From the NCBI RefSeq assembly GCF_032191465.1, contig NZ_JAQOUE010000001.1, positions 1,178,001 through 1,242,000 on the forward strand: a DNA stretch of 64,000 bases. The letters run 5' to 3'. Every line of letters begins with the position of its first letter. Positions within the stretch are counted from its first letter, which is position 1. Positions 1 through 64,000 of the stretch are shown here, one piece after another. This DNA is from Candidatus Nitronereus thalassa (GTDB lineage Bacteria > Nitrospirota > Nitrospiria > Nitrospirales > UBA8639). The notes under the pieces were generated by a model that was not told the DNA's origin, made no database searches, and worked only from the letters and a program-made list of their open reading frames with translations. The position numbers and the translations under genes were made by a program.

Positions 1-297
1 GCGAGTTGCGCAGCCATCTTGATTTGGGGTGGCGGACTAGGTACCCCATAGGGGCCGCGCACAGGCAGAAATGGTTTTGGGTCCTTTTGCCGAAACAAAA
101 GGACCTCGGCGTGCGGGGACGAAACCCCGCAAAAAAATAAACCTGGATTCCCGATGACTCATGTCGGGAATGGCGTCAAAGTGGAAGAAGTTTACGACTA
201 GGGCCTTGGCTTAAAAAACAACGCCGAAAGCGGAGAAAGCGTAATCGCCATCGAATGGGATTGCCCATGCCAAGGCGTTTCCTCAGCACCTACACCG
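1..297. repeat. Direct repeat copy A (structured element plus glgB tail)
   Basis: Near-identical to 1140-1436, with scattered substitutions and a net 3-base length difference; it continues off the left edge of the window. It holds three hairpins: 80-89 with 96-105, 113-118 with 125-130, and 147-154 with 164-171. The first two have NCGAAA loops. The right third (198-297) matches the 3' end of glgB. Homology stops almost exactly at the MNT stop codon (302). Apart from the glgB fragment I see no gene in this stretch. Confidence 0.85.
198..297 (-). pseudogene. glgB 3'-end fragment
   Basis: Read on the minus strand, this stretch encodes about 32 residues matching the C-terminus of the complete glgB at 1334-3580. 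It includes [12 protein letters not shown] and ends [10 protein letters not shown] followed by TAG at 198-200, exactly where the intact gene ends. The rest of the branching enzyme is absent: immediately upstream in the reading direction is the MNT/HEPN pair. It differs from the intact tail at several codons, so it is an old or diverged duplicate, or the relic of a second glgB. It is not a functional gene. Confidence 0.8.
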
Positions 298-301
298 CTG
301 C

Positions 302-628
302 TTAAATGGGACTAATCGAAACCCCTTCCCTTCGAGCGACTTCAATGAGCAAATCTGTGTCATCCTCTTCCCAGCATTTATTCCCAACAGCCACGGGTTC
401 GATCCGGCTGTCGGTCTTTGCTCGTGCACGCCATAATTCTGCGACCAACGCCCGACTAGGTCGTGGGTCAAAATCTGGTCCAACGAGAAGAAGATCAATA
501 TCACTGTCAGGATTCTCTTTGCCCTTTGCATAGGACCCAAAGAGCACAGCCTTCGATATTCTCACCCCTCTTTTCTTCACTTCCTGTATGTAATCTTGGA
601 TGACTGTTACGACTGCTTGGTTAACCAT
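302..628 (-). CDS. MNT-type nucleotidyltransferase, antitoxin of a HEPN/MNT pair
   Basis: 108-residue minimal nucleotidyltransferase. The polymerase-beta-like signature is plain: G31-S32-Y-A-K-G followed by S42-D-I-D45, where the two aspartates should bind metal. In the HepT/MntA type such proteins AMPylate the HEPN partner and neutralise it; that role is taken from the family. The ATG at 628 follows GGAG at good spacing, and the gene overlaps the end of the upstream HEPN gene by 22 bases, as expected for a co-translated pair. Its stop abuts a glgB-tail fragment. It is somewhat longer than the ~100 residues usual for MntA. Confidence 0.85.
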   Translation of the reverse strand: MVNQAVVTVIQDYIQEVKKRGVRISKAVLFGSYAKGKENPDSDIDLLLVGPDFDPRPSRALVAELWRARAKTDSRIEPVAVGNKCWEEDDTDLLIEVARREGVSISPI

Positions 629-984
629 TGGTATATCTCCTGGGCTCTAGCCATTTGCTCCTGGGCTTCCCCTGTATCGGGTGGCTCCATTAAATTCTCC
701 GGATAACGACCCTCAAGTTGATACCGATCGAATTCCGCCAAAAATATTTTCGTCTCTTCCGTAAGATCAAGATTCGCTCTTTCTGCCAAGCGTAATAAAG
801 CATGGATTCGTGGAGCAACATCCTTTGTTGTCCGACAGACTTGTGCTTTCAAGGCCTTTTCTAGGGCTAGGTGAGCAAAGAACAGTCCATGCCTTGTCTT
901 ATTTCGAAATAGTAAGTCCTGGGCAATCTCCCAATCTTCTTTCGCAGAATTCAACCAATACTCGACATGTTTTTGAACATTCAT
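607..984 (-). CDS. HEPN-domain protein, putative toxin partner of MNT
   Basis: 125-residue all-helical HEPN protein of the COG1895 type. Helix 1 carries WLNSAKEDWEIAQDL, then FFAHLALEKALKA (residues 35-47), a conserved H61 in a HALLRL segment, and RYPENL (93-98). Active HEPN RNases use an Rx4-6H motif; the only match is R31-x6-H38, which is not in the usual late helix, so nuclease activity is uncertain. It is first in a two-gene operon with the MNT gene (22-base overlap). The pair lies between two direct ~297 bp repeats. No clear Shine-Dalgarno precedes the ATG at 984. Confidence 0.8.
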   Translation of the reverse strand: MNVQKHVEYWLNSAKEDWEIAQDLLFRNKTRHGLFFAHLALEKALKAQVCRTTKDVAPRIHALLRLAERANLDLTEETKIFLAEFDRYQLEGRYPENLMEPPDTGEAQEQMARAQEIYQWLTKQS

Positions 985-1039
985 ACAGAGTGACTATACC
1001 AAAATCGAAATGAGTGTAGCATTTCTTTTTCGAAGATCC

Positions 1040-1333
1040 TATACGACTGCTCTTCTGCGTTGGGCGCGGCTGGGCCGCCGCCCCAAATCGACTTTTGGGC
1101 GAGCATTGTTTGAGTGGAGAGGTGGCTTTTCACCTCGGAGCGAGTTGCGCAGCCATCTTGATTTGGGGTGGTGGACCCGGGACCCGGAGGGGTGCGTACA
1201 GGCAGAAATGGTTTTGGGCACTTTTGCCGAAACAAAAGTGCCTCGTCGCGCGGGGCCGAAACCCCGCCAAAAATAAACTTGGATTCCCGATGACTCATGT
1301 CGGGAATGGCATCAAAGTGGAAAAAGTGTAAGA
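1040..1333. repeat. Hairpin-rich intergenic element (copy B, fuller)
   Basis: Fills the gap between glgB and the HEPN gene. A long-range inverted repeat pairs CCCCAAATC (1081-1089) with GATTTGGGG (1160-1168) and encloses GAGGTG/CACCTC (1119-1124 with 1131-1136). Three more hairpins follow: 1217-1226 with 1233-1242, 1250-1255 with 1262-1267, and 1283-1290 with 1300-1307. From 1140 on it is repeated at 1-197. Short ORFs here have no coding character. No poly-T tract follows the stems, so an ordinary terminator is unlikely; a structured RNA or REP/MITE-like repeat fits better. Confidence 0.7.
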
Positions 1334-1436
1334 CTAGGGCCTTGGCTTAAAAAACAGCGCCGAAAGCGGAGGAAGGGTAATCACGATTGAATGGGATTGC
1401 CCATGCCATGGGGTTTCCTCGGCATTCACCCCGCCA
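1140..1436. repeat. Direct repeat copy B
   Basis: Matches 1-297 in the same orientation. It spans the 3' half of the structured element (1140-1333) and the last ~100 bases of glgB. The two copies are separated by about 840 bp holding the HEPN/MNT pair, so recombination between them would excise the pair and leave glgB intact. Confidence 0.85.
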
Positions 1437-3580
1437 CCATTACCCAGGTTACTCCCACCATAAATTTCAGCATCACTATTCAAGAGCTCCTGATAATAAC
1501 CACCCATTGGCACACCTAGGCGATAGCCTTCTCGCGGCACAGGGGTGAAGTTAAACACGCACACAATTTGGTCCGTCTGGTCCTTGGCACGGCGAATATA
1601 GGACAGCGTGGACTGGTCGCTATCATGCAGGTCAATCCATTGAAACCCCGTCCAATCAAAATCGACTTGATGGAGCGCCGGTTCATTGACATACAACCGA
1701 TTCAAATCCGCAACATATTTTTGCAAGCCCTGATGAGGTTCATAGTCCAGCAAATGCCATTGTAAACTATCCTCATGGTTCCATTCCCACCATTGCCCAA
1801 TTTCGCCACCCATGAAGAGCATCTTCTTCCCAGGGTGTGCCCACATGTGTCCGTAGAGGGATCGCAAGTTGGCAAATCGCTGCCAAGGATCGCCGGGCAT
1901 TTTATCAAGCAACGATTTCTTGCCATGCACGACTTCGTCATGAGACAGGACCAGCACGAAATTTTCCGTGAACGCGTAGACCAACCCAAAGGTTACATTA
2001 TGGTGATGATATCGGCGATGCACCGGATCTTCGCTGAAATAGTTCAAGGTATCGTGCATCCAGCCCATATTCCATTTGAACGTAAACCCAAGCCCGCCGA
2101 CATAAGTCGGCCGCGAGACCCCGCCCCAAGCGGTGGATTCCTCCGCAATCATCATGGTTCCCGGATGCTCCTGATGGACCATGACATTAAGTTCTTTCAG
2201 AAATTCGACGGCTTCTAAATTTTCATTGCCCCCGAATCGATTCGGCACCCATTCGCCATGCTTTCGCGCATAATCCAAATACAACATGGAGGCCACGGCA
2301 TCCACGCGTAAGCCATCGATATGATATCGGTCGAACCACATCAAGGCGCTATTAATCAGAAAGTTTCGAACCTCTACCCGGCCATAATTGAAGATGCGGC
2401 TTTTCCATTCGGGGTGATACCCCATTCGCGGGTCGGAATGATCAAACAAATGCGTCCCATCAAACCATGCCAACCCATGGGGATCGTCAGGAAAATGCGC
2501 GGGAGCCCAATCCATAATGACGCCGATATTCGCTTGGTGGCAGGCATCCACAAACGCCATGAAATCTTCGGCCGTGCCAAACCGTCTGGTGGGCGCGAAA
2601 TACCCGGTGGATTGATAGCCCCAGGACCCGTCAAAGGGATGCTCGACCACGGGCATGAGCTCGATGTGCGTAAACCCCATCTCCTTTACATAAGGAATGA
2701 GTTGCTCGGCAAGTTCCCGGTAGGTGAGCCACCGCCCGCCTTCTTCCGGCACGCGTCTCCATGAGCCCAGGTGTAACTCATAAATCGAAATGGGCTTAGT
2801 TAACACATCATGAGATTGCCGCGCCTGGAGCCAGTCGGAATCTTTCCATTGGTATCCAGAAACATTTCTGACGACCGAGGCCGTATTCGGGCGCAGTTCG
2901 GCTTGGGTCGCATAGGGATCGGCTTTCAGTAATGGCACTTCACTATCCTTGGGACGAATTTCATATTTGTACTTTTCCCATTCTGCTAAATCAGGAATAA
3001 ACAATTCCCATATTCCCGTTCCCCCTCTTGAGCGCATGGGATGACGACGACCATCCCACCCATTGAAATCTCCCACCACACTGACGCGCATGGCATTCGG
3101 CGCCCAAACCGCAAAGTTCACGCCGTTCACTCCTTGATGCTTACAGGGATGCGCGCCCAATTTTTCATATGCCTGATACAATTTTCCTTCCCCAAACAAA
3201 TGCAAATCAAATTCACTTAAGAAGGGTGTGAAAGCATAAGGATCATGCGACTCAGAAACTCCCCCGTTGGAATGGGTCACCCGTAAACAATAGGCCTCAG
3301 GGGCAAGACGCTTAGGAACCTGGGCTTCGAAAAACCCGGGAGGCTCAATAGCCTGCATAGGAATGGGCTCTTGTGTGGTATCAGCAGGAACCACCACCAC
3401 GGAGGCAGCATCGGGAAGATAGGTTCGTACCACAAAGGCTGCCTGCCCTTTCCGCCGTTCTTCCTGGGGGCCGAGCACTTCGAAGGGATTCCACCACTCC
3501 GCCCGAGCGACTTTATCAAATACCTCGGGGTATACGGATTTAGTGGATTCAGCTATACTTGCGGATGATTGATTTTTCAT
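1334..3580 (-). CDS. glgB: 1,4-alpha-glucan branching enzyme
   Basis: 748 residues, close to the ~730 of proteobacterial GlgB. It forms alpha-1,6 branches in glycogen by cutting and transferring alpha-1,4 chains. Visible in order: an N-terminal GlgB N1 region, the CBM48 segment ([20 protein letters not shown]), a GH13 barrel with the nucleophile aspartate in GLRVDAV (~423), the acid/base glutamate in IAEES (~478) and the transition-state aspartate in SHDEVVHG (~547), and a C-terminal all-beta domain. It is divergent from the LapA-like/glgC/treY group, with only 31 bases between the starts, so a shared regulatory region is possible. The last ~32 codons are duplicated at 198-297. Confidence 0.97.
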
Positions 3581-3611
3581 TGACCGTATCCTTCATCAGT
3601 TGTCCTAAACA

Positions 3612-3890
3612 ATGCCTTTTTCCTTCATTGCCGCACTGCTCATTGTTTTTTTGGCCGTCGCGTTTTCATTACAAAATGACCAAGTAGTTTCGATTACATT
3701 TTTCAAATGGGATTTTCAGGGTTCATTAGTTCTGATATTATTAACGACATTATTTCTCGGTATGCTCATTCACTTGTTGGTATCGCTGCCCGCCAGAATT
3801 CGAAAATCACGGCAGGCCTCACATTTACACAAACGGGTCACGGAGTTAGAGCAATCTTTAGCCAGGCAAGGGCAAGCTCCACCCCATTGA
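3612..3890 (+). CDS. LapA-domain (DUF1049) small membrane protein
   Basis: 92 residues. Two membrane helices are visible (about 4-20 and 36-60), separated by the family hallmark NDQVVSITFFKWDF, then a basic helical tail with coiled-coil character (RVTELEQSLA). Proteins of this family (LapA/YciS) act at the inner membrane, with LapB, in LPS assembly and LpxC control in E. coli; whether that holds here is unknown because no lapB is adjacent. It lies upstream of glgC (75-base gap), probably in the same transcript. Confidence 0.8.
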   Translation: MPFSFIAALLIVFLAVAFSLQNDQVVSITFFKWDFQGSLVLILLTTLFLGMLIHLLVSLPARIRKSRQASHLHKRVTELEQSLARQGQAPPH

Positions 3891-3965
3891 CTTAAAGCGT
3901 ACACTAGATTATCCATTAATGAAACTATCCCCTTTCTTTAGGACTGTGAAAAGCGGAATGCACCC

Positions 3966-5222
3966 ATGGTAGAGAGAAGCCCCCAACGAGTCTTAGCCAT
4001 GATCATGGCAGGCGGCAAAGGCGAACGCCTGATGCCCCTCACCGAACAGCGCAGCAAACCCGCGGTGCCCTTTGCTGGGACCTACCGAATCGTGGATTTT
4101 GTACTCAGTAATTTCCTCAATTCCGGCGTCTTGGCCATGTACGTGTTGGTGCAATACCGGTCCCAATCACTCATTGAACATCTACGTCGCGCTTGGGGGA
4201 TTGGCAGTCCAAACCGCCAATCCTTTATTACCGTGGTTCCACCACAAATGAAGGGGCGTGGCAAATGGTACGAGGGCACGGCGGACGCCGTCTATCAAAA
4301 CCTGAATATCGTCCAAGATTTTGCGCCCAACCTCGTAGCCGTGTTTGGCGCAGATCATATTTACCGGATGGATATTCGGCAAATGATTCAATTTCACCTG
4401 GATAATCAAGCCGATGCCACCGTCGCCGCGTTGCCCGTGCCTATCGAATCGGCCAAGGGCTTTGGCATTATCAAGGCTGATGCGAAACATCGTATTAAGG
4501 GATTCGACGAAAAACCCCAAAACCCGAAAGCCATGCCCGGGAACCCTAAAATGGCCTTTTCTTCCATGGGGAACTACATTTTCAATGTCGATGTGCTCAT
4601 GAAAGCCTTGGAACACGATGCCACCGGTACTGGCTCGCATGACTTTGGACGGGATATCCTCCCCACTCTTATTAAATCCCATAAGATCATGGCGTATAAT
4701 TTTCTCGATAATGTGGTTCCCGGCGTACATCCCTATGAGGAATGGGGATATTGGCGGGATGTCGGTACACTTGAAGCCTATTGGCAAGCCAATATGGACA
4801 TTCTCGGCGAGAATCCTATCTTCGACCTTCGGAATGTCAATTGGCCCATCATGACCGATGCCTCCGGCGAACCCATTGCCAGTATAGTGCGTTCACAATT
4901 GGATGATGCTATGGTGGGCCAAGGTAGCTTAGTAGTGGATGCCAAAATCCGGCGATCCGTCATCGGCCGGAACGTCAGAATCGGCGAGGGCGCGGAAATT
5001 GAAGAATGCGTGATTCTTGATGGTACCGTTGTCGGCCCCAAGGCTCGTCTGCGTCGTGTGATTTCCGACCGTTTCAATCTCATACCGCCCGGAACTGAAT
5101 TGGGACATGACCAACTTCGCGATCACAACCTGCGCTACTCTGTCGACAAGTCTGGGATTATCGTTATCCCTCGCGGACATTCCTATGGCGGTCGGGCCGT
5201 TCCCCTTATTCTTAATAAATAA
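3966..5222 (+). CDS. glgC: Glucose-1-phosphate adenylyltransferase (ADP-glucose pyrophosphorylase)
   Basis: 418 residues, the normal length. Makes ADP-glucose from glucose-1-phosphate and ATP, the committed step of bacterial glycogen synthesis. The N-terminal nucleotidyltransferase motif GGKGERLMPLT and RSKPAVPFAG, the GTADAVYQN segment and the FGADHIYRMD catalytic aspartate are present. A C-terminal left-handed beta-helix follows (SVIGRNVRIGEGAEIEE). It lies between the LapA-like gene and treY, opposite glgB, so glycogen building genes are grouped here. A glgA-like gene lies at 12452-14155. Confidence 0.97.
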   Translation: MVERSPQRVLAMIMAGGKGERLMPLTEQRSKPAVPFAGTYRIVDFVLSNFLNSGVLAMYVLVQYRSQSLIEHLRRAWGIGSPNRQSFITVVPPQMKGRGKWYEGTADAVYQNLNIVQDFAPNLVAVFGADHIYRMDIRQMIQFHLDNQADATVAALPVPIESAKGFGIIKADAKHRIKGFDEKPQNPKAMPGNPKMAFSSMGNYIFNVDVLMKALEHDATGTGSHDFGRDILPTLIKSHKIMAYNFLDNVVPGVHPYEEWGYWRDVGTLEAYWQANMDILGENPIFDLRNVNWPIMTDASGEPIASIVRSQLDDAMVGQGSLVVDAKIRRSVIGRNVRIGEGAEIEECVILDGTVVGPKARLRRVISDRFNLIPPGTELGHDQLRDHNLRYSVDKSGIIVIPRGHSYGGRAVPLILNK

Positions 5223-5336
5223 GAGGGCCGACTCTTTCCCCATTCTCAACCACGGAAGCCTGCCCGCCATCATGAAAAGGCCTCCCCTACGCTCATTGGT
5301 TGTGCCAGCCCTTGAATCCCACAGGAGCATATCTTA

Positions 5337-8234
5337 ATGAACTCCCCTCGGGTTCCCATCTCCACCTACCGCCTGCAACTGAATAAGCATTTTACGTTTC
5401 AAGATGCCGCACGAATCATGCCATACCTTCATGACTTAGGCATCTCGGATTGCTACACCTCGCCTTATTTGCAATCGGCCCCTGGAAGTCTGCATGGCTA
5501 TGATGTCGTGGACCCCACGAGACTCAATTCCGAGATCGGATCTCCTGACGATTACCAAACCTTCGTGGATGCCCTTTCTCAACGAGGGATGGGACACATT
5601 CTCGATATTGTGCCTAATCATATGAAAATCGAAGGGCCGTGGAATACCTGGTGGCAAGACGTATTGGAAAATGGACCCAGTTCTGCCTTTGCCGATTTCT
5701 TCGATATTAACTGGTTTCCCGTTAAACGGGAGTTGGTCAATAAGGTCCTGCTCCCTATCTTGGGAGATCAATATGGTCTGGTGTTGGAACGTGGAGAAAT
5801 TAAGCTCCATTATCAAGATGGGTTATTCTTCTTTGCGTACTATGACCATCACCTCCCGATCGATCCCCGCACCTTCGCTCATATCTTGAATTTTCGTATG
5901 GAAGAACTCACCGCCCAGCATGACCCAACCCAACCTGACATACAGGAACTCCAAAGCATTCATAGCGCCGTATCGAATTTGCCGGATCGGAATAACCCTC
6001 ACCCAAACCACACCGCCGAACGTTCACGCGAAAGAGAGGTTATCAAGCGCCGCCTCACCACCTTAATGGATGACAGTAAACTCGTCGCCGATTTCCTCCA
6101 GGAAAATCTCCGAATTTTTAACGGGACACCTGATAATCCGAGAAGCTTCGACCCACTGGATGCCTTGCTCAATGCGCAGGCCTACCGCTTGGCTTCTTGG
6201 CGCGTAGCCTCGGAAGAAATTAATTACCGCCGTTTTTTCGACATTAACGAACTAGCAGCCATCCGGGTGGAAGAACCAGAGGTATTTCAACACACACATG
6301 AATTTATTTTTTCACTGATTAAATCCGGTGCCGTCAGTGGACTCCGCATCGATCATGTGGATGGATTGTATGACCCAAGGAAGTATCTTCAACAATGGCA
6401 GGAATGGGCGCAAACAGAACTCGGGCTATCAGCCGATGATCATGGGCGAGCGCTCTATATTGTCGTGGAAAAAATCTTAGGAAAAGGGGAAACCCTTTCG
6501 GATGACTGGCCAACCTTTGGCACAACCGGGTATGAATTCCTGGGGCTCTTGAATAACCTATTCATCGATTCCTCTCATAAACGCGATTTGGATACGATCT
6601 ATGCTCGATTCGCGAAGAACAACGCCCACTTCGAAGACCTCGTCTACCAATGCAAAAAGCTCATCATGAGCAGTTCCATGGCGAGCGAGCTGAACACTCT
6701 GGGGCATCAACTCAATATCCTTTCGGAAAAACACCGGCAATCACGAGACTACACACTCAACAGTCTGACCCATGCCTTGCGTGAAATCATTGCTTGCTTC
6801 CCCGTTTATCGGACCTACGTCACTCCCGATCCGTCCGAACCCATTACGGACCGTGACCGTGCCTATATTCGACTCGCCGTCATCCAAGCCAAACGCAAAA
6901 ATCCAGCGACTAACAGCCTGGTCTTTGATTTTATCCAAGAGTTACTCTTGAAAAACCCTTCAGGCAATCCGTACCTGCCCTGGTCGGAAGTGCACCCCTT
7001 CGTTTTGAAATTTCAACAAACGACGAGCCCTGTCACCGCGAAGGGGGTCGAAGATACCGCCTGTTACCAATACAACCGTTTAGTCTCCCTCAACGAAGTC
7101 GGCGGAGAACCGTCGGTGGTTGGGACCCCTCTCTCTGCCTTTCATGAACGCATGCGAGAGCGTCAATCCCATTGGCCAGCCAGTTTATCCGCCACATCCA
7201 CTCACGACACGAAGCGCAGTGAGGACGTGCGGGCACGCATTCATGTACTCTCCGAAATACCCAAAGAATGGAAAGCCTGCGTCACTAGGTGGCATCGTAT
7301 CAACAAGAAAAAGAAAATCCATATTGACGGCCAAGAGGTACCCAGCCGCAATGAGGAATACCTGTTGTATCAGACCCTTGTGGGGGCTTGGCCTTTTACC
7401 CAATTGAGCTCTCCAGACTACCAAGATTTTTGCCAACGCATGGAACAGTACATGCGTAAGGCTCTGAAAGAAGGCAAAGTCCACTCCAGCTGGATCAATC
7501 CCAATGACGCGTATGAGGATGCCGTCTGCGCTTTTGTCCGCCACATCCTCGATCCAATGCAATCGGCATTATTCCTTGGCGATTTCATCCCCTTTCAGGA
7601 GAAAATTGCGCGGTACGGGATGTATAATGCTTTAACGCAATTGACCTTAAAAATTACCGCACCGGGGGTTCCCGATTTCTACCAAGGAACGGAAATTTGG
7701 GATTTCAGCCTGGTGGACCCTGACAACCGAAGGCCTGTGGATTATGCTCACCGACAGCAACTTCTCAACCACCTGGTCTCTGAGGAACAGCACAACACCG
7801 AAGGGTTTTTTTCGGACATGCTTGCACATTATACGGATGGACGAATCAAACTCTATCTCACCCGGTGCTTACTGCACTTTCGCCGTCAGTATCCTGCACT
7901 GTTTCAACAGGGTGATTATCAGCCACTTGAAACTCTCGGCGAAAAGCGGCACCATCTGTGTGCATTCCAACGAACGTGGGAAGGTCATACCATCATGGTC
8001 ATCGTGCCAAGGTTCTTGCATCAGGTCATACCCAACCCAGAACATCCGGCGCTCGGTGACACCGCTTGGGGTGATGCAATTGTGGTTCTTCCTGAGAATA
8101 GTGCAGGAAGACCATACCGAAATGTCCTTACCCAAGAAACCGTCCAGACAAGACACATTGATCAGCACAACACATTACCAGCAGCAAGCATTTTTCACCA
8201 TTTGCCGATAGCCATGATGGAGCAACTACCATGA
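5337..8234 (+). CDS. treY: Maltooligosyltrehalose synthase
   Basis: 965 residues, within the TreY range. Isomerises the reducing end of maltodextrins to a trehalosyl unit, the first step of the TreY-TreZ route from glycogen to trehalose. Family hallmarks: the opening STYRLQLNKHFTF, YTSPYLQSAPGSLHGYDVVD, DIVPNHM, GLRIDHVDGLYDP, and the late KGVEDTACYQYNR and GVPDFYQGTEIWDFSLVDPD. The ATG follows GGAG at good spacing. It ends in an ATGA overlap with the next small gene, so the two are translationally coupled. treZ, the hydrolase partner, is not in this window. Confidence 0.96.
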   Translation: MNSPRVPISTYRLQLNKHFTFQDAARIMPYLHDLGISDCYTSPYLQSAPGSLHGYDVVDPTRLNSEIGSPDDYQTFVDALSQRGMGHILDIVPNHMKIEGPWNTWWQDVLENGPSSAFADFFDINWFPVKRELVNKVLLPILGDQYGLVLERGEIKLHYQDGLFFFAYYDHHLPIDPRTFAHILNFRMEELTAQHDPTQPDIQELQSIHSAVSNLPDRNNPHPNHTAERSREREVIKRRLTTLMDDSKLVADFLQENLRIFNGTPDNPRSFDPLDALLNAQAYRLASWRVASEEINYRRFFDINELAAIRVEEPEVFQHTHEFIFSLIKSGAVSGLRIDHVDGLYDPRKYLQQWQEWAQTELGLSADDHGRALYIVVEKILGKGETLSDDWPTFGTTGYEFLGLLNNLFIDSSHKRDLDTIYARFAKNNAHFEDLVYQCKKLIMSSSMASELNTLGHQLNILSEKHRQSRDYTLNSLTHALREIIACFPVYRTYVTPDPSEPITDRDRAYIRLAVIQAKRKNPATNSLVFDFIQELLLKNPSGNPYLPWSEVHPFVLKFQQTTSPVTAKGVEDTACYQYNRLVSLNEVGGEPSVVGTPLSAFHERMRERQSHWPASLSATSTHDTKRSEDVRARIHVLSEIPKEWKACVTRWHRINKKKKIHIDGQEVPSRNEEYLLYQTLVGAWPFTQLSSPDYQDFCQRMEQYMRKALKEGKVHSSWINPNDAYEDAVCAFVRHILDPMQSALFLGDFIPFQEKIARYGMYNALTQLTLKITAPGVPDFYQGTEIWDFSLVDPDNRRPVDYAHRQQLLNHLVSEEQHNTEGFFSDMLAHYTDGRIKLYLTRCLLHFRRQYPALFQQGDYQPLETLGEKRHHLCAFQRTWEGHTIMVIVPRFLHQVIPNPEHPALGDTAWGDAIVVLPENSAGRPYRNVLTQETVQTRHIDQHNTLPAASIFHHLPIAMMEQLP

Positions 8235-8485
8235 CTCGTTATGCCGCCGATTCGACCAACCATACGGATCAAGATTCCCGTTCCGAGCCATCCGCTTCCC
8301 AGGAAACTCTTGGGTGGGAAGGACACGTCAACGTCCCAAAATCCCCGGTATGGAATAATCTTTTGGTAAACTGGCCTGAACTCCGTACAGGCCTCGCATT
8401 TAGTATGGTGTTTGTTGTCGGCGCGATGGTGGGCGGAAGTTTGGCGCTGCTCTTTGGTTGCAATCGCAGAAACACTGACAATTAA
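8231..8485 (+). CDS. Small single-span membrane protein, unknown function
   Basis: 84 residues; I do not recognise a family. The first ~50 residues are polar and probably disordered; one strong membrane helix follows (about 53-76, ending LALLFGC), then a short basic tail. The start ATG overlaps the treY stop (ATGA), and a YtxH-like membrane protein begins 27 bases after its stop. The layout suggests a co-transcribed pair of small envelope proteins at the end of the glgC-treY transcript. Confidence 0.6.
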   Translation: MTRYAADSTNHTDQDSRSEPSASQETLGWEGHVNVPKSPVWNNLLVNWPELRTGLAFSMVFVVGAMVGGSLALLFGCNRRNTDN

Positions 8486-8512
8486 TTATTTGCCGATAAA
8501 AAGGAGATTGCC

Positions 8513-8839
8513 ATGGCACAAGACATGTCATCTGATGATTCATGCTGGGTCACCACGTTTGTTTTTATTTCTGGACTTATTTTAGGAGCCGGAGCGGCAA
8601 TTTTATTGGCCCCAGAACCCGGAGCAAATTTACGAGGCCGATTGGCGAAAGGCGCCAAGATTGCCCAAGAGGAATTTGGGGAGGTGGCCAATGAAACCAA
8701 AGAGGCCCTTCGCGTCATTTCTCAAGACACTCAACGAACCGTCAAAAAAGCCGCTTCTCGTATTAACGATGCCGTCGAAGCTACAAAGAACGCTGTCATT
8801 GCAAATGAAGGAGACCAACCATCTCCCCCCGTCAATTGA
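8513..8839 (+). CDS. YtxH-domain small membrane protein
   Basis: 108 residues. One N-terminal membrane helix (about 13-33, SGLILGAGAAILLAPEPGA) carries the YtxH-type end LLAPEPG. A charged amphipathic helical region (KGAKIAQEEFGEVANETKEA) follows, of the kind seen in gas-vesicle-like and general stress proteins. A strong ribosome-binding site (AAGGAG) precedes the ATG. Members are often stress-induced, but function is not established. It is the last gene of the plus-strand group that begins upstream of glgC. Confidence 0.75.
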   Translation: MAQDMSSDDSCWVTTFVFISGLILGAGAAILLAPEPGANLRGRLAKGAKIAQEEFGEVANETKEALRVISQDTQRTVKKAASRINDAVEATKNAVIANEGDQPSPPVN

Positions 8840-8846
8840 TCCTCCG

Positions 8847-8873
8847 CGGTTAAAAAAAAAACGCTTTTAACCG
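8847..8873. terminator. AT-rich hairpin between convergent genes
   Basis: CGGTTAAAA (8847-8855) pairs perfectly with TTTTAACCG (8865-8873). It sits exactly between two converging genes (YtxH-like and the GT81-like transferase), where a bidirectional terminator is expected. The stem has few G-C pairs, and the T-tract seen on the minus strand falls inside the hairpin, so strength is doubtful. Confidence 0.4.
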
Positions 8874-8882
8874 GAACCTGCT

Positions 8883-10160
8883 TTAGGCTGGACGCTTCAG
8901 GGAGGGATCGCCCTGAGGATTGTTTATGGAGGAATCCTCATGTTTAGGATTCCATTCATGGTCCGCTTCGACTGCGTTCACGAGTCTGTCGAAAAAATCT
9001 GGCACGGCGCCAACGACATGATTCCAACTGGAAATCATGGGCACTCCCAGGGGATCTTTGAGAAAAGTCTCGGTCGCAATCAACAACCCTTTGAGAAAAG
9101 CTTCGACCGCCGTTCGTTCGGCATGACGGTCAAACTCTAACCCATTTATCGCAGCCACGTTTTCGTATTTCTTGATGGTTTCTTGAGCGATTTGCAAATA
9201 GGTCGCGCGAAGAGTTTTGAGCGTGGCGTCTGAAAGTATCACCCCATCACTCGCCAACGTCCGAAAGAGGGTTTTGGCAATATCCACGCTCATTTTTAAC
9301 AGGCCATCTTCAGGATTTTCAGCAGATAAGTTTTTGTGTTTATGTTCATAACGGTCCGTGAGATCCACCTGACACACCCGGCGATCCGCACAGTTTCGAT
9401 GGACTTCCGCTAATACCCCGATCTCTAGCCCCCAATCACCAGGAAACCGATTGATCCAGGCGAGATCCGTTACCATACCGAACTCTCCGGCCAGCGGATA
9501 CCGAAAACTCTCCATAAAGCGTAATTTCTTCTGGGGACCAAGGAGTCTGATCAAACTTTGAATGAGCGGAAACATAAAGAGTCGTGTGACTCGCCCATAC
9601 AACCGATCCGTGACCCGCGGATAGTACCCTTTACAAAATTCATATCCGAGGTTGGGATTCCCTACGGGATAACACAGCCGCGCCAGAAACTCACGGTCAT
9701 AGGTATAGACATCGCAATCATGCAATACGATGACCTTGCTTTGTTGACGCGCCAAAACATAGCCAAACGCAAGCCAACATGCCTGGCCCTTCCCCGGCAA
9801 ACCAATATCAACATCATTCTGAGTCAGGAGACTCATCAATTCCTTGATATTGGCCCCATCGATCCAAACCAATCTGACATGTTGAGGCAGTTTTTGAAAA
9901 TATTCTTTGGCCCGTCGAAACTCCAATGCCGAGGCCCGTCCCAAGGCCACCACAATTTCCTTTAAATAGGGAACGCCTTGGAGATGGCCAATAATATCCT
10001 CCAATGCCGAACCTTCCAATTCGGCGTACAAACACGGAAGCACAAGGGCAATCGGCTGGGTATCGGCATGCTCGCAGAGTTCGGCTTCCAACCGTTCAAG
10101 GTTGGTATTGCCCAGTCGATGCAAGGTCGTAATGACCCCTGTTTGATAAAAATCACTCAT
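8883..10160 (-). CDS. GT81-like glucosyl-3-phosphoglycerate synthase
   Basis: 425 residues. The GT-A core resembles GpgS: PGKG (122-125), the metal-binding DCD (148-150), PLAGEFG (222-228), DWGLEIG (242-248) and a late YEHKH (271-275). GpgS enzymes join glucose from NDP-glucose to 3-phosphoglycerate, giving glucosyl-3-phosphoglycerate, which GpgP dephosphorylates to the compatible solute glucosylglycerate. No GpgP-like phosphatase is visible nearby. It is followed upstream by a mechanosensitive-type protein and a GT78-like transferase on the same strand. The reaction is inferred; the sugar donor cannot be told from sequence alone. Confidence 0.75.
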   Translation of the reverse strand: MSDFYQTGVITTLHRLGNTNLERLEAELCEHADTQPIALVLPCLYAELEGSALEDIIGHLQGVPYLKEIVVALGRASALEFRRAKEYFQKLPQHVRLVWIDGANIKELMSLLTQNDVDIGLPGKGQACWLAFGYVLARQQSKVIVLHDCDVYTYDREFLARLCYPVGNPNLGYEFCKGYYPRVTDRLYGRVTRLFMFPLIQSLIRLLGPQKKLRFMESFRYPLAGEFGMVTDLAWINRFPGDWGLEIGVLAEVHRNCADRRVCQVDLTDRYEHKHKNLSAENPEDGLLKMSVDIAKTLFRTLASDGVILSDATLKTLRATYLQIAQETIKKYENVAAINGLEFDRHAERTAVEAFLKGLLIATETFLKDPLGVPMISSWNHVVGAVPDFFDRLVNAVEADHEWNPKHEDSSINNPQGDPSLKRPA

Positions 10161-10284
10161 AATGGTTTCAATATTCTTGTGGTGAATTTTCTGGCTTCAG
10201 AGGGATGGATACCTTACCAAATTTTATACGGCATCTCTATAACATTACTCCTCATCCTCTCCAAAACCGCCAAGGGGCCCCTCA

Positions 10285-11001
10285 TTATAAATGTCTTAAA
10301 TCGTCGGAAGATTCAGATTTTGGTCGAGTCGAAAATCGTTTCTCTAGGACATCTTTGGCCAAATCCTTTGCGCCTAATCCAAAGGCAATCGCCGCGGCCA
10401 GCACCACTCCGCCAAAGGCAATTCCAAACCCTACGACGACGATATTGGCCGCAATGCCCAATTGTTCAAGGGCCATAGCGATTGCCGCGAGCTGAATGCC
10501 CCATCGTGTAGAAGCCGCCAGCAACCGCGCTGGAGGCAGCCCAGCATTGACTGCGGCAATCAACACGCCTTGCGACACAAAATTCGACAATAAAAATCCA
10601 CCGACCACAATGAACAGACTGGTGACGATATACGGGAAAAACCCCAACAATGACTCGGTAAATTTATTGACGGGATCAAGACGCAACACGGCTAATGCGG
10701 CCACAACGCCAAGGCTAAGAACAATCCAAAAAAACATCCGTCCCGCTAAAAAGGAAGGAGAGGCTTTCACTCCACCCCTCGCCAAAGCCGCAGTCAGTCC
10801 CATTCGTTGCGTAAGGATGTCCATTCGAATGACCCGAAGGAATCGCTCAACGGCTTGTCCACAAAGCCACGCCAAGATTAACCCGATCACCAAAATGATT
10901 CCCATCGCCACGACATTGGGCAACAACGCCAGCAATTGTTGTCCCAATGCTTTGATGGGTTCCAGCAAGGCTTTCTGGAAAAATGGTTCAAACCACTCCA
11001 T
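10285..11001 (-). CDS. Small mechanosensitive-type (TM-helix repeat) membrane protein
   Basis: 238 residues, with about five membrane helices (roughly 27-48, 85-108, 118-145, 165-185 and 188-215). The repeated helix pattern and glycine/alanine-rich GFGIAFGGVVLAAAIAFGLGAKDLAKD resemble the conserved TM helix (PF05552) family and the pore helix of MscS-type channels. The usual MscS beta and alpha/beta cytoplasmic domains are missing, so it is a short relative (CmpX-like). Lying between two osmolyte-type glycosyltransferases, a role in osmotic release is an attractive inference. It starts 30 bases after the GT78-like gene ends. Confidence 0.75.
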   Translation of the reverse strand: MEWFEPFFQKALLEPIKALGQQLLALLPNVVAMGIILVIGLILAWLCGQAVERFLRVIRMDILTQRMGLTAALARGGVKASPSFLAGRMFFWIVLSLGVVAALAVLRLDPVNKFTESLLGFFPYIVTSLFIVVGGFLLSNFVSQGVLIAAVNAGLPPARLLAASTRWGIQLAAIAMALEQLGIAANIVVVGFGIAFGGVVLAAAIAFGLGAKDLAKDVLEKRFSTRPKSESSDDLRHL

Positions 11002-11031
11002 GAATTATTCCTTCATCCAGGAGACCGTGCC

Positions 11032-12306
11032 TCATGAGGAAGAGGCCGTCCATTGTTCAACTAAAAAAGACTTTTCTCGCTCAAACGTTTGACAGAGTGC
11101 TTCCACACGCTCTTCAGACTCCGCAGAGGTTAGACCTTGAGTCTCCAACACAAAGGATGCCGTTCTACCTAAATACAGAGGCGTCAATGCTTTCAACAGA
11201 TGATCATGAATGAGCACCCCTCGGTGATGGGACACAGCAGCTTCTAGCACCAACCGCGTCCAAAGATCGTCGGGCACTCGAAACGATTTGGTTTCCACCT
11301 TTTGCAATCGTCGCAACGACTCCATGATGGACGGTGAAAAAATTTGCTCCCATATCGGGGCTAAATCTTCGACGCCTTGTTGAAACGTCGACACCATTCG
11401 ATCCGTGTTCACTTGGACGGGTTCCAACGCTACTTGGTATTGAAAACCAAACAACCGCACCGCATTTGACCCATCCACGTTTTTCCATGTCTGATGATGC
11501 TCTTCCATTAACGAAAACAAGGCCCCGACCACTTCCACCAACATATTGGTTAAATCTTGAGAGGGATCTTTAGGATTATGGATTTTGGCGCCCAGGAAAC
11601 TTTGGCAGACCCGTGCCCCACTGGCAATCGCTTCCGTGGTCATCCAAATATCAATCCCGAATTTGGCCACTTCGGATTCCCACACATTTTTCTCCAGGTA
11701 ATGTTCAGCGAGTTGTCCGGAAAATCCGAAATCTCCACCGATAGGCTGCCGAATCCTCACACCGTAGAGCATGCGGGTCAATGGATACACAATGGAGTTG
11801 GTAATGGTGCCATCATATTTATGACGCAAATAATACGGCGCCACATAATCATACCCTTCATTCATCACGGGACTCAGAAGCAATTCCATCCATTCTGGCG
11901 TAATACTTCTCAAATCAGAGTCCACAACCGCACAAGCCTTCGCCTTCAACCGACGAGCCACCTCGAATATCGTGCGAAAGGCACTGCCCTTTCCCGGAAT
12001 TCCTAAATACGATGTCACAATTTTTCGCAGAGGACTGGGCTGTGCGGTGACCAGCAAGGCTCCAAGATCCACACTGGCATTCGCAACTACATCAGGAGTT
12101 CCGTCAAGGGACCCGCCATCCGCATTTACCAATACGGCCCGAGCCCCGGGAAAATATTTGGCTAACCCTGCGGTGACGGCATGCACCACATGGGCGATGG
12201 TGTCGGCATTATTGAAACTCGGAATACCCACCAAAATGTCGGTTTCTCCAATGTCCTGAACTTTAATCTCAGCCTCAGGGGTCAAGAGGAGGTCAAGTGT
12301 ATCCAT
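11032..12306 (-). CDS. GT78-like glycosyltransferase (mannosylglycerate synthase relative)
   Basis: 424 residues. The arrangement matches the retaining mannosylglycerate synthase of Rhodothermus: an N-terminal GT-A region, PGKG (104-107), DSD metal site (129-131), IGGDFG (189-194) and FGIDIW (216-221). A LTNMLVEVVGALFSL helix corresponding to the MGS acceptor region and an all-helical C-terminus follow. MGS moves a sugar directly onto glycerate; whether this protein uses glycerate, and which nucleotide sugar, cannot be read from sequence. A good ribosome-binding site (AAGGTGA) precedes the ATG. It probably forms an operon with the channel-like and GT81-like genes. Confidence 0.65.
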   Translation of the reverse strand: MDTLDLLLTPEAEIKVQDIGETDILVGIPSFNNADTIAHVVHAVTAGLAKYFPGARAVLVNADGGSLDGTPDVVANASVDLGALLVTAQPSPLRKIVTSYLGIPGKGSAFRTIFEVARRLKAKACAVVDSDLRSITPEWMELLLSPVMNEGYDYVAPYYLRHKYDGTITNSIVYPLTRMLYGVRIRQPIGGDFGFSGQLAEHYLEKNVWESEVAKFGIDIWMTTEAIASGARVCQSFLGAKIHNPKDPSQDLTNMLVEVVGALFSLMEEHHQTWKNVDGSNAVRLFGFQYQVALEPVQVNTDRMVSTFQQGVEDLAPIWEQIFSPSIMESLRRLQKVETKSFRVPDDLWTRLVLEAAVSHHRGVLIHDHLLKALTPLYLGRTASFVLETQGLTSAESEERVEALCQTFEREKSFLVEQWTASSS

Positions 12307-12451
12307 ACAAACAGTTCACCTTTCGAAGTCATCGCTCGACAAAGGAATAAAACCACCCATTGAGCCTGCCGCTCAACAGGACGGTTAGGGCTCAGGGGCA
12401 AAGGTTTGAATCAGGGCAGAATAGAGGTCGGCTAGGCCAAAAGGCAAGAGA

Positions 12452-14155
12452 TTATGTTACCCGAAGAGACGAGAAAAGGTCTTGATACTCGCGAACAGCT
12501 TGGTCCCAGGAGAACCGGTCCAACATCTGGAAGCCATGATGCATCATCATGGCATACCCACCTTGGTCAGAATGATAGAGGTCAATCGCCCCACTCAAGG
12601 CCCCTTCCGCTGCCTGGACCATAGAGCGAAACAAGGGAATGGGCAACCGATCCTTTAATCGGTCCCCTCCTGGCCAATAGGCACAATCTAAGATTTCTCT
12701 CCACCCTTGGGCCGTTTCTTTTACGGTAAGACCTGATTCCCGAAAGAGAAACCCAGTGGGATGATCTCCTTCCTGTTGATAGGGCTTGCGCAATTTCCTG
12801 ACGGCGGCCGTTAATGAAACCCCGGGATAGGGCACAACTTGCTGTACCAACCCACCCGTAGCCCTTGCCACCACGGGGGTTCCCACGGCGTATCCTTCCG
12901 TAGCCCCACCAAAGGGTTCATAGAAGGAACACATCACCAAGAAAGAGGCCCCACGTTGCAATTCCATGTAGCCTTGTTCCATTCGAAAGGGAAACACTTT
13001 GACTTCGCCCTTTCGTCGTTCTGCCAGATCCTGCAAAAATTGCAATCCCTCCGCCCCTTCATCGCCGGGAATGGGGGTAAAAACAAACCGCGCTTGTCCA
13101 GGGGGAATACGATCGATCACAGCAGCCGCTAGGTCATACCCCTTTTGTCGCGGATCATCCCGACCAAAGAAGAGAAACACCGGACCATCAAAGTTCTCAA
13201 AATCCAACGATCCCCATGCTCGCTCAGGGGTATATGTTTCCAACTTTGAAATCATTTCACGACGTCGTTGGAATTTTTCATCCAACAGGGCCGAGAAATC
13301 ACCCTTTGTCGCCAAGGCTCTGGCGTCAGACGAAAAATGTAATGGACTAAATAACCCGTTATTGATGCCTCGAATAGTTCGCTGCTTAAACATCTTTTGC
13401 AGATGAGGTGCAAAGATCTTCTTATGCACGGGTTCATGGGTTAATTCCTGCGCAAAATGCTGTGAGACGGTGCAAATCGGTCCGTCAAGAAAGGGACCAG
13501 CTTTGGTCAGCAGGGTCGAACCTGACAACACACGGGGAAACATTCTTTTCATTTCCACACGACTCACGGGTTTGTCATATGAATTGTGCAGCGTTAAGAC
13601 ACAGGTCACCTCAGATAACCGAGCATCATTCTTGGTAGTAATCGCACACCCTGCGGCCTCCCAATCTTGAAGGCACAAGGTCACATTACTCGTCTTTCCC
13701 AAAGCCACAAGGACTTCGGGCACAGCCGATGAGAAAAACAATGAGTCCTCCAGTAATTGTTCCGGGTGCGCTGGGTCTAAGTAAGGATTACAAGGTGCCT
13801 TCATTCCGGGAGGATCTCCGCAATCACAGGGTGAGTTAAAAAATTCTCTCGAATCCAGCAAATAGGTCGTAAACCCCTGGGTATCACGATTCTGAAAAAT
13901 CTCCACCTCATGCCTTCGCCCACCATATCTAAGCGAACACGTGAGACCCGTCGATTGAATCGCCTCCATGAGTTTCGGTTTACACTTAGTAATCTCACGA
14001 AAAAATGGGGTAATCGTGACGCAGCAATCATCACTTAGTTGGGCCATGCGCTTGGGCAACAGACGCATCACCGCAGCCAACCCGCCGAGGGGCGCGAATT
14101 CGTTTTCGAATGACACAAAGACAATGGTGTTGATTGGATTACGCACAAAGACCAC
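12452..14155 (-). CDS. GT5 glycogen/starch synthase-like glycosyltransferase
   Basis: 567 residues, longer than E. coli GlgA (477). N-terminal GT5 domain with a GGLAAVM loop, then a GT-B C-terminal half with FGRDDPRQKGYDL and the nucleotide-sugar loop EPFGGATEGYAVGTP. The lysine of the usual KTGGL donor loop is replaced: residues 22-26 read PLGGL. It may be an ADP-glucose-dependent glucan synthase completing the glgB/glgC set, or a divergent paralogue. The start at 14155 is GTG with no clear ribosome-binding site; a second in-frame GTG lies three codons later. The gap to the GT78-like gene (145 bases) holds a small TTGAGC/GCTCAA hairpin. Confidence 0.8.
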   Translation of the reverse strand: MVFVRNPINTIVFVSFENEFAPLGGLAAVMRLLPKRMAQLSDDCCVTITPFFREITKCKPKLMEAIQSTGLTCSLRYGGRRHEVEIFQNRDTQGFTTYLLDSREFFNSPCDCGDPPGMKAPCNPYLDPAHPEQLLEDSLFFSSAVPEVLVALGKTSNVTLCLQDWEAAGCAITTKNDARLSEVTCVLTLHNSYDKPVSRVEMKRMFPRVLSGSTLLTKAGPFLDGPICTVSQHFAQELTHEPVHKKIFAPHLQKMFKQRTIRGINNGLFSPLHFSSDARALATKGDFSALLDEKFQRRREMISKLETYTPERAWGSLDFENFDGPVFLFFGRDDPRQKGYDLAAAVIDRIPPGQARFVFTPIPGDEGAEGLQFLQDLAERRKGEVKVFPFRMEQGYMELQRGASFLVMCSFYEPFGGATEGYAVGTPVVARATGGLVQQVVPYPGVSLTAAVRKLRKPYQQEGDHPTGFLFRESGLTVKETAQGWREILDCAYWPGGDRLKDRLPIPLFRSMVQAAEGALSGAIDLYHSDQGGYAMMMHHGFQMLDRFSWDQAVREYQDLFSSLRVT

Positions 14156-14275
14156 TACACAGGTGAACGCTCATGAAAGGAGCCCTAATAAGACCTCAGG
14201 CGTTTTTGGCCAAAACTCACGAAGATGAAAGAGAATAGTTTGAACCCCAAAAGCCCCCTGTATGGCAAAGACAAG

Positions 14276-14333
14276 TGAAAAAAATGAAAAAGGCTTCACC
14301 CCCTCAGTCCCCAATTGGGCAGGAGTGAAGCCT
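14276..14333 (-). terminator. Rho-independent terminator of the Pal-like gene
   Basis: On the minus strand a 9-bp perfect stem, AGGCTTCAC (14333-14325) with GTGAAGCCT (14299-14291), is followed by a T-rich run (14290-14276). It lies about 30 bases past the stop of the Pal-like lipoprotein gene. Confidence 0.8.
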
Positions 14334-14362
14334 CGTTTCTTTCATGGGTGAGCTTTCCGAAT

Positions 14363-15463
14363 CTATTGTACGACTATGTGGCCACGACGGTTTTTCTGCC
14401 AGCACCATTCTTGTGAAACTGAACAAGACGGTCGTTCTTTGCCATAACTCACAATACGGATTCGCGATGGAGACACCCCAAGATCCGTGAGGTAATTTTT
14501 CACGGCCTGAGCTCGTCGCTCACCTAGCACCAGATTATAATCCCTGGTCCCACGCTCATCACAATGCCCTTCAATGAGCACGCTGGAATTTTCATATTTC
14601 CCATTTAACAATTGAGCATTGGCCTGTAAGGTCGACACTGCATCGGGTCGAATCACATATTGATCAAAATCAAAATACACATGTTCTAGCTCCATGCCTC
14701 CATCGCTCGACACGACTTCTTGGGAGTGCCCTCCCATATCATCGTGACCTAATGGCTCCATGGTGTCCTGAGTTCCGCTATGATCTGGAACCTGCACAAC
14801 TTCATCACCGGCACCCGAAGATCCGCTCATCCCTTCGCCAGAGTCTCTTGTATCACTCAAAACTGTACCGGAATCTGACGATCCGCTAGAACCCATGTTC
14901 AAATCTGGCGTAAAAGGCGCATGTCCAAGATTAGGTTGAGGTGGCCCCTCAGGAACAAAGTCTGAAGGCGTGAGCCCCTGAACAAATTGTTGACCTTCAT
15001 AGCCGGAAGGACCACCTGGAGATGATTCAACGATAGAATCAGCCGATCCCGAAGGGGTGGGAGGTGGACTACTTTCTGCCATCCCTCCCCCGGTCTCTCT
15101 CATATCGGCAATGGTGGACTCACCAGAAGTATCTCCCCCAAAACTAGAACCCTCACCTCGTAGAGTAGGAAGCGGGGGACCCTGCGGAACGAAATCAGAA
15201 CCCACCCTCATGGAAGAATCTGCAGTTTCGGTTTCCGATCCTCCATCCATGGCAATTGAACCTTCACTTAAACCCTGTCCAGTAAGAGGAATCCCTCCTT
15301 GCTCGGACCCAGAACTTTTTGCTTCTTGAAGTGCAGCCTGCTTCCGTGCCAATTCTTCTGCACTCATGACTTCTGCATGCTTCGTCGTTTCACACCCAGT
15401 GAAAAACATCATCATGGCTGCGGCCGCTACAATAAAGGCAGCAGCACTTTTCCCTTTACTCAT
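14363..15463 (-). CDS. Pal-like OmpA-family lipoprotein
   Basis: 366 residues. The signal peptide ends in lipobox FTGC (C24). A long Ser/Gly/Pro linker (about 45-255) contains two diverged copies of one unit, each beginning SDFVP-GPP (89-132 and 167-216). The C-terminal OmpA/Pal peptidoglycan-binding domain (~258-366) has YFDFDQYVIRPDA, the diaminopimelate-binding region IEGHCDERGTRDYNL, and SYGKERP. It should anchor the outer membrane to peptidoglycan. The ATG at 15463 was chosen because AGGAG lies 8 bases upstream and it gives a clean signal peptide; an in-frame extension to 15661 looks non-coding. No tolA/tolB lies next to it. Confidence 0.88.
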   Translation of the reverse strand: MSKGKSAAAFIVAAAAMMMFFTGCETTKHAEVMSAEELARKQAALQEAKSSGSEQGGIPLTGQGLSEGSIAMDGGSETETADSSMRVGSDFVPQGPPLPTLRGEGSSFGGDTSGESTIADMRETGGGMAESSPPPTPSGSADSIVESSPGGPSGYEGQQFVQGLTPSDFVPEGPPQPNLGHAPFTPDLNMGSSGSSDSGTVLSDTRDSGEGMSGSSGAGDEVVQVPDHSGTQDTMEPLGHDDMGGHSQEVVSSDGGMELEHVYFDFDQYVIRPDAVSTLQANAQLLNGKYENSSVLIEGHCDERGTRDYNLVLGERRAQAVKNYLTDLGVSPSRIRIVSYGKERPSCSVSQEWCWQKNRRGHIVVQ

Positions 15464-15828
15464 ACAGAAAACTCCTTTCATCGAGACCCCTTTCACCGGG
15501 CACAATTGGTAAACACAATAGTTGTCACGTCCCTTTGGCCTATTGCATACCATTCTACACATGGGCAAGAGGCTCTTCCTCTTGGCCCTATGTAGGAAAC
15601 AGAGACCACCATTTTCTGATATTATACGTGTATTTATTAATGAATAAGAGAAAATTGTCAACGAATGAATGAAATTTCCAATAAACTCCCTGCAGCACAG
15701 CCGCGCCTTGACTGAGGAATTTTCCGGTCAGTATGATTTGAATCCTTCCCGTTGCCCTCATGGTATCTGCCAATTTTTCAGTGACAACGTAAGCGAGCGT
15801 ACGAGACCCGACAATTAGCGCCAATAGC
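15464..15828. promoter_or_regulatory. Divergent intergenic region with a sigma70-like promoter candidate
   Basis: 365 bases between the Pal-like gene and the ABC operon. On the minus strand TTGACA (15661-15656) is followed after 17 bases by AATAAA, and a TATAAT lies further on (15626-15621). Either could serve the Pal-like gene through a ~150-base leader. I see no clear promoter for the plus-strand ABC operon and no convincing small gene here. Confidence 0.4.
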
Positions 15829-16797
15829 ATGATTACGGTTCAACACATCACCAAACGTTATGGGTCCCATGTGGCCATTGAAGACGTCACCTTTGACGTG
15901 AACCAAGGGGAGATCTTGGGATTTCTTGGACCCAATGGCGCAGGAAAAACCACAACCATGCGCATCATCACCTGCTTCATGCCTCCCAGCAGCGGAAGAG
16001 TTGAGGTAGCGGGGTTCGATTGCCTGGAACACCCACAAGAGGTAAAAAAACGCATTGGGTATTTACCAGAAACTCCCCCATTATATCAGGAGATGACGGT
16101 CACGGAATATCTCCGGTTTGTCGCCGAGTTAAAACGGCTTCCTACCTCCAGGATTCACGGACGCATGGCGCAAGTCATCGAGCAACTTGGTCTCGGCGAA
16201 GTCAGCCACCGAGTCATCAGTCATTTGTCTAAGGGATTTCGGCAGCGGGTAGGATTGGCCCAGGCGTTGATTCATGACCCCCCGGTATTAATCTTAGATG
16301 AACCGACCGTGGGCCTCGATCCAAAACAAATTATTGAAATTCGAGAATTAATTCGTGGTCTCGCCGGTTCCCACACCATTATTTTAAGTACGCACCTGTT
16401 GTCGGAAGCCACCACCATATGTGATCGTGTCGTCATTATCCACCGTGGCCACATTGTGGCTGAAGACACCCCGACGCAACTCTCCTCCCGATTGCGACAA
16501 TCGGAAAAAATGAGCCTCACAGTCAAACACCCTCCGGATGATTGGCACGATCGGCTCACAAAGATTCCAGGAGTCCTGCATATCGTCCCTGGACGAACGC
16601 CAGAAACCACCATCATAGAATGCCAACTCGGCCAGGACCTTCGGGAAGAAATCGCACAGTTTGTTGTGAATCAGGGTGTTGGGCTCTTAGAGTTGAAACC
16701 CCTGTCCCTTTCCTTGGAAGAAGTGTTTCTTCAACTCACTCAGCAGGATGAACCACTAATCACCGAACGAGCAGCCACACCCAAAGAAGAGAGCTAG
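15829..16797 (+). CDS. ABC transporter ATP-binding protein, GldA-like
   Basis: 322 residues. Nucleotide-binding domain with Walker A GPNGAGKTT, signature LSKGFRQRVGLAQAL, Walker B LILDEPTVGLDP and the switch histidine in STHLLSEA. About 80 extra C-terminal residues follow, as in GldA/CcmA-type subunits of ABC-2 systems. It is first of four plus-strand genes (permease 8 bases on, then GldG-like and DUF4340). In Bacteroidota GldAFG is needed for gliding; outside that phylum the substrate is unknown. Confidence 0.92.
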   Translation: MITVQHITKRYGSHVAIEDVTFDVNQGEILGFLGPNGAGKTTTMRIITCFMPPSSGRVEVAGFDCLEHPQEVKKRIGYLPETPPLYQEMTVTEYLRFVAELKRLPTSRIHGRMAQVIEQLGLGEVSHRVISHLSKGFRQRVGLAQALIHDPPVLILDEPTVGLDPKQIIEIRELIRGLAGSHTIILSTHLLSEATTICDRVVIIHRGHIVAEDTPTQLSSRLRQSEKMSLTVKHPPDDWHDRLTKIPGVLHIVPGRTPETTIIECQLGQDLREEIAQFVVNQGVGLLELKPLSLSLEEVFLQLTQQDEPLITERAATPKEES

Positions 16798-16805
16798 CAA
16801 TCAGC

Positions 16806-17576
16806 ATGACACCAGTCAACACCCTCATCGCCAAAGAAATCAGATGTTTCGTGGTTTCCCCTGTCCTGTATGTAGTTGGAGCGGTCTTTTTGTTTATTGC
16901 CGGATTCTTAGCTCACCTCATGGTGGTCAATGCCGGGCAACAAGCGCTCCAGTTTTTACAAATGCAAAATACCTATGCGCAACTCAACCTCAACGAACTC
17001 GTCTTCCGCCCTATCTTTCAGAGTTTGGCGATTGTCCTGATTTTCCTGCTTCCCATGCTTACCATGCGTCTTTTCGCGGAAGAACGGAAAATACGAACCA
17101 TGGAATTGCTGTTGACCTCTCCCATTGGGATTAATGAGATCATCTCCGCCAAGTTCATGAGCGTGCTCCTGATTTACCTCGGTCTCCTGGGCTTCACCGG
17201 GCTCACTCCGGTGGTATTATCCTTTTATAGCGAGTTTCACTGGGATCCTATTCTGACCGGGTATCTCGGGTTGGCCTTGCAAGGCGCATTCTTTTTATCT
17301 TGTGGCGTGCTGGGATCCACCCTGACGGAAAATCAAATTGTGGCCGCATTTCTGAGTTTTGGGATTATTATCGTCTTTTGGCTACTTGGAGGACTAGGGT
17401 CCATGCTGGGTGATACAACTCTGGGAAATATCATTTCGTATCTATCCTTTGTCGAACATTACGATCGTTTGGTTCGGGGATTGCTGGAAGCCAAGGATAT
17501 CGTCTATTACCTCTCGGGTACCATTCTGATGTTGTTTATTGCTCACCGAGTCGTGGATTCCCATCGATGGCAATAA
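16806..17576 (+). CDS. ABC-2 type permease, GldF-like
   Basis: 256 residues, six predicted membrane helices. The pattern is ABC-2 permease: helix 1 at ~18-40, a long segment, helix 2 at ~72-95 followed by the coupling region FAEERKIRTMELLLTSPI, then four helices. It pairs with the upstream ATPase and overlaps the next gene (GldG-like) by 10 bases, so the products are likely made together. Confidence 0.88.
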   Translation: MTPVNTLIAKEIRCFVVSPVLYVVGAVFLFIAGFLAHLMVVNAGQQALQFLQMQNTYAQLNLNELVFRPIFQSLAIVLIFLLPMLTMRLFAEERKIRTMELLLTSPIGINEIISAKFMSVLLIYLGLLGFTGLTPVVLSFYSEFHWDPILTGYLGLALQGAFFLSCGVLGSTLTENQIVAAFLSFGIIIVFWLLGGLGSMLGDTTLGNIISYLSFVEHYDRLVRGLLEAKDIVYYLSGTILMLFIAHRVVDSHRWQ

Positions 17577-19096
17577 CCTCAATCATGCGATGGCTCGGCA
17601 TCCTCGGAGTCGTACTCGCCTTGGGAGGATGGGTGCTTTCAGAAATCGATCCATCACGACCAGGGACAGTGGCCAGCTTGGAGGGCCTTGGGTTGCTATG
17701 TCTCGCAATGTACTTTGTAGGCAATTGGCAACGACTCAAGACCTTTTCGACACAACGATCCACCAAACTCGGGTTTAATAGCCTCCTGGCGATCTTCTTG
17801 ATGATCGGGATTTTGATCATCGTCAATTTCCTAGTTATCCGCCACGGAGGACGATGGGATTTATCTGAAACGCAACGCTTTTCTCTCGCACCCCAAACTT
17901 TTCAGGTCCTGGGTCAACTCAACCAGGATGTCCATGTTCGGGTCTTTGCCCATGAACGCAGTCCAGGGTTCGGCGCCTATCGAGATTTGCTGGACGCCTA
18001 TACCCACATTACTCCGCATCTCCTGGTGACCTTCATTGACCCCGAGAAAGAACCGCAGATTGCTCAAGAATTCAACATTACAAAAATCGACACCGCGGTA
18101 TTTTCAAGTGACGTCCAAACCATTCAAGTGAGCAAACCCACGGAAGCAAATCTCACGAGTGCCCTCATTCGAGTTACCAAACAGGAAAAGAAACGGATTG
18201 CCTTTCTAGAAGGACATGGCGAACGACGAGTCAAAAATTCCGAAAGTGGCGGACTTTCGTTTTTGCGGGAACGACTGGAATCACAAGGTTACGAGGTTGA
18301 CCGAGGATTGCTCACCGAAGATGCGGTCATTCTTCACAACACCACGGTGTTAATCATTCCCGGACCGCGCGAACCGATACCACAGTCACAAACCGCCCTC
18401 CTGAAGAATTTTGTGGAAACAGGCGGTCGTGTCTTGTTCTTGATTGATCCCCAAACCACGACCGGCCTCACCTCCCTCTTCGCGCAATGGGGAATCACCT
18501 TAGGCCCTGGAATCATTGTTGATCCCGAGGACCGTGTTTCCCAGGGAAGCCCCACGGCATTACTTGTTCGACGATTTACCAATCACGGAATTACCCAGGG
18601 ATTTACCTCTCCGATTCTCATTCCCGTTTCACAAAGCCTGAGTTTCGATCAGACCACCGCCTTAAAATGGACGTTTACGTCGCTCACTCAATCTTCAGAA
18701 GAAAGTTGGGCGGAAACAAATTTCTCCCAAAACACACCCACATTCGAAGAAGGGGAAGACCGAAAGGGCCCCTTCACCATCGCGGCCGCCATGGAATTTA
18801 CCCAAGGAAACAAAGCGGCTGAACCACATCCTGCGATAGTCATCATTGGCAATTCGGCCTTTGCCAGTAATGCTTATGCCAAGTTTCCCGGGAACACTGA
18901 CTTTCTGTTGAATGCCATATCTTGGCTCGCACAGGAAGAAGCACTGATCTCAATTGCAGCAAAAGAGAAGACCTTTGCGCCATTTATTCCAAACCCGACC
19001 CAGGAACACATGTTACTGGCAGTTCAAGTCTTTTCCGTTCCCCTTCTGCTCTTGTTTCTTGGCATGACCATTTGGCGACGACGGAGTCAGTTGTAA
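17567..19096 (+). CDS. GldG-like ABC auxiliary protein
   Basis: 509 residues. Two N-terminal membrane helices (~7-25 and 38-52), a third at ~66-86, a large periplasmic domain of the ABC_transp_aux family (RFSLAPQTFQVLGQLNQDVHVRVF at its start, IAFLEGHGERR in the middle), and a C-terminal helix (~482-503). Family members are thought to work with an ABC-2 permease at the membrane; the activity is not established. It overlaps the permease gene and is followed after 54 bases by the DUF4340 gene. Confidence 0.85.
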   Translation: MAITSIMRWLGILGVVLALGGWVLSEIDPSRPGTVASLEGLGLLCLAMYFVGNWQRLKTFSTQRSTKLGFNSLLAIFLMIGILIIVNFLVIRHGGRWDLSETQRFSLAPQTFQVLGQLNQDVHVRVFAHERSPGFGAYRDLLDAYTHITPHLLVTFIDPEKEPQIAQEFNITKIDTAVFSSDVQTIQVSKPTEANLTSALIRVTKQEKKRIAFLEGHGERRVKNSESGGLSFLRERLESQGYEVDRGLLTEDAVILHNTTVLIIPGPREPIPQSQTALLKNFVETGGRVLFLIDPQTTTGLTSLFAQWGITLGPGIIVDPEDRVSQGSPTALLVRRFTNHGITQGFTSPILIPVSQSLSFDQTTALKWTFTSLTQSSEESWAETNFSQNTPTFEEGEDRKGPFTIAAAMEFTQGNKAAEPHPAIVIIGNSAFASNAYAKFPGNTDFLLNAISWLAQEEALISIAAKEKTFAPFIPNPTQEHMLLAVQVFSVPLLLLFLGMTIWRRRSQL

Positions 19097-19150
19097 CCTA
19101 CGCCGAGAAACGCGAAAATCATTAAGGTACGAAAATAGAATGACTACCTC

Positions 19151-20491
19151 ATGACCAACTATCGAACAACCATTTTGCTCGCCATCATCTTCGCCGGTCT
19201 TGGAGTCTACCTCTATACCATCGAAGTCCCGACGATTGAACAAGAAACCATTGAGCAACTGGAAGTTCAACGTCTCCTGCCTTTTGATTATCGGGATGTC
19301 ACAGAATTCCACCTCACCACCCGTACCGAATCCATTCGTCTGACAAGAGACGATCGCCGCCGATGGAGCATTGTGGAACCGGTACAAGCCAAAGGCGATT
19401 CACGAGAAGTTGAAAACATCCTTCGCGCCTTGGAAATCGGGAAAATTTCACGCGTGCTTCAAGAACAAGAACAGGACCTTAGTCAATATGGTCTCGACTC
19501 CCCGAATGCCACGATTCAACTGACCGCCGGGGATCAATCCGAAACCCTTCACCTTGGCGGGGTCGCACCCTTAACCTCTACATTGTATGGCCAACGACAA
19601 TCGGATAAGCAGATTCTTTTGACTACCTTATCCGTCTCAGACTTTCGGCGAAAAACTCTTTTTACCTTTAGATATAAAGACGTGATGTTTTTTGATCGAA
19701 ACCAAGTCGAGCGCATTCAGCTTCAAACTGGCTCTCAAGAAATTGCCCTCCATCGAATCGCCTCAATTCATGGTCTCACGGGCAATTGGCGATTTTCCAC
19801 CCCCTTCGAAGGGCCTGCGGATAAAACCTCTGTAGGGCTCCTGCTTATGACCCTGGAAGACTTATCAGCCGTTGACTTTATCGATGCACAAACGGAGAAG
19901 GAGGCCTTGCTCAAGCAATTTCCCGAACCGATGTTGACAGCCACGCTTCATACTGGCCAACGAAGCCACCTCGTGGCGTTTTTTCAACCTTCGAACAACG
20001 CTAAAAACGCGTACGCCGTCACTTCGGCCGATCAACCCATTTACCAGATCTCGCCCGCAGTGCTCCAAGGCCTTCCCAAGAGGGCCTTCGATCTTCAAGA
20101 CAAACGATTGTTTGGAATGGAAATGGCAGAGATCGGACTACTGACGGTCACGACTCCTTCAAAGACCTATACGGTTGTGCAGCAGCATGGGGAATGGTTT
20201 TTGGATGGGGCACCAGACCAACCCATTAATCAACAAGAAATAAAATTATTTGTGAGCCGGGTCGTCGACTTACCTGCTGAATTTTCGGTGAGTTTTGAGG
20301 AGGAAGGGTTGCAGGACTATGAATTGTCTACCCCCGCTATAACCATTGTGGGAATTGATACCAAAGGCCGCCAACGAGGTAATTTAGCCTTGGGTAAAAG
20401 TGAAGGCGGCTTAGTTTATGCGATGGGGTCGGGATTACCTGGGGTGTATCAAGCGAGATCGATTATTCTCACCCAATTCCCGTCTTTATAA
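19151..20491 (+). CDS. DUF4340-domain envelope protein
   Basis: 446 residues. One N-terminal membrane anchor (~5-22), then repeated beta-rich DUF4340 modules with the family pattern LTRDDRRRWSIVEPVQAKGDSREVE split over two blocks and a second WFLDGAPDQPINQQEI block. Genes of this family commonly follow GldG-like genes, and the four-gene string here (ATPase, permease, GldG-like, DUF4340) repeats that arrangement. The protein is probably a periplasmic part of the same complex; its role is unknown. Confidence 0.8.
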   Translation: MTNYRTTILLAIIFAGLGVYLYTIEVPTIEQETIEQLEVQRLLPFDYRDVTEFHLTTRTESIRLTRDDRRRWSIVEPVQAKGDSREVENILRALEIGKISRVLQEQEQDLSQYGLDSPNATIQLTAGDQSETLHLGGVAPLTSTLYGQRQSDKQILLTTLSVSDFRRKTLFTFRYKDVMFFDRNQVERIQLQTGSQEIALHRIASIHGLTGNWRFSTPFEGPADKTSVGLLLMTLEDLSAVDFIDAQTEKEALLKQFPEPMLTATLHTGQRSHLVAFFQPSNNAKNAYAVTSADQPIYQISPAVLQGLPKRAFDLQDKRLFGMEMAEIGLLTVTTPSKTYTVVQQHGEWFLDGAPDQPINQQEIKLFVSRVVDLPAEFSVSFEEEGLQDYELSTPAITIVGIDTKGRQRGNLALGKSEGGLVYAMGSGLPGVYQARSIILTQFPSL

Positions 20492-20601
20492 CTTTAGCGG
20501 TCCGACGGAAGTAACAGGTGAGCCCCGCTTCTCTGGAATTCGACTAGGTTTCGGGTGAACTTTTTCCTCGATATCACCTCCACCCTGCTCGCGAAAAACA
20601 A

Positions 20602-20778
20602 CTATTTCTTCTTTTCTTCTTGCTCCATTTTCTGAAAAAACCGATCCGAGTCCCCTCTCATTTCTTGAGTCGTTCGAGAGGTAGACGGTTCTTCCGGAGT
20701 TGACGAACACCCCACTCCGAATAACCAAACAATACTCAACATCACAAGAACACAGATTGGATTTTGTTGACTTGGCAT
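20602..20778 (-). CDS. Very small lipoprotein, unknown function
   Basis: 58 residues. A signal peptide of about 23 residues ends in FGVGC-SS; the cysteine is C24, though the -3 position is Gly and not the usual Leu. The mature part is ~35 residues, highly charged, ending in a Lys/Glu run. A strong AAGGAGG lies just ahead of the ATG (spacing only 3). It converges on the DUF4340 gene and is divergent from the Crp/Fnr gene. No homologue is recognised. It fills what would otherwise be a 507-base empty stretch. Confidence 0.6.
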   Translation of the reverse strand: MPSQQNPICVLVMLSIVWLFGVGCSSTPEEPSTSRTTQEMRGDSDRFFQKMEQEEKKK

Positions 20779-20998
20779 GGTCCTCCTTCTCCCTCATCAT
20801 TCATTCGCTTTTTTTCAACCGCTGTCCATTCGTGAAAGCCCATAGCGACCATTTCAAGGCATTCCCCATTCACCCAGCATAACTTGTCCAAATTATACTC
20901 AGATTCAACATAATCGGCGAGTATTTAGTTTGACGGCTTCTTGGTCATTTGATAGCGTTTTTTGACACTGGCCTCCAAACCAATACTGATCCGCATAT

Positions 20999-21751
20999 AT
21001 GTCACTTCCTACACTTCTCCGCTCCCTTCCCTTATTTGCGCCACTCTCGGAATCGGATTACGAACTTCTCTTAAAAGACATTCAAGAAATTCCCTATCGC
21101 AAAGGGGAATATATTTTTCGCGAAGGCGACCCAACAGAATGGTTTCATATTGTCAAAGAAGGCACGGTCAAATGCGTAAAATCTTCCACGGATGGCCGAG
21201 ACATGACCTTGAAGGTCCTCACCCCTGGGGACCTCTTCTGTTGCGAAGCCTCGGTCTTTGAAGGCTCAGCCCACCCGGGTTGCGCCAAGGTGTTAGATGG
21301 GGCCACCGTCCTCAAAATCCCCAAAGCCCGTTATTTAGAAATTCTTCGCCGCAACCCCGAGATGGCGATTGAGGTCATCCAATATCTCGGAGAACGATTA
21401 CGGGAAGCCCAGGACAATGCCAAATCCCTGGTGTTTCACCGAGCCGAACGACGATTGGCCTCGATCCTTCTTTCCTTGGCCAACAAGGCTGGGAAACCCA
21501 ATCCCGAAGGCATTCGACTTCAAGCCAGGCTGACTCGTCTGGACTTGGCTGATATGGCTGGGTTGACAGTGGAAACTACCACACGAATCATGGGCCGCCT
21601 CAAAACAGACAAAATTGTCATCGGTAAAGCCAAAAACATCATTATTTCCGACATCAAATCTCTCCAAGCCTTGGCAAACCCCCCACAGAATCCTTCACAA
21701 AAGGAGGAATTTACTTCCCCCCTGTACAAGATTAACCCCTCAAAAACATGA
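20999..21751 (+). CDS. Crp/Fnr-family transcriptional regulator
   Basis: 250 residues. N-terminal cyclic-nucleotide-binding-like beta barrel (~10-115: KGEYIFREGDPTEWFHIVKEG), a dimer helix (~120-145), and a C-terminal winged helix with LTRLDLADMAGLTVETTTR as the recognition region (~178-200). It lacks the N-terminal cysteine cluster of oxygen-sensing FNR, and the cAMP-contact arginine is not obvious, so the signal is unknown. It lies 100 bases upstream of nirK on the same strand and may regulate it; I found no clear palindromic FNR or CRP site between them. Confidence 0.9.
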   Translation: MSLPTLLRSLPLFAPLSESDYELLLKDIQEIPYRKGEYIFREGDPTEWFHIVKEGTVKCVKSSTDGRDMTLKVLTPGDLFCCEASVFEGSAHPGCAKVLDGATVLKIPKARYLEILRRNPEMAIEVIQYLGERLREAQDNAKSLVFHRAERRLASILLSLANKAGKPNPEGIRLQARLTRLDLADMAGLTVETTTRIMGRLKTDKIVIGKAKNIIISDIKSLQALANPPQNPSQKEEFTSPLYKINPSKT

Positions 21752-21851
21752 CATAAATCATATTTTTAATTTTATTTTTCCTCTACACTTTCCAGCACTT
21801 AACTTTTTCACTTAACGTTTCTGCCCCCAATTCCCAATTAAGGAGCCAAAT

Positions 21852-22859
21852 ATGTTTTTTCTTTGGAAGATCCGTTCGTGTTTTGCAATTGCCTCTCTGC
21901 TCTGCCTTCTGCCATTCGGTGCCCTGGCAGAACAACCCACGATTCAGGCCACATTAACCTTTGCCCCGAAGGTACCACCTCCAATTTCCAGATCGACTCA
22001 AGCGCGTGTCGTCGTAGACTTTGAAGCCAATGAATTCACTGGAGAACTCACTCACGGCGAGCAATATACCTATTGGGGGTTTAATCAATCAGTCCCGGGG
22101 CCAATGATTCGGGTTCGTCAAAATGACACCGTGGAATTTCACCTCAAAAATCACAAGGACAACCGATTTCCACATAACATTGATTTGCATGCAGTGAACG
22201 GGCCTGGTGGGGGAGCTGCCGTCAATCTTGTCATACCAGGGAAGAAATCAATCTTTTCGTTTAAAGTTCTCAATCCAGGATTGTATATCTACCACTGTGC
22301 ATCCCCCGTTCCTAATATTCCAGCACATATTGCCAATGGCATGTACGGAATGATTTTAGTGGAACCCGAGCAAGGGCTCCCCAAAGTGGATCGTGAATTC
22401 TACGTACTGCAAAGTGAGTTTTTCACCCAACCCTCGACTCAACCCGACCTGCTGGAACTGTCGATGGAAAAAGGATTAGCAGAACATCCCGACTATGTGG
22501 TGTTTAATGGAAAGGACGGTGCCCTAACCGGCGATGGAGCCTTAAAAGCCGTGGCTGGGGAAACGGTGCGTATGTTTTTCGGCAATATCGGCCCGAACAG
22601 CATCTCCTCGTTCCACATCATCGGTGAGATTTTTGATACCGTGTATATTGAAGGATCGCTGAAAGGGGCAGTCAATCATAATGTCCAGACGACGGTCGTA
22701 CCCTCGGCTGGATCGACGATTGTCGAATTTATAGTGGATGTGCCTGGTGATTATTTACTCGTAGACCACAGCATTTTCCGCGTAGCGAAAGGTGCAGTAG
22801 GCTTTTTGTCGGTAACCGGCAAGGAAAAACCTGACATTTTCAAAAGTATTCAAAAGTAG
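21852..22859 (+). CDS. nirK: Copper-containing nitrite reductase
   Basis: 335 residues with a signal peptide cut near ALA-EQ (~26). Two cupredoxin domains. All copper ligands are visible: type 1 H108, C149, H159, M164; type 2 H113, H148, H306; plus the catalytic pair D111 and H255. It reduces nitrite to nitric oxide in the periplasm. A good AAGGAG precedes the ATG. It follows a Crp/Fnr regulator and precedes a convergent cupin gene. NirK is typical of Nitrospira and ammonia oxidisers, where its physiological role is debated; no other denitrification genes are present here. Confidence 0.95.
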   Translation: MFFLWKIRSCFAIASLLCLLPFGALAEQPTIQATLTFAPKVPPPISRSTQARVVVDFEANEFTGELTHGEQYTYWGFNQSVPGPMIRVRQNDTVEFHLKNHKDNRFPHNIDLHAVNGPGGGAAVNLVIPGKKSIFSFKVLNPGLYIYHCASPVPNIPAHIANGMYGMILVEPEQGLPKVDREFYVLQSEFFTQPSTQPDLLELSMEKGLAEHPDYVVFNGKDGALTGDGALKAVAGETVRMFFGNIGPNSISSFHIIGEIFDTVYIEGSLKGAVNHNVQTTVVPSAGSTIVEFIVDVPGDYLLVDHSIFRVAKGAVGFLSVTGKEKPDIFKSIQK

Positions 22860-22883
22860 TAACCCTAACGAGAAAACGTGAAG

Positions 22884-22940
22884 CGTAATGCGTGATATTT
22901 TCAAGGTCATAACAGCTTGATCCACGCGTTACGCATTACG
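22884..22940. repeat. Inverted repeat between nirK and the cupin gene
   Basis: CGTAATGCG (22884-22892) pairs with CGCATTACG (22932-22940); an inner copy of the same word on the right arm allows an alternative pairing with one wobble. It sits between convergent genes, so it may act as a bidirectional terminator, but there is no T-tract. It may also be a dispersed intergenic repeat. Confidence 0.5.
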
Positions 22941-22951
22941 ATTGACGGCCA

Positions 22952-23272
22952 TTACGCGGGATTGGGTGCCATAAACACCAGTACCCGCAAACGGGCTCCA
23001 GATGTGTTGACAACCCCATGTTCCTCGCCGGCCGGAGCCATAACTCCTTGACCAGGTCCTAGCACCTGCTCTTGGTCTCCAACCCGAAATGACCCCTGCC
23101 CATCCAGCACCAAATACACCTTATCTTGATCAGCATGCGCATGGGCTTTTTGCTCCTGTCCTGGCTCAAAACAATACACATCACAAAAAAAGCGAGAGGT
23201 TTGGAACAGATTATGTTTTTTCATTTTCTCGCTGGAATACGCTTGATAGTCCGCCAGACTAATTACCTTCAT
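22952..23272 (-). CDS. Cupin-domain protein
   Basis: 106 residues, a single beta-barrel. Cupin motif 1 is seen as CFEPGQEQKAHAHADQDKVYLVLDG (split here for length: histidines in KAHAHAD and glutamate/glutamine positions after it), and motif 2 as PAGEEHGVVNTSG. The His pair fits a bound metal. The function cannot be assigned beyond small cupin. It is convergent with nirK and no operon partner is apparent. Confidence 0.8.
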   Translation of the reverse strand: MKVISLADYQAYSSEKMKKHNLFQTSRFFCDVYCFEPGQEQKAHAHADQDKVYLVLDGQGSFRVGDQEQVLGPGQGVMAPAGEEHGVVNTSGARLRVLVFMAPNPA

Positions 23273-23519
23273 CCGATCACCTCCCGAACCTATACAAAAT
23301 TTTCGTTGATAGCCAATAGCGTATTATTCTAACAAAGCCGCGCCGCCCACCCAACCATCTTTTGGCCATTCTCAAAGATCAGATAACATTATTGCTAGTT
23401 TCTGTCAGGGCTTTTTACCCGAAGCAGATGGCCGGCTAGAATTTGCCTCAGATTTCTCCGCATGTTAGCGTGAAAAGAAAATAGCACTGGTCATTTATTG
23501 TTTATGTAAGAGGAATTTC

Positions 23520-24152
23520 ATGAATCTTCTGAAGATTTTTCGAAATCAAGTGATATGGACGGCAGGGCTCCTGCTGCTCCTTGCCAGCCCACTTCAAGCC
23601 GAGGACAAACTTCCAGGCGATTACCGGCTTATGGATGAACCGGAAATTCACACCAAGGGCAAAGTCGTCCTCTTAGAATTTGCTGATTTTTATTGCCCCC
23701 ACTGCCACATGTTTGAAAGTGAAGTTGTCACACAACTTAAAAAAGAATTTGGAGATCGGTTAGAAGTGCGAATGGTTGGGTTCCCTGTCATGCGTGGAAA
23801 GCTCCCCACGGCCTTCGAAATGTACGAGCAAGCTAAATCCATGGGCAGGGGTTCTGAAATGAAATCCGTCCTATTTCGCACCATTCATAAGGACAAAATT
23901 CATATTTTTGATCGAAGCCTGCGAGCCCTCTTAATCCGTGAAGTCGGACTCAATGTAAAAGACTTTGAGACGGGAATGTCTAGCGGGGAACCTTATAAGG
24001 AATTAGAACAAGGGAAAAAATGGGGAGAACGCATCGGGGTTACTCACACTCCGACCATCGTGTTGAACGGTAATATTCGTGTGGATAAAATAGATATTGA
24101 AAACCTAAGAACCCTGATCATAGGAATTCTCAAGCAAGATCAAGCCGGCTAG
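23520..24152 (+). CDS. Exported DsbA-family thiol-disulfide oxidoreductase
   Basis: 210 residues. Signal peptide ending near LQA-ED (~27), thioredoxin fold with an inserted helical domain, active site C59-P-H-C62 (same CPHC dipeptide as E. coli DsbA) and a late cis-proline loop in THTPTIVLNG. It should oxidise or isomerise disulfides of envelope proteins. It is monocistronic as far as can be seen. The 247-base region upstream shows no other feature. Confidence 0.88.
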   Translation: MNLLKIFRNQVIWTAGLLLLLASPLQAEDKLPGDYRLMDEPEIHTKGKVVLLEFADFYCPHCHMFESEVVTQLKKEFGDRLEVRMVGFPVMRGKLPTAFEMYEQAKSMGRGSEMKSVLFRTIHKDKIHIFDRSLRALLIREVGLNVKDFETGMSSGEPYKELEQGKKWGERIGVTHTPTIVLNGNIRVDKIDIENLRTLIIGILKQDQAG

Positions 24153-24439
24153 ATACAGGCAATGTAAGAACAGATTTATCATTCATCCAACAGATGTCTC
24201 CGTAAGTTTTTCTTGCCATCCCAATGCCGTTCATTTTCATTGACCTGGTTTTTTCGGCTTGCAGCACCAAACTTGATGGGTTCTTTCCCACGCACCTAAC
24301 CTTGGCTCATCACCCTCGACAACCCCCTCAGTATGCCTGCTATAATCAGCCTCTTGTGTCCCTTTGGATGAAGGATTACGAATGACATTAGATTCCATAA
24401 TCCACCATACATTCTTTTTTCGCCACCGGAGGAAACCGC

Positions 24440-24643
24440 ATGGGAAAGAAAAAATCCCCCAAAGTATCATTTCCTGAAATGGAAGCTATGCTGGAAGGCA
24501 TGCAGGAACTTCTTACAGATGAAAATGGGAACCCGCTTCCACCAGATCACCCACAGGTTTTAAAACTCAAAAAATTGGCCGAACAGATTGGGCAAGGCCT
24601 GGAAGATGGTGAAGATTTTGCTCCCATTCACGGAAATGCCTGA
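24440..24643 (+). CDS. Small conserved-looking protein, unknown function
   Basis: 67 residues, soluble. Lys-rich start, then a helical charged body (MEAMLEGMQELLTDENG) and a short acidic end. A clear GGAGG precedes the ATG, which supports it as real. The 287 bases upstream hold nothing I can identify. No family recognised. Confidence 0.55.
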   Translation: MGKKKSPKVSFPEMEAMLEGMQELLTDENGNPLPPDHPQVLKLKKLAEQIGQGLEDGEDFAPIHGNA

Positions 24644-24794
24644 TTCCTGACCTTAGGCTAGACTTCTTTTACGATTTTGCCTAGAGTGCTTATTTGCACC
24701 TGGACACATGCAAGGATTCAAAACTGACATGCACCATGCTTGACTATACTTCTCAAACAACCGATATTCACTAAACAATCAACCATAAAAATGC

Positions 24795-24886
24795 GGAGAG
24801 GTGGCCGAGTGGCCGAAGGCAGCGGTTTGCTAAACCGCCGTAGGGTTAACCCCCTACCGCGGGTTCAAATCCCGCCCTCTCCGCCA
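24795..24886 (+). tRNA. tRNA-Ser (anticodon GCT)
   Basis: The acceptor stem GGAGAGG pairs with CCTCTCC, and the 3' CCA is encoded (24884-24886). The anticodon stem GCGGT/ACCGC closes loop TTGCTAA with anticodon GCT at 24829-24831, reading AGC/AGT serine codons. The long variable arm (TAGGGTTAACCCCCTA region) marks it as class II. T-arm GCGGGTTCAAATCCCGC is standard. No integrase or attachment-site duplicate is seen next to it. Confidence 0.97.
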
Positions 24887-25068
24887 TTTTTTTATCGATT
24901 TGACCACCTTTTAATGCATAAACCTCCTCTTTATGGCCACAAGGAACAGTTATTCAACTTTGTGTATCTCCTCTTCTTGGTTCAGGCTGCAATCTCTATT
25001 CAAATTTGTTGTCTACCCCTGCCTAAGACTCTTAATTCAATGTTTTTTACTTCAAAACCGAATGCGCC

Positions 25069-26130
25069 ATGCGTGAGCAACGGTGGGAATCACACAATTC
25101 ACTGAGTTTTGATGAGGTTCTGGCAACCCTCACCCGTCTAGAACAACACGGACTCCGCCCTGTGGATCCAGAAAAAGAGGGGATCTGCTATGTAGAGGAA
25201 TGGCAGGTGAACTCACCAGATCGCATTCAAGAACTAGATCCCTGGCCAATCGAAGATGTCACCATGATCCATATGGTGGATAATTGGCAGGGCGATTTTT
25301 TCCTGTTTGCCGGAGGCTACCACACGATTTTTCAACAATACCAATCCGTGAGTACCTATTGTTCAATCAGTCATCCCTGGCATCTCCCCGGACACCTTGT
25401 AACGATCTTGCCCCAGGCAATGTTTTGGGTTGGATTTCGTCATACCCACTCCTTCATTCGTATTCGTCTCCATACTAGTGAAGTGATCGCTCCCGGAGAT
25501 ACTTGGATTCAACACCAGCCAGCCATTTGGATTGACGAACGTCAGCAGGCCTTTCAATCGGCTATTGACCTTTTGGAGCTTCCCATTGAAATTGAATCCA
25601 AGAACAATAGGATCACTCTCCGATCAACCCAGGAAGAAGTCCCATTTTTTTGTTCCTGGGCAGATGCCTTTGGACCTTGTCAATTTGAATTTAATTCCTC
25701 TGACCCCTTCGCATTCCTTGTCCCGGCAAGTAGCTTAGCCAGTACCCATCAACTCCCTACGGCCAAGATTCGGACATATCTTACCGGGTTCACGCAAAAG
25801 GCCCTCCACGACTTCCAGGAGCTAGCCCCCGCAAGCCGTTTTGCCTATCGATGTTCTGGACATATTTGCCTCACTGAGCTTCCTGACATTCTTGAGATAG
25901 TTGGAGAAAGTGGACGCCTCTATACAACGATTTGCGAGTTTCATACACAAAGCATTCTTCCGGGCCACAAAGATGCGGCCGCAGTCGTGGGCATTATGAC
26001 CACGGGCAATCAATATCAACTTGAAGTGCGCTTCAACCTTATGCCCCTACCCAAACCCGACATGGACGCCTGGCTTGAAGAGGTACTAGGAACTCCCATG
26101 ACCTACGCCCCACTACCTGTGTTTCCGTAA
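25069..26130 (+). CDS. Hypothetical protein, no recognised family
   Basis: 353 residues, soluble, no signal peptide or membrane helix. Rich in aromatic residues, with a pattern of alternating short strands (for example MFWVGFRHTHSFIRIRLHTSE at ~125-145, given here only in part) and a Trp-rich first third (WPIEDVTMIHMVDNWQGDFF). It could contain two similar beta-rich halves. It stands alone between a tRNA gene and a convergent SGNH hydrolase gene. No function is proposed. Confidence 0.65.
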   Translation: MREQRWESHNSLSFDEVLATLTRLEQHGLRPVDPEKEGICYVEEWQVNSPDRIQELDPWPIEDVTMIHMVDNWQGDFFLFAGGYHTIFQQYQSVSTYCSISHPWHLPGHLVTILPQAMFWVGFRHTHSFIRIRLHTSEVIAPGDTWIQHQPAIWIDERQQAFQSAIDLLELPIEIESKNNRITLRSTQEEVPFFCSWADAFGPCQFEFNSSDPFAFLVPASSLASTHQLPTAKIRTYLTGFTQKALHDFQELAPASRFAYRCSGHICLTELPDILEIVGESGRLYTTICEFHTQSILPGHKDAAAVVGIMTTGNQYQLEVRFNLMPLPKPDMDAWLEEVLGTPMTYAPLPVFP

Positions 26131-26273
26131 ACCAAATCGTGCGCAAGACCTAGGCTCGAGAGATTATATACGGAAGTGGCAACGAGGTTTGGGTATAGAC
26201 AAGAAACAAAACCATCTACCATAGGGAAAAGTTTTGAATCAATGAATACTCGTCCTCGAATCTTTTGGCAGGG

Positions 26274-27461
26274 CTAACTTTTAGTACTATGTTGAACTAA
26301 AATATTTTGTACAAACTTCACAATGACTTGGGAAAGGATTTTATGTCCATGAGATGTGTAATGACAATGGTCAAAGAACAATTGTGCACCAGATTCTCTC
26401 CATTCCTGACGTAAAATTGGCATTACATCTAAAATTGGAATTCCTAATTTCTGCGCAATCCCCAGGGCCTGTCGTTGTGGAAAATTTAAAACTGCCTCAT
26501 TTTCAACCTGAGATCGAACCGGAAAAATAACCGTTGCCATACCAATATTTTCCTCATCCAAGCGTTCTTTCATGTTGGAAAGAATAACGCTCATTTTATC
26601 CCAAGCACCCTGGCTCCAAGCCCCACCCCAATCATGAATGTGAGCTTTCACAAGTTCTTGAAAATCTAAAGAGAACCCACCAGTTGGCTCTAAGTTTTCA
26701 AAACAACAATCTATATTGTGCTTCCATTCGTTTAAGGTTTCCGGTGGAATTCTTGGCATATGGTCATCCCATTGTTCCGAATCTTGAGTGAAATCAGCAA
26801 AGCGTTTGGAAAATATATGAGACAAATAATTGACTGTCCAACTCCATTGGAGCATAGCTGGAGGCTGAAATAACGGCATCACCCGAGAAGACTGGAAATC
26901 GTTCAAATACAATCCTATGACGACCAAATCTGGTTTGACTCGAAGGCCTGTTTCTTGAAGAATATGCCAATAGGTTTCTAGCCCGATTTCTCCCACACCG
27001 GCGTTAATAGTTTCAATAGGCAAACGACTTTCCCGACTCAAAGCCTCGACACGCCTCACAAATGTCTCCTCTTCAACCACCGAATCAGCAAAAGTAATAG
27101 AATCCCCTAAGAATAAAACTCGTGGATCCGTTTTAGTCTCTATCTCAGGATTTCGGCACCCCAACGAATTAGTATTAATGACAACAGCTTGATGACTTGT
27201 ACCATGATTGGTAAGGACCGCTGTACTGTTTGGCCTCAATCGTCGTCCAGTCTCGGTGATCATGAATAGCCTCCCACCACGCCTTAGAATGTGGCTTTCG
27301 CTTTCTCTCACAGGTTGCGCTAAATGCCTAACATCAACCAACAACGGCGGCGGGAAAAATAGCCGTAAAAAAACTTCAAATAGAAAAAGACCTAAAAAGA
27401 CAAATATGGCAAATCCTATGACAAGGAAAGTTTTTTTCTTACCACTCGTTAACTGGTTCAT
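26274..27461 (-). CDS. Membrane-anchored SGNH/GDSL hydrolase
   Basis: 395 residues. N-terminal membrane helix (~11-32), then an SGNH domain with the nucleophile serine in FLGDSITF, the glycine/asparagine blocks NAGVGEIG and YLNDF, and a C-terminal FDHCHYTSHGH carrying the Asp/His pair. Such proteins are often O-acetyl esterases or acetyltransferase partners acting on surface glycans. The ATG at 27461 was chosen because it lies after the FkbM stop and gives a normal membrane anchor; a longer in-frame reading to 27575 would overlap that gene. DNA here is visibly more AT-rich than the LPS operon. Confidence 0.8.
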   Translation of the reverse strand: MNQLTSGKKKTFLVIGFAIFVFLGLFLFEVFLRLFFPPPLLVDVRHLAQPVRESESHILRRGGRLFMITETGRRLRPNSTAVLTNHGTSHQAVVINTNSLGCRNPEIETKTDPRVLFLGDSITFADSVVEEETFVRRVEALSRESRLPIETINAGVGEIGLETYWHILQETGLRVKPDLVVIGLYLNDFQSSRVMPLFQPPAMLQWSWTVNYLSHIFSKRFADFTQDSEQWDDHMPRIPPETLNEWKHNIDCCFENLEPTGGFSLDFQELVKAHIHDWGGAWSQGAWDKMSVILSNMKERLDEENIGMATVIFPVRSQVENEAVLNFPQRQALGIAQKLGIPILDVMPILRQEWRESGAQLFFDHCHYTSHGHKILSQVIVKFVQNILVQHSTKS

Positions 27462-27498
27462 AGGAATTTCAATTATTTTCGGAGTACAAAAATATTGA

Positions 27499-28437
27499 TC
27501 AATCTGAAGCCTGAAGGTTCGATGAGGCTGCATAATAACGGACAAGAGTCTCTTGGTTAGCCGACCCACGCTCAACCCACAACATATTTCCTCCCGTCAA
27601 TCTCGTGGCTGGTTTAAACCATGCAATGGACTTACCGGATTGCTGCATCCTTTCATACTTGTAAAGGGTATCAATGAAGGCTGAAACGGCTGAAAAAGGC
27701 TCATACCCTCGTTCTAACAGGAGATTCCAAATTGGTTGCGAAAAACCTTCGAAATGTTCCATCTCTACATAGATCAAGGGAAGTGTAGAGGGCCTCAAAA
27801 ATTCTCCCAATCCCACAAGAACCTCATAATCATGACCTTCCGCATCAATTTTCATAAGATCTACCAAGGTAATACCGGCCTTCTCTAAAAACCAATCAAG
27901 GCGTTTCGTCTGAACAATGTGGGACCCTACCGATTCGGAAAATTCTATTAGCGTATGAGCTCCATCATTTCGCGAATCATGCACATGAAGCGTAGCCTCG
28001 CCCTCCCTATCTGATGCGGCCCACTGCAAAACGTGCGCCGGGTGCTTGAAACTATTAAGATCGTAATTATTTTGAACAGTTTGTGCCAACCGAGGATGGG
28101 GTTCAACAAAAAACACCTTTGCGTTTCGATCATATGCCGCAAGTAATCCCATTAAACCTGCATTAGCCCCTACGTCGAAAAACGTCCCATCGGTGGGAAG
28201 AAGTGTTCTAATGGCCCATTGCAAGGCAGGCTCAGTCTCTTCAAAAAACCAAAAAAGGCTGTTCTGGTTAGCTATTCGTAGGTCCACTGAAAGGCGAAGG
28301 CCTGGCTTTATTTCCACAACTTGCCATGGGTCCATCATATAGCAAAAAACACGCTTCATTTTCGAACGACCAATTCGCCCCTTCTTTCTCATCCAGTTAC
28401 GGATAATATGCCTGCAAGAGTCTGGAGAAATTTTCAT
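27499..28437 (-). CDS. FkbM-family methyltransferase
   Basis: 312 residues. SAM-binding motif DVGANAGLMGLLAA, the FVEPHP acidic loop and the FkbM hallmark MKIDAEGHDYEVL are all present. The family O-methylates sugars or hydroxyl groups, often on surface polysaccharides. It lies 37 bases upstream of the SGNH hydrolase gene on the same strand. I place the start at the ATG at 28437; a TTG three codons earlier is also possible. Confidence 0.85.
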   Translation of the reverse strand: MKISPDSCRHIIRNWMRKKGRIGRSKMKRVFCYMMDPWQVVEIKPGLRLSVDLRIANQNSLFWFFEETEPALQWAIRTLLPTDGTFFDVGANAGLMGLLAAYDRNAKVFFVEPHPRLAQTVQNNYDLNSFKHPAHVLQWAASDREGEATLHVHDSRNDGAHTLIEFSESVGSHIVQTKRLDWFLEKAGITLVDLMKIDAEGHDYEVLVGLGEFLRPSTLPLIYVEMEHFEGFSQPIWNLLLERGYEPFSAVSAFIDTLYKYERMQQSGKSIAWFKPATRLTGGNMLWVERGSANQETLVRYYAASSNLQASD

Positions 28438-28715
28438 AGAAAGCAAGATACTTGTACCTAACCTAGTCGTCTAGTACTATTGATTCGGAAAAAAATAAAT
28501 AATTCCCCATGGTACATACTCACAAAGGGACCTGCCATGGCAAAGGGGTTCAAACCATGCAGATTTGAGGATTTCACTTCATCTCTAACGTTGCTCTGTC
28601 CCTAATTCAACTGATCCCTATTCGAATTTCTCAATTAAATACATCGTTGTATGGTTTAAAAATTTCCATCACACATCACCTAATTCCGTTAAACACTTTT
28701 AGGATAGATCCTCCT

Positions 28716-29843
28716 TTGAAACACCCCAAAACCACCCTTCTCATTTTTGGCATTTTGATCCTCATCGCCTTTGACCTTATCCTAACAGTAGGGGTTCGAC
28801 TGGCCTTAAAAGGCACCATCGAAAAGCGGCCTCTTGGGAATCCCGCTAAAATAAGAATTCAACATCCTGTTTATCATCATGGACTGAAACCCAATTCTTT
28901 TTCGAACCAAGAACGGTGGGGGCCGCAAACCTATTCCGTGTTCGTGAATTCTCTTGGATTTCGTGACAAAGAAATCAGAAACATTCCACCTGCAACCAAT
29001 AAATTTAGAATTGTATTTATGGGGGACTCCTTTACGGAAGGGCCAGGAATGGACTTCGAGGACACGTTTGTTGGAATACTATCTGATCAATATGCTGACA
29101 AAAATATTGAAGTGTTGAATGCGGGAATTGGGAGTTATGCCCCTACTGTTTATTATATAAAAACCCTGTACCTGATTAACGAATTGAAACTGAAATTTGA
29201 TCATGTGGTTGTGTGCTTAGACATTTCAGATATCCAGGATGAAGCCATAAACTATGGGATTGCCAATGGAGTGGTCACGGCCCGTATTGACTCATTTCCC
29301 TACACCACAAAAATGTTTATTCACGACTATACAACGATTGGAAGGCTTATCCAACATTACTCTCTCAAAGCCTACTCTCACCTCACCCATCCTTATTCTG
29401 AAACATTACGGACTCAAAGAGAAAAGGATCTCTCCATCGGAAAAATCAGAAGTTCATGGACCATTCATAAGGAAATTTACGAAGAATATGGAAAGAAAGG
29501 TCTGGAACAAGCAAAAATTCGTTTGCAATCACTCTACGAGCTTCTTCACCCTTTAGGCATCTCATTAACCTTGGTTGTCTATCCATACCCCGATCAAATT
29601 ATTAATCATGATTTGGACTCTATCCAAGTTCGATTTTGGAAAGAATGGTCTCAGGAACATGATGTAAATTTTATTAATATTTTCCCTGCTTTTATAAAAC
29701 CAAATGAAACCGAACTGGCCGCAGAAGAGACCATAAGAAAGCATTACTTTCAGGGGGATGACCATTGGAATAAAGAGGGGCATTCCCTAGTGGCCCAAAA
29801 CATCGCGGAGGGACTACAACAAATTGGCATCCCACCTCAGTAA
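28716..29843 (+). CDS. Membrane-anchored SGNH/GDSL hydrolase
   Basis: About 375 residues. Membrane helix near the N-terminus, then FMGDSFTEGPGM with the nucleophile serine, NAGIGSYAP, LDISDIQDE in the Asn block, and a final GDDHWNKEGH with the Asp-x-x-His pair. It resembles the SGNH protein at 26274-27461 in layout but not closely in sequence. No ATG suits the N-terminus: TTG at 28716 has AGGA 11 bases upstream and places the helix at residue ~7; TTG at 28647 is the alternative. AT-rich composition. Confidence 0.8.
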   Translation: MKHPKTTLLIFGILILIAFDLILTVGVRLALKGTIEKRPLGNPAKIRIQHPVYHHGLKPNSFSNQERWGPQTYSVFVNSLGFRDKEIRNIPPATNKFRIVFMGDSFTEGPGMDFEDTFVGILSDQYADKNIEVLNAGIGSYAPTVYYIKTLYLINELKLKFDHVVVCLDISDIQDEAINYGIANGVVTARIDSFPYTTKMFIHDYTTIGRLIQHYSLKAYSHLTHPYSETLRTQREKDLSIGKIRSSWTIHKEIYEEYGKKGLEQAKIRLQSLYELLHPLGISLTLVVYPYPDQIINHDLDSIQVRFWKEWSQEHDVNFINIFPAFIKPNETELAAEETIRKHYFQGDDHWNKEGHSLVAQNIAEGLQQIGIPPQ

Positions 29844-29872
29844 CCTTACCAATCCTTTGGCATTTCCCAACA

Positions 29873-30901
29873 TCACAGAAAATGAGCATTTTTTTCCAGT
29901 ATCCTTTTTGCTGCAACCAATACTTCTTCACCTCCAATTAAATTCATGCAACTCATTTCGCCCCTGGAACATCCAGGATGGAAACATTCTCGGCAATCCA
30001 GGCCCTTATATATAATTTGACATTTCTCTCCCCAGGGTCCCCATACCACAGGATCCGTTGGCCCAAACAAGGCCAACACAGGGCAATCAACAGCGGCCGC
30101 CATATGCATGGGGCCCGCATCATTTCCTACAAATAAACTGCATTTCTTCATCAATGCCGCCAATTGCCGAATGCTAGTCTGCCCTACGAAAGAAATCAAT
30201 TTCAGTTGAGCAGCTCTCGTCACAAAATCCGCGGTACTTCGTTCATTTTCACTTCCTACGATGACCACTTGAAATCCCTCTTTCACGAGGGCATCCCCCA
30301 ACGCAGCAAACCGATCAGGAGGCCAAGCCTTAAACCAATACCTGGCTGCGGGATGCAGCATGATCCATTTTGAGTTGTTCAACCCATGCCGTTCCAAAAT
30401 TTGATCAGCAGCTTGATCTTCCTCTGGACTGACATGGAGTTCAGGGGCATAAGGTCGGGGAGAAAGTCCAAGAGGAATGAGCACCTGAGAATGATAATCT
30501 ACCATCGGCATCGTTCCATATCTTCCAGCCAAGGCCCAAGAATAGACCTTCCCTCGCCATCGGCCCTCATGATTCAAGCCGACTTTCATTGGTGCCCCAG
30601 AAATGGCCGTGAGAAAGGCGGACCGATCCCCGTCGGATAAGTCGATCACACAATCAAATCGACAGGAACGAATGAATCTGAGGAATGGTACTTGTTGAAG
30701 CACATTGCCACGAGGCAGGACAGCAACACGATCAACACAGGGATTATTTTCCAGAACAGCTTCTGTCCCAGGGTTCACAAGGACCGTAATTTTTGCCTGG
30801 GGATATTGCTTGCGGAGAACACGGAGGAGCGGGGTGGTGAGAAGAACATCACCAATATACCGAAGTTTAATGACGAGGATATTTTCAAAGGAGGCGCCCA
30901 T
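29873..30901 (-). CDS. Glycosyltransferase family 9 (heptosyltransferase-like)
   Basis: 342 residues. GT9 marks: IKLRYIGDVLLTTPLLRVLR at the start (catalytic Asp in IGD), a C-terminal GNDAGPMHMAAAVDCPVLAL, and FGPTDPVVWGPWG. It transfers heptose or a related sugar from a nucleotide donor to the LPS core. A WaaQ-type role is possible but not distinguishable by eye. It follows a GT4 gene by 31 bases on the same strand. Confidence 0.88.
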   Translation of the reverse strand: MGASFENILVIKLRYIGDVLLTTPLLRVLRKQYPQAKITVLVNPGTEAVLENNPCVDRVAVLPRGNVLQQVPFLRFIRSCRFDCVIDLSDGDRSAFLTAISGAPMKVGLNHEGRWRGKVYSWALAGRYGTMPMVDYHSQVLIPLGLSPRPYAPELHVSPEEDQAADQILERHGLNNSKWIMLHPAARYWFKAWPPDRFAALGDALVKEGFQVVIVGSENERSTADFVTRAAQLKLISFVGQTSIRQLAALMKKCSLFVGNDAGPMHMAAAVDCPVLALFGPTDPVVWGPWGEKCQIIYKGLDCRECFHPGCSRGEMSCMNLIGGEEVLVAAKRILEKNAHFL

Positions 30902-30932
30902 TAGTTTGGAGAATTTTCAAAAAATGAATGCA

Positions 30933-31973
30933 TCACACATGTGGTCCATCCATCAGTGAGGTATAAACGCTTTCAAGTTTTCTCGTCAGCCGTGAGGCTT
31001 CGAATTTCTCACGCGCCTTTTCATAGCCTTGTCTGGCAAACCGCGCTCTCAGATCATGATTCCTCAGCAACTCGATAACCGCATTGGCATATTGCCAACT
31101 CCATCGACAGACAAACCCAGTGACACGATCCTCGACCAATTCCACCTGCGCATTCGATTTTTTCCCACGAGGTGTGCTCAACGTCACCACAGGAATTTTA
31201 TTGGCCATGGCTTCAGCAATGACGCTGCCAAACGTTTCCCCGACTCGAGCGCCATGGGTAAAGATATCAATTTTTTGATAAAATTCTTGGACATGAACAT
31301 TGGGCTCAGAAATTTTTACTCTCTCTCCTAAGGACAACTGCGCTAAACGTTCTCGCATCGTATTCGGTATCCCCTGAATCACGCACTGAGCCTCAGGCAC
31401 CTTTCGAAACACTTTGGGCAAGCAATCAATACACACGCGATGCCATTTGGCATCATCCGCCCGACTGCACCGGCCTATGGTATAAGAGAACTCTTTTTGT
31501 CTCGGCAATAACTCCTCAAAATCGACGGGATTATACATCACAGCGTATTGCGCAGAAGCTCGTGGAGATTCACGTTGAAGATACCGCATTTGGGAGAATT
31601 CCGACATAAAGAGATGGCAGTCGATTCGCTCCCCCTCGATCGGATCAAAATCATGAAAAATGCTGGTTTCAACAATTTTTGGCCAACCATTGGATTTACT
31701 TGGGAGAGAGCCTGGTTCATGGTGCCCGGATCGATAGACATGACAGATATCAATCTTATGCTCACGGACAATTGCGTCCAGGTCCACGGGCCCAACAATG
31801 ACTGGAATCCCGAGCTTTTCCAATTCGTTGACACGACAACCGCCCTGCTGCCATCCACAGGCCATAACCTCAAATTTTGATTTGTCCAAGTATTTACAAA
31901 ACACTTGAAGGGCCTTCTCAGTGCCTCCCATATCCAAACGATGTGCAGCTTGCAAAACCTTAATTTTAGTCAT
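30933..31973 (-). CDS. Glycosyltransferase family 4
   Basis: 346 residues, GT-B fold. N-terminal HRLDMGGTEKALQVFCKYL (donor/acceptor loop GGTEKA), and a C-terminal half with THGARVGETFGSVIAEAMANKIPVV including the E-x7-E type nucleotide-sugar site. It should act on a surface glycan or LPS outer core; the sugar is not predictable. It is likely co-transcribed with the downstream GT9 gene. Confidence 0.85.
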   Translation of the reverse strand: MTKIKVLQAAHRLDMGGTEKALQVFCKYLDKSKFEVMACGWQQGGCRVNELEKLGIPVIVGPVDLDAIVREHKIDICHVYRSGHHEPGSLPSKSNGWPKIVETSIFHDFDPIEGERIDCHLFMSEFSQMRYLQRESPRASAQYAVMYNPVDFEELLPRQKEFSYTIGRCSRADDAKWHRVCIDCLPKVFRKVPEAQCVIQGIPNTMRERLAQLSLGERVKISEPNVHVQEFYQKIDIFTHGARVGETFGSVIAEAMANKIPVVTLSTPRGKKSNAQVELVEDRVTGFVCRWSWQYANAVIELLRNHDLRARFARQGYEKAREKFEASRLTRKLESVYTSLMDGPHV

Positions 31974-32074
31974 CTTCTATGGCCATGTTCTGTATGACTC
32001 AGCTGAAACTTGTCTGTTTGATATACATCATCGGATTATATAGGGGAAAATCCGTCCTCCCCTTATGTCTCAAT

Positions 32075-33187
32075 TCAATGAGATGAGACTATCGATTGAT
32101 AGACCCGAAGAGTTTCCTCCGCAGCTCGTGTCCAATTAAAACTGGCAGCCTGTTTCCTTCCCCGTCGCCTAAAGGTTTCCTGAACCTTGGGATCCTGAAG
32201 AACGGACAACATCGCCTGCTCTAATTCTTGAACATTGTCAGGATCGACTAAGACCGCCGCATCCCCAGAAACCTCTGGCAACGCCGAGCATCGAGAGGTC
32301 ACAACTGAAGCCCCACAAGCCATGGCCTCAAGAACAGGAAACCCAAATCCTTCGTACTTCGATGGAAACACAAACAGTGAAGTTCTTGAATACAATATCC
32401 GAAGTTCCTCAGGAGGCAGTTGGTCAATACAGACCACGCTGTTCCCCAAATTCAAATCATGAATGTTTCGTTTAATCGAAATTTTTTTAAACGTTGGACT
32501 CCCCACCAGAACAAGAGAAAACCCTTGACGAAAAAATTCGTTTAAGGCAAAGGCCTTAAGGAGCGACTGGTGATTTTTTCTAGGATTAGCGCCTCCCACA
32601 AACAAGATAAATGGTTTGTCAGGAATGCCGAGTCGTTCGCGCAAGGCATAATAGTCCGTTTCTTCCCCAGCATCTGGGAAAAATTCTTTTGACATTCCAT
32701 GATAAACGACCGAAACCCTCGTCGGTGGAAGATCATATAATGTTTGAACTTCCGACGCCGTAAATTCTGATACAGCAATCACCCGTGTGGCCCGATGCAC
32801 CCGCCGTTTCGTCCGCATAAACGAAAGACGTTGACCAAACAACTTTTTGGAATATTCGGGATATCGGTCTAACCAAAGATCATGGATGGTCAATACCGTG
32901 CCATGCCGGCCAGAGGTTTGCACCTTGAAGTTGGTTCCATGATAGACATCCAGTTGATCGTATGAACCACGACCCCGGAAGCTTAGGGGGCTTACTTCAA
33001 CCCAGTTCATCTGGCCAGAATATTTCTCTGCAGGCCAAGGTAACCGAGCTCTCATTCCGGTTGGAATATACCCAAAAAAAATATCTCCGCTTTTGAGTTC
33101 TAACAAGGCCTGCAGCAGATGCTTGGCATAATTTGCGATACCCCCAAACGGTTGAATCAGGGGGGCTGCATCAATGCCAATCTTCAT
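32075..33187 (-). CDS. Glycosyltransferase family 4 (mannosyltransferase-like)
   Basis: 370 residues, GT-B. It starts KIGIDAAPLIQPFGGIANYA, typical of WbpY/MtfB-like GT4 enzymes, with TIHDLWL, a GGANPRKNHQSLLKAF segment and the donor site FPSKYEGFGFPVLEAMACG. Members often add mannose or rhamnose during O-antigen or core building. It lies 101 bases upstream of the next GT4 gene on the same strand. Confidence 0.87.
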   Translation of the reverse strand: MKIGIDAAPLIQPFGGIANYAKHLLQALLELKSGDIFFGYIPTGMRARLPWPAEKYSGQMNWVEVSPLSFRGRGSYDQLDVYHGTNFKVQTSGRHGTVLTIHDLWLDRYPEYSKKLFGQRLSFMRTKRRVHRATRVIAVSEFTASEVQTLYDLPPTRVSVVYHGMSKEFFPDAGEETDYYALRERLGIPDKPFILFVGGANPRKNHQSLLKAFALNEFFRQGFSLVLVGSPTFKKISIKRNIHDLNLGNSVVCIDQLPPEELRILYSRTSLFVFPSKYEGFGFPVLEAMACGASVVTSRCSALPEVSGDAAVLVDPDNVQELEQAMLSVLQDPKVQETFRRRGRKQAASFNWTRAAEETLRVYQSIVSSH

Positions 33188-33247
33188 GGAATCAGATCAC
33201 CCAACGGTGCATAGGTTTATCGTGATTGCAAATAGACAACAAAGATC

Positions 33248-34057
33248 TTACTTTCTAATTCGATCCCATAACTCTGACCACCCTCCCTTATATGGCAGTC
33301 GAGAAATCAACGGACCATAATGAGAAATGAGGCTTTTCAAGGAGTCAGCCTGCGACCGCTGCCTCTCCAACCCTCGACTGACAATCTTCATGAACGTCGT
33401 TTCAATTTCATGGGTCGATGCCTTCCACCCATCAAAACCATAATCTTGAAAAATAGGCAATCGTAATGCCCGATTAATATCCGGGTGATCGGGAAGATTT
33501 ATCGTTTGGTACAATTCGTTTCCCCAGCATTCCGATTCCCGTGACAGTCTTCCCCAATTTTTGGTGATACAATGAAACCCCTTTTGATCCAATTCACCTC
33601 GCAGCACCACGCACCCAAGTTCTTTTCCCAAGAAATTCATGTCGCAAAGGGTTTGCACTTCACTGGAAATGTCCTGAAATAGACCCCGTTTTCCGACAAA
33701 ACCTTTGGGATCTTTAGAGAGGGAAAAACAAGCCTTGCCTTTTTCCATATGGCGCCTGATTTCCTGCCACCCCTTGGGTTTCACCACACAATCTTCAGGA
33801 AGAAAAAGCCAATAATCCCCTTGGCAATTGGCATCACAAACCAACCAATTATAGGCGAGACTTTTAATGACAGGGTTTCTCACGTACCCCAGGCCTTTGG
33901 TGGAAAAAGAACACCCGTTTTGAATCACCGTGAGTTCTACCCCCGCTTCCTGGGCGGATGCTTGACTATGCTTTAGATAATATTCATGGGCGTTCCGATC
34001 TCTCTCCCTATCATCAGGAAATAAAGGGGAGGCGCACATAAAACCATGCAGTTTCAT
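33248..34057 (-). CDS. Putative glycosyltransferase-like protein (GT-A type), tentative
   Basis: 269 residues; no family recognised with certainty. The order N-terminal Rossmann-like half, then GDYWLFLPEDCVVKPKGW (~80-97) with an acidic PEDC in the place of DxD, resembles a GT-A nucleotide-sugar fold. A Trp/His-rich C-terminal half follows. It lies in a glycosyltransferase region and has its own start (ATG at 34057), divergent from the next plus-strand gene. Confidence 0.5.
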   Translation of the reverse strand: MKLHGFMCASPLFPDDRERDRNAHEYYLKHSQASAQEAGVELTVIQNGCSFSTKGLGYVRNPVIKSLAYNWLVCDANCQGDYWLFLPEDCVVKPKGWQEIRRHMEKGKACFSLSKDPKGFVGKRGLFQDISSEVQTLCDMNFLGKELGCVVLRGELDQKGFHCITKNWGRLSRESECWGNELYQTINLPDHPDINRALRLPIFQDYGFDGWKASTHEIETTFMKIVSRGLERQRSQADSLKSLISHYGPLISRLPYKGGWSELWDRIRK

Positions 34058-34219
34058 TTACCCTCGTTTGTCCAATATCGTTTGTCCATTATCGCGAAAA
34101 TTGCAAAAGCCCAATACTTCGCATACCTTAAGGACCAATTAATTGATGCAGAAATTATCTTATATTCAGAACTCTCAATAACAGACAGATGAATCACAAT
34201 CAAGTCACGAAAGCCGATC

Positions 34220-35332
34220 ATGAAAATACTATTCATCACACTTCCAGATCCCGACCATCAAACTGACCAATTGTATACCGGACTCTGTTCCTTGTTAGGA
34301 TCTGACAAGGTTGTGGATTTTCCTTCTAAACCAACTTACCACGACCCTGCGGCAAAAATCTGGTTTGTCCCTCAAGCCTCATCACCTCCTACCTCCCAAG
34401 AAGAGATTATGGAAGGGTTACGTGAACGTCAATTTTCCTGTATGTGTTTTGCTCCCCGTCCCGTAGCATTCAAAACGTTGGATGCCCTCCAAAAATCCGG
34501 AATTCCCCTCCCCCCTTTGATCCTTTTCGATGGTGAAGAAGATTCGCGCATTCGGCATGAATTACTCGCACGCTATCCTATTCAGCTTTATTTTAAACGT
34601 GATTATGTCTGGGGAACACGCAATCGCGCATGGGACTTTATCGATGCCACGCGCGCGTTTCATTGGAACCGTTCCTTATTCGCACGGACCCATCCACTTC
34701 CCTTGGCGGTTGCCCTTCCCACCATTCCGCCGATACCCGACATGCAAAAGACCTTTGATATCTCCTATACCGGACGATCATCCCATCCCTGCCGACCCAA
34801 AGTCGTCAATATCTTACGGCGTACCTCAACCTTCAAATTTGATGGCGGCTTGTTTAGAGATCCATACGATCAAACGTACAAAATGAAGGGAACTTGGATT
34901 GAACGGGCAAAGGATAAGTATTTACCCTCAATTGCATCGCCTCCCCCATACGAAGTGGCGAGGCTTTCGCCCAGCCTGGATCATCCTGGGATACCGCCCT
35001 ATTTTCATCAAATTTTCCAATCCAAAATTGCGGTATCCCTTCGGGGGGGCGGGTTAACCCCTCCCATTCGCTATTATGAGATTGTAGCCTGTAAAACACT
35101 CCTCCTCTCGGATATCCCCTATTCCGTCATCCCGAATAATTTCATCCATAAAGTCCATGCCGTATTTTTCAAACGTAACTTGACCGATATTGTAGAATTA
35201 GTTGAATACTATCTTCGACATGACGCGGAACGGCAGGAAATAATTGAGCAGGGCTACCAACACCTCATCAAATATCATACTTGTGAAAAACGAGCCGAAT
35301 ACTTCCTTGATATTTGCCGAAAAGCTCTGTAA
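34220..35332 (+). CDS. Putative GT-B glycosyltransferase, CgeB/group-1-like
   Basis: 370 residues. The C-terminal half has the group-1 pattern: KIAVSLRGGGLTPPIRYYE, ACKTLLLSD and a terminal helix with repeated LVEYYLRHDAERQEIIEQGYQ. The N-terminal half starts KILFITLPDPDHQTDQLY. CgeB-like glycosyltransferases share this plan, but the match is by eye and only moderate. It lies 76 bases upstream of a radical-SAM gene on the same strand, and the two may work together on a glycan. Confidence 0.55.
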   Translation: MKILFITLPDPDHQTDQLYTGLCSLLGSDKVVDFPSKPTYHDPAAKIWFVPQASSPPTSQEEIMEGLRERQFSCMCFAPRPVAFKTLDALQKSGIPLPPLILFDGEEDSRIRHELLARYPIQLYFKRDYVWGTRNRAWDFIDATRAFHWNRSLFARTHPLPLAVALPTIPPIPDMQKTFDISYTGRSSHPCRPKVVNILRRTSTFKFDGGLFRDPYDQTYKMKGTWIERAKDKYLPSIASPPPYEVARLSPSLDHPGIPPYFHQIFQSKIAVSLRGGGLTPPIRYYEIVACKTLLLSDIPYSVIPNNFIHKVHAVFFKRNLTDIVELVEYYLRHDAERQEIIEQGYQHLIKYHTCEKRAEYFLDICRKAL

Positions 35333-35408
35333 ACATTAAGAAACACTTGGGGAAGACCTTGAACCCTCTAATTTAAACACCAAATCGACCCCCCAAAGAA
35401 CAGAATTC

Positions 35409-36908
35409 ATGCCTCATTCCATTTGCCTCATCATTCCCCCGTCTATTTTTTTGTTAGACGAACGTGTCTTCATGAGTCTGGGAATTTTGCGCATCGCCGC
35501 CGTCCTGGAAAATGCCGGGCATACGGTGGAAGTCCTGGATCTATCCGGAGTCGAAAACTACGAAGAGGTTGTTCGAGATTACGCTAGCGCTACCTCAATC
35601 AGAACATTCGGCCTCACGGCGACGACCCCACAAGTTCCAGCTGCTGGAAAGGTTTGCGCCGAACTACGGGCTCACCTTCCGCAGGCTCGCGTGATATTGG
35701 GTGGACCTCACACCACGCTCGTCCACGCCGCCGCAAAAAAGGAAGCGAAACGAGGCATCAGGGGCAGGGCTATCCAAGCCCTGGAACAGCTCCAACAACA
35801 CTATGATATTTTGGTCGCGGGAGATGGTGAAATCGCGATTTTCGAAGCCATGGGTGAGGACCCACCAAAGATTATCGACGGTGACAATCCTCAATCCGCC
35901 ATTTTCCTCACCAATACTATGCTCAACGACTTACCATTACCTGCTCGACACTTGGTGGATGTGGATTCCTATCACTATTCTATTGACAACGTCCCGGCTC
36001 TCTCCATGATCGCCCAATTAGGGTGTCCCTTTGGATGCGGATTTTGTGGAGGACGAAGCAGCCCCTCACTTCGAAGGGTACGGACTCGAACAAGCGAGAA
36101 CGTCGTTAAAGAGATCATTCATCTGCATGAGCAGTATGGGACCCGCGGGTTTATGCTTTATGACGATGAACTCAACGTCAACCCCAAAATGGTTGAGTTA
36201 ATGTCGCTCATTTCGCAGGTACAACAAGAGCGTCAGGTGGAATTTAGACTTCGTGGATTTATCAAAGCTGAACTGTTCACGGATGAACAAGCAGAAGCCA
36301 TGTATCACGCGGGGTTTCGTTGGCTGCTCATTGGATTCGAATCAGGATCGGAACGGATTCTCACCAACATTCAAAAAAGAGCAAGTCTAGCTGACAATAC
36401 CCGATGTATGAATATTGCAAAGCGGCATGGCCTGAAAGTGAAGGCATTGATGTCCGTTGGCCATCCTGGGGAAACGGAAGGCACCATCAAGGAGACCCAA
36501 GATTGGCTTAAATTCGTCAAGCCAGATGATTTCGACTCTACCGTCATTACGACCTATCCAGGGACTCCTTATTTTGACGAAGCACAAGAAACTTCACCTG
36601 GAGTCTGGACCTATACGTACGAGAAAACTGGAGATCGACTGCATAGCGTAGAAGTCAACTACAATGAAACCGCGGAATATTACAAAGGGATTCCAGGAGA
36701 ATATACGTCCTTTGTCTACACGGACGAACTGACCGCCAACGACCTTGTTAGATTGCGCGATGGGCTTGAGGCCGATGTCCGGAGTTGCCTGCAAATTCCT
36801 TATCCCGAAGCTTCGGCAGGTGTTCGATACGAACACTCCATGGGACAGGGTTCCCTCCCTGAGCATCTTTTACGGTCATCTTCTCAAGCAACCTCAGGGT
36901 ATCTATAA
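35409..36908 (+). CDS. B12-binding-domain radical SAM enzyme
   Basis: 499 residues. N-terminal cobalamin-binding-like Rossmann domain (~5-150, with ILGGPHTT), then the radical SAM core with cluster motif CPFGCGFC at ~205-212 and the GFMLYDDELNVN strand. It resembles B12-radical-SAM enzymes that methylate or rearrange unactivated carbons; the DxHxxG cobalamin motif is not evident, so cobalamin binding is unproven. The C-terminus has ~110 extra residues. The neighbours suggest a glycan or lipid substrate, but this is inference. Confidence 0.85.
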   Translation: MPHSICLIIPPSIFLLDERVFMSLGILRIAAVLENAGHTVEVLDLSGVENYEEVVRDYASATSIRTFGLTATTPQVPAAGKVCAELRAHLPQARVILGGPHTTLVHAAAKKEAKRGIRGRAIQALEQLQQHYDILVAGDGEIAIFEAMGEDPPKIIDGDNPQSAIFLTNTMLNDLPLPARHLVDVDSYHYSIDNVPALSMIAQLGCPFGCGFCGGRSSPSLRRVRTRTSENVVKEIIHLHEQYGTRGFMLYDDELNVNPKMVELMSLISQVQQERQVEFRLRGFIKAELFTDEQAEAMYHAGFRWLLIGFESGSERILTNIQKRASLADNTRCMNIAKRHGLKVKALMSVGHPGETEGTIKETQDWLKFVKPDDFDSTVITTYPGTPYFDEAQETSPGVWTYTYEKTGDRLHSVEVNYNETAEYYKGIPGEYTSFVYTDELTANDLVRLRDGLEADVRSCLQIPYPEASAGVRYEHSMGQGSLPEHLLRSSSQATSGYL

Positions 36909-37042
36909 AAACCTTCCTTTTTCATGATGGCAGCGTCAGCCACGTGCTCAAACCCTCATGTATTCGCCTTTACACCCGGATTGTAAACGCTTGACTTCCT
37001 TGCCCTCACAAAAAAATTCTGGTTTTTAGAGGTGTCCTGCCT

Positions 37043-38185
37043 TCAATTTATTCCCAAAACTCCTTCGGCCCTCCGTTCTTTCAGGACCCCAAGGTAAAGG
37101 TCCTGAATTCTTCCCATGGCCGCTTCACGGGTAAATTTTTCCGTGACGATTTCCCTCGCAGCCATACCAAACTTTGCTCTGACCTGCTCGTCTTTTACAA
37201 TCTCTAATATCGCAGCGCCAAGAGCCTTTGGATCTCTTGGGGGCACCAACAGGCCAGTCACACCATGATCGATAACTTCAGGGACTCCTCCAACTCTAGT
37301 AGCCACAATAGGCTTACTCATGGCCATGGCTTCCAACAAGACGATTCCAAACCCTTCCAAAATCGAGGGCAAGACAAAGACATCAAACGCATTGATAAAT
37401 TCAAAAACATTGGGCTGGAATCCCACGAACACCACATGGGATTCCAATTCCTTTTCCTTCACTAACCGCACAAGTTGGACTTGATATGACTCGGGCCCTT
37501 CGCCAACAATAAAACAACGAATATCAGGATACTCATTTTTGATCATCGGAAGCGCTTCAATTAAATATTCATACCCTTTTCTCGGAAATAAGTTCGCCAC
37601 AGTCCCGATTACGAGCTGATCCCTATTCAACCCATGACGTTTTCGAAAAACATTCCGGGCCTGGGCATCACATGCATGACGGACATCTATACCGCTATAA
37701 ACCACCCGAGCTCGACCAGGCTCTACCTCCATATTATGCAAGACCCTCTTAATATCTTGGGAGACAGGAAACAGACGATCCGGCTTGGTTAACCAATATT
37801 GTGGGACTCGAGATTTTTCTATTTGTTGTCGAATATGGACGACAACCGGAAGGTGACACTTTTGGGACGCAAGGTAACCAAGAGGCGCCCACCAATAATC
37901 ATTCACATGTACAAGATCAATGTTCCATTGGCGTAAGATATTGATTAATTCCCGAAGTGCCCAATGTCGCTGAAGGACATGCCGCCATTTCCTCCAAGGT
38001 GGCAAGGAACAACTCATGACCGGGACCAGAAGTTTTTCCACTTCTGCCTTCAAAGGCCCAGATGCTGGACACACAACATACGGGGAAAATTTATTTCGGT
38101 CGAGCAATTCCAAATAGGACAATAGATCCTTTTCAGCTCCACCGATTTCGCCAATTCCATGAATATAAGCAACGTTGATCGCCAT
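37043..38185 (-). CDS. Glycosyltransferase family 4
   Basis: 380 residues, GT-B. It begins YIHGIGEIGGAEKDLLSYL, has GTVANLFPRKGYEYLIEALP, and the donor site LPSILEGFGIVLLEAMAMSKPIVATRVGG. Likely adds an outer-core or surface-glycan sugar. It is the last gene of the long minus-strand LPS run, 16 bases after a WaaE-like gene. Confidence 0.88.
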   Translation of the reverse strand: MAINVAYIHGIGEIGGAEKDLLSYLELLDRNKFSPYVVCPASGPLKAEVEKLLVPVMSCSLPPWRKWRHVLQRHWALRELINILRQWNIDLVHVNDYWWAPLGYLASQKCHLPVVVHIRQQIEKSRVPQYWLTKPDRLFPVSQDIKRVLHNMEVEPGRARVVYSGIDVRHACDAQARNVFRKRHGLNRDQLVIGTVANLFPRKGYEYLIEALPMIKNEYPDIRCFIVGEGPESYQVQLVRLVKEKELESHVVFVGFQPNVFEFINAFDVFVLPSILEGFGIVLLEAMAMSKPIVATRVGGVPEVIDHGVTGLLVPPRDPKALGAAILEIVKDEQVRAKFGMAAREIVTEKFTREAAMGRIQDLYLGVLKERRAEGVLGIN

Positions 38186-38201
38186 AGCTCTCTGGGACTT
38201 G

Positions 38202-38996
38202 CTACTTCAAGGGAGGATTTTTCTGAAAAGAATCACTCGAGGGTAAGAACTTCTCATACAACTTCGCATATTTCACAAAAGTATACATGCTTGCGAATCC
38301 ACTCACGAGAAACCCGTGCATGCCATCACGATAACCTTTTCGCGGAATATAGTATTTATAAAAGGTAAACAAGGGCCGGATGATGAGATCAGTCCAATAG
38401 ACCTTCTGTTTACTCCGAGCACGCTCCTGAGCAGCCAGGGTGGTAAAATTTCGAAACTTTCGAAAATGGTCATTGATGGTCCGTTCCGTAAAATGATCGA
38501 GGGGCGCAGTCAAGTCAGCACGAGGACCTTCAAAAATAAATTTATTGTGCGGCTCTTCATCATCTAACTGTCCGACCCCATTTCGAAACAGGCGTAGTTG
38601 CCGATCAGGATAACACCCCGCATGTTTGACCCATTTTCCATAATAAAAGTTTCGTCTCGGTACGGAATAGGCTACGGGGCCATTGAGGCAGTTCGACCCT
38701 AAAATACTTTCAATTTCTTCGCGCAATTCTGGACTAATTCGTTCATCCGCATCGAGAATGAATACCCAATCAGAGGTCGCCTGATAAATCGCGAAATTTT
38801 TTTGCTCACCAAATCCATTCCAGGGACGTTGAGAAATTCGATCGGTAAACTGCTTGCAAATTTCTACCGTCCGATCCGTGCTAAAAGCATCGACGACGAT
38901 GATTTCATCCATCCATTTGGCTGTATCCAGGCATTCATCAATATTTCTTTCTTCGTTGAACACCACGATGGCGCAGGAAATCGTCTGCCTATTCAT
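38202..38996 (-). CDS. Glycosyltransferase family 2, WaaE/KdtX-like
   Basis: 264 residues. GT-A: AIVVFNEERNIDECL, DEIIVVDAFSTDRT, and DxD-type ILDADERIS. The family hallmark VPRRNFYYGKWVKHAGCYPDRQLRLF follows in two pieces, and a late FTFYKYYIPRKGYRDGMHG. WaaE-type enzymes add glucose to the first heptose or modify Kdo. A paralogue lies at 42921-43721; both end with a similar YTFVKYAKL segment. Confidence 0.88.
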   Translation of the reverse strand: MNRQTISCAIVVFNEERNIDECLDTAKWMDEIIVVDAFSTDRTVEICKQFTDRISQRPWNGFGEQKNFAIYQATSDWVFILDADERISPELREEIESILGSNCLNGPVAYSVPRRNFYYGKWVKHAGCYPDRQLRLFRNGVGQLDDEEPHNKFIFEGPRADLTAPLDHFTERTINDHFRKFRNFTTLAAQERARSKQKVYWTDLIIRPLFTFYKYYIPRKGYRDGMHGFLVSGFASMYTFVKYAKLYEKFLPSSDSFQKNPPLK

Positions 38997-39050
38997 TTTG
39001 CCAGCTCATCCACGCAGCACTCCATTGAAACTTATGGCCGAAGCCTGTCA

Positions 39051-40733
39051 TTATGCATGTGTTGGGACATCTTGGGAATTTTTCATTCCTGCCCCAAGCG
39101 CTTTCCACTCAGATCGAAGAAGACGACTAAGTGTTCGGCCCCGCCATTCATGCTTCGCGGCAAAACGCAAGATATCCCTGCCATCCCGCTCATAACCTTC
39201 CTTAACCAGACGCCACCCGAGATCTTCCAGTTCATTGGAACGTGCAAAACTTTCCCAACACAACCACCGCTCATACAACGATTTTTTCAACCACACAAGG
39301 TCTTTCCCCCAGGGTACTTGGAGTACAGTCGGAAGACCTTTCTTGATGCTAAGCTTAGCGGTGATGATAAAAGATTGCACCGGCCCTTCACCATTATCAG
39401 ACAACCGCCCCTCGCTCCTAACAATCGTCCAACCAGAAGAGCCTAAAATATTAGCCACCGCATCCCAGCACCACCATATTTCTCGTTCCGTTGGATCGGA
39501 CAACATCGCATCAGGAGACAACTGCCGGGCGTTCCAATGATCAAAAGTATAGGTGACCGTCTCACATCCGGTATCAGCACTTAAACGTTTCCTCAACGCG
39601 ACAAGGTCTTGAATGGTGTTTGGAAGTATTCCTGGCTCTTCTTTGACCTGACCTGGAATGGCCTCGGGCTCTTTCCCCAACCGAGAACGAAACAAAAGTC
39701 CACATCGGCAAAGATTGGCGGATGCATGCTCCCTCGCGCTCAACACGTAAGGGATCTCATCACACAACGGGCATAAAAGAGGTGACGGAGACCTCAGAGC
39801 CTCTCGAACCAACGAATAAACGGATTCTGGAGGAATCGTGGCATGGCCATAGACAAAGGGGGTGAGATGAATTCGCCGAAGTGGAGAATGCGGCTCAACC
39901 AAGAAAGGCGGAAATTTTCCCTGCGCTTGCAACCCTACAATAGGAACCGCAAAACAAGCCGCCACATGGGTTAATCCAGAATCCAACCCCACAAAACATT
40001 TGGCTTGCGAAATAAGGGCTGCCACTAGAGGCAACGGCAGGCCAAGTGCTTGGCGAATTCTTGGGCCCTCAGGCACTTCACAGCCCTCAACACCCAATAC
40101 CAAGGCCGACAAATTCAATTCTTCCAAAATTTTATCTGTTAAGTCCTGCCAACAAATGGGTGTCCATGCTTTATCGGCCCATGTTTGAGGAGCAATGGCC
40201 ACATATTGTCCTGCCTCAAAACCATGGCTGCAAAGAACATTGCGAGCTTCATCTAACACTTGATCCGGCAATGGGAGAAAAGGTCGACAATGTTCCAGGG
40301 AAAGCGGTAGACCAATAGCGCGCGCCTTTGTGGCGAGCCCTAACTCTTTTCTGGCCAATTGATCCAGACAGGAAAATCCACCAAGAACGACAAAACCGGG
40401 TGACGCCTGAAGCTCCGTCAGAATCTCTTGAATGACCCCACGAAATGTTTCCGAATAGGAAGGTTCTACTGCTTTGCCAGCCAGTTCTCCTGAAGGCGCG
40501 GGGACATGATGTCGCCACTCACATCGAGGCATTTCAGGAAGCAAAGGATACAAGGAGTTCCAACGAGGATCGGCATATACAATCGGCATCGCATGGGGAT
40601 ATACGTGAAGTACTTCATGAAGGATTCGAAAGTCATTAACCGTATCCCCTAACCCGGGACCGAGAATGAAAAACAATTTCCCATCGAAGGAAGGTACCAC
40701 ATCAGGAATGGATAATTTAAACGGCTCTAACAT
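39051..40733 (-). CDS. GT9-like N-domain fused to zinc ribbon and methyltransferase-like tail
   Basis: 560 residues. Residues ~1-310 are GT9-like (FILGPGLGDTVNDFRILHEV, VGLDSGLTHVAACFAVPIVGL). A four-cysteine ribbon follows (CPLCDEIPYVL then LCRCGLLF, ~320-350), of the kind that usually opens class I SAM methyltransferases. The C-terminal ~200 residues resemble the late part of such a methyltransferase, but no glycine-rich SAM motif is visible, so that domain is likely inactive or repurposed. It lies in the LPS core gene run, so a role in core assembly is likely; the reaction is unknown. Confidence 0.7.
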   Translation of the reverse strand: MLEPFKLSIPDVVPSFDGKLFFILGPGLGDTVNDFRILHEVLHVYPHAMPIVYADPRWNSLYPLLPEMPRCEWRHHVPAPSGELAGKAVEPSYSETFRGVIQEILTELQASPGFVVLGGFSCLDQLARKELGLATKARAIGLPLSLEHCRPFLPLPDQVLDEARNVLCSHGFEAGQYVAIAPQTWADKAWTPICWQDLTDKILEELNLSALVLGVEGCEVPEGPRIRQALGLPLPLVAALISQAKCFVGLDSGLTHVAACFAVPIVGLQAQGKFPPFLVEPHSPLRRIHLTPFVYGHATIPPESVYSLVREALRSPSPLLCPLCDEIPYVLSAREHASANLCRCGLLFRSRLGKEPEAIPGQVKEEPGILPNTIQDLVALRKRLSADTGCETVTYTFDHWNARQLSPDAMLSDPTEREIWWCWDAVANILGSSGWTIVRSEGRLSDNGEGPVQSFIITAKLSIKKGLPTVLQVPWGKDLVWLKKSLYERWLCWESFARSNELEDLGWRLVKEGYERDGRDILRFAAKHEWRGRTLSRLLRSEWKALGAGMKNSQDVPTHA

Positions 40734-40812
40734 GAGACAGGCGGCAGAAGTAATTACCTTAAATATCCGATATTACAGGGACGGCAAAATCAGCACTTCA
40801 CCAAAACTTGGC

Positions 40813-41652
40813 TTACCCACGAAATCCGTGCTGAAATACTTCCTGATAAAACTTGGGATTAAGCCAACGATTCCTCCTGGCTCGCAGCCGCATCCCTGAT
40901 TGGACTCGACTCTGCATAACAGCCGGATGAGTCCCTCGGTAGTCTTTTAGCACATCATAATTCGGAAACTCAGCACGGATCGCGGCCATGACACCCATTT
41001 CCTCCTCGGATAAACGCTCACCATCATGCTTGCTATATTGAAAACGCAATTTCTCTCGAAGAATGGTTGAATCCTTGACCCAGCCATAATGAAACATTCG
41101 GGCCTTAATCAATCGGCTACTCTTCTCGCTTTTAAGCATTCTGGTTTTACCTGGAGCCAAAAAATCACAACAATCCGTGGTGGAATGAATGCCACGATGA
41201 TTTCGAACAATCCTCGTCGCCTTGCGATACATCCACGGATCCACTGTCCAATAGTCTCCCTTAAAATGCACCATGCGAAACACCAAACCCAGAACATCGG
41301 GATTCTTGTGGTGAGTCCGCATGGCCGCCCTGATAGTAGGATAATCCTCTTCATGCAGGACCTCATCTCCTTGCACCAGTAGCGCCCAATCACCCGTGCA
41401 ATAGGACAACGCGACATCCTGCTGAATCCCGAAAATGCGTCCATCCTTGCGAAGACTATCATCCCACACAGATTCGACGATTCGGATTTTGTCAGACCCT
41501 ATGGAACGAATCAGACCAAGCGTGTCATCCGCCGAACGCCCCACGTTGACCACGAACTCATCCACGATGGGCAACACCGAAGTAATGGCCTCCACAATTG
41601 GAAAATCATACTGGATGGCATTTCGAATAAAGGTAAAGCCACTGACTTTCAT
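40813..41652 (-). CDS. Glycosyltransferase family 2
   Basis: 279 residues, GT-A. SGFTFIRNAIQYDFP at the start, DEFVVNVGRSADDT, LLVQGDEVLHEED as the acidic metal site, and FRMVHFKGDYW. Unlike the two WaaE-like paralogues it lacks the PRRN hallmark. Part of the minus-strand LPS run (79 and 55 bases from neighbours). Confidence 0.78.
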   Translation of the reverse strand: MKVSGFTFIRNAIQYDFPIVEAITSVLPIVDEFVVNVGRSADDTLGLIRSIGSDKIRIVESVWDDSLRKDGRIFGIQQDVALSYCTGDWALLVQGDEVLHEEDYPTIRAAMRTHHKNPDVLGLVFRMVHFKGDYWTVDPWMYRKATRIVRNHRGIHSTTDCCDFLAPGKTRMLKSEKSSRLIKARMFHYGWVKDSTILREKLRFQYSKHDGERLSEEEMGVMAAIRAEFPNYDVLKDYRGTHPAVMQSRVQSGMRLRARRNRWLNPKFYQEVFQHGFRG

Positions 41653-41707
41653 TACGGTACCCTGTCAGAATTTTTCATAGTCAGAGTAAAGCCGGTGAGG
41701 ATTCGGG

Positions 41708-42823
41708 TCATCTCTCGGCCAGAAGTTCATGATAAAGAGTTTCATTTTTCACCACTGTACTTTGAGAGCTAAACGCCTTCAAGACTCGTTCACGCCCCTT
41801 TTTCGCCATGACAGCCCCTTGTTCAGAATCCCGAACCAATTCCAAAATATAGTGAGCTAACTCCTGAGGATCCCCTGGAGATGCCAGATACCCCGTTTCA
41901 CCATGTTGAATAATATCTGGAATACTTCCAATACGAGTCGCTACCACCGGCCGTTCCATCGCTAAGGCTTGAGGAATCGTTTGCGTCAATGTTTCACCTG
42001 CGGTTGAAGACACCACAAACACATCAAGGGCGGCCATGACTTCCGGCACATCCTGCCGATGACCCGTCAGGATCATACGGTCATTCAACCCCAAGGAAGC
42101 GATAAGGCCATTCAATCGCTCCAGCTCAGGCCCATCCCCTACAATCACAAACCGGCATCGTGAAACTTGCTTCACAATCAGAGCCGCAGCCTCAAGAAAA
42201 TGGTCCAGCCCTTTATAGCTACGGAGAAAACATACACTGCCAATCAAACATTCATCTGGCTGAACTCCAAATTCTCGCCGAAACGCTACCCCCTTGATAT
42301 GCGGAGAAAATCGCTCCACATCAGCGCCCGTAGGAATCGCCACCACATGGTGTTCCGGAAATCCATGATCCGCGATCAAAGACTTTCGGATTAATTCCCC
42401 CCCAGTGGTCACAATCCGATGCACCAGCCGATGATACATCACTCGGTTAATGACATGCTTAGAAATTGGTGTGGACTTATGTCGCGATAACACCACGATC
42501 GGTTTCAATGGCGAAATCCAGGCAGCCAAGCTACCAATCCAACTATCCCGAGACCCGTGTGTATGAATCACATCAATATGATGTTTCCTAATGATGGCAC
42601 ATAATTGGAAAATAGCTAAAGGATACAACGCCTTATGCATCATCATGCTCAGACAGGGAATTCCACGCTTGGCAGCCACGGCCTGGAGACTGCTTCCGTC
42701 TCGAACGAGCAATTGCACCATATGACCCCGTTGGCTGAGGCCTTCCACTAACGCGAGGGTCGCATATTCCTGGCCGCCCAGCTCCATCGATGATTCAGTA
42801 TGCAGAATACGCAACACCCTCAC
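41708..42823 (-). CDS. Glycosyltransferase family 4
   Basis: 371 residues, GT-B. MELGGQEYATLALVEGL, IDVIHTHGSRDSWIGSLAAW, GSVCFLRSYKGLDHFLEAAALI and the donor site SSTAGETLTQTIPQALAMERPVVATRIG. Probably an outer-core transferase. The start is GTG at 42823, giving VRVLRILHTESS. 97 bases separate it from the upstream WaaE-like gene. Confidence 0.87.
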   Translation of the reverse strand: MRVLRILHTESSMELGGQEYATLALVEGLSQRGHMVQLLVRDGSSLQAVAAKRGIPCLSMMMHKALYPLAIFQLCAIIRKHHIDVIHTHGSRDSWIGSLAAWISPLKPIVVLSRHKSTPISKHVINRVMYHRLVHRIVTTGGELIRKSLIADHGFPEHHVVAIPTGADVERFSPHIKGVAFRREFGVQPDECLIGSVCFLRSYKGLDHFLEAAALIVKQVSRCRFVIVGDGPELERLNGLIASLGLNDRMILTGHRQDVPEVMAALDVFVVSSTAGETLTQTIPQALAMERPVVATRIGSIPDIIQHGETGYLASPGDPQELAHYILELVRDSEQGAVMAKKGRERVLKAFSSQSTVVKNETLYHELLAER

Positions 42824-42920
42824 GGGGTCATATCCACCCGATCAAGGAACCCAACGTTGCCACATGTCTCGCGCACCTCATCGCCTCCCGGAAACACCGA
42901 TCGAGACCCGGCACTTCGCT

Positions 42921-43721
42921 TTACGTTTGATGCCCGACCTCAGCACTCTGTTCCCCAAGCGGCTTCCTCATTATTTCCCACAACTTCGCATATTTTACAA
43001 AAGTATAATAGGCATAGAGGCCCGACAAAATAAGTCCCGGCTTTCGATCTCGAAAGCCTTGTCGAAGAATAAACATTTTAAAAAATGTAAACGCCGGATG
43101 CGTAATCAATTGATGCCAATGAAATCGTCGGTTTCGCTTGACCATTTCTTCGGCCATCAACATGGAATACCGATCCATCTTCATGAGGTACTGATCAATA
43201 TTTCGAAAAGGGTATTGATCAACATGTTCGCGAAGATAACCAAGGGTTCCATTCAATTCAAAGCTCTCATGGACAAGGTCTTCCCTATACCGCATGCGGC
43301 CCTTGTGAAACAATTGCGGTTGGCGATAATCAGGATACCACCCACATCGCCGAATCCATCGGCCCAGAAAATAGTTTCGTCTGGGGACAAAATACGCATC
43401 GGCTTGAGGGCCTTGGGCAAGCGTTTTCAGGATTTCATCACGAATTTCCGGCGTCGCACGCTCATCGGTATCCAAACTAAACACCCAATCATGAGTCGCA
43501 TAGGCCGTCGCTTCATTACGAAGTTTCCCAAATCCGACAAAATCGTTTTGGAAAACCTTGTCCGTAAACTCCCGACTAATTTCCGCCGTCCTATCAGAGC
43601 TATGAGAATCCACCACAATCAGCTCATCAGCCCATGCCAGACTCCCCAAGCATGCCTGCATATTGGGTTCATCATTATAGGCAATCACCACTGCCGAAAT
43701 TTTTCTTGAGGACTCGCTCAT
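42921..43721 (-). CDS. Glycosyltransferase family 2, WaaE/KdtX-like
   Basis: 266 residues. AVVIAYNDEPNMQACL, DELIVVDSHSSDRT, SLDTDERATPE and the hallmark VPRRNYFLGRWIRRCGWYPD. A late RQGFRDRKPG matches the family. Paralogue of 38202-38996. It begins 3 bases after the waaC stop, so the two are coupled. WaaE-type enzymes act on the inner core, which fits this position beside waaC. Confidence 0.9.
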   Translation of the reverse strand: MSESSRKISAVVIAYNDEPNMQACLGSLAWADELIVVDSHSSDRTAEISREFTDKVFQNDFVGFGKLRNEATAYATHDWVFSLDTDERATPEIRDEILKTLAQGPQADAYFVPRRNYFLGRWIRRCGWYPDYRQPQLFHKGRMRYREDLVHESFELNGTLGYLREHVDQYPFRNIDQYLMKMDRYSMLMAEEMVKRNRRFHWHQLITHPAFTFFKMFILRQGFRDRKPGLILSGLYAYYTFVKYAKLWEIMRKPLGEQSAEVGHQT

Positions 43722-43724
43722 AAA

Positions 43725-44777
43725 TCAATGACCCGAAACCAACAGACGTTCGGCCTGCGACACAACCTGGGAAACAGAAATGGACGTCAAGCACTCAAGT
43801 TGGCGATCATTTCGACACGTTCGCTGTCCACAGGGACGACAAGAAATAGGCGAGGTCAACAGATACGGTCCCTGGTGCCTCCCATAGGGTCCCGTGGCTT
43901 CGGGGTTTGTCGGCCCAAATACCGTCACAATCGGCGTTCCCCGTGCCACGGCAATATGCAATGGCGCCGAATCATTTGCGATAACGAGCTGCACTCTATC
44001 AAAAAGAACACTGAGCTGGCGAACGCGAGTCTTTCCCATCAAATTTACCAGTCCAGACCCAATCACTCCCTCAAACGACCGACTCACTTCTGAATCTTCC
44101 GTTCCAATAAGAACAATTTTCACATGGGAAATTTTTATTAAGGCATGGGCCACTTGGATGAATCGTTCCAAAGGCCAATTTTTTATAGCTTGACGAGTGA
44201 CCGGAGCCATGGCAATCAACCGATCCGTGCCTACAATACCACTCGCACGAAACCATCTATCCACGACTTCCCGATCTTCATCACGACTTGGCAACCAAAA
44301 TTCTCGGACCATGCATTCGGCGCCCAAGAATTTTGCGACTTCAAGATTACGATCCACGGCATGCATATTCCACAAGCGCCAAGACTCTCCCTTGGGAATA
44401 GGCAACTCCACACGATGCGTATACCACCAAGGACTCCCTTCCCGGCCTTGTGCAAACCCCACCACCACGGGCGCGCCTGAGAGTCTTGCAATACACCCGG
44501 AACGAAATAGCCCCTGTAAATCAATGACCAGATCAAAACGCCGTTCCCTCACCGCCTGCAGCAAACTCCATCCTCGACTCAAAGAAAAATTCACCGCCAA
44601 CACTTCGTTGAGATAAGGATTGTCTTCTAGTATCTCTGCCCATTCCTCCTTGACCATCCATGTAATCCATGCCTCAGGAAACCGTGTCCGTAAGGCCACT
44701 AACGTGGGAAGAGCATGAATGATATCCCCCAAGGAACTGGGCTTAATAATAAGAATTCGTTTGGGATTTATTCGCAC
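43725..44777 (-). CDS. waaC: Lipopolysaccharide heptosyltransferase I
   Basis: 350 residues from the chosen GTG. GT9: ILIIKPSSLGDIIHALP at the start, DLVIDLQGLFRSG, a central MAPVTRQAIKNWPLERF, and the nucleotide-sugar site ANDSAPLHIAVARGTPIV. It adds the first heptose from ADP-heptose to Kdo-lipid A. A TTG further upstream at 44867 would give 380 residues and overlap gmhB by 28 bases; I prefer GTG at 44777 because it gives the usual WaaC N-terminus and has GAAGG upstream. It neighbours gmhB and waaF, the same pathway. Confidence 0.88.
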   Translation of the reverse strand: MRINPKRILIIKPSSLGDIIHALPTLVALRTRFPEAWITWMVKEEWAEILEDNPYLNEVLAVNFSLSRGWSLLQAVRERRFDLVIDLQGLFRSGCIARLSGAPVVVGFAQGREGSPWWYTHRVELPIPKGESWRLWNMHAVDRNLEVAKFLGAECMVREFWLPSRDEDREVVDRWFRASGIVGTDRLIAMAPVTRQAIKNWPLERFIQVAHALIKISHVKIVLIGTEDSEVSRSFEGVIGSGLVNLMGKTRVRQLSVLFDRVQLVIANDSAPLHIAVARGTPIVTVFGPTNPEATGPYGRHQGPYLLTSPISCRPCGQRTCRNDRQLECLTSISVSQVVSQAERLLVSGH

Positions 44778-44839
44778 GTTGCTTTTGCCTTCATCTATTT
44801 TTCCCAAAGAAGAAAGGATAAACCAGAGGGGAGAACCAG

Positions 44840-45409
44840 CTATGATTGAATATCCTGAAGGATCCAATCCACGGCATCTTTGAGACCATCGGCAATGAAA
44901 ACGACAGAAAGCTGGTTCGCCTGAATCATGCAGTGTGCTTCTTCACTGGAAGGACCGGTTTTGACCAATACACCCTTCAACCCTGATCTTGCAGCGAGCT
45001 CCACATCAATATACTTATCTCCAACCACATAGCTTTTCTCGAGATCAATGGAATACCGAGCGGCAGCTTGTTCAATCATGCCCGGGTTGGGCTTTCGGCA
45101 TTCACATCCATCATCCGGATGGTGCGGACACACAAAGATGTCATCAATCCAAGCCCCACCATTGCAAAGCTGATCCTTCAGATGTTGATGTATACTCTCC
45201 AAATCCTCCGTCGTGAAAAATCCACGAGCCAGCCCAGATTGATTCGTCACCACCATAACAGGCATTCCCAAATCATTACATTGCTTGATGGCCTCTACCA
45301 CACCAGGAAACAGCACTAACTCCTCAGGAGACTTGATATAACCAGTATCCCGATTCAGCGTACCATCGCGATCAAAAAACAATGTAGGGCGTTTTTCATT
45401 CACAGCCAT
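44840..45409 (-). CDS. gmhB: D-glycero-beta-D-manno-heptose-1,7-bisphosphate 7-phosphatase
   Basis: 189 residues, HAD superfamily. Nucleophile motif FFDRDGTLN with D13/D15, VVTNQSGLARG, the zinc-binding loop CPHHPDDGCECRKP and a late GDKYIDVELA. It removes the 7-phosphate in ADP-heptose synthesis. Placed between the two heptosyltransferase genes, so donor synthesis and use are co-located. gmhA and hldE are not in the window. Confidence 0.94.
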   Translation of the reverse strand: MAVNEKRPTLFFDRDGTLNRDTGYIKSPEELVLFPGVVEAIKQCNDLGMPVMVVTNQSGLARGFFTTEDLESIHQHLKDQLCNGGAWIDDIFVCPHHPDDGCECRKPNPGMIEQAAARYSIDLEKSYVVGDKYIDVELAARSGLKGVLVKTGPSSEEAHCMIQANQLSVVFIADGLKDAVDWILQDIQS

Positions 45410-45420
45410 GACGAATGAAT

Positions 45421-46515
45421 TTACCTATGGAGGGAAGAAACTGGAGGAGTCTTCAGAACCTGCTCCGTGGCAGTAACCACTTGGTCAACGGTCACACCCG
45501 TCATGCAGGGATGATCAATAGGACATTCTCGCAATAAGCATGGAGAGCATTCCACAGGAGTTCTGACGATGACATATCCTGGAACAAACGGAGCCGTCGT
45601 CTTATGATCGGTTGGTCCAAACACCGCGACAACCGGAACACCCAAGGCATTGGCAATATGCATGGGACCTGTATCATTGGTGAGAAAAACCCGGCACTGC
45701 TTGATTACGGCTTTTAATGCACCCAAAGAGGTTTTCCCAGTGAGGACGACTGGAGTCGTACGCATGAACGATGCGATTTCATGACCCAATGTTTCTTCTC
45801 CTGGCGCACCCACGATGATGCATTGGGCCCGACTCTCTGAATGTTCCTGGGTCACCCACCCCTCAACGATTTGATCGGCAGCTTGGGCAAAACGTTTGGG
45901 CAACCACCGCTTGGCCTCACCATACATGGATCCAGGATTGAGGCCAAGAATCGAACAATTCATCCGTACCGAATGTTCGAAAAGTAATTCGGCGGCTTGC
46001 CGTTCATCATCGGAAGATACCTGCAACAAAGGGGGTTGAGGCGAATACTCCGAACACAAAGGACGGATCAGTTCTTCATAATAGTGAACTTGGTGTAGGG
46101 TTTTCGCCCCTTGGGGAAGGGGAATTGCATCCGTCAACAACCAGGACCTTCCATCCGTCGCATAACCATACCGGTTAGGAATACGAGCCAAAAAAGTCAG
46201 GATCGCCGCATCAAGCGCATTGGGAAACAGTATCGCGAGATCAAAGTGCATCGTTTGCAAGTTCATGGCAAGCCTTAACCTCCCCATCAACCCCGCATGT
46301 TGCGCCTGATGTTCATACACTATCGTATCATTTACACTGGGATGATTCTGCAGGAGCTGTGCCACTGCTGGACGCGCCAAAAGACAGATATCCGCAGACG
46401 GAAACGTTTGGCGAATGCCCTGTAAGGCCGGTGTACACATCACCGCATCACCGACCCAATTCGGCCCTCGCACAAGAATCCGCCGGACCCTATCTGGATT
46501 TAACTTCTCAAGCAT
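45421..46515 (-). CDS. waaF: Lipopolysaccharide heptosyltransferase II
   Basis: 364 residues, GT9. Opening RGPNWVGDAVMCTPAL, the family block NPGSMYGEAKRWLPKRFA, LTNDTGPMHIANALGVPVV and FGPTDHKTTAPF. Adds the second heptose in the inner core. 11 bases separate it from gmhB, a clear operon. A C-terminal cysteine group (CSPCLLRECPIDHPC) is typical of the family. Confidence 0.93.
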   Translation of the reverse strand: MLEKLNPDRVRRILVRGPNWVGDAVMCTPALQGIRQTFPSADICLLARPAVAQLLQNHPSVNDTIVYEHQAQHAGLMGRLRLAMNLQTMHFDLAILFPNALDAAILTFLARIPNRYGYATDGRSWLLTDAIPLPQGAKTLHQVHYYEELIRPLCSEYSPQPPLLQVSSDDERQAAELLFEHSVRMNCSILGLNPGSMYGEAKRWLPKRFAQAADQIVEGWVTQEHSESRAQCIIVGAPGEETLGHEIASFMRTTPVVLTGKTSLGALKAVIKQCRVFLTNDTGPMHIANALGVPVVAVFGPTDHKTTAPFVPGYVIVRTPVECSPCLLRECPIDHPCMTGVTVDQVVTATEQVLKTPPVSSLHR

Positions 46516-46577
46516 TTCGCCTCGTAAAATATCGAATTCAAGATTGGAATTCCGCCAATATATTTTATCATTGATCT

Positions 46578-47600
46578 CTATAGGCTACATAATTGGTGTT
46601 CCAGCCTATCCTGTCCATCCAAGAATTGAAGACCAAGCGACATAACCCACACCGGATCAGCATAAGGCCATATGGGTATGACTTTCACGATGTCTTTTTC
46701 CGTCGTTAAAAGAACTTGGGATTGAGCTTGCAATGCCCGCTGTTGAATTTCCTCAAGAGTTTCGAGTGTATATGCCATGTGGTCCGGGTAAATTAGTTCC
46801 TCCACGACTTGCGCTTCCAGCCGTTCTACCAAATGTCGAAAGGAGCCGGCATTCGCAATACCACTAAATAAACAGACCCGTTTTCCCTGTAACCAAAATG
46901 GGTCGTGAACCACATCGCTCCCCCCACAGAGAATCCCCGTCCCATGAAACCGGGAGGTAATGGGAACAATAGATTCACCAAGGGCAGACTCCAATAATTG
47001 TCGGACCGACTCCGTATCTTCCTGTCTCTCCGCACGCGTAAAAATTATTTCTGAGGCCCGACGAGCACCAGATATTGGCTCCCGCAATTTCCCCAGCGGA
47101 AGCAAGGACTTTAGACTAGATACATCCGAAACATCGACAAGCAAAAGGTTCAAATCTCGCTCAAGATTCAAATGTTGAAACCCATCATCCAACACAAAAC
47201 AATCCACGTCATGTTGCTCCAGCACCCAACGACCCAATTCATAACGATTGGCACCGACTGCCACAACAATTCCCGGACAACGGGTCGCCATGAGAAATGG
47301 CTCATCTCCCGCTTCTTTCGGTCCGGTGAGGATATCGTTCCCGTTAGAAACCAATAAGAATGGTTTTCCAGACTGGCGCCGATACCCCCGGCTTAGGATT
47401 GCTACCCGTTTACCAGTGGCCGCCAAATATCGGGAGACCCACATGGTCATGGGAGTCTTGCCGGTTCCGCCTACCGTAAGGTTTCCGACACTCACGACGG
47501 GACGTGGCAACCGCTTGGACTTTTTCAGGCCTTGTTGATACAACCAAAGACGTGAACGCACCACCAACTGATACGGGTAGGTCAAGAGATTGGCCAACAC
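46578..47600 (-). CDS. lpxK: Tetraacyldisaccharide 4'-kinase
   Basis: 340 residues. Walker A GGTGKT (44-49) within GNLTVGGTGKTP, then ILSRGYRR and DDGFQHLNLERD, all LpxK hallmarks. It phosphorylates the 4' position of the lipid A precursor at the inner membrane. The start is GTG at 47600 with GAGGG 8 bases upstream. It follows waaA after 37 bases. Confidence 0.95.
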   Translation of the reverse strand: MLANLLTYPYQLVVRSRLWLYQQGLKKSKRLPRPVVSVGNLTVGGTGKTPMTMWVSRYLAATGKRVAILSRGYRRQSGKPFLLVSNGNDILTGPKEAGDEPFLMATRCPGIVVAVGANRYELGRWVLEQHDVDCFVLDDGFQHLNLERDLNLLLVDVSDVSSLKSLLPLGKLREPISGARRASEIIFTRAERQEDTESVRQLLESALGESIVPITSRFHGTGILCGGSDVVHDPFWLQGKRVCLFSGIANAGSFRHLVERLEAQVVEELIYPDHMAYTLETLEEIQQRALQAQSQVLLTTEKDIVKVIPIWPYADPVWVMSLGLQFLDGQDRLEHQLCSL

Positions 47601-47637
47601 TCTGTGCCCTCACGCTGGAGAAACCCCTTCATGTTAT

Positions 47638-48924
47638 TCAAGATGCCAACATTGGGGCTAGGAACTCCATATTCCGTTTCACTACACCCTGATTTTCAAG
47701 AACGACTTTTTGCGCAGCCTTGCCCATTCGACCAGCCAAAGATGAATCGTTGAGAATCGTCAGAACCAACGAGGCCATTTCGCTCGCATCGCCAACCTGA
47801 CGTCCCCCGCCACTCTCAACGAGAAGATCAGCAATTTCCTGACAATGATCGGTATGGGGACCAAACAAGACCGGTTTTCCCCACGAGGCCGGTTCCAAAA
47901 GATTATGCCCTCCCACTGGCACAAAGGTTCCACCGACAAATGCCACCCGAGCCAACGCATACACCTGCGCCAACTCGCCCCGGGTATCAAGTACAATCAC
48001 TCGAGAACCCGAAGCTCCAACCGGAGCACGACCCTGGCGTATTTGGCTTCTTCTCGTGACTTTTAAACCAAACGATCGCACAGTTTCTTCAAGTTGCTTG
48101 CTCCGTTCGATGTGACGAGGGGCCATTAACAAGACCAGATTGGGGTAAACTTTGAGGATATTTTGATAACAGTCCAGCAAGATCTCCTCTTCCTTGGCAT
48201 GAGTGCTGCCGGCCACAAGCAACACCTCATCATCTTGTAACTCCATCATGTGCGGATTCACTTGGACAGAGCGGGATTTCAATCCCACGAGCTCCACATC
48301 GAACTTCATATTGCCTGTTCGATGCACTCGTTCGGGAGAGGCTCCCAGGGCAGTCATTCGCTCGGCATCCCGCTCAGATTGCACCAAACAAACTTTGAAT
48401 GAAGAGAAAACGGTTTTCATGAAGGACTGCACCCACAGATACCGTTGAAAAGATCGCGTGGACAAACGCCCATTCACCAACGCGCTCGAGACCCCCTGTG
48501 CCTGAAGCTCCCTGAGCACATTGGGCCATAATTCGGTTTCAATGACCAGGAATGCCTTGGGACGAACGTGTTGGATAAACCGGCGGACGGTCCAGGGCCA
48601 ATCCAAAGGCAAATAACAATGACGCGCTATGCCAGCCAAGCGTTGCTCTACCGCTTCACGTCCCGTGTCGGTAATTGTGGAAACCAGGATCGTCAGGTTC
48701 GGAAAGGCTTGGTGAATTCCCGTAACCAATGGAACGGCAGCGAGAACTTCGCCCATCGATACTGCATGAACCCACAACACCGTTTGGTCCGAACCTATTC
48801 CCTGAGGGTGGGAGAGGCCTAGGCGCTGGGATAACCCTCGACGGCACCGTTTCTTGAGCAATAAAATGAGAACAATGACCGGCGCAGCCACCACCAAAAC
48901 CATATTATAAAGGAGGTACCACAT
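47638..48924 (-). CDS. waaA: 3-deoxy-D-manno-octulosonic acid transferase
   Basis: 428 residues. N-terminal membrane anchor (~5-23), the catalytic glutamate E59 in VHAVSMGEVLA, VIETELWPNVLRE, and a C-terminal GT30 nucleotide-sugar block FVGGTFVPVGGHNLLEPASWG. Adds Kdo from CMP-Kdo to lipid IVA. The ATG at 48924 is the usual N-terminus (MWYLLYN); an in-frame extension to 49014 would start inside the end of the preceding acyltransferase gene. No strong ribosome-binding site is seen. Confidence 0.94.
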   Translation of the reverse strand: MWYLLYNMVLVVAAPVIVLILLLKKRCRRGLSQRLGLSHPQGIGSDQTVLWVHAVSMGEVLAAVPLVTGIHQAFPNLTILVSTITDTGREAVEQRLAGIARHCYLPLDWPWTVRRFIQHVRPKAFLVIETELWPNVLRELQAQGVSSALVNGRLSTRSFQRYLWVQSFMKTVFSSFKVCLVQSERDAERMTALGASPERVHRTGNMKFDVELVGLKSRSVQVNPHMMELQDDEVLLVAGSTHAKEEEILLDCYQNILKVYPNLVLLMAPRHIERSKQLEETVRSFGLKVTRRSQIRQGRAPVGASGSRVIVLDTRGELAQVYALARVAFVGGTFVPVGGHNLLEPASWGKPVLFGPHTDHCQEIADLLVESGGGRQVGDASEMASLVLTILNDSSLAGRMGKAAQKVVLENQGVVKRNMEFLAPMLAS

Positions 48925-49020
48925 TTGGAAAGACGTATCGCACGGGCGTAGGTTGATGCTCAGAAGTCCGATGGTCCCTGACCAGAGAAGAAGGGATTCT
49001 CCGTTATGGCACAAAAGGAA

Positions 49021-49697
49021 CTATGGAGATTTTCCCACTTGTGGATGTCTGACTACTGCATCAGCCTCGGACCCCAAAGAACATAAGGTGGCTTCTAATT
49101 CTTGGCGGCGGATTTCAAGTATGGATTCGTCCACCAGCCGCTCTACCCAGAGAGGCGTTCCCCAAATAAAACACCCTCTGGAAAAAGGAAAAGGCAACAC
49201 GAATTGATCCCAACTCGAAAAGACTTTTTTTTTGAGCAGGCAAAGGTTAAAGGAACAATGGGAAGACCCGTAGCTTGGGCAAGTTGAATCACCCCTTTTT
49301 GGACAACGTGCCTAGGGCCTTTCGGGCCATCGGGGGTCACCACCAAATCAGCTCCTGACTTGCCAAGTCGAATCAACTGGCGCAACGCAACACTTCCACC
49401 ACGGGTCGTCGATCCTCGAACCGCCCCGAATCCAAATTGCTTCATAATTCCACAAATCAATTCCCCATCTCGATGCTGGCTAATGAGAATCTGTGCAACA
49501 TTTCCACGATAGGCCAAGGGCATCATCAATTGTTGGCCATGCCAAAAGGCAATAATCACTCGCTTGCCCTCGCCATAGAGTTGATCCACGAACTCCGATC
49601 CCTTGACGGACCACCGCATGGTTTTTCCCAACCCACGGATCAGCCAATATCCCACTCGGGGAATGACGGTCTTCGTTATCCAAGGATTGACGTCCAT
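49021..49697 (-). pseudogene. DUF374 lysophospholipid acyltransferase-like, frameshifted at an A9 tract
   Basis: As sequenced the frame is open from 49697 to a stop at 49143 (184 residues) and ends in non-family residues. At an A9 run on the coding strand (49233-49225, codons for K156-K158) one extra A would move to the next frame. That frame continues FSSWDQFVLPFPFSRG and then CFIWGTPLWVERL and stops at 49021, giving 225 residues, the usual length of DUF374. Visible motifs upstream: FWHGQQLM, ISQHRDGE and VTPDGPKGPR. So the gene is broken, read by polymerase or ribosome slippage on A9, or the run is miscounted. It is 17 bases from msbA, in the lipid A operon. Confidence 0.85.
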
Positions 49698-49714
49698 GTA
49701 TTCTAATTGCCTGG

Positions 49715-51472
49715 TTAGCTGAGAAGTGATTCCATCGGTACATCGTGGAATTGTGTTTGGTAGAGGCGCTTATACACCCCATTGCGACCAATGAGCTCCG
49801 TATGCGACCCAATTTCTAAAATACGTCCCTCATTCAAGACTACGATTCGATTGGCATGCTGAACAGTAGACAGACGATGCGCTATAACCAGAGTGGTCCT
49901 ATTCTTCAATAAGACCGTCAATGCCGCCTGCACCATGCGCTCCGACTCGGTATCCAGCGAAGAGGTGGCCTCATCAAGGATAAGCAATGGCGGATCTCGC
50001 AAAATAGCGCGTGCAATGGCCAAGCGTTGCCGTTGGCCTCCTGATAATTTCACCCCATTTTCTCCAATCAGCGTATTCAGACCATCGGGCAATTGCTCAA
50101 TGAATTCCCAGGCATGCGCCGCCTTGGCAGCCTCAATAACTTCAGTTTCACTGGCGTCAACGCGACCATATTGAATATTCGCCAAAATCGTTTCATCAAA
50201 CAACACCGTATCTTGTGAAACAATCGCGATGTGAGATCGCAAAGATTCCAGCGTCACCTCCTGAATATCCTGCCCATCGATCAAAATAATCCCATCGGTT
50301 GGATGGTAGAACCGTGACACTAAACTGATTAATGTGGATTTCCCACTACCACTCCGCCCGACAAAAGCGATAATCTCCCCCGCTCGAATAGCCAGATCTA
50401 TATTCGAAAGTGCAGGCCTCTCGCTGCCTTCATAACAAAAAGTCACGTTTTGAAATTCAAGGGAATGGGCCACTTTTGGCAACACAATATGGCCACGATC
50501 TTGTTCATACTCATTCCGCCGGTCAAGCATATCGAAGATACGATACCCCGCTGCGAGGGCACGCTGAATGGCCCCATTGGCCCCGGCTAATTTCCGCACC
50601 GGGGCATAAGCCATACCCAAGGCCAGCAAGAAGGAAAAAAACTCTCCTGGCTTCATCTGGTTCTCAATGACTAAAGAGCCGCCATACCAAATAATGACAG
50701 CAATCCCAGCCACGCCAATAATTTCCAACAAGGGAGACGCTAAAGCCGAAACTTGTGCCGATTTTATATTCGCGCGCATAAAGGCATGATTGCTTTTGCT
50801 AAACCGTTCGCCCTCAAGCTTCTCGGCTCCATAAGCTTTAACGATCCGAATCCCTTTCAGCGCCTCACTCACCGAGGAAGCCATATCGCCCATGGACTCT
50901 TGGCCTTTAGTAGAGAATTTCCGAATTCGTTTCCCGATTCGAATGATGGCAACGCCGGAGAATGGAAACACGAGCAAAACCAAAATGGCCAACTTCCAAT
51001 TCTGATAAAAAGCCACCCCTAGCATGGCCACAAACGTGAGCCCTTGCTGAAAAAGATCTTTCACAACACTAGGGATCGCATTCCCCATTTCATTCACATC
51101 ATTGACCACCCGGGCGAGGAGACGCCCGGAGGTATTGGCCTGATGAAACGGCATGGGCAAACGCAGAAATTGACCAAACAATTGATGGCGAACACCCGCC
51201 ACCAACTGATGCCCCACATAACTCATGAGGTAGGCCTGTCCGTAACTAAAAAGCCCCTTACATGCGGCTACGCCCATAATCACGATGGGCAAAACCACCA
51301 AGAGCGCCTGATCTTTCGCAATGAACAAATCATCCATGACCGGTTGCATCAACCAGGCATAGGCCGCCGTGGTTCCGGCGACCCCCGTAGCGCACACCAA
51401 GGCGGCAAACAGTCGACCATAATACCCTCGAAGGTATTTCAGAATTCTCAAAAAGACGTCTAGGCTTGACAT
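49715..51472 (-). CDS. msbA: Lipid A export permease/ATPase MsbA
   Basis: 585 residues, the normal MsbA length. Six-helix ABC exporter domain (~1-320), then the nucleotide-binding domain with Walker A GRSGSGKSTL (~373-382), signature LSGGQRQRLAIARAI, Walker B LLILDEATSSLD and H-loop IAHRLSTV. It flips core-lipid A across the inner membrane. The start overlaps the lpxB end by 13 bases, coupling synthesis and export. Confidence 0.95.
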   Translation of the reverse strand: MSSLDVFLRILKYLRGYYGRLFAALVCATGVAGTTAAYAWLMQPVMDDLFIAKDQALLVVLPIVIMGVAACKGLFSYGQAYLMSYVGHQLVAGVRHQLFGQFLRLPMPFHQANTSGRLLARVVNDVNEMGNAIPSVVKDLFQQGLTFVAMLGVAFYQNWKLAILVLLVFPFSGVAIIRIGKRIRKFSTKGQESMGDMASSVSEALKGIRIVKAYGAEKLEGERFSKSNHAFMRANIKSAQVSALASPLLEIIGVAGIAVIIWYGGSLVIENQMKPGEFFSFLLALGMAYAPVRKLAGANGAIQRALAAGYRIFDMLDRRNEYEQDRGHIVLPKVAHSLEFQNVTFCYEGSERPALSNIDLAIRAGEIIAFVGRSGSGKSTLISLVSRFYHPTDGIILIDGQDIQEVTLESLRSHIAIVSQDTVLFDETILANIQYGRVDASETEVIEAAKAAHAWEFIEQLPDGLNTLIGENGVKLSGGQRQRLAIARAILRDPPLLILDEATSSLDTESERMVQAALTVLLKNRTTLVIAHRLSTVQHANRIVVLNEGRILEIGSHTELIGRNGVYKRLYQTQFHDVPMESLLS

Positions 51473-52596
51473 TCCGCTAACACCACCTCCGCCGCACGGT
51501 CTGAAGCACCAGGCGCACCCATTTGTTCACGAATAGAGATAAACGATTGTTCCATGGAACGATATCGCTCACGATCTTTCAAGAGGCTCATGGCTTCTTC
51601 AAACAATCGATCTGCCGTAGCTTCCTCTTGAAGCAACTCAGGAACAACCCCACGACCCGCGACTAAATTTACTAAGCCCAGGTGCTTGACCAAAGCGATG
51701 CGTTTCGCAATATGATAGGTCAGCCAGGATAATCGATAGGTAATGATCATCGGCGTCCCTACCAACGCCGCCTGAAGCGTAGCAGTACCCGAAGCCACAA
51801 GCAGCAGATCAGCCGCCGCCATCACCTCATTCGTCTGATTAGCCACGACCGTAACTGGCAATTTTTCACGATCAATCAGGGCTTCGAGGCAGTCACTGGA
51901 AATCGACTGCGCTTGACCAACGACGCACCGGACATCAGGATCGAACGTTCTCATTTTTTTGACTGCCTGAATCATTTCGGGGAGCAATGGTTGCACCTCG
52001 GAAAGACGACTGCCCGGCAGCACTCCAATAATCAATCCACCCTCGGGCAAGCCCAATTGTTTTCGTGCATATCGGCGGTCATAGGGAAGTGCGAGTGTGT
52101 CGAGCAGAGGATGTCCAACAAAGTCACAAGGCACTCCGGCATCTCGATAGATAGCTTCTTCAAAGGGCAGAATGACAATCATGCGACGGACAACTCGTTT
52201 AATCAAATGAATTCGATGCCGGCCCCAAGCCCAAATTTGTGGAGCGATATAATAAATCACCCTATGCCCAAGCTTTGCCGCCATTCTCGCCAACCGAAGA
52301 TTCATGGACGGGTTATCCACGAATACGACACCATTCAAGTTCAATTCCTTGAAAAAACGTTTCATGGTAAAGAGATTGAAGATTCCCTTGCCAATGGTCA
52401 CCGGACCTGGCACTCCAACCGCATCTAATCGTTTGAGGCCTTGAAGCAATTCCACCCCCGCGGCACGCATGTGCTGCCCCCCCACGCCCAACAATCGAAT
52501 GTTGGGATCTCTGGCCTTTAAAGCCTTCGCCAAATTCGCCCCATGTAAATCCCCCGAGGCTTCTCCAGTGACAATAAGTAGGGTGGGAGCAGACAT
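51460..52596 (-). CDS. lpxB: Lipid-A-disaccharide synthase
   Basis: 378 residues, GT19. GEASGDLHGANLAKAL at the start, FVDNPSMNLRLARMA, YYIAPQIWAWG, VLPFE, and VASGTATLQAALVGTPMIITYR. It joins UDP-diacyl-glucosamine and lipid X into the lipid A disaccharide. Between the Gfo/Idh gene (16 bases) and msbA (overlap). Confidence 0.97.
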   Translation of the reverse strand: MSAPTLLIVTGEASGDLHGANLAKALKARDPNIRLLGVGGQHMRAAGVELLQGLKRLDAVGVPGPVTIGKGIFNLFTMKRFFKELNLNGVVFVDNPSMNLRLARMAAKLGHRVIYYIAPQIWAWGRHRIHLIKRVVRRMIVILPFEEAIYRDAGVPCDFVGHPLLDTLALPYDRRYARKQLGLPEGGLIIGVLPGSRLSEVQPLLPEMIQAVKKMRTFDPDVRCVVGQAQSISSDCLEALIDREKLPVTVVANQTNEVMAAADLLLVASGTATLQAALVGTPMIITYRLSWLTYHIAKRIALVKHLGLVNLVAGRGVVPELLQEEATADRLFEEAMSLLKDRERYRSMEQSFISIREQMGAPGASDRAAEVVLAECQA

Positions 52597-52612
52597 GGGC
52601 CAAGGTTGATGG

Positions 52613-53587
52613 TCAGAAGGATACCCCGGCCCCTTGGATCAACCGATCCGGGGCACTGGTTTTATGGATCGAGGCAATAATTTTTTGGGCCAATTCCATA
52701 GCGGCCAGACCCTCTTCTCCAGAGACTCCAGAGGATATTCCCGTTTGGATAGATTGGACAAAGGCCAGCAATTCCCGCTTGAGCGGCTCTTCTTCATTAC
52801 CACGAATAGACTCTTCGACTACAGTTGACTCCTGTGACGCAGCCTGAACACGTCGATAGACAATGCCCTGCCGACTTTGGTAATCCACAGACAAATACAG
52901 ATCCGATTGGAATAAGCGCATTTTCCGCAATCGGCCGGTCGACATCCGACTGGCCGTAAAACTCACGATGCATCCATCGGAAAATTCCACTCGGGCATTC
53001 GCAAAATCCACTCGAGAAGACAGCACGGCCACCCCAACGGCTTCCACCTTTTTCGCGTCTCCCAGTTTAAGGGACAAAATCAGATCCAAATCATGAATCA
53101 TGAGATCTAACACGACATCCACATCGGTTCCGCGAAGTTGGTACGGTGCAAGTCGATGGCATTCGATAAACCCTGGTGCGCGAACGATTCCACGAATTAC
53201 ATCCATAATTGGATTGAATCGTTCGACATGCCCCACTTGTAGGGTGAGTCCTTGTTGGTTGGCAAAGTGGACCATCGCCTGGGCATCTTCGACTAATGAC
53301 GCCAGAGGCTTTTCTACTAGAACATGCACACCAGCTTCTAAGCACCTCATGACCACCGCTCGATGATAAGAGGTTGGCACAGCCACGCTCACCGCATCCA
53401 CCAGCTTTAATAACGCCTCCATATCTGGAATAACAGCCACGCCATGTTGCTGACCAATGACACTCGCCCGATCTGGATCCAGATCGGTAATGCCCATTAG
53501 CTGGACATCGGAGAATTGGGAATAGAGCCTGGCATGATGCTGCCCCAAATGGCCCACCCCAATAACACCGACTCTGAGTTTATCCAT
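52613..53587 (-). CDS. Gfo/Idh/MocA-family oxidoreductase, possibly GnnA-like
   Basis: 324 residues. N-terminal Rossmann fold GVIGVGHLGQHHA (7-19), the family EKPLA (92-96), and a C-terminal beta sheet with DLMIHDLDLIL. Enzymes of this family oxidise a sugar hydroxyl with NAD(P). Between lpxI and lpxB it may act on UDP-GlcNAc as GnnA does in bacteria that make 3-amino lipid A, but the GnnB aminotransferase is not in the window, so this is inference. Confidence 0.85.
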   Translation of the reverse strand: MDKLRVGVIGVGHLGQHHARLYSQFSDVQLMGITDLDPDRASVIGQQHGVAVIPDMEALLKLVDAVSVAVPTSYHRAVVMRCLEAGVHVLVEKPLASLVEDAQAMVHFANQQGLTLQVGHVERFNPIMDVIRGIVRAPGFIECHRLAPYQLRGTDVDVVLDLMIHDLDLILSLKLGDAKKVEAVGVAVLSSRVDFANARVEFSDGCIVSFTASRMSTGRLRKMRLFQSDLYLSVDYQSRQGIVYRRVQAASQESTVVEESIRGNEEEPLKRELLAFVQSIQTGISSGVSGEEGLAAMELAQKIIASIHKTSAPDRLIQGAGVSF

Positions 53588-53655
53588 GGCTTCAATTCCT
53601 GGGTGTTATGAGGCGTAATACACAATACTTGGTACGAGAAAAAATTTTTGACGAT

Positions 53656-54525
53656 TCACGAATTAGTCATCCCCACAATGGCTATTCCTGTGCGGTTGGC
53701 CAGCGCCAGCATGTCTTCTCGATCAAGAAAAATAGTTTTTCCTGCTTCAACGGCCAAAACGGTGGCTTTGACCTCCTGCATCACTTCAATGGTCTTTGGC
53801 CCAACAGCTGGCAAATCGAACCGAAAATCCTGCTGCGGCTTGGATCGTTTCACCACTATGGCTCCCTTGCGCGCCAATTGCCCCCCACGACGAATGGCTT
53901 CATCCGTACCTTCCACCGCTTCAACTGCGACAATGACACGATCCTTCACTACCACGCATTGCCCGACATCCAGCAATCCGATTTCTTTTGCCATCTCCCA
54001 ACCAAAGCGAATATCTTCCAACTCCTTTTTTGTTGGTCGCCGTTTGGACAACTCTCCCACCGGGACTAAAATATCACTGAGCCCAAACGTGGATTCTCGA
54101 ATTTTGATGCCCTCACTCTCAATTTCTTGGGCAATCGCGCGCAAAATCCCGTCGTCCTTCCATACCTTCAAGCGCGAGAACAATGCAATCGCGCGTAGGT
54201 CGGGACGCACGTCTGAGAACATATGCGTTTTCTTGATTCCGCCCAGCATGACGGCCTGGTGGATCCCATCATCTTTGAGCGCACGAATGAGTTTATTGAA
54301 TTGGCCTATGCGAATCCAATGAATCCGGTCAACGGTCTGTTCTAACTCGGGCGCGGTCTCCCCGACATGGGCAACCGCCGATACCGTGTAACCAAGTTTT
54401 TTGGCATTTTCCGCGAAAATAATAGGAAATCGACCATTCCCCGCGATTAACCCGATGGATTCACCTGGAGAAGGCGGTGTCACAAGGGACGTTGTCCCCT
54501 GTAAAGGCTGGGACTTTAAGGTCAA
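53656..54525 (-). CDS. lpxI: UDP-2,3-diacylglucosamine diphosphatase, LpxI type
   Basis: 289 residues, DUF1009/LpxI. N-terminal GLIAGNGRFPIIFAENAKKLGY, GGIKKTHMFSD, and a C-terminal domain with the conserved VGPKTIEVMQE and TVLAVEAGKTI blocks. Replaces LpxH in releasing lipid X. The start is TTG at 54525, directly after the lpxA stop, with AGGAG 6 bases upstream, which decides the start; typical LpxI N-termini are ~20 residues shorter, so a later GTG at 54483 is an alternative. Confidence 0.9.
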   Translation of the reverse strand: MTLKSQPLQGTTSLVTPPSPGESIGLIAGNGRFPIIFAENAKKLGYTVSAVAHVGETAPELEQTVDRIHWIRIGQFNKLIRALKDDGIHQAVMLGGIKKTHMFSDVRPDLRAIALFSRLKVWKDDGILRAIAQEIESEGIKIRESTFGLSDILVPVGELSKRRPTKKELEDIRFGWEMAKEIGLLDVGQCVVVKDRVIVAVEAVEGTDEAIRRGGQLARKGAIVVKRSKPQQDFRFDLPAVGPKTIEVMQEVKATVLAVEAGKTIFLDREDMLALANRTGIAIVGMTNS

Positions 54526-55335
54526 TTAGAACTCCTCTTGATCATCCTGACCTTTTCGAGCGGGCCGGCAGACTCCCCGCGTGGACGCTTCCAAAAAGGT
54601 CAACATCATCAAGACATCCTGACTATCTTGAAATTGATGCCTGGCTAGCTTTGTCGCTTCAGCCAATCGTTGGCCTTTGCGAAAAAGGACCTGATATGCT
54701 TGTTTCAGAACACGAATCCGCGCAGCAGAAAAGCCTCCGCGCCGAAGGCCGATGGCGTTGAGTCCATAGAGCTTAGAACGGTTTCCGGCGGCACGCATAT
54801 AAGGCGGCACATCTCGGGCGACAGCGGAACATCCACCAATCATCGCATAATCCCCAATACGCACATATTGGTGAACCCCCACCAATCCACCAATCACCGC
54901 ATAGCTCCCAATATGAATATGTCCAGCCAAGGTCGCGGCATTGGCCATAACAACGGAATCTCCGACATGACAATCATGCGCAATATGCACATAGGCCATC
55001 AAAAAATTATGCTTTCCCAAAGTGGTCACACCCCCGCCAAATGCCGTCCCACGGTTTACAGTGACATATTCCCGGAGAATATTTTCATCCCCAATGACGA
55101 CCTTCGTGGGTTCATCATGATATTGTAGGTGTTGCGGAGGAGTGCCGATGGAAACGAACGGGAAAAACTTGCATCGGTGACCGATTTCGGTCCACCCCTC
55201 AATGCAGACATGGGACATTAATTCTGTACCCCGTCCGATTTTCACATGCTCCCCCACCATACAATACGGGCCAATTGTGACATCTTTATCAAGCTCCGCT
55301 TTGGGGTGCACAATTGCGGTAGAATGGATTGACAT
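54526..55335 (-). CDS. lpxA: UDP-N-acetylglucosamine O-acyltransferase
   Basis: 269 residues, left-handed beta-helix of hexapeptide repeats, catalytic H120 in HIAHDCHVGD. G168 aligns with E. coli G173, the residue that allows a C14 acyl chain there. It starts lipid A synthesis by acylating UDP-GlcNAc with a 3-hydroxyacyl group. It directly precedes lpxI (abutting) and follows fabZ after 69 bases. Confidence 0.96.
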   Translation of the reverse strand: MSIHSTAIVHPKAELDKDVTIGPYCMVGEHVKIGRGTELMSHVCIEGWTEIGHRCKFFPFVSIGTPPQHLQYHDEPTKVVIGDENILREYVTVNRGTAFGGGVTTLGKHNFLMAYVHIAHDCHVGDSVVMANAATLAGHIHIGSYAVIGGLVGVHQYVRIGDYAMIGGCSAVARDVPPYMRAAGNRSKLYGLNAIGLRRGGFSAARIRVLKQAYQVLFRKGQRLAEATKLARHQFQDSQDVLMMLTFLEASTRGVCRPARKGQDDQEEF

Positions 55336-55404
55336 AGTCAGGGCCTCACTCCCACTACAGTTCGTATTATCAAGGACTCACCTTTCATAACAGTTTCTAA
55401 GGCC

Positions 55405-55857
55405 TTACGGTTCGGTTCTCGTGGTGACCATGGCGGTTGATTCAGCTTCACACACCAAATCATCACCAACAAACGCTTTGCCTTCCATTTTCCAAAAGGG
55501 AGGTCGCCGTTTTATCACCGTAACTTGAAGACGCAGCTGATCTCCGGGAAGCACCGGCTTACGAAATTTGGCCTTGTCAATGCCCGTCAAATAGACAACC
55601 GGCGGAGCCTCCCCTGGTGCAGAGCGAATCGCTAAAATTCCGCCGAGTTGAGCCAAAGCTTCGAGAATAAGCACCCCGGGGAAAATAGGGCGTCCTGGAA
55701 AGTGGCCCTGAAAAAATGGCTCGTTAATGGTGACATTCTTAAGGCCAATGGCCTTCTCATTCATATCTAATTCTGTCACCCGGTCAACCAATAAAAACGG
55801 ATATCGGTGTGGCAGAATAGCTTGAATATCAATGTTATCTAACAGGATCTCACTCAT
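55405..55857 (-). CDS. fabZ: 3-hydroxyacyl-[ACP] dehydratase
   Basis: 150 residues, hot-dog fold. Catalytic H52 in GHFPGRPIFPGV and E66 in LILEALAQLG. It competes with LpxA for 3-hydroxyacyl-ACP, so the two genes are often neighbours. A strong GGAGGAG precedes the ATG. In the classical order lpxD would stand between the OmpH gene and fabZ; here 108 bases separate them and no lpxD is present. Confidence 0.96.
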   Translation of the reverse strand: MSEILLDNIDIQAILPHRYPFLLVDRVTELDMNEKAIGLKNVTINEPFFQGHFPGRPIFPGVLILEALAQLGGILAIRSAPGEAPPVVYLTGIDKAKFRKPVLPGDQLRLQVTVIKRRPPFWKMEGKAFVGDDLVCEAESTAMVTTRTEP

Positions 55858-55965
55858 GAGGCTCCTCCGCCAATGGGCTCCACTCTTATGTGCAGGAGTG
55901 AAAAAAAGAAACTTAGGTAACCGCGTTCATTACCAATGAGTATGGCTCCAAGGCCCATATTCCTG

Positions 55966-56556
55966 TTATGGGCCCCGCTGATTCAATTCCTCTAATACAT
56001 TCTTGGAAATATCTAAACTTGGCTCATAATACCGGGTGGGAGTATTTGCCCCTTTTTCTACAACAAGGGCTAAGCCAAGCCGTTTGGCCAATTTTTCTAC
56101 GACGGCATCAACATTGTCACGAAATTCGGTAAAGAGTTGCGCTTGCTTGCCCTGAACCTCCTGGTTCATGTTGGCCACTTTCTGCTGATATTCCCCCATC
56201 CTTCGGCGAAATTGTTCTTCACGCTCCTGTCGGGCGGATTGGCTTAACACACTCCCTTGGCGCAAGAGCTGACTTTCCAAGTTTCTGAGTTCTTTCTGCT
56301 CTAGCTCAATCAAGGTTTGACGATCTTTCATGAAGGCTTCAAGGGTTTCAGTGACTTGTTTTCCCAACTTTGATTCTTTGAGCAACCATTGGGTATCCAC
56401 AACACCAATAGCCAGTGGGGCATCAGTCTTTTTCTCAATGGCAGGAGAAGATGACATACATCCACTGCTCAGCAACAGAACCCCCATCATGAGGCATCCT
56501 AGCCCATAACCTTTGATTCTTTTTCGAATCTGCAAAACTCCACGACATCCCAACAT
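55966..56556 (-). CDS. OmpH/Skp-family protein with a lipobox
   Basis: 196 residues. The N-terminus is a signal peptide ending LLSSGC-MSS with C33 in lipobox position, then a long coiled-coil body (EQKELRNLESQLLRQG, REEQFRRRMGEYQQKVANMNQEV) and a Skp-like end (LGLALVVEKG). Skp is a periplasmic chaperone for BamA substrates; a lipid anchor is unusual for it. The ATG at 56556 was chosen over GTG at 56562 because AAAGGA sits at 7 bases. It follows the bamA stop by 11 bases. Confidence 0.85.
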   Translation of the reverse strand: MLGCRGVLQIRKRIKGYGLGCLMMGVLLLSSGCMSSSPAIEKKTDAPLAIGVVDTQWLLKESKLGKQVTETLEAFMKDRQTLIELEQKELRNLESQLLRQGSVLSQSARQEREEQFRRRMGEYQQKVANMNQEVQGKQAQLFTEFRDNVDAVVEKLAKRLGLALVVEKGANTPTRYYEPSLDISKNVLEELNQRGP

Positions 56557-56567
56557 ATTCACATCCT

Positions 56568-58898
56568 TTAAAAAACGTTCCCGACTGAAAATTCAAATAC
56601 GGTTTCTTGTTCATTTTGTTTCGGATCTAAATTCAGCCCCCAAGCCGCACGCAAGGGACCAAACGGAGAAATCCATCGAACCTCAAGGCCAGTGGCGGGT
56701 CGGAGATCAAAGGAAAGATCAGTATCTTCCGCAAATCCTTTCCCATAATCGAAAAATACCACCCCATTAAGTTTGGCATCAGCCAACACCGGGAAAATGA
56801 TCTCGGCATTGAGGACGACCTCTTTATTTCCACCCTCAAGTGTACCGCTGGCCGTCACGGGGCCCGCACGACCGAATTTAAATCCACGAACGGAATTAAT
56901 GCCTCCCACAAAAAAGAGCTCGGTCAAGGGTACTGGGTCTCCACCGTATCCCTCGGCTAACCCAAACCGACCTCGAAAGGCCATCCGAAGATCCCAGATA
57001 GGAAGGGGAACATACTTCAGCCCATCTAGACTCACACGATAGAAGTTATTGGTGCCTCCAAATACCTCAGAACCGAAACCCAGCCGAATCCCCGATCGTG
57101 AACCACTTCGCGGGTCCTGAAAATTATCCCTTGTATCACGAAACAAGCTGGCCCGAAACCCAGTCGTAGATTGGTCTCCAACCTGACGAAGAATAAATGA
57201 AGGAGCATCTGAAGAGGGGTTGCTAATTTCAATGGCTTCTCCAACCAATGTAAAACTCCCCACAATATATTCCGAAAAGGCTCGACCGAATTGAATCGTT
57301 CCCCCACTCCGCTCTTCTTCATAAGTTAAGAAGTCCGTTTGCGTACTGAATCCATCCACTTGAAATGAGGTCGGACCATCAAATAGCGCAGGATTTCGAA
57401 ACGTAAGAACACCTAAAGTCCGGCGGAAACCCAGCTGTCCACGAATACGCGCTAAATAGCCCATCCCGAACAGATTCCCCTCAGAGATGTTCGCAATGGC
57501 GGTAAATTGATCCAAGGTGCTAAACCCACCACCGATACTAAACGACCCTGTGGGCTTCTCTTTCACTTTCACCTCAAGATCGACTTTATCTTCCTCAACT
57601 TGGTTGGGCAGTATTTCAACGGTTTCAAAAAAGTTTAAATTATTGAGTCGCTGAAAACTTCGCTTAATAGCCACCGAGTTAATGACTTCTTGTTCATCAA
57701 CTCGAATTTCTCGACGAATGACATTGTCGCGAGTTTTATCATTTCCAGATATGTGAATCGCCCGAACTCGAATCAGAGCGCCTTCCTTAATATTGAAGGT
57801 CACCTGTGTGGTCAGGGTTTCGGGGTTTGGAAGCAGCGAGGGAGTCACTTCCGCAAAGGAATATCCTTTTTCTCCGTATTTATCCGTGATCCTCGTGACT
57901 TCCTGACGAATTGTCGATCGTTGAAAAACATCATCAGGTTGAACTAGGGACTCTAATTCTAATTCTTCATTCTCGAAAATTTTGTTGCCGGTGAAGGTGA
58001 CTGACCCAATGGTATAAGGTTGGCCTTCAATGATTCTAAAGGTAACCACAAAAGACTTTTTATCCTCACTTAACTCAACGGTAGGCACACCCACTTGAAC
58101 GTCCAGGTACCCCTTATTGGAATAAAATTCTTTAATCCGTTCAACGTCATTCGGCAATTCTTCACGGCGCAAAATTCCCGCATCGGTCAGCAACGATACG
58201 AGGGGCACCCACTCTCGATTCGCCATGACCCCTAATAATTCTTTCTTCGTCGTGACGGTCAACCCCTCGAAAACGATGTTTTCAATTCTGGCGCGCGTGC
58301 CTTCCTGGATAAAAAATGTTATCCGATTCCGCGTATCATCGAGCGCCTGTACAATGGGAATGACTTTGGCATTATGGTATCCTTCCTTCTGGTATTCTTC
58401 CCGGATTTTTTCCGCGCTCGCCTTCACTTCCTTTTTATCCAAAAACACCTGGCTTTGAAGGGTCACTAATTCCTTCAACTTATCTTCTGATAATTCTTCG
58501 TTCCCATCAAAAACAATTTCGACGGTAAATGGTTTTTCTTTGACAAGAAAAATAACCCGAACCCCGTTGGGCACATCGGAGGTTTGCACTTGCACATCAT
58601 CAAAGAAACCCATGTCATAGATGCGTTGAATTTGTTGGCGCGCAATGGCCGTGGTAATGGTATCCCCAGGATTCAATGTCACCCGGGCCAAGATAGCCGA
58701 TTCTTCAATCCGCTGATTTCCTTGAACTCCAATAGATTGCACGATCATTCCTGAAGTTTGCCCAAGAACCATGGGCGTGTTCACAATCATGACACTGAGA
58801 ACCAGTCCAAAACAGACCACGGCAAAACGAGCCGAGCCAAATTGCCTGACATACAGCCTCTTCAGCAGCGACCCCGGCCTCTTCCATCCTACATCCAT
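56568..58898 (-). CDS. bamA: Outer membrane protein assembly factor BamA
   Basis: 776 residues from the chosen ATG. Signal anchor (~27-50), five POTRA domains (~55-430, e.g. VQSIGVQGNQRIEESAI, IRAIHISGNDKTRDNVIRR region), then the 16-strand barrel (Bac_surface_Ag) with GGINSVRGFKFGRAGPV, the VRGF/Y-type L6 loop, and a terminal FEFSVGNVF. It inserts beta-barrel proteins into the outer membrane. The reading frame is open to 59036, but the ATG at 58898 gives the plausible N-terminus. It heads the lipid A operon. Confidence 0.95.
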   Translation of the reverse strand: MDVGWKRPGSLLKRLYVRQFGSARFAVVCFGLVLSVMIVNTPMVLGQTSGMIVQSIGVQGNQRIEESAILARVTLNPGDTITTAIARQQIQRIYDMGFFDDVQVQTSDVPNGVRVIFLVKEKPFTVEIVFDGNEELSEDKLKELVTLQSQVFLDKKEVKASAEKIREEYQKEGYHNAKVIPIVQALDDTRNRITFFIQEGTRARIENIVFEGLTVTTKKELLGVMANREWVPLVSLLTDAGILRREELPNDVERIKEFYSNKGYLDVQVGVPTVELSEDKKSFVVTFRIIEGQPYTIGSVTFTGNKIFENEELELESLVQPDDVFQRSTIRQEVTRITDKYGEKGYSFAEVTPSLLPNPETLTTQVTFNIKEGALIRVRAIHISGNDKTRDNVIRREIRVDEQEVINSVAIKRSFQRLNNLNFFETVEILPNQVEEDKVDLEVKVKEKPTGSFSIGGGFSTLDQFTAIANISEGNLFGMGYLARIRGQLGFRRTLGVLTFRNPALFDGPTSFQVDGFSTQTDFLTYEEERSGGTIQFGRAFSEYIVGSFTLVGEAIEISNPSSDAPSFILRQVGDQSTTGFRASLFRDTRDNFQDPRSGSRSGIRLGFGSEVFGGTNNFYRVSLDGLKYVPLPIWDLRMAFRGRFGLAEGYGGDPVPLTELFFVGGINSVRGFKFGRAGPVTASGTLEGGNKEVVLNAEIIFPVLADAKLNGVVFFDYGKGFAEDTDLSFDLRPATGLEVRWISPFGPLRAAWGLNLDPKQNEQETVFEFSVGNVF

Positions 58899-59040
58899 GA
58901 CAAAGCCTGTCGGTTCACGGCTTGGGAGGCAACGACACTGAGGAAGGAGCCAAGAGACCAAACCACTTGTGATATGAAAATCGAAGATCAGATATTGTTT
59001 TCCATGTTGAACAGGGCCCCTAAATGGGCGAACCACCCAT

Positions 59041-59070
59041 CCTGCCCACTAGGGGACCCTGGTGGGCAGG
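59041..59070. repeat. GC-rich palindrome in the bamA leader
   Basis: Outer arms CCTGCCCAC (59041-59049) and GTGGGCAGG (59062-59070) are perfect complements; inside, AGGG (59051-59054) pairs with CCCT (59057-59060) around a GA turn. No T-tract follows on either strand, so it is not an obvious terminator. It could be an operator or an RNA structure in the bamA leader. Confidence 0.7.
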
Positions 59071-59130
59071 GGCATTATAAGGTGCCTCCCTGAAGTTGTA
59101 AAGTATTGTCATTGCAATGATTTTCCTTCC

Positions 59131-59160
59131 TTGACATTCATTTTTTCCTTCACCTAGTAT
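59131..59160 (+). promoter_or_regulatory. Sigma70-like promoter candidate for lon
   Basis: TTGACA (59131-59136) and TAGTAT (59155-59160) are separated by 18 bases, 220 bases ahead of the lon ATG. The -35 is a perfect match; the -10 matches four of six positions. No heat-shock-type sequence is seen. Confidence 0.4.
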
Positions 59161-59379
59161 CCACACACTTCTTGGTAAATCCCTGTCATCATGGTGAAAA
59201 ATTCAGCTCCACGAAAAGAAAGCACTAATAATTCCTCACCTTCTAAGGATTGGCAACTCTTGGCAATTTGCTTTCATCCTTACCTCTATCGTATTCCTAC
59301 TAGACCTGCGAGAATAAAGGATTTTCAAGGGACTCGATAGATTATCAGATTCACATTCTGCCTTAAGGTTATTGGACTT

Positions 59380-61902
59380 ATGACTGAAGAAAATGCCCCG
59401 AGCCCACAGAATATCGACATTCCAGACACCCTGCCGTTGATCCCAGTTCGGGATATTGTTGTGTTTCCCTATATGGTTCTGCCCCTCTTCGTGGGTCGAG
59501 AAATGTCGATCAAGGCGATCGAAGCCTCACTCGCCGGCGACCGATTGGTCTTTCTCGCGACTCAGAAATCGCACGACACGGAAACGCCGGGCCCGGAGGA
59601 TATTTATTCCGTGGGGACCGTAGGAACGATCATGCGCATGCTCAAGCTTCCCGATGAGCGCATAAAAATCCTGGTGCAAGGCGTCAGCAAGGGACGAATT
59701 ACCAACTATGTCCAAACAAATCCCTATTATACCGTTCAGATCGACCCCATTCCGGCCACACAGGCGGCGCCACCCTCTCTTGAAATTGAAGCAGTGATTC
59801 GTACGGCCAAGGAAACGTTAGAACGCATGACCAGCCTTGGAAAGGTTTTAATGCCCGATGTCATGGTCGTGATTGAAAACCTGGATGATCCAGGAAGGCT
59901 GGCCGACATCATCATCTCCAATCTCGGGCTTAAGGTAGAGGCCACACAGGAAATCCTGGAAACCGAAGACCCTATTGTTCGCTTGAAACAAGTCACGGAT
60001 CTCTTGGGAAAAGAAATCGAAGTGATGTCGATGCAGCAGAAAATCCAGGCTGAAGCCAAAGGCGAGATTGATAAAACGCAACGAGAATACTACCTCCGCG
60101 AACAACTCAAGGCCATCCAAAAAGAACTTGGCGATTTGGATGAACGAGCGGAAGAAGCCGCAGAATTTCGTAAGCGAATTCAAGACGCTTCTATGCCGGA
60201 AAAAGTGTTAAAAGAGGCCGAAAAGCAGCTCAAGCGCCTGGAAAAAATGCATCCAGACACCGCGGAAGCGGCCACGGTTCGAACCTATTTGGAATGGCTG
60301 GTGGAAATCCCTTGGGCTCATGCCTCGAAAGACAATCTCGATATTCCCACCGCACACAAGGTGCTTAATGAAGACCACTACGATCTGGAAAAAGTCAAAG
60401 AGCGTATCCTGGAATACCTCGCTGTTCGAAAATTAAAAAAGAAATTGAAAGGGCCGATTCTTTGTTTTGCCGGCCCACCCGGCGTGGGCAAAACCTCCCT
60501 TGGCAAATCGATTGCTCGAGCGCTTGGCCGAGAATTTGTTCGCATAAGTCTTGGTGGAGTCCGCGATGAAGCAGAAATTCGTGGGCATCGACGTACGTAC
60601 GTGGGCGCTCTTCCAGGGCGGATCATTCAAGGCATCAAACAGGCCGGGACCAACAACCCCGTGTTCATGCTTGATGAAGTCGATAAAGTAGGAATGGACT
60701 TTCGTGGGGACCCTTCAGCAGCGCTCTTAGAAGTCTTAGACCCAGAACAAAACCATTCGTTTACCGACCACTACTTGGGCGTACCCTTTGATATTAGTAA
60801 TGTCATGTTCATCACCACAGCGAACCTAATCGACCCGATCCTTTCCGCCCTGCGAGATCGAATGGAAATCATCACCATCCCTGGGTACACCGAAGAAGAA
60901 AAATTTGGTATTGCCCATCGATTTTTGATTCCCCGCCAATTAGACGAACATGGAATCACCGAAAAGCATTTCCGGATCAGCGACCCAGCACTTCACCAAT
61001 TAATCTCTCATTACACCCGTGAGGCAGGAGTCAGAAACCTCGAACGGGAAATTGCCAATGCCATGCGTAAAGTCGCAAAGCAGGTCGCGGAAGGGAAAAC
61101 CAAACCACATAAGATCGTGCCAGAGACTTTGCAAAAGTACTTGGGGGTCCCAAAATATTTGCCAGAAACCGAGAAAGAAAAAGATCAGATTGGGGTGACG
61201 ACGGGGTTGGCTTGGACCGAAGCCGGCGGTGATATTTTGCACATTGAGGCCACGGTGATGAAGGGCAAAGGCAGTCTCACACTTACCGGCCAACTGGGCG
61301 ATGTAATGAAAGAATCCGCGCAAGCCGCATTAAGTTATGTTCGCTCACAAGCCAAACATCTCGGGATTAAACCAGAAGCCTTTACCACGACGGATATTCA
61401 CATTCATGTGCCAGCCGGAGCCATTCCCAAGGATGGACCATCTGCAGGCATTACCATGGCTACAGCCATTGCCTCGAGTATGGCTAACATACCAGCCCGC
61501 CATAATGTGGCAATGACCGGTGAAGTCACCTTAAGAGGAAGGATCCTTCCTATCGGGGGGCTCAAGGAAAAAGTGCTCGCCGCCAAACGTGCCACCGTGA
61601 CGAACATTATCATTCCCAAACGCAATGAAAAAGATCTAGAAGATCTCCCTCCACATTTATTAAAGGGAGTTAAATTCGTGTTTGCCGAAACCATGGGCGA
61701 TGTCTTTGGCGCTGCGCTTTTGCTCCCCAAACCCCTCTTAAAACACTACAAACCTATAGCCATTGCACGGGCGACTCCCAAACACACCAAGTCAAAATCA
61801 TCTCCCACCAGGGCTCCAAAGCCAAAGACACGGATAGCGGCCAAACCCACCACGGGAACCAAACGTCGCAAGACGTCTCCCACATCCCGCGCCACACGAT
61901 GA
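59380..61902 (+). CDS. lon: ATP-dependent protease Lon
   Basis: 840 residues. N-terminal substrate-binding LAN domain (LPLIPVRDIVVFPYM), coiled-coil, AAA+ module with Walker A GPPGVGKTSLGKS (~364-374), Walker B VFMLDEVDKVG, and the protease domain with the Ser in PKDGPSAGITMATA (~688) and the Lys in GGLKEKVLAAKRA (~729). It degrades misfolded and regulatory proteins. Unusual: residues ~798-840 form a Lys/Arg/Thr/Pro-rich low-complexity basic tail. The stop overlaps the thiL start (ATGA). Confidence 0.97.
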   Translation: MTEENAPSPQNIDIPDTLPLIPVRDIVVFPYMVLPLFVGREMSIKAIEASLAGDRLVFLATQKSHDTETPGPEDIYSVGTVGTIMRMLKLPDERIKILVQGVSKGRITNYVQTNPYYTVQIDPIPATQAAPPSLEIEAVIRTAKETLERMTSLGKVLMPDVMVVIENLDDPGRLADIIISNLGLKVEATQEILETEDPIVRLKQVTDLLGKEIEVMSMQQKIQAEAKGEIDKTQREYYLREQLKAIQKELGDLDERAEEAAEFRKRIQDASMPEKVLKEAEKQLKRLEKMHPDTAEAATVRTYLEWLVEIPWAHASKDNLDIPTAHKVLNEDHYDLEKVKERILEYLAVRKLKKKLKGPILCFAGPPGVGKTSLGKSIARALGREFVRISLGGVRDEAEIRGHRRTYVGALPGRIIQGIKQAGTNNPVFMLDEVDKVGMDFRGDPSAALLEVLDPEQNHSFTDHYLGVPFDISNVMFITTANLIDPILSALRDRMEIITIPGYTEEEKFGIAHRFLIPRQLDEHGITEKHFRISDPALHQLISHYTREAGVRNLEREIANAMRKVAKQVAEGKTKPHKIVPETLQKYLGVPKYLPETEKEKDQIGVTTGLAWTEAGGDILHIEATVMKGKGSLTLTGQLGDVMKESAQAALSYVRSQAKHLGIKPEAFTTTDIHIHVPAGAIPKDGPSAGITMATAIASSMANIPARHNVAMTGEVTLRGRILPIGGLKEKVLAAKRATVTNIIIPKRNEKDLEDLPPHLLKGVKFVFAETMGDVFGAALLLPKPLLKHYKPIAIARATPKHTKSKSSPTRAPKPKTRIAAKPTTGTKRRKTSPTSRATR

Positions 61903-62954
61903 TTCACGCGTCACGGCCATCCACCCTTCAGACGATTGGAGAATTTGGCCTGATTCGCGCACTTGAACAACATTGTCATCATCTTCGATCTGACGTCCTT
62001 CAGGGAATTGGCGATGATGCCGCCATTCTTCGCACTACACCAAACGAAGCCCTCATTGTCAGCACTGATCTCGCCATCGAAGGCATTCACTTTGATTTGA
62101 GTTTTGAATCATTTCAGGATGTAGGCTACCGCACCGCCGTGGCCAATATTAGTGATATGGCCGCTATGGGCGCCACCCCAAAATTTCTCCTGGTTGGGTT
62201 GGCTGTTCCACCTTCGACGGCGGTCAAAAGTTTAAAAGACTTGTATCGCGGCTTCAAGGAACCATGTCGGCGATATAATATTTCTATGGTCGGCGGGGAT
62301 ACCTCATCATCACAATCTGGCTTGTTTCTTTGCATGACCATTCTCGGGCAGGTGAAAACCAATCACGCATTGAAACGTAGTGGGGCAAAGGTGGGGGATC
62401 ACGTCTATGTCACCGGCACGTTGGGGGATTCAAAAGCTGGCCTTCAGATTTTACAACGACGAGCAACACAGAAAAATCCCAATGCCCCCCAGCCCTATGA
62501 ATCATTTTTAATCAAAAGACACCTCCGCCCGACACCACGACCTGCCATGGGGCAACAGTTGGCCAAAAGTCGCTGGGCGCATGGGGCGATAGATATCTCT
62601 GACGGACTTTCCGGCGATATTCAGCATCTTTGCAAAGCCAGTGGCGTAGGGGTTGAACTATGGGCCTCGCAACTGCCCATTTCACGCCAATGTGCCACCT
62701 ATGCAAAAGCCTACGGACATTCCTCCATTGAATTAGCGCTTGAAGGAGGCGAAGATTACGAGTTATTGTTTACCGTCTCTCCCCGGCATCAACAGACAAT
62801 GGCCAAACTCTCCAGGACCTTTAAAACGCCACTTACCTGTATCGGCGAAATACGACCCCGATCCTTTGGCCTCAAGCTTAAGTCCGAGGGTGGAATCAGC
62901 CGAAGTATTGCTAAGCATAGTTACGATCATTTTTCAAAGAAACCGATCCGCTAG
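61899..62954 (+). CDS. thiL: Thiamine-monophosphate kinase
   Basis: 351 residues. Hallmarks GIGDDAAIL, DLAIEGIHFD, GGDTSSSQS, and DISDGLSGD near residue 230, typical of the PurM/ThiL ATP fold. It makes thiamine diphosphate from thiamine monophosphate. The ATG overlaps the lon stop, so translation is coupled. Followed 17 bases on by the DUF2062 gene. Confidence 0.93.
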   Translation: MIHASRPSTLQTIGEFGLIRALEQHCHHLRSDVLQGIGDDAAILRTTPNEALIVSTDLAIEGIHFDLSFESFQDVGYRTAVANISDMAAMGATPKFLLVGLAVPPSTAVKSLKDLYRGFKEPCRRYNISMVGGDTSSSQSGLFLCMTILGQVKTNHALKRSGAKVGDHVYVTGTLGDSKAGLQILQRRATQKNPNAPQPYESFLIKRHLRPTPRPAMGQQLAKSRWAHGAIDISDGLSGDIQHLCKASGVGVELWASQLPISRQCATYAKAYGHSSIELALEGGEDYELLFTVSPRHQQTMAKLSRTFKTPLTCIGEIRPRSFGLKLKSEGGISRSIAKHSYDHFSKKPIR

Positions 62955-62971
62955 CTAAACGATCCACTATC

Positions 62972-63457
62972 GTGATCTCACTCCAATCCATTCGAACACA
63001 ATTGAAGCAGGTGCTCCACCTTGATGAATCTCCACATCGGACGGCTCTAGCCTTCGCTTGTGGAGTGTTCATTGCCTTTAGCCCAACGTATGGGTTGCAT
63101 ACCATATCAGCTATTTTTTTGGCTTGGGCATTTCGCTTAAACTTTCCAGCCTTACTGTTGGGGAACTTTATCAATAACCCTTGGACGACAATTCCAATTC
63201 TTGGCGCCACGATGTGGACAGGGTTTTTCATTCTCGGCATTCCTGACACTCCAACCTTTTCCTGGGATGACCTTTCCGCGGAAGCCATCTTCGAAGTGGC
63301 CATGCCCTACATTCTACCATTTACCCTCGGAGCCCTTACATTGAGTTTGTTAGGTGCGTTGCTTGCCTATCCCCTCGGCCTTCTCCTCATTTCCCGTTAC
63401 CGGAAGAACCAAGTATCTCGCTCCGATCCCCCCAGTTGTTCCGAAAAGCCGGCTTGA
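62972..63457 (+). CDS. DUF2062-family membrane protein
   Basis: 161 residues. A conserved N-terminal block (SPHRTALAFACGVFIAFSPTYGLHT) and NNPWTTIPILGATMW mark DUF2062; about three membrane helices (~30-50, 62-85 and 118-145). The function is unknown. The start codon is GTG at 62972. Between thiL and an HD-domain gene, same strand. Confidence 0.88.
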   Translation: MISLQSIRTQLKQVLHLDESPHRTALAFACGVFIAFSPTYGLHTISAIFLAWAFRLNFPALLLGNFINNPWTTIPILGATMWTGFFILGIPDTPTFSWDDLSAEAIFEVAMPYILPFTLGALTLSLLGALLAYPLGLLLISRYRKNQVSRSDPPSCSEKPA

Positions 63458-63510
63458 GTTAAGATCACGGTCGTTTGGCGTTTCCCAAGTCACACGGCCA
63501 CGACTTTCTT

Positions 63511-64000
63511 ATGCCACACCCCCCGTTAAATCACATTTCGCTTATTGCCGATCCCATTCATCAGTACATTCAATTCACCGTTCCACTCGAAAAGACAGGG
63601 TCCAGCGAAACCACGGAAAAGGATCTCATCGATTCTCCCTGGCTCCAACGACTTCGTTACATCTATCAATTACAAAGCGCTCGATGGGTCTATCCTTCGG
63701 CAGAGCATAGCCGGTTCCAACATTCGCTGGGAGCCATGCATTTGGCAGGACGGTATGCCAAGCATATTTATCCCACCTTGGCCCAGATCGTCCGGGACGT
63801 TCCCTCACTCCCCTATATTGAAGAACTTCTCAGAGTCACCGCGCTCGTCCACGATATTGGGCACGGACCGTTTTGCCATTTTTTTGATCACCATTTTCTT
63901 AAACACTACAATTTATCCCACGAACAAGTTGGACAATCGATTATTCGTCATGAGCTTGGTTCAATCATAAAAAAATTAACACGGAGTCCCTCCGGTGCCT
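63511..64000 (+). CDS. HD-domain phosphohydrolase (partial, runs off the window)
   Basis: At least 163 residues, open to the window end. It begins MPHPPLNHISLIADPIHQYI, then a first HD His in RFQHSLGAMHLAG (~71), and the HD pair in LVHDIGHGPFCHFFDHHF (~120). This pattern is that of dGTPase/YwfO-like HD enzymes, which hydrolyse nucleotides. The ATG at 63511 is 53 bases past the DUF2062 stop; its ribosome-binding site is weak. The end lies beyond this window. Confidence 0.85.
   Translation, partial: MPHPPLNHISLIADPIHQYIQFTVPLEKTGSSETTEKDLIDSPWLQRLRYIYQLQSARWVYPSAEHSRFQHSLGAMHLAGRYAKHIYPTLAQIVRDVPSLPYIEELLRVTALVHDIGHGPFCHFFDHHFLKHYNLSHEQVGQSIIRHELGSIIKKLTRSPSGA

Follow-up and report, generated by a model that had tools for sequence, protein, structure and literature searches.

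How a full-length lipid A acyltransferase can be obtained from a gene whose reading frame is interrupted at a homopolymer, and why such a gene would be kept, are the questions raised by a locus of Candidatus Nitronereus thalassa. The locus lies in a stretch of 64,000 nucleotides that was analysed as a whole (the window), in which all positions are counted. The 0-frame ORF of this DUF374/LpxJ gene (49143..49697, minus strand) encodes an unshifted product of 184 amino acids, consisting of the family sequence up to a run of nine A's (A9; 49225..49233, minus strand) and a non-conserved tail. Comparison with relatives showed that past the run the family sequence, SSWDQF...PFSR, carries on in the -1 frame. 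This C-terminal part (49021..49224, minus strand) reads VFSSWDQFVLPFPFSR... and ends with a stop at 49021; 3' of the run it contains the family motif SWDxFxxPxPFSR. With A10 in place of A9 a 225-residue protein is encoded and with A7 one of 224 residues, both ending at 49021. An earlier note, made from the sequence alone, had claimed that the A9 ends the DUF374 frame, that the family sequence continues in the next frame to this stop and that one extra A gives 225 residues; these claims held, with coordinates and counts correct.

A single A9 is unremarkable by chance, as three A9 matches were observed in the window versus 3.9 expected from shuffles, and what exceeds chance is that relatives have it at a fixed position and with a fixed frame offset. 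The window has just one more long A-run, an A10 at 8852-8861, which lies between ORFs, just past a 108-aa ORF ending at 8839.

Identity of the gene and its genomic context

The gene product is likely an LpxJ-type (DUF374) late acyltransferase of lipid A; its substrate, its activity and the 3'-secondary acylation are inferred from the sequence. Residues 64-129 matched PF04028 (DUF374) with an E value of 1.3e-26 and 92.4 bits against a curated cut-off of 26.8, and this domain is located 5' of the A9 run. The residues W60, H61, D86, D132, W172 and D173 are essential in LpxJ of Rickettsia typhi (PMC6148475), and the counterparts in Candidatus Nitronereus thalassa are W52-H53, D77, D123 and W163-D164. 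The spacing agrees with Rickettsia, the last three sites being 46 and 40 residues apart; the match rests on motif and spacing, and the R. typhi sequence itself was not aligned. The gene resembles LpxJ (DUF374) of Rickettsia, Helicobacter and Campylobacter in its family and in the essential WH, D, D and WD with the same spacing, whereas no frameshift was described for those genes in PMC6148475. A search of the PDB gave no significant homologue.

The codons for W163-D164 in the SWD motif (49207..49212, minus strand) lie beyond the run and are part of the shifted product only. As these residues are essential in Rickettsia, the unshifted form is probably without acyltransferase activity, an inference that we regard as likely to be right.

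Pfam matches placed the gene in an operon-like array on the minus strand, with an MsbA-type ABC transporter as the upstream neighbour (49715..51472, minus strand) and Kdo transferase (waaA/kdtA; 47638..49014, minus strand) downstream, and with lpxB (51460..52596, minus strand) and lpxK (46578..47600, minus strand) further out. The order is lpxA, lpxI, a Gfo/Idh oxidoreductase, lpxB, the MsbA-type transporter, the DUF374 gene, waaA, lpxK, a heptosyltransferase, a HAD phosphatase (gmhB-like) and a second heptosyltransferase. No PF03279 (LpxL/LpxM) gene was found in the Candidatus Nitronereus thalassa genome, and the family was absent from 46 of the 58 genomes of the order searched (45 of the other 57 and Candidatus Nitronereus thalassa). 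The DUF374 gene is inferred to be the sole recognised late acyltransferase candidate in this genome, and since a PF03279 gene is missing a functional LpxJ is plausibly needed.

Conservation of the break and of the run

With the frame-joined protein as the query, the gene was found in 45 of the 49 genomes of the same family and, in 43 of these, was split in two at one and the same residue. In the order it was found in 183 of the 197 genomes, and almost all of these copies were likewise split. Sequences retrieved at the level of the order and of the class, and from further families of the phylum, had the same break. The protein searches yielded 187 distinct sequences, 166 of which had the -1 break, and every one of these 166 had 9-11 A's at the same site (A9 in 149, A10 in 16 and A11 in one). 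Among the other 21 sequences 20 were in frame, and one (G010) had A10 and continued in the third frame; only three of the 21 had nine or more A's, namely G010, G039 (A10) and G175 (A9 with an apparent upstream indel), and the in-frame lineages were mostly without the A-run. The association between run and break (166/166 versus 3/21) gave a Fisher p of 2.5e-22 with relatedness ignored; the distinct sequences share kinship, so that the counts overstate independence. The break and the run are thus conserved, and the roughly 20 sequences in frame indicate that the break can be dispensed with.

Natural reversions or altered frames were observed in L006 (G018), L007 (G039), L049 (G149), L050 (G175), L024 (G010), L282 (G204) and family f4. 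Some of them have lost the A-run; an A10 stands in frame in G039, the A9 of G175 is accompanied by a compensating upstream indel, and G010 has lost a T after the run. They are useful natural controls, and assembly error is possible for some.

The broken frame could be the result of a sequencing or assembly miscount, or mark a decaying pseudogene. For a miscount speaks that the assembly is in two contigs, its technology is unstated and the site is a homopolymer. Against it, the same break was present in independent genomes, including the complete chromosomes of Nitrospira moscoviensis (NZ_CP011801) and N. defluvii (FP929003), and further A9 runs of the same genome sit in intact frames. The 4.01-Mb genome of Candidatus Nitronereus thalassa has 41 separate runs of A9 or longer; inspection of 30 A9 runs revealed a clear family-supported frame change at the LpxJ site alone, with at least eight in intact long ORFs. 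These intact ORFs indicate that the assembly is not generally broken at homopolymers, and a genome-wide homopolymer error was rejected. We consider miscount and pseudogene, the latter taken up below, as practically ruled out. The 41 runs are about six-fold fewer than the approximately 245 expected by a rough extrapolation from the window shuffles, and long A-runs seem to be avoided in this genome.

Phase variation, in which replication slippage alters the run length and switches LpxJ on or off, was also considered. Homopolymers are classical sites for it and envelope genes are plausible targets. However, length and offset were nearly constant among species (149 A9, 16 A10 and one A11), and phase-variable genes are expected in all frames, which makes this reading highly improbable. 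The earlier note had listed miscount and phase variation as alternatives and an in-frame run in relatives as a refutation; the first failed, being excluded by the conservation in independently sequenced genomes, the second is disfavoured by the near-constant run, and the relatives, when looked at, had the same out-of-frame run instead.

Selection on the reading frames and on the run

Substitutions were counted in 67 non-overlapping close pairs. In the upstream part 139, 78 and 690 changes fell on 0-frame codon positions 1, 2 and 3, respectively, and in the downstream part 170, 90 and 475 changes fell on -1-frame codon positions 1, 2 and 3. The third-position bias downstream means that the shifted product is translated and selected and that the two halves form one protein; the -1 frame is under purifying selection. 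A pseudogene was rejected on the basis of this substitution pattern, with purifying selection on both halves. The 0-frame tail ranged from 4 to 92 codons among relatives and, in the relatives compared, had neither a coding signal nor conservation of sequence or length; a functional short form was rejected on this length range and lack of coding signal.

The codon before the run is informative as well. The serine at this position is encoded by TCA in 151 of 156 sequences and by TCT in the remaining five, which then have three full AAA codons, against a background of 94 TCA among 1195 serine codons in the upstream parts (8%). Sequences with other contexts before the run (TCT, TTA, CGC or CGT) still had at least nine A's. 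The TCA bias and the maintained length in other contexts together indicate that the A-run itself is selected.

A separate observation concerns the first -1-frame codon past the run (49214-49224 region), which in slip-type sequences was CTC (93), GTC (36), ATC (12) or CTT (5). Its third base is nearly always a pyrimidine, and CTG, TTG and GTG never occurred there though they are common elsewhere in the genes; in-frame relatives had GTG, GTA or CTG. This preference is a synonymous constraint beyond the run that remains unexplained.

RNA polymerase or ribosome

In the mechanism that we propose, selection would maintain a run of nine or more A's that holds the LpxJ gene out of frame, and full-length LpxJ would come only from the fraction of product in which the frame is restored at the run. 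RNA polymerase would insert one A (A10) or omit two (A7) in some transcripts and so join the -1 frame, and the templated A9 transcripts would yield the 184-aa form without the essential Trp-Asp motif. The likely outcome is that the dose of LpxJ would be fixed and, compared with the operon partners, lowered. We regard transcriptional slippage as the likely source of full-length LpxJ, with a good margin of doubt; the role of the polymerase is inferred without RNA or protein data, as are the slip ratio, the inactivity of the short form and the role in dosage. The purpose of the split is unproven, and a reduced fixed dose is a possible and the simplest reading.

The alternative is that ribosomes undergo programmed -1 frameshifting in the run, perhaps with a downstream hairpin as the stimulator, as happens in E. 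coli dnaX, and so make two products from one mRNA; this remains possible and is not excluded. The 0 frame reads TCA AAA AAA AAG at the run, which is the exact dnaX register, and contains A_AAA_AAG, an efficient ribosomal heptamer in E. coli. A 7-bp hairpin predicted at 49200..49217 (minus strand) starts 7 nt past the A9 run and 6 nt past the heptamer in the window and is a possible stimulator, although its conservation as such was not shown. Stems of at least 5 bp were somewhat commoner downstream in the family than in synonymous shuffles (88% versus 69%). Reporters of Mg-chelatase genes in E. coli showed frameshifting that tracks poly-A length, with 63% for A11, 40% for A9 and 10% for A7 (PMC3711429), but these do not separate polymerase from ribosome.

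Several observations weigh against the ribosome. Seven A's would be enough for it, yet no run of 7 or 8 A's was found among the 166 frame-broken sequences, even at AAG-type sites where the first A's lie outside the heptamer. A run of at least nine in all 166, in varied registers, with a ribosomal heptamer needing only seven, favours the polymerase. A Shine-Dalgarno-like core upstream of the run was present in 5 of the 166 and absent in 161, and family-wide the downstream RNA structure gave z values near the control, with no strong hairpin. The scarcity of Shine-Dalgarno-like signals and the lack of a strong structure signal also favour the polymerase over a ribosomal event whose stimulators are mostly missing or inconsistent. 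In vitro, E. coli ribosomes showed little sliding on A9-A10 and robust sliding on A11 (PMC4363877), which makes ribosomal sliding weak at the lengths found here. Slippage by RNA polymerase depends on the length of the whole run; avoidance of A or T runs starts at nine in many bacteria, and Thermus thermophilus dnaX slips at A9 (PMC1088944).

As ribosomal heptamers do exist at the site (A_AAA_AAG here, and A_AAA_AAA or A_AAA_AAC elsewhere), slippage by the polymerase is favoured and not proven. The Candidatus Nitronereus thalassa genome contains at least eight further A9 runs that are read in frame within long ORFs, so A9 need not slip strongly here. The claim of the earlier note that slippage could let one gene make both a short form and the full enzyme is supported, with RNA polymerase favoured but unproven in the absence of RNA data; the note was silent on the ribosomal heptamers.

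The 50 nt upstream of the run were slightly more structured family-wide (mean z -1.0 versus -0.44 in the control, and -0.59 versus -0.11 with synonymous shuffles). The signal was unconvincing, and such structure was absent in the window itself.

Distribution, age and persistence of the break

When about 85,000 species genomes were scanned for the pattern, at least 120 stretches were returned, and all matches examined encode this DUF374 protein on both sides of the run; the chromosomes of N. moscoviensis and N. defluvii are among them. Metagenome-assembled genomes (MAGs) deposited as Deltaproteobacteria had the same break, with A10. The break with A10 was observed in MAGs named Deltaproteobacteria, Proteobacteria or unclassified (L195, L202, L205, L210, L218, L242, L252, L257, L262, L266 and L168). 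For the A10 MAGs labelled outside Nitrospirota, an origin older than Nitrospirota or gene transfer may be envisaged. Contigs deposited as Acidimicrobiia, Nitrosospira or Gemmatimonadetes (L159, L186, L238 and L240) carried Nitrospira-like gene copies; some copies with these labels nest within Nitrospirota groups in the tree, and such contigs are likely misbinned.

The tree was built from 90 frame-joined proteins with the A-tract excluded. It requires nine state changes, at least six of which are forced by strongly supported branches, and its deep branching is weakly supported. A single early origin and several later reversions would be compatible with it, families f20 and f23 lying outside. 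The break is near-universal in the Nitrospirales examined, and an ancestor common with the lineages labelled as other phyla is conceivable.

The break might also persist as a neutral trap, in which an old frameshift in a slippery run is rescued by slippage and kept without benefit, an account that fits either machine. The lack of conservation in the 0-frame tail, in sequence and in length, leaves no visible role for the short form, and rescue of frameshifts by run slippage is known from literature cited in PMC3711429. However, runs mutate easily and one indel repairs the frame, while the break persists over several families and probably phyla; in-frame versions exist (G018, G039, G149, f4 and f24) but are rare. 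Persistence despite such easy repair seems to need selection that either favours the break or disfavours its repair, and we lean, without much margin, against the neutral trap and retain selective maintenance of the run.

Comparison with known systems and significance

Few cellular genes that depend on slippage or frameshifting are deeply conserved, dnaX, prfB, chlD and a handful more. In T. thermophilus dnaX slippage at A9 gives mixed transcripts and two products (PMC1088944). The LpxJ gene is similar in having an A9 run in a housekeeping gene, but the genes are unrelated, and in dnaX the templated product is long and the slipped one short, whereas LpxJ needs slippage for the long active product. 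A longer product by homopolymer slippage is also obtained in Shigella mxiE and Citrobacter rodentium tssM1 (PMC4256274; PMC1088944), and in tssM1 each of the two forms is important, as is the ratio between them (PMC4256274; PMC1088944). Unlike these accessory secretion genes of narrow distribution, LpxJ belongs to the lipid A operon and is conserved across families of the phylum. The heptamer A_AAA_AAG is shared with E. coli dnaX, in the same register in the window, but in LpxJ the run of at least nine is conserved, and Shine-Dalgarno-like and strong downstream stimulators are missing in most relatives. Among metabolic genes, chlD (Mg-chelatase) likewise has a -1 frameshift that is ancient and conserved and occurs partly at poly-A (PMC3711429, PMC9227772); both chlD products are known subunits and downstream structure is usual there, whereas the short form of LpxJ has no evident role.

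We found no published frameshift in an LpxJ/DUF374 gene in the literature searched; the supplementary cluster lists of GeneTack could still include one. Programmed slippage or frameshifting is a known kind of event, and it is likely that its occurrence in an LpxJ-type gene is unreported and its conservation unusually deep.

A bolder reading, which we consider unlikely, is that the run is an ancient regulatory gate, at which polymerase slippage determines how much of the sole recognised late acyltransferase is made. Slippage might then depend on nucleotide supply, temperature or the state of the polymerase, and the truncated form might modulate the full enzyme, which is equally doubtful. If true, the gate would couple lipid A acylation to the state of the cell across Nitrospirota and some other lineages.

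The slip site belongs to a core envelope pathway. Automatic annotation likely calls the gene a broken pseudogene or two fragments, as we infer, and because of such annotation Nitrospira genomes could seem to be without a late lipid A acyltransferase. The A9, A10 and A11 runs and the in-frame versions provide a clean natural series for asking what slippage is selected for. It is likely that a slip was built into this gene long ago and has been kept in well over a hundred species, and that neither an error nor the death of the gene accounts for the break.
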